From: a virus
Reading direction: 5' to 3' (one strand)
DNA: 23,623 bases
Virus record (IMG/VR): IMGVR_UViG_3300024520_002545
Span: 1 to 23,623 of that record
The notes beneath the pieces are model-generated. The model had not been told where the DNA came from, did not search any database, and was given only the letters and a program-made list of their open reading frames with translations. Both the position numbers and the translations under genes were made by a program. This document shows positions 1 through 23,623 of this stretch, piece by piece (within the stretch, counting starts at the first letter, position 1; every line of letters begins with the position of its first letter).

Positions 1-2018
1 TCGTTTTGCGAGTAATCAGATGGTGCGCGTTTTAAAGCTAAATACTTACCAATACCACCCGTTACACCATCATTAGCTACATCTGCTGGTACAAATCCTA
101 CAACTGTAGCAAGTACGGACGGTTCAATCCAATCTATGGCAATCGTTGGTAAACTAACCACGGCACTAGATACGGGCGTAAATGCGTAAAGTTCGCCATT
201 TGAAGCTGATAGTTTTGCGAACAAATTAGAACCGAAGGAAGTACCAGACCCTTTTAATCGTTGGAATGTTCCTTGAACCGCTAACTGTTGTGCGGCTGCC
301 ATAGTAGTACCACTAGCAGTGTTGTGTGCGGCTATGTATGCGTTTGCATCTGCATCTGCATTTATTGTTAAATCAAACGAGTTTACAGCACAAGCAGAAA
401 TAGTACCATCTTCTGCTTCTGCAAATATTATTAAGTCGTTAAATGATGTAATTGTATATGCTAAAGTTGCCCCTGCTTGCAGCGTGTAACTACCTACAAT
501 AGAACTCTCGAATATCAAGAACCTGTATTCGGTTGGGCTTGCAATTGAAGTCGTAAGATTAATGTAAACAGTATCACCAAAATCTGCCGATGTTATAGGA
601 TTAGTTAGCCCAATATCAGAGTAAACACCAATTGTTAAAGTGCCGCCACCTGCATCGGGTGGTATAATCCACGCGCTACCGTTCCAACTTCCAACAGGCG
701 AACCGTCCTGAGTTACGTCAAAGTCACCCGTTGCACCACTCGCAACATTTCCAATAGTTGAGCCGTTTAATTGTACTGTTGCGTCAAGTGAAGGTGTACA
801 AACCACATTCTGAACGCTTGGAACACTTGAAGTTGTGCCGTCCGAATCGGTAACGGTAATGTTTGGAAGAACTAAACTACCTTCAGCTACCACCGCAGCC
901 GAATAACTAGCATCGCTATTCTCAACCGTAGAATCGTCTACCCTCCAATATTGCCCCTGCTTACTACCTACTAATGTTGCTCCCGTTTCTTGTCTTACTT
1001 CAATATTTTCGGTATCTCCCGATGGAATATTTTCCATAAAAACACCGTTAATATTAACGGTTGCATCTGCACAAACCGCGCTAGTAACTTCCCAAGAATC
1101 ACCATCCCAAGAGCCTGATGGTGAGCCGTCAAGATTTACAACCAAATCAACAGAACCTTCAGCGACAACCGAACCAGTTGCTCCAAGACTTGCGCTGTTT
1201 ATAGTAACCGTAGCATCTCCAATAACCGAAGGATTTGCTTCAGTTCCAACAGGGTTAGCCGCGCTATCAGTTATCACTTGGTTATTAGTGTCTCCGCTTG
1301 GAGTAGTTCCAATGGTTACACCGTTGATTTGTTCCGTTACGGGGTCGCAAACCCCAGACAAAGCATCTTCTAAACAGGTAACTTGTGCAGCCGTTAATCT
1401 ATCTATTACAGCCGCATCACAGAAATCAAACGTATGTAAAATATCACTATCAACATCATCACATTCAGTTGGTAGACATTCCGTGTCTGAATCAATTACT
1501 ATGTCAATATCAATAGAACCAAAAACAAACTTGAAATCAGGTTCTTGTGTTTCTGTTCCGCTTGTTTCAGCATCCCAAACGCTTAACGGGTCACCGTCCG
1601 AACTTGGAGCGGTTATGGTGACTTTCGCAGCACCTAAAGCGGTTGTCAATGCACCATTATCAATATTGAATTGCTTTACTATGGTTTGGCGAATACGGTC
1701 AAAAGAATAAGCGTCATCGGTTGTTAGCTTGTCTCTACGTACACTAAACACTAATTTCATAGGTACGGTAGTCTGTACTCTTTTAAGTGCCTTATTCGGG
1801 TTGGCTTCGCGTGTTACCGTGATAGGGTCGCGTAGTCTCCAATAACTAACACCATCGCTTGAATCAAAATCAATGTTTTGAAACTCACCGTTTGCAATGT
1901 ATTCCTTTGGAGCAATTACATCACCTTTTGTTTTTAACTCGCATAAACAACGGGTTAAATCGAAGTAGTTTAATAACTCCAACTTTAGATTAAGAAAGTT
2001 TACTATTGCTTTAAGCAT
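1..2018 (-). CDS. Large virion protein (tail fibre/adhesin-like), 3' truncated by window edge
   Basis: An open frame starts at ATG 2018 and stays open to position 1, giving at least 672 residues; the C-terminus is outside the window. The start overlaps the last 8 nt of the minor head gene. After about 130 residues of varied sequence come several beta-rich repeats (roughly residues 225-440). Each has a DATVxxN strand, a G-x-x-x-SG-D/A-T turn and a closing GS-x-x-G-x-W pattern, for example DATVNINGVFMENIPSGDT. Such repeats are common in surface-exposed virion proteins of Bacteroidota phages. The segment around residues 535-670 is alanine/serine-rich and has no recognised catalytic motif. The position after head genes and the repeats suggest a virion adhesin or fibre. 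This is inferred from composition and context, not from a family match. Confidence 0.7.
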   Translation of the reverse strand, partial: MLKAIVNFLNLKLELLNYFDLTRCLCELKTKGDVIAPKEYIANGEFQNIDFDSSDGVSYWRLRDPITVTREANPNKALKRVQTTVPMKLVFSVRRDKLTTDDAYSFDRIRQTIVKQFNIDNGALTTALGAAKVTITAPSSDGDPLSVWDAETSGTETQEPDFKFVFGSIDIDIVIDSDTECLPTECDDVDSDILHTFDFCDAAVIDRLTAAQVTCLEDALSGVCDPVTEQINGVTIGTTPSGDTNNQVITDSAANPVGTEANPSVIGDATVTINSASLGATGSVVAEGSVDLVVNLDGSPSGSWDGDSWEVTSAVCADATVNINGVFMENIPSGDTENIEVRQETGATLVGSKQGQYWRVDDSTVENSDASYSAAVVAEGSLVLPNITVTDSDGTTSSVPSVQNVVCTPSLDATVQLNGSTIGNVASGATGDFDVTQDGSPVGSWNGSAWIIPPDAGGGTLTIGVYSDIGLTNPITSADFGDTVYINLTTSIASPTEYRFLIFESSIVGSYTLQAGATLAYTITSFNDLIIFAEAEDGTISACAVNSFDLTINADADANAYIAAHNTASGTTMAAAQQLAVQGTFQRLKGSGTSFGSNLFAKLSASNGELYAFTPVSSAVVSLPTIAIDWIEPSVLATVVGFVPADVANDGVTGGIGKYLALKRAPSDYSQN

Positions 2019-2874
2019 TGCGTTCTATTACTTTTTGAGGTACAACGGCTTCACTAACAGGCAGAATAGAATGTTGACAATTGTAACCCCCTGCGGTTTG
2101 GAATATGGTCTTAGAGTTCGTTCCTTCCATCTTACCAGCCCAATCACCTAAATCACCCCAAGACTGCACTTCTTCTTTTTTAAAGAACTTTCCATTACGT
2201 GCCTTGCAGAAAGGTCTAGTTGACTTTAATAAACCACCCGTGTATAGATAGTATTTCATACCCAACTGTTCAGCTACTTCGTTTGTGATTGCTCTGTCAG
2301 ACAACGCGAAAGTGTCGCTAACTATTTGCCGTGTTGCTCGCTCTAAACGTCCGACCTTTTCGGGGTCACCTTCAATCAAATCTCTAAACGTATCAAGCAA
2401 ATCAGCACGTGAACCACCCGATAAAACCGAATTACTCAACGATTGTCTCATTGGATTAGTCAAGTATTGGTCGGTTGAATTAAGCAAACTTAAAATAGAC
2501 TCATTCTTCTTTGCTCGAAGTATGTTATTCGATATTGCAGGCACTTCAAAACGTGGGTCTATTGCTTCAAAGTACTTGTAATTAATAGCGGCTTGATTGT
2601 CAAACTCTTGCATCAATTCACCAACAGCCGTTTCGTATTCAGCACCCGTTAGAACTTCTTTAATCTGTTCTGTTATCGCTTCAATCTTTAAGATATTAGC
2701 ATCGTTAACGACTATAAAACCATTCTTGTAATCCAGTTCATCAAGTAAACGAATCACATCATTGAACTTGGCGCGTTGAATCCTAACCATACGACTTGAA
2801 AAGGCATCGGGTATAGTTTCCAATCTATCAACCTTTAAGTCAATGATTCGCTTTATTTCGTCTGTGAACGCCAT
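2011..2874 (-). CDS. Minor head protein, phage Mu gpF-like
   Basis: This 287-residue protein probably sits in the procapsid next to the portal. The first 200 residues are mostly helical. The C-terminal third has the Mu F-like pattern: RPFCKARNGKFF, then KKEEVQSW, a glycine-rich stretch and GGYNCQHSILPVSE. The Cys and CxH positions match the conserved Cys-x-His end of that family. Its ATG overlaps the portal TAA (TAATG), so the two are probably translationally coupled. Portal followed by an F-like protein is a standard head-gene pairing, which supports both calls. No protease or toxin extension is visible. Confidence 0.8.
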   Translation of the reverse strand: MAFTDEIKRIIDLKVDRLETIPDAFSSRMVRIQRAKFNDVIRLLDELDYKNGFIVVNDANILKIEAITEQIKEVLTGAEYETAVGELMQEFDNQAAINYKYFEAIDPRFEVPAISNNILRAKKNESILSLLNSTDQYLTNPMRQSLSNSVLSGGSRADLLDTFRDLIEGDPEKVGRLERATRQIVSDTFALSDRAITNEVAEQLGMKYYLYTGGLLKSTRPFCKARNGKFFKKEEVQSWGDLGDWAGKMEGTNSKTIFQTAGGYNCQHSILPVSEAVVPQKVIERNA

Positions 2875-4715
2875 TAGCTACCTAGTACCCTATTTGCGAA
2901 CCCCTCAGCCCTTGTTACTGCTAAATCCTTTGGTGTTACTTCAATCGCTTTAGCTTTCAATAACTCAACTTGTTCGTCAATCTCCAAGTATAGGAATGAA
3001 GGGTTTTCGCCTATCAAGTCATTGACTAGCTTAAATCCTGAATCGTGCAATACTATTTCCCACGCTTCAACTGTGTTTAAAGTCTTGCGTTGGATAATCT
3101 CTTCATTACTCAAAGTAAGAATCCTGTCAGCCGCTTCTATTATCTCTGAAACGGTGTTTGTAGATTGCTCTGAATAGAATCTATTGCGTAGGTATTGATG
3201 AACCAAAGAACTAATTACGTGAGTAGGTAGTTTAGCTTCTCTCGCAACCTTAATGTCTTCCAAAATATCAGCATCAGTTCTAAAATCGAATGATTTAGGA
3301 TAAACCAATTTAGCACCCTCAAAGTCTTTACCATATCGAACCTTACCAATCACATCTAATTGAAATTGGAATATGTCAAATGTTTGGTCTGAATCTGGAA
3401 GGACAAAAGCATACATCGCTTTCATATCAATACTCATTCCCGTTGCAGTCATATTTTCAGACCCTTTTACATTAGAGTTTGAAGTGTGAATATGCAACAT
3501 TGACTTTGCTTGGTCAAAGTATTCTTTAGCCGTTTCCTTTGTAAATGATAGCGTTTCGGTATTTGGCGCAACGTAACCCATAGGCACGTTAAACGAAGTA
3601 TCTCCTTTGTCTAGTCCTTCAGCACCCTTCAGTAAGTAAGTTCCCATTGAAGAGAATCTAGGCATCTGACCAGCACCGTGACATTGTGGGCATTCACTTT
3701 TACCGTTATCTCCTATAATATAACCGTCAAAACATTGGACACCGTTATTGTCCGTGAAGTCGCAATCATCACCAACCGCCCAACGCATCGGAAAACAAAC
3801 GTTAGCAATTTGAGCGTTCAGGTAATTAGAATAAAGTAAAGACCAATCTAAAAGGTCAACAGAATAGTAAAAACGTGAAGTGTAGTAAATATCACCGTCC
3901 TTTTTAATCTTTGGAACGCCTTTAAGTTTCACACAAGGAAACATCTCCAATTCATGTGCGAAAATTAGCGTGTAAGTGAAAGCGTTATCAATGAACTTTC
4001 CTACTTGCTCAACCTTCCAAATGTTTGTATCATCGTAAAAGTAGAACACGCGCCCAATCTCATAATTCTTTTGACCGTATGCCACTAAAGTCTTTTCATG
4101 GCTTTCAAATAACCCGTAAGTATTCCATTTCCAAGCAACGACCTGTTCACAGCCGTAGTACATTGGTTGTGGTTCAAACTTTTGCGTATCGTCAACAACC
4201 ATCTGACCGTCAACTTCAACAAATGAAACATCTTTAAGTTTGAAAGTAGACACACCGTTTGCATCTGTTCCGCGAAGTGTTGGAACAATCTCTTTAACGT
4301 ATCGCTCAACTGAATTAAATACGTCAATCTCTTTGTTAACGTACTTTCTGTAATCATCAGCATCGTTGCCGCCTTGTGGGTAGATAATCTCCCAGTTGTG
4401 GTCATTCAATCCACGTGAAACAACACTAAGATAGTCAACAAAGGCAGGGTGCGTAGTGTTCTTGTAATTGTTCTCAATGTACTCGTTCTCCTTGTCGTTC
4501 TGATTAGGAGCGCGATGCTTGAATAACATTTCAGGGTACTTGTCAACCTCCGCGTGTGTTTCGATTCGATTCTTTTGTTTAACCGCTTCAACATACCCGT
4601 CGTAATAGTCTGGAATACCTTTCCAAATAGCAGTTCCGCCCTCGAAAACGTACAAGTCTTTAGATGCTTCAATAGCACTATTTACAATTGCTTCTATTTT
4701 TGATTGCTCAATCAT
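2874..4715 (-). CDS. Portal protein
   Basis: This 613-residue protein is called as the portal, the dodecameric ring at one capsid vertex through which DNA is packaged and to which the tail attaches. Support comes from its length, the position just before an F-like minor head gene, and the overall layout: an N-terminal helical and beta section, a long central region with FYYSVDLLDWSLLYSNYLNAQ, and a helical C-terminal part with many charged residues. A four-cysteine cluster (about C318, C328, C342, C345) ends in CPQCHGAG, like half of a DnaJ zinc finger. ATG 4715 overlaps the stop of a 15-codon ORF (ATGA). No portal motif is diagnostic by eye, so the call leans on size and context. Confidence 0.75.
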   Translation of the reverse strand: MIEQSKIEAIVNSAIEASKDLYVFEGGTAIWKGIPDYYDGYVEAVKQKNRIETHAEVDKYPEMLFKHRAPNQNDKENEYIENNYKNTTHPAFVDYLSVVSRGLNDHNWEIIYPQGGNDADDYRKYVNKEIDVFNSVERYVKEIVPTLRGTDANGVSTFKLKDVSFVEVDGQMVVDDTQKFEPQPMYYGCEQVVAWKWNTYGLFESHEKTLVAYGQKNYEIGRVFYFYDDTNIWKVEQVGKFIDNAFTYTLIFAHELEMFPCVKLKGVPKIKKDGDIYYTSRFYYSVDLLDWSLLYSNYLNAQIANVCFPMRWAVGDDCDFTDNNGVQCFDGYIIGDNGKSECPQCHGAGQMPRFSSMGTYLLKGAEGLDKGDTSFNVPMGYVAPNTETLSFTKETAKEYFDQAKSMLHIHTSNSNVKGSENMTATGMSIDMKAMYAFVLPDSDQTFDIFQFQLDVIGKVRYGKDFEGAKLVYPKSFDFRTDADILEDIKVAREAKLPTHVISSLVHQYLRNRFYSEQSTNTVSEIIEAADRILTLSNEEIIQRKTLNTVEAWEIVLHDSGFKLVNDLIGENPSFLYLEIDEQVELLKAKAIEVTPKDLAVTRAEGFANRVLGS

Positions 4716-4759
4716 CTCTTAGTTCTAGGTCTTCTTGGTTTACCGCAATTACATCCCAT
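4712..4759 (-). CDS. Micro-ORF, 15 residues, CxC and strongly basic
   Basis: ATG 4759 opens a 15-codon ORF reading MGCNCGKPRRPRTKR and ending in TGA. It fills the whole gap between the neck-like gene and the portal. Its ATG overlaps the upstream TAA (TAATG) and its TGA overlaps the portal ATG (ATGA). This exact two-sided coupling argues for real translation, either as a coupling device or as a tiny metal- or nucleic-acid-binding peptide (CxC plus seven Arg/Lys). No function is known to me. Confidence 0.5.
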   Translation of the reverse strand: MGCNCGKPRRPRTKR

Positions 4760-5337
4760 TATTTCTTACCTTCTAGTATCTGATTAGCTTCAAAATTGTA
4801 AGCCTTTTGAAATGCTTTCTTCTCTCCAGCCGTAAAGTTAAACACCTTACCGTATTTCTTTTCAAACCCTTCTAACTTGTCAACGTTCTCTTGTCGGCTT
4901 AACTTTTCTTGGTACGTGTTCACGTTGGCTTTAAACGGTTTAGCTTCGGGGCTTTTATCGCTTGTCTTGTTCAATGGTGCGTTAGCGTAGTCACTTTGAA
5001 AATTGTTAGTCATTCTCAAATCAACACCTGAAGCATTAAAACCCTGTTGCACTTTCAAATCCCTGTAAGACTTGTAGTAACTCGTTTTAGTTGGCTTACC
5101 TGTTTTGCCCTTGTTCGTTCCTTTCTTACGTAGTTGGTCATTACTTGCGTAAATCTCCGTAGATGTGTTGTAAGTACCGATACTAGAGCCGTTTTGGTTT
5201 AGACCTTCATGGAATATTCTAAGCACCCTCAACGTGTGAATAGTTTGAGCAGCAATTTTAAGGGGTTTATTCTCCTTAATCTGCTTGACCATTCCGTCAA
5301 TCTTAGCCGTAAATTGTTCCGTTGTTAATTCAGCCAT
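4759..5337 (-). CDS. Putative neck / tail-completion protein (HK97 gp10-like size and position)
   Basis: The protein has 192 residues from ATG 5337 (MAELTTEQ). A TTG two codons upstream is open but less likely. It is basic, with a helical N-terminus (residues 1-45), a Gly/Ser/Thr/Asn middle with STEIYAS, a tract rich in Lys and Thr, then a helical C-terminus. HK97 gp10-like proteins, which join head and tail, often have this length and place near connector genes. I see no diagnostic motif, so the function is inferred from context. The gene overlaps the small ORF upstream by 13 nt and is coupled to the micro-ORF downstream. Confidence 0.5.
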   Translation of the reverse strand: MAELTTEQFTAKIDGMVKQIKENKPLKIAAQTIHTLRVLRIFHEGLNQNGSSIGTYNTSTEIYASNDQLRKKGTNKGKTGKPTKTSYYKSYRDLKVQQGFNASGVDLRMTNNFQSDYANAPLNKTSDKSPEAKPFKANVNTYQEKLSRQENVDKLEGFEKKYGKVFNFTAGEKKAFQKAYNFEANQILEGKK

Positions 5338-5408
5338 ATCCAAAAGGTTACAAGACCATCAACGGTTTCTTTAGTTAGATATTCAATATTTCCACCCTTC
5401 ACTATCAT
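5325..5408 (-). CDS. Small ORF, 27 residues, unknown
   Basis: ATG 5408 overlaps the TGA of the upstream 330-residue gene (ATGA). The ORF reads MIVKGGNIEYLTKETVDGLV and ends in a short aromatic stretch, TFWIWLN. It overlaps the start of the next gene by 13 nt, so it fills an otherwise unexplained 67-nt gap and could keep ribosomes moving between the two large genes. The peptide looks plausible, but nothing identifies a function. Confidence 0.4.
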   Translation of the reverse strand: MIVKGGNIEYLTKETVDGLVTFWIWLN

Positions 5409-6397
5409 GGTAATGAAGTTACGTATTTCCTTTGACGATTGCACACGAAACAAACACCATCTGAAGGGGTTATCATTCCTTCTAATGTAATCTTCATTTG
5501 GCTTTCATAGTCCTCGTGATACTTCATCATTCGTGCTTCAATAGCATCCTTATTGATAGCGGTTTTAGTGTTGAACCTATCAGAATTGAATAATGCAAAT
5601 TCCATAATCAATTCAGCAACTCTATTTAATAGTGGCAACTCTAATACGCCTCTATTAGCGCATATCCAGCTTTCATTATCGCAATGCAACGTAAATACTA
5701 TTGATAGACCTGCGGTGTCTGTATGACCGTCTATATTAGCTAATATAGGTGTTGCGCCCGTTGCGTATTTAATCTCACGACCCTTGACAATGTTCGATAT
5801 ATTGTAAAGTCCTTTCTTGCAGTTGTAACACCCCTCACCAATCAAATTAGTTTTGTAGTTGGGGATTGAAGTACAATCGTAAACAAAAGCAATCCTACGT
5901 TTGCGCTTTTCGGCGTTGTAAGTTCTATTTACGTATGTAGTTGAAATCTCACCAGCCGTTGAAGTAATGGCAATGGTGTCTAATGTTTCGCCTGTCATGG
6001 TATCAATAACAAGCAATGAAACAGCACCCGTATAGTTTAGGTATGTTTGAATTTCAGAAACGTACAAAGAGTAGTAAGATTCTCTGTTGCATATCTCTAG
6101 TTCAATACCTCTAAATTCAGCACTTGCCGCCTTTTCTGTTTGATTTTCATCAAAGAATCCAGCCCGTTTTGAATCTATAATAGTCTTTGGTTTGTAGTTT
6201 GCCCTGAAGTGTGAACCTATCTCTTTGGTCACATTCTTAATAGCAAAAGCAATCTTTTCGTCAATGAGTTCTGAAGCGTTTTCGTAATCTTCAGTTACAT
6301 ACTTTTCAACTTCCGAATACGGCACAAGATTATCTAGTAATATACCATCACTAGTAGTGCATCCTTTGTAACCAACTATACCATCAAAACAAGCCAT
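5405..6397 (-). CDS. Structural/connector protein, unknown family
   Basis: A 330-residue protein directly after the major capsid gene. It contains about ten cysteines, several in tight groups (EGCYNCKKG near residue 190, VCFVCNRQ near the C-terminus), so disulphides or metal binding are possible. The middle has beta-rich stretches such as YTGAVSLLVIDTMTGETLDT. Genes here often encode head-tail connector proteins, which is the most likely role. It starts 18 nt beyond the capsid terminator, so it may be expressed by read-through. I do not recognise the family. Confidence 0.6.
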   Translation of the reverse strand: MACFDGIVGYKGCTTSDGILLDNLVPYSEVEKYVTEDYENASELIDEKIAFAIKNVTKEIGSHFRANYKPKTIIDSKRAGFFDENQTEKAASAEFRGIELEICNRESYYSLYVSEIQTYLNYTGAVSLLVIDTMTGETLDTIAITSTAGEISTTYVNRTYNAEKRKRRIAFVYDCTSIPNYKTNLIGEGCYNCKKGLYNISNIVKGREIKYATGATPILANIDGHTDTAGLSIVFTLHCDNESWICANRGVLELPLLNRVAELIMEFALFNSDRFNTKTAINKDAIEARMMKYHEDYESQMKITLEGMITPSDGVCFVCNRQRKYVTSLP

Positions 6398-6415
6398 TGA
6401 AAAAGTTTAAAAAAA

Positions 6416-6444
6416 GGGGTGTAAGCCTAACAGACCTACACCCC
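6416..6444 (-). terminator. Intrinsic terminator after the major capsid gene
   Basis: Read on the minus strand, an 8-bp perfect stem GGGGTGTA/TACACCCC encloses a 13-nt loop and is followed by a run of seven T. It lies 15 nt after the capsid stop codon. It should end most capsid transcripts while letting some read through to the next gene. Confidence 0.85.
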
Positions 6445-6459
6445 AAATTAAGGAATCAA

Positions 6460-7518
6460 TTAAACGTTTGTAACCTTGATTCTTGCAAGACCTTTAACGC
6501 CTTCCAAATGGTCACCCGTTTGATACATATCAGCAGGCAATGAAACTACTTTAGTAGTCGCAGTAAGAGTTACGTCAATAACTCCACAATCATGCTTTAC
6601 TACTAAGTCGTAACGTAGACCAGTTGCTGGAGACTGAATAGTACCGTAAGATTGGTTGCTATCTTGTGCAGCAAACAAACCTGTCCAACGGTTGTAATCA
6701 ATTATCTGAAGCGCACCGTTAGATACAGCCATTGCGTATTCATTTCCGCCAAGCGCAGAAGCAACGTTTCTATCTCTAACCGAAGCCATACCGAAACGAG
6801 CCTGAATATCAGCAATATCAAGACCGTAGTTAGCACAACATCCGCTTTCAATCAATTTCAAGTAGTTGTCTAATTGGAAACCTCCAAATAGTGCAGCTTG
6901 ACCGAAGTTAGACGCTTCCAAAGCAGACTGTACAGATTGCATAGTAGCTGGAAATGGTGCAAATGCGCTAGATGGTTGAAGTGTCTGAACAACCAAGTTA
7001 TCCGAACCATCAACGCTAACGAAAGGAACACCAGATACATCACTTGACCATCCACCCAAAAGAGCAGCCGCCTGTGTTGCGTTCTTAGCGTTTACAGCCG
7101 TGTCCATTGCAGCAACTAGCTTCATAATTTGCTCCTGAAACCACATCTCGTTATCCTCACAAGAACTCTTTAGCTTCTCAACATCAAATTGTTGGTCAAG
7201 GAAAAGGTTTTTAGTAGTATCAATAGAGTAGTCTTCCGAAGTGTTACCTCTTTCGGTTGTTGCTGAACAATAAGCAGTAACATCACTTTGAACCTCACTA
7301 GGTAGGATTCGCGGTTGATACGTTAAGGTTGCTGTTCTAATTTTAGAACCTCCTGTGCTAACCATCGCGGAAATACCGTTACGGTTGATTGGAGACATTA
7401 AGTACTCAGTAAAAGGAATTGGTTCACGGTAAAAAGAAGCCGCATCAATTGTAAAAATTCTGTCTAGGTTTTCCTGCAAGTTTGGGCAAGACACTAGAAC
7501 ACTAGGTGTATATGACAT
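6460..7518 (-). CDS. Major capsid protein
   Basis: This 352-residue protein is called as the shell subunit. It follows a scaffold-like gene, has the usual length for a major capsid protein, and is rich in Ala, Gly, Ser and Asp with few Lys, as expected for an abundant shell protein. The N-terminal MSYTPSVLVSCPNLQENLDR and the PINRNGISAMVSTGG stretch fit an HK97-type N-arm region, but this is a judgement rather than a motif match. The gene sits alone in a transcription unit with its own promoter, structured leader (7541-7574) and terminator (6416-6444), as expected for the most abundant protein of the particle. Confidence 0.8.
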   Translation of the reverse strand: MSYTPSVLVSCPNLQENLDRIFTIDAASFYREPIPFTEYLMSPINRNGISAMVSTGGSKIRTATLTYQPRILPSEVQSDVTAYCSATTERGNTSEDYSIDTTKNLFLDQQFDVEKLKSSCEDNEMWFQEQIMKLVAAMDTAVNAKNATQAAALLGGWSSDVSGVPFVSVDGSDNLVVQTLQPSSAFAPFPATMQSVQSALEASNFGQAALFGGFQLDNYLKLIESGCCANYGLDIADIQARFGMASVRDRNVASALGGNEYAMAVSNGALQIIDYNRWTGLFAAQDSNQSYGTIQSPATGLRYDLVVKHDCGVIDVTLTATTKVVSLPADMYQTGDHLEGVKGLARIKVTNV

Positions 7519-7540
7519 TATATAAAAGTTTGAATCTCTT

Positions 7541-7574
7541 TACTTACATATAATGGCTGTAAGTATTAAGCCAC
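7541..7574 (-). ncRNA. H-type pseudoknot in the capsid mRNA leader
   Basis: The minus-strand RNA reads GUGGCU-UAA-UACUUAC-AGCCAU-UAUAU-GUAAGUA. Stem 1 is UGGCU/AGCCA plus an outer G·U pair. Stem 2 is UACUUAC/GUAAGUA (7 bp). Loop 1 is 3 nt, there are no bases between the stems, and the last loop is 5 nt. This is standard H-type geometry. It ends 24 nt before the capsid ATG, and the same fold occurs in the tail-tube leader. Control of translation or mRNA stability is inferred; I do not recognise a known riboswitch. Confidence 0.75.
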
Positions 7575-7580
7575 GAACTC

Positions 7581-7613
7581 CTATTTTTTATCGGCAAAGG
7601 ATAGCCGCGTCAT
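7581..7613 (-). CDS. Possible 10-residue leader peptide before the capsid pseudoknot
   Basis: ATG 7613 lies 10 nt after the -7 box and encodes MTRLSFADKK before TAG. The stop ends 6 nt before the pseudoknot. A ribosome ending there would cover the first strand of stem 1. The tail-tube leader has no such ORF, so chance is possible. Confidence 0.25.
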   Translation of the reverse strand: MTRLSFADKK

Positions 7614-7623
7614 AATCGCGTTA

Positions 7624-7631
7624 CAAAGATA
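7624..7631 (-). promoter_or_regulatory. Bacteroidota-type promoter for the capsid gene (-7 box TATCTTTG)
   Basis: TATCTTTG matches TAnnTTTG exactly. A possible -33 TTG lies 22 nt upstream, inside the terminator hairpin. Transcription would start close to 7615-7620 and give a leader of about 100 nt. Confidence 0.75.
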
Positions 7632-7634
7632 CAA

Positions 7635-7664
7635 AAAAGCCGTTACATAATTGCAACGGCTTTT
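7635..7664 (-). terminator. Terminator hairpin after the scaffold gene, joined to the capsid promoter
   Basis: A 10-bp perfect stem, AAAAGCCGTT/AACGGCTTTT, with a 10-nt loop is followed on the minus strand by a T run that leads directly into TATCTTTG. It could work in both directions. It ends the scaffold-side transcript and at the same time forms the spacer and -33 region of the capsid promoter. Confidence 0.85.
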
Positions 7665-7692
7665 AAGTCTAATTAACCTTGTCGGGTATATT

Positions 7693-8508
7693 CTAAGTTC
7701 TTGGCATCACGGCACGTTGAACCCTTACACCATCAGGATTGGTTGGTGGTGGTGTGTGAGTTGGTGCAGGTGGTTGATTGACCTTTGAAGTATCAACTAC
7801 TTTAGCAATCTTGAACTCTTCCATCTTGGCAGCGTAAACGGCTTCAGGGGACAAGTAAGAGCCATGCTTTGAAGGGTCTGAAATCCTTGCTCCTTCCGAA
7901 TCGGTAATGAATACAGAACCAGTTTCGTCTAAGTCAATCTTGTAATCCTTTTCCATTCGCGCAATGAAACCATCTTTTACAAGGTCGTTAGCCGTGTCGC
8001 TGAATTTAAGGTTAGACATTAGCGTTTTTTTGCTATCGTTCAGCTTATAGTTCTTTTCAAACGTTCCAAACTTCTTTTCAGTTTCCGTTAGCTTTTCAGC
8101 TAGTTCTCCCTTTACTCTAGCTTCATCTTTTAGTTTAGATTCTAGCTTTTCGTAATCGCTTTTCATCTTTTCAAGTGCTTCGCTAGGCTTACCGCTTTTG
8201 GCTTTCAATTCCTCAATGATAGATGTGCTACTTTCTTGAATCTTAGAAGCAACCAACCGCGCCAATTCATCAACAGGCAAATCAGTATCTTCTTTGGTCA
8301 ATTCAATACCATGCTCTTTAGCAGTTCGCTTCAATTCAGTAGCGTACTTTCTTGTAGCTTCACCTACGTTAGCTTTCTTCACGTCAGGATGTTCAGCCGC
8401 TTGGTCTAATCTTACAAATACACCATCAAAGGCGGCTTTGTAATCGTCAATAGTTGCATCGTCTTTTAATTCAATGCCTTGATAGGATAGGATTTCTTTT
8501 AACTCCAT
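7693..8508 (-). CDS. Capsid scaffold protein
   Basis: A 271-residue, highly charged, mostly helical protein directly before the capsid gene. Residues about 85-165 are rich in Glu, Lys and Leu with heptad-like spacing and should form a coiled coil (EALEKMKSDYEKLESKLKDE). A globular C-terminal segment follows, then a proline-rich tail (QPPAPTHTPPPTNPDG) and a basic end (RVQRAVMPRT), which often binds the capsid subunit in scaffolds. Phage scaffolds fill the procapsid core and leave before or during DNA entry. No protease motif is visible, so maturation cleavage is not predicted from this gene. Confidence 0.8.
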   Translation of the reverse strand: MELKEILSYQGIELKDDATIDDYKAAFDGVFVRLDQAAEHPDVKKANVGEATRKYATELKRTAKEHGIELTKEDTDLPVDELARLVASKIQESSTSIIEELKAKSGKPSEALEKMKSDYEKLESKLKDEARVKGELAEKLTETEKKFGTFEKNYKLNDSKKTLMSNLKFSDTANDLVKDGFIARMEKDYKIDLDETGSVFITDSEGARISDPSKHGSYLSPEAVYAAKMEEFKIAKVVDTSKVNQPPAPTHTPPPTNPDGVRVQRAVMPRT

Positions 8509-8511
8509 TAT

Positions 8512-8976
8512 TTATTTAATTGTTTGTATTGCTAATTCTTGGAAGTATTCAACCGACTTCTTACGGGTGTTGTATTCAATGCCTTGTTCCTTTAGATAGC
8601 TTTTAAGTTCTTCTACCGACATAAGCATGATTTCTTCTCTTGGCGTGTCCTCTATTCCTCCTTGATTGGTCGCTTCGGTTTCCTCGGTTTCGGTGGATTC
8701 ATCGTTTCCAACTGGTGCGGCTTGATTCTCTTGCCTTTCCTCTTCATAATCTTCTAATCTACTTTTTAAATACGGGTACTTTGACAACATCCGAACTTTA
8801 ACAGGCTTACCCGAAAACTCACCGTATAACTTTTCACCAATCTTATTATCTGTAATAAGAAATGGTTGGGCATCCATGTACCAATTAGCGTTATTAGACA
8901 AAAGCCAAGATACTTGTACCTTTTTCTTCTTGCCGTTCGCTTGGTGCGTTATTTCAATCTGTTCTATATTGTTCAT
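8512..8976 (-). CDS. Acidic structural protein with C-terminal HeH/SAP-like helices
   Basis: A 154-residue protein. Residues 1-80 form a beta-rich domain. Residues about 80-112 are very acidic and probably disordered (NDESTETEETEATNQGG). The last 40 residues (MSVEELKSYLKEQGIEYNTR and onward) resemble the short helix-extension-helix or SAP folds found at the ends of several phage head-associated proteins. The start overlaps the upstream glycosyltransferase stop (ATGA), and the gene lies 3 nt before the scaffold. A head-associated or DNA-contacting role is plausible but inferred. Confidence 0.6.
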   Translation of the reverse strand: MNNIEQIEITHQANGKKKKVQVSWLLSNNANWYMDAQPFLITDNKIGEKLYGEFSGKPVKVRMLSKYPYLKSRLEDYEEERQENQAAPVGNDESTETEETEATNQGGIEDTPREEIMLMSVEELKSYLKEQGIEYNTRKKSVEYFQELAIQTIK

Positions 8977-9833
8977 TTATTGATTAGTTTATCTCTCATT
9001 ATTGAGCCAACTTTGAAAATATGGTTAATCCCGTGAGCCTTGCAAAGTTCTCTCATGTGTCTATCGTAAAACTCAATATATTCGCGTTTTACATTAGTAA
9101 GACCAATTCCAGCCCCGTACATGGCAAGTATTTGATACTTCGCTTTCATCTCTGAAATAGGTATGAATCGGTCACCGTAAAATATTGGATTCTTTTCAGT
9201 TGCATCATAACCGCGTTTAGCTAATGCGCCACCTAAAGGAAGTTCATCGGGTAATGAAACACCCCACTTAACCTTTAATAGCCTTCTATCCGTGAACGTT
9301 TCAAAGTTTAGCCTAATAGCTTCTTTGAACATTGCCGTGTTTTCCTTTGTCTTTTTCGCGAAATGCCACGAAGAATGAACAGCGTAATAAGTATCATCGT
9401 CTTTTAAATCGAATTGCTCCCAAATATCTTTGTTGTCAGCCCAAACAGAATAAGCAATCTTGTCATCTTTACCGCCTTTACCCTCAACATCAAGAGCAAA
9501 GTCTTTAGTCATTGAATCGTAAAATGGTTGCAATGAACCTAATGCGATATTATCAACGTCTAGAAATAGGTACTTTTGAAAGTATTTAGTGGCTATCTTA
9601 TAAGTAATCAGCTTCACGTTAGCAGGGTCAAACATACCTTGCGGATGCGTATGATACTCGTCTATTGCGTGAAGTTTGTCAAAATACTTATGGTCACCAC
9701 CTAGATACTTAATGCCCTTATCGTGGATTAATAGAATCTTTGCTGTTGGGTCGTAATGCTTTATAGAAAAAGCGAAGTTGTACGCAGCGTGAAAGTACCC
9801 TTGTTTGCCAAATGCGGCTAATACAATGTTCAT
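8973..9833 (-). CDS. Glycosyltransferase, GT8-like (GT-A fold)
   Basis: A 286-residue protein. The N-terminal MNIVLAAFGKQGYFHAAYNF begins a nucleotide-sugar-binding fold. YLFLDVDNIALGSL (about residues 88-101) holds the D-x-D motif that binds the metal and nucleotide-sugar phosphates in GT8-type enzymes. Further on, DELPLGGALAKRGYD resembles the acceptor-side region of that class. It probably transfers a sugar from a UDP- or GDP-sugar to a protein or surface glycan; substrates cannot be read from the sequence. It lies among structural genes and is coupled to the next one (ATGA), so glycosylation of a virion protein is one possibility. Confidence 0.7.
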   Translation of the reverse strand: MNIVLAAFGKQGYFHAAYNFAFSIKHYDPTAKILLIHDKGIKYLGGDHKYFDKLHAIDEYHTHPQGMFDPANVKLITYKIATKYFQKYLFLDVDNIALGSLQPFYDSMTKDFALDVEGKGGKDDKIAYSVWADNKDIWEQFDLKDDDTYYAVHSSWHFAKKTKENTAMFKEAIRLNFETFTDRRLLKVKWGVSLPDELPLGGALAKRGYDATEKNPIFYGDRFIPISEMKAKYQILAMYGAGIGLTNVKREYIEFYDRHMRELCKAHGINHIFKVGSIMRDKLINK

Positions 9834-9879
9834 CGACCGCTAAAGTACTAAATTTATTTCAATCAACCACGCTTTTAGT

Positions 9880-10512
9880 TTACCATCCAGCAGCATCGTC
9901 ACTCCGTCTATGCTTATGCCCAATTGTGCTAGTCATTCCAATATGCTTAACCAAACTAGGCATGTGATAGAACTGGAACAGTCCCATTTGATGTATTGCT
10001 TCAGGTATTGCGTGGTCAATCTGTTGGTTTGATTTGTAGTTCTCTAAGTGATTCAAGATAAAAGGATGTTTAAGCCATTTCAAAGCAACCTCTTTACGGA
10101 ACAAGTAAGCACCTCCCCAAGATGTACCCCAACCACCTTTAAGTTCCTGCCAACCCTTCTTATGTCTCCATCCTTTACCGTGAGCCAATCCAAGAGCCGT
10201 AAAGCAATCTAAATAGCCTATGTATGGATTAGCCTTAAATTGACGTAATGCTATATCTAACCATCCGTTAGAGTATTCAATGTCATCAGGGAATGAACCG
10301 ACAATATCAACGTCTTGTTTACATAGGTCTTCAATAACTCTGTAATAGTGTTTGAAGCATCCAACGTGACCACCAAGCAACTTACTATTCAAGTCGTATG
10401 ATAATGGTTGACCATCAGGATATACCGTGTAATCATGTCCAATCGTTTCAAGTGAACGTAATAGCGTTTCTTGTTTACGTGGATACCAACGAATGCCAAT
10501 TGCGGTTTTCAT
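9880..10512 (-). CDS. Glycosyltransferase, GT25-like
   Basis: The best start is ATG 10512 (MKTAIGIRWYPRK), which overlaps the upstream TGA (ATGA), giving 210 residues. An ATG at 10581 is also open but would extend deep into the previous gene. GGHVGCFKHYYRVIEDL resembles the Gly-Cys-x-x-His helix of GT25-type enzymes, and SFPDDIEY holds the acidic metal-binding motif. The end has a conserved-looking KHIGMTSTIGHKHRRSDD. It probably adds a sugar to a protein or glycan acceptor. A 46-nt gap with no visible signal separates it from the GT8-like gene. Confidence 0.7.
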   Translation of the reverse strand: MKTAIGIRWYPRKQETLLRSLETIGHDYTVYPDGQPLSYDLNSKLLGGHVGCFKHYYRVIEDLCKQDVDIVGSFPDDIEYSNGWLDIALRQFKANPYIGYLDCFTALGLAHGKGWRHKKGWQELKGGWGTSWGGAYLFRKEVALKWLKHPFILNHLENYKSNQQIDHAIPEAIHQMGLFQFYHMPSLVKHIGMTSTIGHKHRRSDDAAGW

Positions 10513-10691
10513 TGTTCTGCTTTCAATTTCTCCAAATATAGCACAAAATCCATTGCTTCCTCTTGTGCGTGTGTTAGCCATTCTAACGTACTCAATTGAT
10601 TATCTTGCAAGGTTGTTCCGTATTTCTTAATGCCTACGTTAGAACGCTCCTGAAACTTGTCTATCACGCTTTGAACTATTGGGTCTTTCAT
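10509..10691 (-). CDS. MazG-like mini-protein
   Basis: A 60-residue helical protein. The stretch ERSNVGIKKYGTTL followed by EWLTHAQEEAMDFVLYLEKL resembles small phage proteins related to all-alpha NTP pyrophosphohydrolases, where acidic residues on the EExxD helix bind metal. It is shorter than an active MazG monomer (about 90 or more residues), so it may work as an oligomer or may not be an enzyme. It is coupled on both sides by ATGA overlaps. Confidence 0.5.
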   Translation of the reverse strand: MKDPIVQSVIDKFQERSNVGIKKYGTTLQDNQLSTLEWLTHAQEEAMDFVLYLEKLKAEQ

Positions 10692-10918
10692 TTCCTTTTC
10701 AATATGTTAACAGGTTCTTTACCCATTCCGATTAATATCATGTCAACGGCTTTAGCGGCTTCTCGTTCCGTGTCGTAAATCTTACGTGTTGACCATGTGT
10801 TACCGTTATTGTATCGCATTACGTAGCGTTCTTCACCGTAGCAATCAATGTACTTTATAACGTACTTGTACTTCGTGCCACCGCTTACACGTTTCCAATG
10901 TTTCATGTCGTTGTTCAT
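10688..10918 (-). CDS. Small AP2-like DNA-binding protein
   Basis: A 76-residue basic protein. Beta strands (KYKYVIKYIDCYGEERYVMR) are followed by an amphipathic helix and tail (DTEREAAKAVDMILIGMGKE, then PVNIL). This is the layout of an AP2-type domain: three strands, a helix and an N-x-L end. AP2 domains in phages are often linked to homing endonucleases or act alone. It could be an accessory DNA binder; no nuclease motif is attached. It starts just after the tail-tube terminator. Confidence 0.5.
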   Translation of the reverse strand: MNNDMKHWKRVSGGTKYKYVIKYIDCYGEERYVMRYNNGNTWSTRKIYDTEREAAKAVDMILIGMGKEPVNILKRK

Positions 10919-10940
10919 GCCACAATATTACAAATAAAAA

Positions 10941-10964
10941 CCCCGAACCAATTAAGGAACGGGG
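10941..10964 (-). terminator. Intrinsic terminator after the tail-tube gene
   Basis: CCCCG/CGGGG with an inner CC/GG pair, symmetric AA/AA internal loops and an AATTAA loop, followed on the minus strand by TTTTTATTTG. It lies 24 nt after the stop of the tail-tube gene. Confidence 0.8.
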
Positions 10965-10988
10965 CTAATTTTAAAGAATTGATGGAGT

Positions 10989-11534
10989 TTAAGAGAAAAC
11001 GCCTGCTGGCTCTGCAACCAAAGTAGGGTTAAACTTATTCTTCCAACTAGCAACGTAAGAGTAACGCAAAGGCTCTGAATCACTACCTGTAAGGCTTCCT
11101 TTGAAAAGGATTCCTGAAACGTTAGGTACGATGTAAAGACATAAATCTTGCTCTACTAACTTACAAAGGATTGCCCCAACAGCAACACCACTAGCAGCAT
11201 CTATGGCATCATAGAAGGTTTGCGAAGTAGTATTTACGTTAGTGTCAATCCATGTAGCTGTTCTTTGGTATGTAGTAGGTTTAGGTTCACCGCCTGCAAT
11301 ATAGTTTCCACCTTCGACCGCGCTCCCTTCAGGGAACTCAACCATTAGTTTCTTTGCAATAACCGCAGTTCCAGCAACGATTTGAGCCGCAATAGCCGTT
11401 CCATCGGAAGGGTCAGCAGGTTCAGCACCGCACTCGAATACGACCACTTCCGCAGCCGAACCGTTAATTTCTACTCCACACGTATTTAATACTTGCTCCG
11501 CTAAAGGGTCGCAATTGTAATTAACACATGACAT
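10989..11534 (-). CDS. Probable major tail tube protein
   Basis: A 181-residue protein of about the size of long-tailed phage tube subunits. It is rich in Ala, Gly, Val and Thr with several Cys near the N-terminus (MSCVNYNCDPLAEQVLNTCG) and predicted beta strands throughout. No lone motif proves the call. Support comes from its isolation in a cassette with a strong promoter, structured leader and terminator, exactly parallel to the capsid gene, which implies a very abundant product. The tape measure and chaperone-like genes elsewhere in the window show that the phage has a long tail. An alternative is a capsid decoration protein. Confidence 0.6.
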   Translation of the reverse strand: MSCVNYNCDPLAEQVLNTCGVEINGSAAEVVVFECGAEPADPSDGTAIAAQIVAGTAVIAKKLMVEFPEGSAVEGGNYIAGGEPKPTTYQRTATWIDTNVNTTSQTFYDAIDAASGVAVGAILCKLVEQDLCLYIVPNVSGILFKGSLTGSDSEPLRYSYVASWKNKFNPTLVAEPAGVFS

Positions 11535-11557
11535 GAAAAAAGGTATTTGAAATTGTC

Positions 11558-11591
11558 TAGCTTATTATGATGGCATAAGCTATGTTGCCAC
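11558..11591 (-). ncRNA. H-type pseudoknot in the tail-tube mRNA leader
   Basis: The minus-strand RNA reads GUGGCA-ACA-UAGCUUA-UGCCAU-CAUAA-UAAGCUA. Stem 1 is UGGCA/UGCCA plus an outer G·U pair; stem 2 is UAGCUUA/UAAGCUA (7 bp). Loops are 3, 0 and 5 nt, identical in size to the capsid-leader pseudoknot, while paired bases differ and remain complementary. It ends 25 nt before the tail-tube ATG and starts 16 nt after the -7 box. Confidence 0.75.
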
Positions 11592-11607
11592 GGGTGCGAT
11601 TAGAATA

Positions 11608-11615
11608 CAAAGATA
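11608..11615 (-). promoter_or_regulatory. Bacteroidota-type promoter for the tail-tube gene (-7 box TATCTTTG)
   Basis: TATCTTTG matches TAnnTTTG and directly follows the U-tract of the terminator at 11623-11648, as at the capsid gene. Both share GGCTTTTTT(T)GTATCTTTGTA. The -33 element is poor (GTTA about 21 nt upstream). Confidence 0.75.
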
Positions 11616-11622
11616 CAAAAAA

Positions 11623-11648
11623 AGCCGCCCCGAATTAACGGAACGGCT
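11623..11648 (-). terminator. Terminator ending the leftward tail/sugar-gene operon
   Basis: AGCCG/CGGCT with an inner CCG/CGG, a CC/AA internal loop and an AATTAA loop, then a seven-T run on the minus strand. It lies about 145 nt after the LpxA-like gene and merges with the tail-tube promoter. Confidence 0.8.
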
Positions 11649-11685
11649 CAAAACTAACAAAACACGAAAGTATAAATATAGCGTT

Positions 11686-11693
11686 TATCTTTG
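11686..11693 (+). promoter_or_regulatory. Promoter -7 box for the + strand micro-gene
   Basis: TATCTTTG on the + strand ends 4 nt before ATG 11698, so the transcript would be leaderless or nearly so. No clear TTG is present at -33, which lowers confidence. Confidence 0.45.
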
Positions 11694-11697
11694 TAAT

Positions 11698-11820
11698 ATG
11701 GATAATGAACTCAAAGCATTGATAGATAAATTCGCAAAGGAAAACAACTTAGAGTTTAATCCACAAGGCAAATTGCTACTAGAGAAGTTCGCTACTTTGC
11801 TGGGTTACCGTAAACCGTAG
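11698..11820 (+). CDS. Small + strand protein, 40 residues, unknown
   Basis: This is the only likely gene on the + strand. ATG 11698 encodes MDNELKALIDKFAKENNLEF and onward, ending in LLGYRKP. The peptide is mainly amphipathic helix with balanced Lys and Glu and no low-complexity signs. It has its own TATCTTTG box, faces away from the tail-tube promoter, and its last 29 nt overlap the 3' end of the LpxA-like gene in antisense. It fills most of a 257-nt non-coding gap. A small regulator or an antisense effect on the opposing gene are both possible; no family is recognised. Confidence 0.5.
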   Translation: MDNELKALIDKFAKENNLEFNPQGKLLLEKFATLLGYRKP

Positions 11821-12370
11821 CACCGTCTAGAACGTCTTTAATGACTACTGAACCCATTCCAACAAGTGAATCAATGCCAACAGTCACGCGGTTACGTATC
11901 GTGCAACCTAGCTTAATGATAGCACCGTCTAGGATGGTAGTATAACCACCGATGATTGTTCCAGTGCATATCTCGCACTCGTTACCAATCTTAGCATCAT
12001 GCCCAACGTGAGAGTGAGCCATGATAATGTTATCGTCACCTATTACAGTAACTTGACCTTCTTCTTTAGGGCATTGAATCGTTACAAGCTCACTAATGAC
12101 GTTATTATCTCCAATGATAACCAAACCTTTGAACGAACGTTGAAACCCTCTTACAGTACCTTTAAAGTACTTAGGTTTACGCATTTCACCGTTTGAGCCT
12201 ATTACAGTATGCGCCCCTATTACGTTGCCTTTGCCTAATTTAACGTTATCATGAATGATAGCGGTTTTGTGTATCTCGTTACCATCGATGTTGATGTAGT
12301 CTGAATTATAGATTCCTGCTAGTTGTTCATCGTTTCCGACTAACGCCATTCTCTTTAGTTCTTCATTCAT
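11792..12370 (-). CDS. LpxA-like left-handed beta-helix acyltransferase
   Basis: A 192-residue protein made of hexapeptide repeats ([LIV]-G-x4), which fold as a left-handed beta-helix and form trimers. ELVTIQ followed by DDNIIMAHSHVGHDAKIGN closely follows LpxA, including the His of the A-H-x(2-3)-H-D motif that acts as general base. The C-terminal VVIKDVLDGATVYGNPAK is typical of sugar O- or N-acyltransferases. It probably transfers an acyl or acetyl group to a nucleotide sugar. Coupled to the upstream glycosyltransferase (TAATG), it may make or modify that enzyme's sugar. It is shorter than cellular LpxA (about 260) and lacks its C-terminal helices, so a dedicated phage role is likelier than lipid A synthesis. 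Confidence 0.75.
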   Translation of the reverse strand: MNEELKRMALVGNDEQLAGIYNSDYINIDGNEIHKTAIIHDNVKLGKGNVIGAHTVIGSNGEMRKPKYFKGTVRGFQRSFKGLVIIGDNNVISELVTIQCPKEEGQVTVIGDDNIIMAHSHVGHDAKIGNECEICTGTIIGGYTTILDGAIIKLGCTIRNRVTVGIDSLVGMGSVVIKDVLDGATVYGNPAK

Positions 12371-13038
12371 TATTCAAATATGTACGGAAATTGCTCCCTT
12401 ATGATTTGCGCGTCAATGTAAGAACTATTTTGCCAAAGTTCAAACGGGGTTATATTGGTACTGCTTTTAATGTCCAAAGCAAATAAACCCTTTTCCTTTA
12501 AGCTAAACTTTCCAACCTTTCCATTTATGCGCCTTTGCATTGAACTGTCAAGCCCCTTGTTAAGTCCATTTCTCCACGGCTCGTGACACATTCTATTGAG
12601 TAACTTAGCACTAATAACACAACCAGCACCTATTGAAATACCTTTCCTTTTATCGGCATAACCACCCCAATACATAGCACGTTTACTTTCCGTGTCGTAA
12701 AAATAGAAGTCTGTCAGACCTACAAAGTCGTAACCTTCATTCATGTACCTTAAATACTCTTGGAATAGTTCAGGCGAAATGATGTCATCAGAACCCATGC
12801 AAATAACATAGTCAGAACCTTTAGCCGCTCTAGTTGTGGCATTCATCTTGTTTGATAGTGGTCTGTTTGGCACTTCGATATAATCAAAGCCGTGTTTCTC
12901 AACCATCTTACGCGATGTTTCACCCTCTGAACCTGCAACAATAACACGAACTTCAACGCCTAAGTTTTCAATGCCTTTAGCGAACATCTCAAACACTTCA
13001 GGACGTTTCCAAACTCCCGTTACTATTGTTATTTTCAT
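12370..13038 (-). CDS. Glycosyltransferase, GT2-like (GT-A fold)
   Basis: A 222-residue protein. It starts with a nucleotide-binding strand (MKITIVTGVWKRPEVFEMFA). NKMNATTRAAKGSDYVICMG followed by SDD gives the D-x-D-like metal motif near residue 85. A later IGAGCVISAKLL resembles the acceptor-binding segment. The end is short and has no membrane helix, so the enzyme is probably soluble. It lies between a small lipoprotein and the LpxA-like gene, with TAATG overlaps on both sides, which suggests stoichiometric, coordinated synthesis. The substrate is unknown. Confidence 0.7.
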   Translation of the reverse strand: MKITIVTGVWKRPEVFEMFAKGIENLGVEVRVIVAGSEGETSRKMVEKHGFDYIEVPNRPLSNKMNATTRAAKGSDYVICMGSDDIISPELFQEYLRYMNEGYDFVGLTDFYFYDTESKRAMYWGGYADKRKGISIGAGCVISAKLLNRMCHEPWRNGLNKGLDSSMQRRINGKVGKFSLKEKGLFALDIKSSTNITPFELWQNSSYIDAQIIREQFPYIFE

Positions 13039-13244
13039 TAACGCTTTATCTCACAAACTAAATCCCCTGCGTTATCCCAGTAGCTAACGTATTCTTCAAT
13101 AGTTAGTGTGTCTAGTTCATCTTCGCAGACGTAAGACCATAGTTGCCCGTTAATTAGTACGCAACTAGCGCAACGATTAGGAACTTCTTGTTTGTTGCAA
13201 GATGCGAAAGCTGCAACAGATAGTATAAGTAGTAGTTTTTTCAT
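13038..13244 (-). CDS. Small lipoprotein, candidate outer-membrane spanin
   Basis: A 68-residue protein with a lipoprotein signal, MKKLLLILSVAAFASC, where Cys16 would be lipidated after signal peptidase II cleavage. The mature part is about 53 residues with three more Cys and an acidic character. It overlaps the membrane coiled-coil gene before it (ATGA). A membrane-anchored coiled-coil protein followed by a small lipoprotein is the layout of two-component spanins, which fuse inner and outer membranes at lysis. No endolysin is seen nearby, so a superinfection or surface role is also possible. Confidence 0.6.
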   Translation of the reverse strand: MKKLLLILSVAAFASCNKQEVPNRCASCVLINGQLWSYVCEDELDTLTIEEYVSYWDNAGDLVCEIKR

Positions 13245-13585
13245 TTTCCTTCGTTAAGTGGTTTTTGTTTGTCCTTTGGCGTTCCAATTATACCGTGCAT
13301 TGCATCTTCAAGAACCTTTACTTTTTCGCATAGTTCACGCTTGCTAGATTCGCACTCTTCATGGTTATACCTCATTACTTTCATTTCGTCCTCTAAAGTA
13401 GTCAAACTATCTCGCAACTTGTTAGATGTGTCCTCCCAAATCTTAATAGCCTTTTCAACGTTGTCAAGATGACTTGTTTTAGCCTTACTCTGACCTTGTT
13501 TCCACGCTAATATTGAAGTGGCAACACCACCGCCTGCAACAATTAACTCTCCTACGTATTCATTTATACTCATATCGCGTGGCAT
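13241..13585 (-). CDS. Membrane-anchored coiled-coil protein (candidate inner-membrane spanin or holin-like)
   Basis: A 114-residue protein. A hydrophobic segment (about residues 10-27, YVGELIVAGGGVATSILAW) is followed by a basic patch and a long helical, coiled-coil-like stretch (about 36-95) with two Cys. Start choice is between ATG 13585 and ATG 13573. The layout suits an inner-membrane spanin with a periplasmic coiled coil, and its neighbour is a lipoprotein. Similar single-TM coiled-coil proteins in Bacteroidota phages are often annotated only as hypothetical or holin-like. The membrane segment is weak, so this is a moderate call. Confidence 0.5.
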   Translation of the reverse strand: MPRDMSINEYVGELIVAGGGVATSILAWKQGQSKAKTSHLDNVEKAIKIWEDTSNKLRDSLTTLEDEMKVMRYNHEECESSKRELCEKVKVLEDAMHGIIGTPKDKQKPLNEGK

Positions 13586-13591
13586 GATGGT

Positions 13592-14131
13592 TTAAAGGGT
13601 AATTATGCGATATGTAACGTATACTTTGATGTCTGAATCTCCAGCTGTTGGGTTGCCTGTTCCTACTGTAACTTGTAACGCTTCGTTTTCTACAAATTGA
13701 ATGTTATCGGGTGCAGCATCTTCGCTTCCAAACTTTGAAAAACAGTCGGCAATTTGTGCTAATTCTGTTTCGAATTGGAACAAATCAGCAGTATTTGTAA
13801 CTAAAGAAAGTGCCGTATTAGTTGCATATGGAGTAGAATTGTAAACCATTTTCATGCTTGCACTCAGCACTTCAATAGCAGTTCCAGCACCCGTAGCAGC
13901 AACTATCTCAATAGGTGTACTATTAAGTGTTAATACATCAGCACTTGCAATGGTTAAACTTGCTTCTTTAATGCAAATACATTCATTTACTTGATTAGCA
14001 TAGGCAACCGCTTCTACTAACGGTAATCTAGTTGTATCTCCTGCTTGTGTAAACGCGACTACTTGCGTATTTGAATCTATTGACGATGCAGCTTGTGCCG
14101 CTAACGATGTTACTTCTATTTGGTCTGCCAT
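13592..14131 (-). CDS. Virion structural protein, unknown
   Basis: A 179-residue protein, low in Lys, rich in Ala, Thr, Val and Ser, with predicted beta strands in the last two thirds (for example VKVY-like and VTYRIITL endings). It begins with a short helical section (MADQIEVTSLAAQAASSI). It sits between the 533-residue tail protein and the possible spanin pair. Composition and place suggest a tail or fibre-associated component; I do not recognise a family. Confidence 0.55.
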   Translation of the reverse strand: MADQIEVTSLAAQAASSIDSNTQVVAFTQAGDTTRLPLVEAVAYANQVNECICIKEASLTIASADVLTLNSTPIEIVAATGAGTAIEVLSASMKMVYNSTPYATNTALSLVTNTADLFQFETELAQIADCFSKFGSEDAAPDNIQFVENEALQVTVGTGNPTAGDSDIKVYVTYRIITL

Positions 14132-14144
14132 GATTTATATTTAT

Positions 14145-15746
14145 TTATGGAAATAGTAATATTCTGCCTTGGTCGGCTAATTGTGGATTCTGTAAATTAA
14201 AGCCGCCTGAACTCGGAATGGTTAATGCAACACCTTCGCTAGTACATCCAGTATTCGCTAAAGTGGTACAACTTCTCTTTTCGGTTAGTTCTACCTTATC
14301 GCTAAATGTGAATGTCACCAAGCCAAAGTCAACATCATCTTCAGGTGAAATAGTAGGTGGTTCATCGTCTTCGCAGAACTTAGCAACCCCGTCAATATTC
14401 AAGTTTGAAAACCCTAACCAAAGAGCAGAAAAGTCGTGTACGTATTCAGGCGCACCAAACAAGAAAGTTTTAGCCCTTCTAGTCCTCATATAAGGCACGT
14501 TCTTTTGTCCGTTGCTATATTCGTATGATGTTCTAGTAGTTGGATAGTTAGACGTTCTATAAGTGCCTTCTAATCTAATCTTTGGATTGAATCCAGTACC
14601 ATCAAACCCGAAGTTAAACTCCTCACCAACACCACAAGCATCTATCAAAACAGAACATTTGTGTGTATCTTTTAGATTGAACTCAACAGAACGATGTGAT
14701 ATAATAGGCGTAACAGCTTCAATGCTGAAATCTATAATTTCAAACGTAGAAACCGAACCGCTATCATTAGCAATAAACCTTACTTCAATATCTCCTGTGA
14801 ATGACGTTGATAGTGTTTCCGTGTAAGTTCCGTCAGTAGTTCTAACAACCCCGTTTGTTGTTCCTATTCTAATTTGAAAGTCTTGTGTTGCTCCACTAAT
14901 CCCCGATACTGTGTAGGTAATTTCATAATCAACATTAGGACAAAGTAAAGCCCTTGACCTTACTTGTGTTTGACCTACAAAATCAAATGTCATTGCACCA
15001 CCATCAATAGTAGCCGCACCCGTTATAACCCTGAATTGATTAGGAACATCGAAGTTGTCACCAATGAAACCGAATTGAGAACATTCGCAAGGGTCGTAAA
15101 TGCCTAACTTATAGCAACCATCGTCTAAGGCTAATGAAGACCAGTCTTCAAAGTTTGCAGTTAGAAAGCCATTGTTAAACGTGTACCATGTGTCAGGAAT
15201 AGTAGCTTCCGATACGTCTAATGTATCCGTTACATCTAACCTAACCCTCGTGTTGATTGGCTTGATTATGATGTTTGAAATAGACCCACCTAGAGCATCA
15301 CTAAACACAAAGAAGAACGAAGCACTTGCACCGCTAACGGGAACAACAAACGATTTAGTACCTCCAAAGTTTACTTGCTGAACATAGCTACCATCAGCCG
15401 TTAGGAAGAACACCCCGTTGTTAAGCGTTAGGTTAAACGATACTTCAACGTAATCAACCCCCGACATGGTTACTACTTGGCTAATGTTGCCACTTGTTCC
15501 CGATACTGGAGAACTAGCAATCCCATTGTTAAAAGTCCATGTTCCTGTTTGTGTCCAATTATCACCACCACTAGCAAAGTCACCATTTACAATTACAGTT
15601 CCAGCCGTAGGACAAGCACCAAAACCGAATTGAATAGATGTTTCGTCAGTTCGTTCAATCTTCTGAACCCAATTAGCACACGGAAGCGTACAATTTTCTT
15701 CAATTCCAAATGGTAGTGGTTGATATGGTATTAGTGATAGACTCAT
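14145..15746 (-). CDS. Tail protein with two carbohydrate-binding-like beta-sandwich modules
   Basis: A 533-residue protein. Residues about 45-165 (VNGDFASGGDNWTQTGTWTF and on) and about 225-340 (a second run with FRVITGAATIDGGAMTFDF) each resemble CBM4/9-type jelly-roll modules: an N-G-D-F or similar entry, a W-near-T pattern and a closing strand ending in a hydrophobic triplet. The N-terminus (MSLSLIPYQPLPFGIEENCT) and the C-terminal third appear to be virion anchoring regions. Binding of host glycans by the tail tip or a fibre is the likely role. The gene lies 3 nt after the 640-residue tail protein. Confidence 0.6.
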   Translation of the reverse strand: MSLSLIPYQPLPFGIEENCTLPCANWVQKIERTDETSIQFGFGACPTAGTVIVNGDFASGGDNWTQTGTWTFNNGIASSPVSGTSGNISQVVTMSGVDYVEVSFNLTLNNGVFFLTADGSYVQQVNFGGTKSFVVPVSGASASFFFVFSDALGGSISNIIIKPINTRVRLDVTDTLDVSEATIPDTWYTFNNGFLTANFEDWSSLALDDGCYKLGIYDPCECSQFGFIGDNFDVPNQFRVITGAATIDGGAMTFDFVGQTQVRSRALLCPNVDYEITYTVSGISGATQDFQIRIGTTNGVVRTTDGTYTETLSTSFTGDIEVRFIANDSGSVSTFEIIDFSIEAVTPIISHRSVEFNLKDTHKCSVLIDACGVGEEFNFGFDGTGFNPKIRLEGTYRTSNYPTTRTSYEYSNGQKNVPYMRTRRAKTFLFGAPEYVHDFSALWLGFSNLNIDGVAKFCEDDEPPTISPEDDVDFGLVTFTFSDKVELTEKRSCTTLANTGCTSEGVALTIPSSGGFNLQNPQLADQGRILLFP

Positions 15747-15749
15747 TGT

Positions 15750-17672
15750 TTAGCTATTTTCAAATGTGCTTTTAATACTCCATTCAGTAATGCCATCTTC
15801 TAACCTTCTAGTCACATCATTTAAGAATCCTACTATTTGACCGTTAGGGTGGTTAACTGTAATAACGCCATACCTATCATCTAAAAAGTCTTGCCAATCT
15901 TGTGAACTTAATGGATAATCAAATGATGTTTTCATAAGGTAGTTTTCAGCAGGGTCGTAAGTCTTTTCAATAAAATCTAAATCGTTTACTTGAAAGAACG
16001 AATCTTGTATAACCTCGCTAATGTTAACTATGCCAACAGCTAACCTATCTCCTGCATCCATGTAAGTAGTCCAACTAATATTCCTTTCATAAGCACCGTT
16101 TACAAACACTTCAGGAGAACCACCAAGAGAATCAATTGAGTTTTGAGATACGGATGGCGCATATCTTGAAATAAATATGTTACCTGCAAATGATTGTGAG
16201 TTTGTGTATCTAATCCTTGCAATTGCCGTGTAAACCGAAGCAACTGGAGCTGTGTAGATGGTCTTTAATTGCGTGTCTGTTCCTGTATTCCCAACAACAT
16301 CAGGAGGTGAATCTAAAGCATATGAAACATCAGACATATTACCGTTAGTGTCGAATCCTTCAGGTAGTGTTCTATCAGGAAAGTAAATCAAGGCGAATCT
16401 TTGAAGCGCATCAACTGTGAATAATGTCGGGTTGTAAAAGGCGTTTCTGTAACCCCTCGCACCGTTTTGATTCTCTCCTAAGTATTGGAATATTGAAAAA
16501 GGAACACCATCACCCCAACGCAATGAAACCTCAAAGTTTGTTAATAGTGAATTGTAATATTGTTCGGCTGAATTTATAGGATTTGTATAAACAACAGATT
16601 CATTGTCAATGTCCATTGTTACAATGTAAATATCTTCAGACTTGCCGTTAAAGTCTACACCACCACCACTAGCAACCTCAAGGTTAGACATTATCACATT
16701 TGGGTCTGTGATTAGTTCGGTCATTTCTAAATCAAGTATTGACTTAGTGTTGCATTGACCTCCTAAATGATACTCTTCAGACCTAAACCCTAAGAACGTA
16801 ATATTAGGATAGTAAGTAAAATCGTCACTATCTTCTGATTGGCTTCCGAACTTAACTTTTTGGTAGAAACTCTTTACGTCTGATTCTTGCGTTACGGTTG
16901 TTGGGTTGTTAATTGTAGATACGTCAGACGTTTGTTTAAAGTACGCATCAGGCTCTACGCGAAGAACACCATCCTTAACATCAAAAGATAGATTGTAAAG
17001 CCTTGCCATGTCTCCATGAAAGTCTTCAAATGATATGTAAGGGAATAACGCGTCTGTGTTTCCGTTTCTTAATTCGTCAGCCGTTATTAACGTTGGAATA
17101 CGAACTTCTGGATTGTTGTCATCAGGTAGAAGATAATCACTTTCAAAACCAAGTAATCCATCAGTCATAAACGCCACAAGCATCTTGTACACATCGTAAA
17201 CTCTTACGCCTTGCCGTCCTGTTGTGTCGGGGTCTCCTATCGTGTTGCTCTTAAATAGTAGGTCTGTTTGAACTGATACCGAATCTGTAATATCAACATC
17301 ATTCTTTGAGCGTGGCACATTTACATAGGCTTTAATGCCCATGTTGTTATCAATCAACGAAAGGAATCCAGCGTCTACAACTTGAACAGATACCTCGCAA
17401 ATATCGGGTCTCCATTCGGCTTCATTCATAAATAGATTGCCGTTTAAAGTAAGCCCACAACCATCCTCAATTACTACTGGAATAACAGAACAGGCGTTGT
17501 CACGGTAAAGACTTCTTAAATTAGCGTAGTCTGAACCTCTAAATATCAAATCACCTTCAAACTCTTCTAGGTAAGAGCGTAGTTCAGTCGCGTAGTAAAC
17601 GCGGTGCTTCATTTCGCTTAACCCTTCAGGCTGGCTTACAATACTAAATACGTCTGAAGTAATACTAAGCAT
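15750..17672 (-). CDS. Tail tip / baseplate protein, unknown subfamily
   Basis: A 640-residue protein immediately after the tape measure, with its ATG inside the last 8 nt of that gene. This is the usual place of distal tail and baseplate hub proteins. The N-terminus (LSITSDVFSIVSQPEGLSEMK) and a first 130 residues with alternating strands fit a distal-tail-like domain. The middle and C-terminal parts are beta-rich with a final RYGVITVNHPNGQIVGFLND. It lacks any visible hydrolase motif. The role is inferred from place and size. Confidence 0.65.
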   Translation of the reverse strand: MLSITSDVFSIVSQPEGLSEMKHRVYYATELRSYLEEFEGDLIFRGSDYANLRSLYRDNACSVIPVVIEDGCGLTLNGNLFMNEAEWRPDICEVSVQVVDAGFLSLIDNNMGIKAYVNVPRSKNDVDITDSVSVQTDLLFKSNTIGDPDTTGRQGVRVYDVYKMLVAFMTDGLLGFESDYLLPDDNNPEVRIPTLITADELRNGNTDALFPYISFEDFHGDMARLYNLSFDVKDGVLRVEPDAYFKQTSDVSTINNPTTVTQESDVKSFYQKVKFGSQSEDSDDFTYYPNITFLGFRSEEYHLGGQCNTKSILDLEMTELITDPNVIMSNLEVASGGGVDFNGKSEDIYIVTMDIDNESVVYTNPINSAEQYYNSLLTNFEVSLRWGDGVPFSIFQYLGENQNGARGYRNAFYNPTLFTVDALQRFALIYFPDRTLPEGFDTNGNMSDVSYALDSPPDVVGNTGTDTQLKTIYTAPVASVYTAIARIRYTNSQSFAGNIFISRYAPSVSQNSIDSLGGSPEVFVNGAYERNISWTTYMDAGDRLAVGIVNISEVIQDSFFQVNDLDFIEKTYDPAENYLMKTSFDYPLSSQDWQDFLDDRYGVITVNHPNGQIVGFLNDVTRRLEDGITEWSIKSTFENS

Positions 17673-19998
17673 GGTAACCGCCTCTTTTTTGTGTCTTGAC
17701 TAACTTGTTCAAAGTGTTGTTTACCATACTCAAACCCCTAACGTTTGCCTGCCTATCTCTATCCATTGCGGATATGAGGTTGTGGTCTTTGAATTGAACG
17801 TTTAGGTTATTCCATTGGTTAGAATTAGAATCACCGTTATCTAACACGTTCTGAATAGCAGGGTAAACCATATTCTTATTAATCCACTCTTGACCGCTTC
17901 CAGCGTTTAACGCTTCTAATAAACCTGAGTTCTTCTTGGCGTGTTTGCCTTTAACTATAAACTCATCACCTTCAGCTTCAATCTTAACACCGCCTTGCGC
18001 GTGACTGTTACCGTGAATCTTACCTTTTGAATCTACCCATCCACCTTCTGCAAATTGAGGTAGTGGAGTACCTGCAATTACACCTATTTGAACAGCACCA
18101 AGACCAGCAGCAATACCAGCCATAACAGGTCCAAGTGGCAAGAAAGGAACGGTGTTAAGAGCGTTAGATACTGCTAAAGCCGTATTAATCACCGCTTGAA
18201 ATATAGCCGCGTTCTTTGCTGCTATCGCACTCTTACGTTCTAGTTTTCTGCGCTTTTCATCGTATTGCTCACGTGTTATTTGTCCAGCGTTTAATTGAGA
18301 TTCAAGACTTGCTAACTCCGCTTTGTGTCCTGCTGTTACTGCATCTGTTATACCTGAAACTATGTCTTTAACAGCGTTTGCATACGCTTCAAACTTCTCT
18401 AAATCTGTTGGCTCATCACCCTCTCCATCACCAAACAACCCTAAACCAGTAGCAGAACCGGGTGCGCCCGGAGCAACATTCGGATTACCTAAAGATGGGT
18501 CTATAAAGTCATCGTTAAAGCTATCAATCTTTTTCTTTAGCTTATCAACTTCTTTTGATGCTTCTTTATAACGTTTAGAAAATTCGGGGCTTGTGTCTAG
18601 TATTTCGTTCTGTTCTTTCAGTAACAGATTTAGTTCGTTGAGCGTTGATGATAGTAATGTTACAACTGGAATCCCTTCAGCCATTTCAGCACCTGTAAAT
18701 ACTTGGGCGCGTAGCTTTGCGTTGAGTTCTAACTCTTCGCGTAGCTTTTTCATTTCGGCTGTTTCCTTACCTAATAGTCTAGCTAATTCCTCCTCTAAAG
18801 CCTTTATCTTTGGCAGTAGTTCAGCTATCTTTTCACGTGAAACACCTTCAGAATTTACTTCATCAGTTAGGTCTTCAATGGCTTTCTTTAAGAAGAATAC
18901 GTTTCTTATTTGCTCTTTTTGTACTTCATCAACCTTTATACTAGCATCATAAATGAGTTTCAGTTGCTTAATATACTCACGCAAGAACTCTTGGCGTTCC
19001 TTCTCTTTTTCAATTGCTTCGTTTATGTTTGCAATCGCTTCTCTTGAATTTTGGTATGTTCTTGTTTCCTCTAGTTCTGCTATTTTTAGTTGAGATTCAA
19101 GTAATTCTTGATTCTTTTTCAGCATCATTTCAGTTGCCCCAACCACATCACCACTAAAGGTTTTAGCTAAACTCTTGGCTGCTTTTTCTGCACCAGTAAG
19201 GTTAACATCTATACCATCTATTTGACCTGCTAAGAAAGCAAAGCCAGTACCTAGATTAATCAACGCTTCGCCTAATCCGACTTTAAGATTTTCACCTATT
19301 ATATTAAGTTGAGCCAACTTGTCAGCCGTTGTGTCGGCTTGGTCACCCATCTTAGCTAACTCTTCTTCTGCAATATCACCAATGATTTGAGCAATATCAC
19401 CAACGTTCGCAGCTTCAACACCAACACCCTTTAGACGTTCTCTTAACTCAACTGCACTAATACCTAAGTTGTCAAGTATCAACGGAGACTTACGACCAAT
19501 ACCCAATACAATAGAGTTTGTCAGATATTCAACTGATTCGCCTGTTTCTCTCGCCCTTGCTTGTGCGAACTTAAATAGGCTTGCTAAGTTTTCTAATGGT
19601 ATCTTGAAGTTTGATGCTTGTACAGCCTTCTGCATCAACACTAAATCGCTTACAGTTCCTCTCGTTGCTTTTCTTAATCCATCTAATAGATTAGCACTAT
19701 TAGCACCACCAATACGCTTAAAGGCTCTTTCTACGCCCTCCATTTGAGCAGCTAGGGTAACAGCTTCTTTACCTAGTGCTATTACTTGAGTAGTAGCAAA
19801 AGCAACACCAAGAGCAGCCCCAACCTTTGAGAACTGACTAACTAAACTACTTGATGTTTTCTTGAAATTACCCTCTATATCCTTCGCGGCTTTCTTACCT
19901 TGCTTAGATAGGTCTTTTACTTCCTTCTCTAGCTTGTCAAGGTTATTAATTGCCTTGTCAGTCTTAACGATGTACTCCGCGACAATCTTATCAGCCAT
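17665..19998 (-). CDS. Tail tape measure protein
   Basis: A 777-residue protein with the hallmarks of a tape measure: an N-terminal coiled coil (residues 1-50), a hydrophobic stretch near 60-80, long charged helices in the middle (about 290-500, ESQLKIAELEETRTYQN and on), then a hydrophobic membrane-like segment around 600-655 (ALAVSNALNTVPFLPLGPVM and on). After that comes FAEGGWVDSKGKIHGNSHAQ, a glycine/histidine-rich motif frequent in Bacteroidota phage tape measures. It sets tail length and may help DNA cross the envelope. At 777 residues, using roughly 1.5 angstrom per residue, the tail would be in the order of 110 nm. Confidence 0.9.
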   Translation of the reverse strand: MADKIVAEYIVKTDKAINNLDKLEKEVKDLSKQGKKAAKDIEGNFKKTSSSLVSQFSKVGAALGVAFATTQVIALGKEAVTLAAQMEGVERAFKRIGGANSANLLDGLRKATRGTVSDLVLMQKAVQASNFKIPLENLASLFKFAQARARETGESVEYLTNSIVLGIGRKSPLILDNLGISAVELRERLKGVGVEAANVGDIAQIIGDIAEEELAKMGDQADTTADKLAQLNIIGENLKVGLGEALINLGTGFAFLAGQIDGIDVNLTGAEKAAKSLAKTFSGDVVGATEMMLKKNQELLESQLKIAELEETRTYQNSREAIANINEAIEKEKERQEFLREYIKQLKLIYDASIKVDEVQKEQIRNVFFLKKAIEDLTDEVNSEGVSREKIAELLPKIKALEEELARLLGKETAEMKKLREELELNAKLRAQVFTGAEMAEGIPVVTLLSSTLNELNLLLKEQNEILDTSPEFSKRYKEASKEVDKLKKKIDSFNDDFIDPSLGNPNVAPGAPGSATGLGLFGDGEGDEPTDLEKFEAYANAVKDIVSGITDAVTAGHKAELASLESQLNAGQITREQYDEKRRKLERKSAIAAKNAAIFQAVINTALAVSNALNTVPFLPLGPVMAGIAAGLGAVQIGVIAGTPLPQFAEGGWVDSKGKIHGNSHAQGGVKIEAEGDEFIVKGKHAKKNSGLLEALNAGSGQEWINKNMVYPAIQNVLDNGDSNSNQWNNLNVQFKDHNLISAMDRDRQANVRGLSMVNNTLNKLVKTQKRGGYHA

Positions 19999-20025
19999 TC
20001 CATAATCAAAGGAATCTTTAGAGAC

Positions 20026-20346
20026 TTATTTAGCCTGTCTCTTATCGCGCTCGTTACGCTGCCTTTCGGTGCGTTGCACAAAGATACGCAATTCAAATAA
20101 GAATTTCTTACAAGACATTGCCATTAGTCTGTCATAATGTATATCATCTTCAGACAAAACATTACGTACAAACATGGTGAAGTTTACCGTGTTCTTGTTT
20201 ACTCGTTCTCTAAGTTCATTGAATGAAGCAACTCCGTTCTTTGCTTTTGTGTCGCTATTACTTCTTGAAATCCGAGTAATAAGTCCTTCCAACTGTCCTT
20301 CGAAATTTTGAACTTGTTTGATAGGTCTTTTACAACGGTCAACCGA
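20026..20346 (-). CDS. Second frame of the tail-chaperone-like pair (-1 frame)
   Basis: This frame is -1 relative to the 208-residue gene. It opens at the T9 run and continues 106 codons, with no ATG for the first part. If ribosomes slip back one base at the T9 run, the product would be 266 residues (160 shared plus 106). Alternative starts are TTG 20292 (88 residues) and ATG 20175 (49 residues: MFVRNVLSEDDIHYDRLMAM and on). The latter lies 24 nt after the upstream stop and would be an ordinary separate gene. Phages commonly make a tail assembly chaperone in two forms by frameshifting just before the tape measure gene. Confidence 0.5.
   Translation of the reverse strand, partial: SVDRCKRPIKQVQNFEGQLEGLITRISRSNSDTKAKNGVASFNELRERVNKNTVNFTMFVRNVLSEDDIHYDRLMAMSCKKFLFELRIFVQRTERQRNERDKRQAK
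20079..20086 (-). promoter_or_regulatory. Possible internal -7 box upstream of the tape measure
   Basis: TATCTTTG occurs inside coding sequence 80 nt before the tape measure ATG, but no TTG is seen at -33. It could be coincidence from codons for Arg-Ile-Phe-Val. Confidence 0.2.
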
Positions 20347-20825
20347 AAAAAAAAGCTGTCACCGTTCTCAATTGCGGCTTTGATGTAGTCACACTTTTCT
20401 TTGTGAATCTTGTCGTTCGTGTCCTTCGGGTCTTCATCTTCACGAATCAAATCATTCGCTATCATGTTCACCAATACGTCAACTGGAACAACGCTTTCAG
20501 CTAATGTCATTAGGTCGGTTAATCTAGCACCTGCACCAATCAAATCAGCTTTGGCTAAGAACGTCTTAATGTCGCTTACACAATCGGTTAACAGTTCTTT
20601 GGATAGGTTAGCGTTAAGGTATTGCGCCACTTGCATATTAGCAGCCATACGTTTAACTGAATGACCCATTTCATCAGGGTACTCAAACCATGCTTTGCCG
20701 TTAGTATCAACGAAAGCTAATGTAAGGTCTTTATTTTCTAGCACCTTAACCCAACGTTGAGCAATATAATTGTCTATCGTGTCGGGTGATACTTTAGATA
20801 GTATCTTGAATAGTATGTTTTTCAA
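20199..20825 (-). CDS. Tail assembly chaperone-like protein
   Basis: A 208-residue protein that starts at TTG 20825, which overlaps the upstream TGA (TTGA); no ATG is available. It is helical and acidic, with SPDTIDNYIAQRWVKVLENK near the start and repeated leucine-rich helices. Its position, one gene pair before the tape measure, and the overlapping -1 frame that follows are the standard arrangement of tail assembly chaperones, which coat the tape measure until the tube is built. No sequence motif is diagnostic. Confidence 0.6.
   Translation of the reverse strand: MKNILFKILSKVSPDTIDNYIAQRWVKVLENKDLTLAFVDTNGKAWFEYPDEMGHSVKRMAANMQVAQYLNANLSKELLTDCVSDIKTFLAKADLIGAGARLTDLMTLAESVVPVDVLVNMIANDLIREDEDPKDTNDKIHKEKCDYIKAAIENGDSFFFRLTVVKDLSNKFKISKDSWKDLLLGFQEVIATQKQRTELLHSMNLENE
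20346..20354 (-). other. Candidate -1 frameshift slippery site (T9 run)
   Basis: AGC-TTT-TTT-TTT-CGG in the chaperone frame contains T-TTT-TTT, which allows both tRNAs to re-pair after a one-base backward slip. The new frame is open from here to 20026. A small palindrome, CGGTTGACCG, follows at once. A sequencing error in the nine-base run would create the same picture. Confidence 0.45.
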
Positions 20826-21031
20826 TGCTCGTGACTTTCTTTAATTCCCAACACCTTCAAAGGGTCGGGTTCATGTGTTAACTCCTGTCCGTATAGTTCA
20901 ACGTAAGAACCATTCCAACCGCATCTATACACAACAGTACCTCCTATCAATTCAGTCTTACCAACTATAATACCCTCGTCTTGGTTTGGGTCTGTCTTAA
21001 CGTAGATAGTATCTCCTAGTTTAAAGTTCAT
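20822..21031 (-). CDS. Small conserved-looking protein, unknown (SH3-like)
   Basis: A 69-residue protein that appears to be a compact beta barrel: FKLGDTIYVKTDPNQDEGII followed by VVYRCGWNGSYVELYGQEL. The alternating pattern is similar to SH3- or KOW-like barrels. It is coupled to the genes before (ATGA) and after (TTGA). The function is unknown. Confidence 0.55.
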   Translation of the reverse strand: MNFKLGDTIYVKTDPNQDEGIIVGKTELIGGTVVYRCGWNGSYVELYGQELTHEPDPLKVLGIKESHEH

Positions 21032-21321
21032 TCTCCTATTCGTTCAAGTATGTCAATCAATCCAGCAACCGCGAAGATAGAAGCAATAAACACCAATGGC
21101 AACCAATCAAACAAGTAAACAGTAAGGAAGTAAGAACCCCAAACCGATGACATACATAATGTGCAGAATATAACAGGCTTTAGAAACTTTTGCTTCTTTG
21201 TGAAAGACATCATATCAAAGTAAACGCTTAACTCCTTACCTGTGAACGTCCAAAGTAAACCATCTACTACTCGGTTAAGACCGATGATAGATAGGGCTGT
21301 TAGTGCTACGGTTTCAATCAT
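21028..21321 (-). CDS. Small membrane protein, unknown
   Basis: A 97-residue protein with about three hydrophobic segments: residues 3-15 (weak), 48-62 (FLKPVIFCTLCMSSVWG) and 67-90 (TVYLFDWLPLVFIASIFAVA). It has two close Cys in the second segment. It could be a holin candidate by size, but its place before the tail genes gives no strong support. ATGA overlaps join it to both neighbours. Confidence 0.55.
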   Translation of the reverse strand: MIETVALTALSIIGLNRVVDGLLWTFTGKELSVYFDMMSFTKKQKFLKPVIFCTLCMSSVWGSYFLTVYLFDWLPLVFIASIFAVAGLIDILERIGE

Positions 21322-21677
21322 TCGCTTACAATTGCTTCAGTTACAGTAACCCCGTTTAGCTTCTCAAATCTTACGGTAATACACGTTACAGAATCGGTTT
21401 CATTAGGTAGGTAGAACGCTTCCTTTTCAAGCATCGAAGCAGCATCAGAATTAATCCAAACTTCGTAATCAACATCAACAACACGAGACACGAAAGGAAT
21501 AGCAATCTTACCATCTACTCCCGTAGTGACTTGAACGCCATTTAAACGCCCGTTAGCGGTGTTCTTAGTGTAAACCTTAACGTCAACTCCAGCCCCTGCA
21601 ATCCAGTCAGCTAGGTAAACGGTATCAGCGCAGTACGCTATCGGTAGTGTCTTAGTACAAGGGGTGCAAATGCTCAT
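21318..21677 (-). CDS. Small beta-rich protein, unknown
   Basis: A 119-residue protein. The N-terminus has three Cys (MSICTPCTKTLPIAYC), then YLADWIAGAGVDVKVYTKNT and a G-V-D-G-K-I turn that resembles Ig-like folds of phage tail proteins. Its early position in the operon fits a virion or accessory component. I do not recognise a named family. Confidence 0.55.
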   Translation of the reverse strand: MSICTPCTKTLPIAYCADTVYLADWIAGAGVDVKVYTKNTANGRLNGVQVTTGVDGKIAIPFVSRVVDVDYEVWINSDAASMLEKEAFYLPNETDSVTCITVRFEKLNGVTVTEAIVSE

Positions 21678-21686
21678 AGTACAAAG

Positions 21687-21875
21687 TTAACGATTTAGTT
21701 TCTTTACTTCTCCTGTCTTAGGATTAACAGAATAACCCATCTTTTGCGCTCCTGTGATTATCTCACTAATACGCGCTCTTATGTCGTTCTGCGCTTTGAT
21801 TAGACCGCGCATATTTCCCTCTAAGTTCTTTTGTTGTTCGGGTTTCATTCCTTCTTGTTCTTGGGTAATGTTCAT
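21687..21875 (-). CDS. Small helical protein, unknown
   Basis: A 62-residue, hydrophilic, mostly helical protein (GNMRGLIKAQNDIRARISEI) with a basic C-terminus (NPKTGEVKKLNR). It starts 17 nt after the large terminase stop and ends 9 nt before the next gene. No motif indicates a function. Confidence 0.5.
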   Translation of the reverse strand: MNITQEQEGMKPEQQKNLEGNMRGLIKAQNDIRARISEIITGAQKMGYSVNPKTGEVKKLNR

Positions 21876-21892
21876 TGGTCAAATATAGTAAT

Positions 21893-23265
21893 TTATACGA
21901 AAGCCTTTTGCCGCCATCTAATCCACTTCATGCAATCTTTGTGGTTGATTGCGTATCTAAGACAATCGAGGTGGTCAGCGTGTTGGTGTACGTCCTTACG
22001 GTTGCTCTTTACAATTCCACCCTCTCCATTAGCTTCAACGAATCGCATATCACGTATTAGGTTCTCACATCTTGGGTCAATCCTAAAATCTATCTTATCC
22101 TTTCCTTCGCCTGAATGGTAAAGAACATAGTTCAAATCATTACGACTGTTAACGTGTCTAGGGTTGCCGCTTGTCTGTATTTGTTTCGGCTTAATCTGCA
22201 ACTCCCTTCTTATCTGCTCGAAGTTACTAGCATGGTCTGCTTGGCTCATTTCGCGCTTGTTACCGTTGTAATCACCTGTTATAACACACCTCCACATATC
22301 AGCAGGGGTGAACTTCCTTTTAATCTCACCAACTGCCTTACCAATCGTTCCAGCTTTTATAGTAGCTTCATCGAATACCCATAAATGCCAACCTTCACTA
22401 TCTTGGTACACCTGATAGAATATGAACCCAAACGGGTCAATGTTAAAGTCCATTGAGATGTACAACGGGTATTCCTTCTTATGCCAACATGACTTGATAT
22501 GTGTTTCATCATCCCAATCATTAGCAAATCTATTACCTACTTCGATAACCTCCCAATCACCCTCAACAAAACGTTGATACTGCAATGGTGGTAGGTTGCG
22601 TTTAAGCCCTTCAATGTACTTGTCAGGCAAGAAAGGGTTATCTGTAATCTTTGCTTGAATGTACGCCCATGATTCAGGTAGTGTACCATCCATGAACCTA
22701 TCGTAAAACAACTCCTTAACCCAATTATGAGTAGGGTTACAAGTAGCGAAGATTATACTAGGCACATCATGTCCAGCCTTTAACCAAGTTCCAGTACGTT
22801 CAATCAACTTGTCAAACGTTGCTCTTTGAAGTTCGTTTATTTCTTCAGCACCTGCACCGTTGATTTCAAGCCCTCTAAAGCGGTTTAGTTCCTTATCAGT
22901 ATCAAATGATTCAGCCATGAATATAATCTGACTGTCATTCTTAAAAGTAACCGTGTACGTGTCTCTATTGAAGTCCTTAACGAATGATTGTAACCCTTCG
23001 GATAGTAACGCCTGAAAGGAGACTAGCGTAGTTCGTTTGAGCGTTGGTAATGACTCACGAACTATTACCCAACGTGAACCAGCGTACTCAGAACATAAGT
23101 ACGTGAATAGCGTTAGTAACGCAACTGTTTTTCCACCTCGATATTTCGCCCCCTCTACCTAGATAGAAGGGGCTAAAGCCGTATAGCACCACCGTAGAGA
23201 ATAACGTCTTTCTCTCCAGATAGTGCTAACTCAAACGCTTCACTTTGCTTCGGGCTTAGTTCCAT
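21893..23265 (-). CDS. terL: Large terminase subunit, reading frame split by a 41-nt hairpin insertion
   Basis: ATG 23265 encodes MELSPKQSEAF and on to LYGGAIR (29 codons), then Leu and TAG (23175-23173). The frame resumes at CGA 23140 as R-GGKTVALL and runs to 21893. Without the 41 nt the protein has 443 residues, the normal length. In that numbering, the P-loop RGGKT is about residues 29-33, the acidic pair after LEINGAGAEE about 127-128 (Walker B), FATCNPT about 159-165, and nuclease acids D259 (SMDFN), D318 (TGDYNGN) and D417/D420 (DHLD). It packages and cuts DNA. ATG 22918 would start within the ATPase and lack the P-loop. The start overlaps the small terminase gene by 26 nt. Confidence 0.85.
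23141..23181 (-). other. 41-nt hairpin insertion in the terminase P-loop (candidate bypass element)
   Basis: On the minus strand, CGG (23181-23179), CTT and TAG are followed by a hairpin, and translation would restart at CGA (23140-23138). Bases 23177-23144 form the stem: TTT-A-GCCCC-T-TCTA pairs with TAGA-G-GGGGC-G-AAA (12 Watson-Crick pairs, one U·G, one A·G mismatch). A further U·G closes a CUAG tetraloop. The stop codon lies in the 5' arm. The two flanking Arg codons, CGG and CGA, could be read by the same tRNA. Confidence 0.75.
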
Positions 23266-23527
23266 TAATTTTCAATATAAACGGCTCATCGTTAGTTGTG
23301 ATTTCTGTCTTTTGTTTAGGTAATCCCCAATCGTAAGACATTAGCAATTTTGCGGCTGCTAGTTGGTCTGATTCCTTTTCGCCATTTCGCATGATGTTAA
23401 CGACCTTTGTAATCGTTTCTTCACGATATGGTGAAAGCATATCTCTAAGTCTATCCTCGTCTGCCTTTGGCTTCCTTCCAGCCTTTCCTTTAGTGGAATG
23501 ACCACCGTTATTTCTCCGTCCGTCCAA
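23240..23527 (-). CDS. terS: Small terminase subunit
   Basis: A 95-residue basic protein that starts at TTG 23527, as the codon before it is TAA and no ATG is near. The N-terminus is Gly/Lys/Arg-rich (STKGKAGRKPKADEDRLRDM), then helices (REETITKVVNIMRNGEKESD and on) and a C-terminal tail with GLPKQKTEITTNDEP. Small Bacteroidota phage terminases share this GRKPKAD-helices-GKPKQ layout. It recognises phage DNA and loads it on the large subunit, whose gene overlaps its last 26 nt. Confidence 0.75.
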   Translation of the reverse strand: MDGRRNNGGHSTKGKAGRKPKADEDRLRDMLSPYREETITKVVNIMRNGEKESDQLAAAKLLMSYDWGLPKQKTEITTNDEPFILKINGTKPEAK

Positions 23528-23546
23528 TTAATTTAGTATTGATTAT

Positions 23547-23621
23547 TTAATTGTTCTCAAAGATACGGTTTCTATAATTGACAACTACCGCTATCAAACT
23601 AACGTTTTCATAGCGAGGTGT
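23547..23621 (-). CDS. Possible C-terminal end of an upstream gene
   Basis: The minus frame from 23621 is open for 24 codons (ends NYRNRIFENN) and stops at TAA 23547. If real, it is the end of a gene that lies outside the window and overlaps the terminase promoter. A short open frame of this size is also expected by chance. Confidence 0.25.
   Translation of the reverse strand, partial: TPRYENVSLIAVVVNYRNRIFENN
23558..23565 (-). promoter_or_regulatory. Bacteroidota-type promoter for the terminase operon (-7 box TATCTTTG)
   Basis: TATCTTTG is preceded by a TTG 16 nt upstream (in GTAGTTGTC), slightly short of the usual spacing. It lies 31 nt before the small terminase start and would drive the long leftward operon ending at 11623-11648. 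Confidence 0.65.
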
Positions 23622-23623
23622 TA

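Follow-up and report, generated by a model that had tools for sequence, protein, structure and literature searches.

A hairpin insert in the Walker A codons of phage large terminase genes as a probable mobile bypass cassette

Results

The terL gene is split within its Walker A codons

The window, which is the whole stretch of 23,623 nucleotides of viral DNA that was analysed (IMG/VR record IMGVR_UViG_3300024520_002545), carries on its minus strand a large terminase gene (terL) whose Walker A codons are split by 41 nt. The features of this locus, in the order in which the gene would be read, are the following.

23240..23527, minus strand: 95-aa ORF in the small-terminase position, overlapping the terL start, with a putative function assigned from its place
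23182..23265, minus strand: 5' coding part of terL, 28 codons MELSPKQSEAFELALSGEKDVILYGGAI, from ATG at 23265 to ATA at 23182; the N-termini are homologous in all relatives
23181-23179 (23179..23181), minus strand: CGG (Arg), the proposed take-off codon; among the 50 distinct insert-bearing loci, this codon is CGA in 46 and CGG in 4
23178-23138 (23138..23178), minus strand: non-coding gap (the insert), 41 nt including the landing codon, absent from 77 distinct relatives
23173..23175, minus strand: TAG stop, second 0-frame codon past take-off
23148..23173, minus strand: hairpin GCCCCUUCUAU-CUAG-GUAGAGGGGGC, 11 bp, whose stem covaries across 30 distinct inserts
23138..23140, minus strand: proposed landing codon CGA, which would re-pair and not be decoded
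21893..23137, minus strand: 3' coding part of terL, from GGKT to the stop, 414 codons, matching Pfam Terminase_3 and a PHROGs terminase

On the minus strand the junction reads TAC GGT GGT GCT ATA CGG / CTT TAG CCCC...GGGGGC GAAATAT CGA / GGT GGA AAA ACA, where GAAATAT is the linker between the hairpin and CGA, and resumption would occur at GGT 23137 (GGT GGA AAA ACA, encoding GGKT). From 23140 onwards, 415 codons follow without a stop (RGGKTVALL...), and joining the terL codons by a skip of 41 nt gives a terminase of 443 residues. Profile matches identify the protein as a large terminase subunit (Terminase_3, E 3e-10; phrog_979, E 2e-19), and the 95-aa ORF had no match in Pfam. These data agree with a first-pass annotation of the same DNA, which had described a 443-residue terminase recovered by skipping 41 nt inside the Walker A motif, between YGGAIR and GGKT, with CTT-TAG after CGG and a hairpin with a possible CUAG loop. 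The gap was placed there at 23141-23181, which corresponds to the same gap shifted by one Arg codon, since here CGG rather than CGA is taken as the decoded codon.

Folding of an 81-nt region of the window gives -25.8 kcal/mol, with a z of only -1.8 against shuffled sequences, so the window's fold taken singly is weak evidence. An assembly error, which the first-pass annotation had left as an option, is contradicted by an overlapping IMG/VR contig (3300024518_001487) that has the identical insert and differs at 2 of 7,146 nt, and by diverged versions at the same junction elsewhere. The window insert is neither an error nor a product of decay.

Elsewhere in the window, two overlapping minus-strand ORFs (20026-20292 and 20199-20825) are placed like the frameshift pair of a tail assembly chaperone, just upstream of a tape-measure-like ORF (17665-19998). 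Also, four minus-strand ORFs inside the structural gene region (8973-9833, 9880-10581, 12370-13038 and 11792-12370) look by eye like glycosyltransferases and a hexapeptide acyltransferase.

A family of inserts occupies a single terL junction

A comparison of homologous terminases, which the first-pass annotation had proposed, shows that relatives with and without the segment both exist. Pooling all loci from IMG/VR, 50 distinct terL loci bear an insert and 77 distinct loci are insert-free. The former, drawn from more than 40 metagenome datasets, yield 30 different inserts, each 39, 40 or 41 nt long and all at one terL junction. When relatives were collected by protein similarity alone, an insert was present in 26 of 80 loci and absent from the rest, the junction following YGGAIR or FGGAIR and preceding GGK. 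A DNA pattern scan returned 58 stretches, 52 of them terL P-loop inserts, and a scan blind to the hairpin returned 49, of which 47 were P-loop inserts, all of the terL hairpin type. The two other stretches of the blind scan (L233 and L234) are chance matches within an unrelated open reading frame. In cellular genomes, none of the 13 pattern matches had an in-frame upstream P-loop, and they were judged to be chance.

The hairpin was not found outside terL: the 31 loci matched by a gene-blind hairpin pattern were all among the known terL loci, and a covariance model run over 23 contigs located the terL site only, apart from two weak matches. A search of Rfam for an intron or known RNA family gave no match at the insert, two weak matches falling elsewhere. 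Among cultured phages no close relative was detected, blastn giving no match and all tblastn terminase matches lying below 60% identity. Phage tRNA genes that could explain decoding were absent from 21 loci.

The insert has a fixed design with a covarying stem

The 5' spacer between the take-off codon and the stem is always 6 nt, in 17 different sequences; its length was preset in the pattern scan, and the protein-based and hairpin-blind searches likewise gave only 6-nt spacers. The stem is of 9-11 bp and opens with CCCC, being interrupted by an internal loop in three loci (L007, L008 and L012). The loops are mostly GNRA (GAAA in 20, GCAA in 5 and GUAA in 1 of the 30 inserts), and CUAG, UUAG or UAAC are found in the window's clade. 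After the stem, a linker of 6-9 nt leads to CGA, CGT, CGC or TGA, this last triplet occurring in L007 and L008, and then to GGN GGN AAR. Across the distinct inserts, 93% of the stem cells are paired, compared with 47-59% when slid, and changes on both sides that keep a stem pair number 45 cells versus 18.5 in shuffles.

The landing codon is identical to the take-off codon in 13 of the 30 distinct inserts, a synonymous Arg codon in 15 and TGA in 2. The jump from CGG to CGA, both Arg, suggested by the first-pass annotation fits the codons of the window; across the family, landing would often be at a different, synonymous Arg codon, and in two contigs at TGA. Moreover, every insert contains a 0-frame stop, which is the first codon past take-off in 7 of 30, the second in 11 (among them the two GGTTAG inserts) and a later one in 12, these last having their first stop at least 8 codons past take-off. 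In 19 of the 30 inserts, no start codon follows the last landing-frame stop ahead of the landing codon, which is often directly preceded by TAA. Because of these stops in every insert and the missing start in 19, a protein with an intact P-loop cannot come from one frame or by general reinitiation. Reinitiation and simple frameshifting were both rejected as general mechanisms.

A possible 4-bp outer helix (GGN-GCY on the 5' side of the insert and GGY-GG on the 3' side) can form, by synonymous choice, in 46 of 50 insert-bearing loci versus 4 of 77 insert-free loci, and it shows no both-side covariation. This helix could have its source in co-transfer of the N-terminal stretch or in escape from an endonuclease, and it would also suit excision. 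Separately, ATA precedes the take-off codon in 49 of 50 insert-bearing and 30 of 77 insert-free loci.

Both sides of the insert are under purifying selection

Over the 300 codons after the insert, dN/dS is 0.040 in insert-bearing pairs versus 0.042 in insert-free pairs. Within insert-bearing pairs, it is 0.035 over the first 16 codons after the insert and 0.115 over the 25 codons before it. Given the value of 0.035 over those 16 codons, the codons beside the insert must be translated, and the earlier suggestion that the insert inactivated the gene finds no support at a dN/dS of 0.04. A second complete large terminase gene, whose possible presence the first-pass annotation had raised, was not seen in insert-bearing contigs of about 34-38 kb, each of which has a single terL. 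In a contig of 34.6 kb, terL continues across the two contig ends, as it would if the genome were circular.

One contig of 52 kb (3300044695_002763; L058/L154 and L131/L167) departs from this with two terL copies, one insert-free and one insert-bearing, separated by 35,684 nt. It looks like about 1.5 genome lengths assembled from a mixed population, and both of its alleles probably coexist in one sample. In another contig (3300032331_001014, L016), terL has one in-frame TGA and is otherwise intact.

An HNH endonuclease gene accompanies the insert

A gene of about 174 codons with NUMOD4 and HNH_3 domains (PF07463, E 1e-11; PF13392, E 6e-9; Pfam) lies directly 5' of terL, after the small-terminase gene, in 21 of 46 insert-bearing versus 0 of 74 insert-free distinct loci (Fisher p 5e-11, a value that overstates independence, the loci being related). 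When the search was started from the HNH protein, the insert was present in 20 of 20 terL-adjacent copies with the P-loop covered. Also, no HNH gene of the NUMOD4 and HNH_3 family was found in 14 insert-free contigs of 34-38 kb, and the cassette with the HNH gene is present in several separate terL clades. The adjacent gene is absent in 25 of the 46 insert-bearing loci and near the window's copy. In the contig of L007 (G002), an HNH gene of the same family is located at 24785-25147, about 9 kb from terL and not adjacent to it. Two distant HNH relatives (L256 and L257) were set aside because their surroundings differ; L257 lies ahead of a different terminase gene with an intact P-loop.

In a tree built from the part of terL after the insert, insert-bearing and insert-free genes alternate, with at least 29 changes by parsimony, 15 of them forced by well-supported branches. 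Pairs that differ in the insert reach up to 95% DNA identity in the terL body after it. On the other side, synonymous sites in the 25 codons before the insert are saturated between insert-bearing and insert-free genes, which is attributed to the HNH cassette lying just upstream. For example, L084 and the insert-free L170 share 94% identity as far as a point 81 nt ahead of the junction, where about 500 nt containing the HNH gene are extra in L084; past this gene the terL N-terminus is 74% identical, followed by the 39-nt insert and then by 93% identity. The tree, the pairs and the comparison of L084 with L170 are each those of horizontal transfer into closely related insert-free genomes and, at the level of sequence, mobility of the insert is well supported.

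Discussion

A mobile bypass cassette

We consider it likely that the terL P-loop is the site of a mobile bypass cassette, one copy of which is seen in the 41 nt of the window: an endonuclease would attack insert-free P-loops, the insert would protect from it and ribosomes would bypass the insert. The full cassette would comprise the HNH homing endonuclease gene, the first terL codons and the hairpin insert of 39-41 nt in Walker A. The HNH endonuclease would cut insert-free terL at or near the P-loop, and repair from a cassette-bearing genome would copy the HNH gene, the insert and the stretch between them, rendering the new terL site resistant to the endonuclease. The window phage would then have an orphan insert, kept without the HNH gene in the part seen, and the other loci that lack this gene may be explained likewise.

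In translation, ribosomes would stall at the Arg codon CGA or CGG, 6 nt before the hairpin and with the stem close to the mRNA entrance. By analogy with known bypassing, the ribosome may then release the mRNA while holding peptidyl-tRNA-Arg, cross the gap and re-pair at CGN before GGN-GGN-AAR. The coding frame is interrupted by a gap that has to be skipped, judging from the reading frames, the relatives and dN/dS, and a stable hairpin is found within this gap; the terL N-terminus ahead of it is terminase sequence and would be conserved in any case, whatever the nascent peptide does. In L007 and L008 the Arg residue must come from the take-off codon because the landing triplet is TGA, and bypassing predicts the same; a UCG anticodon could pair with this triplet by means of a G-U pair at the first position. 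Bypassing and a mobile hairpin, which had been offered by the first-pass annotation as alternatives, thus appear to be favoured jointly. That annotation did not include the linked HNH gene or the spread of the insert across the family.

An alternative that we regard as unlikely is that the hairpin is cut from the mRNA and the ends resealed by a host or phage activity, as in a tiny intron-like element, with the same mobility by the HNH endonuclease. Precise excision allows any insert length, and all three lengths modulo 3 are indeed represented; the possible 4-bp helix could join the junctions in 46 of 50 insert-bearing loci, and phage introns with homing endonucleases are common (PMC2988022). 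Even so, excision would require neither the constant 6-nt spacing from Arg to the stem nor the CGN that is nearly constant at the 3' end, the insert has no Rfam match, and 39-41 nt is far smaller than known self-splicing introns. A more specific version, in which the insert is a new kind of spliced phage element of 39-41 nt, spread by HNH and with paired flanks that join the junctions, seems slightly less likely still.

It is improbable that the two parts are never joined, so that a short N-terminal peptide would be made along with a C-terminal TerL whose translation begins within or beyond the insert. Eleven of the 30 inserts do have a landing-frame start codon after the last stop, such as the GTG of the 39-nt class, whereas the other 19 have none, the first downstream ATG is mostly 45-74 codons on, past the Walker A lysine, and purifying selection acts on both sides of the insert. 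Finally, an assembly error, or a dead gene in defective phages or chimeric contigs, is refuted for the family and retains hardly any probability, for although all data are metagenome assemblies, including the 52-kb contig with two alleles and the relative with a TGA inside terL, the inserts come from many datasets with covarying stems and a dN/dS of 0.04, in contigs of 34-38 kb with a single terL, and in one of these the gene runs over both ends.

For the preferred reading, a mobile and bypassed insert, this would be a widespread, compact and horizontally moving bypass cassette, bypassing having been known mainly from one gene of T4. No report of the terL hairpin-insert family was found in the open-access literature, a scope outside which most subscription journals and preprints lie. 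The 30 distinct elements, along with sister genes that lack the insert and reach 95% identity in the terL body, form a natural series that makes it possible to test which mRNA features serve ribosome release and landing, and whether bypassed inserts owe their spread to homing endonucleases. Moreover, gene callers split such terminases, and the phages may be misread as defective.

Comparison with known systems

In gene 60 of T4, 50 nt are bypassed from GGA to GGA with the participation of a stop, a hairpin and the nascent peptide, and a role of the insert in protection from the adjacent HNH nuclease mobA has been proposed (PMC5009743, PMC11194080, PMC3014915); efficient phage bypassing in this gene was called unique in a 2010 review (PMC3014915). 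In the T4 record the 50-nt gap can be read directly, and mobA is annotated as defective, beyond ORF 60.1. In T4 gene 60 with mobA, as in the terL cassette, the gene of an essential enzyme contains a short non-coding insert that forms a tetraloop hairpin, and an HNH gene is adjacent; a stop near take-off is shared by gene 60 and many terL inserts. However, take-off is at Arg CGA or CGG in terL and at Gly GGA in T4, the terL hairpin starts 6 nt past take-off whereas that of T4 includes the take-off codon, and the loop is GNRA instead of UUCG. Also, the terL landing codon is often not identical to the take-off codon, both being GGA in T4, and the stop is late in 12 of 30 terL inserts, unlike in T4. 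The terL inserts are found in many lineages, unlike gene 60, and the HNH ORF next to terL is intact and directly 5' of it, in contrast to mobA.

The nearest reported terminase case is phage phiHau3, for which bypassing has been proposed (PMC5009743). As in terL, the phiHau3 gene (L232, 2329-3995) changes frame at a Walker A-like site, KGWG and then KDP, and an HNH gene is annotated upstream (591-905), as in the terL cassette. Nonetheless, its gap is described as much shorter, around a UUA codon, the terminase is of a different family and there is no matching hairpin insert; phiHau3 may be a parallel case.

In mitochondria of Magnusiomyces, byp elements occupy 81 sites in 12 genes of one genome, and their bypassing is largely independent of the mRNA context (PMC5009743). 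These are also blocks of nucleotides bypassed within genes, with take-off and landing codons that do not always match (PMC5009743), although the terL inserts keep to one site, one conserved hairpin design and one gene, in phages. Finally, group I introns and inteins with homing endonucleases resemble the terL insert in being mobile and endonuclease-linked and in occupying the most conserved codons of an essential gene, whereas the terL insert has no ribozyme or protein-splicing domain, measures only 39-41 nt and has its endonuclease gene outside.
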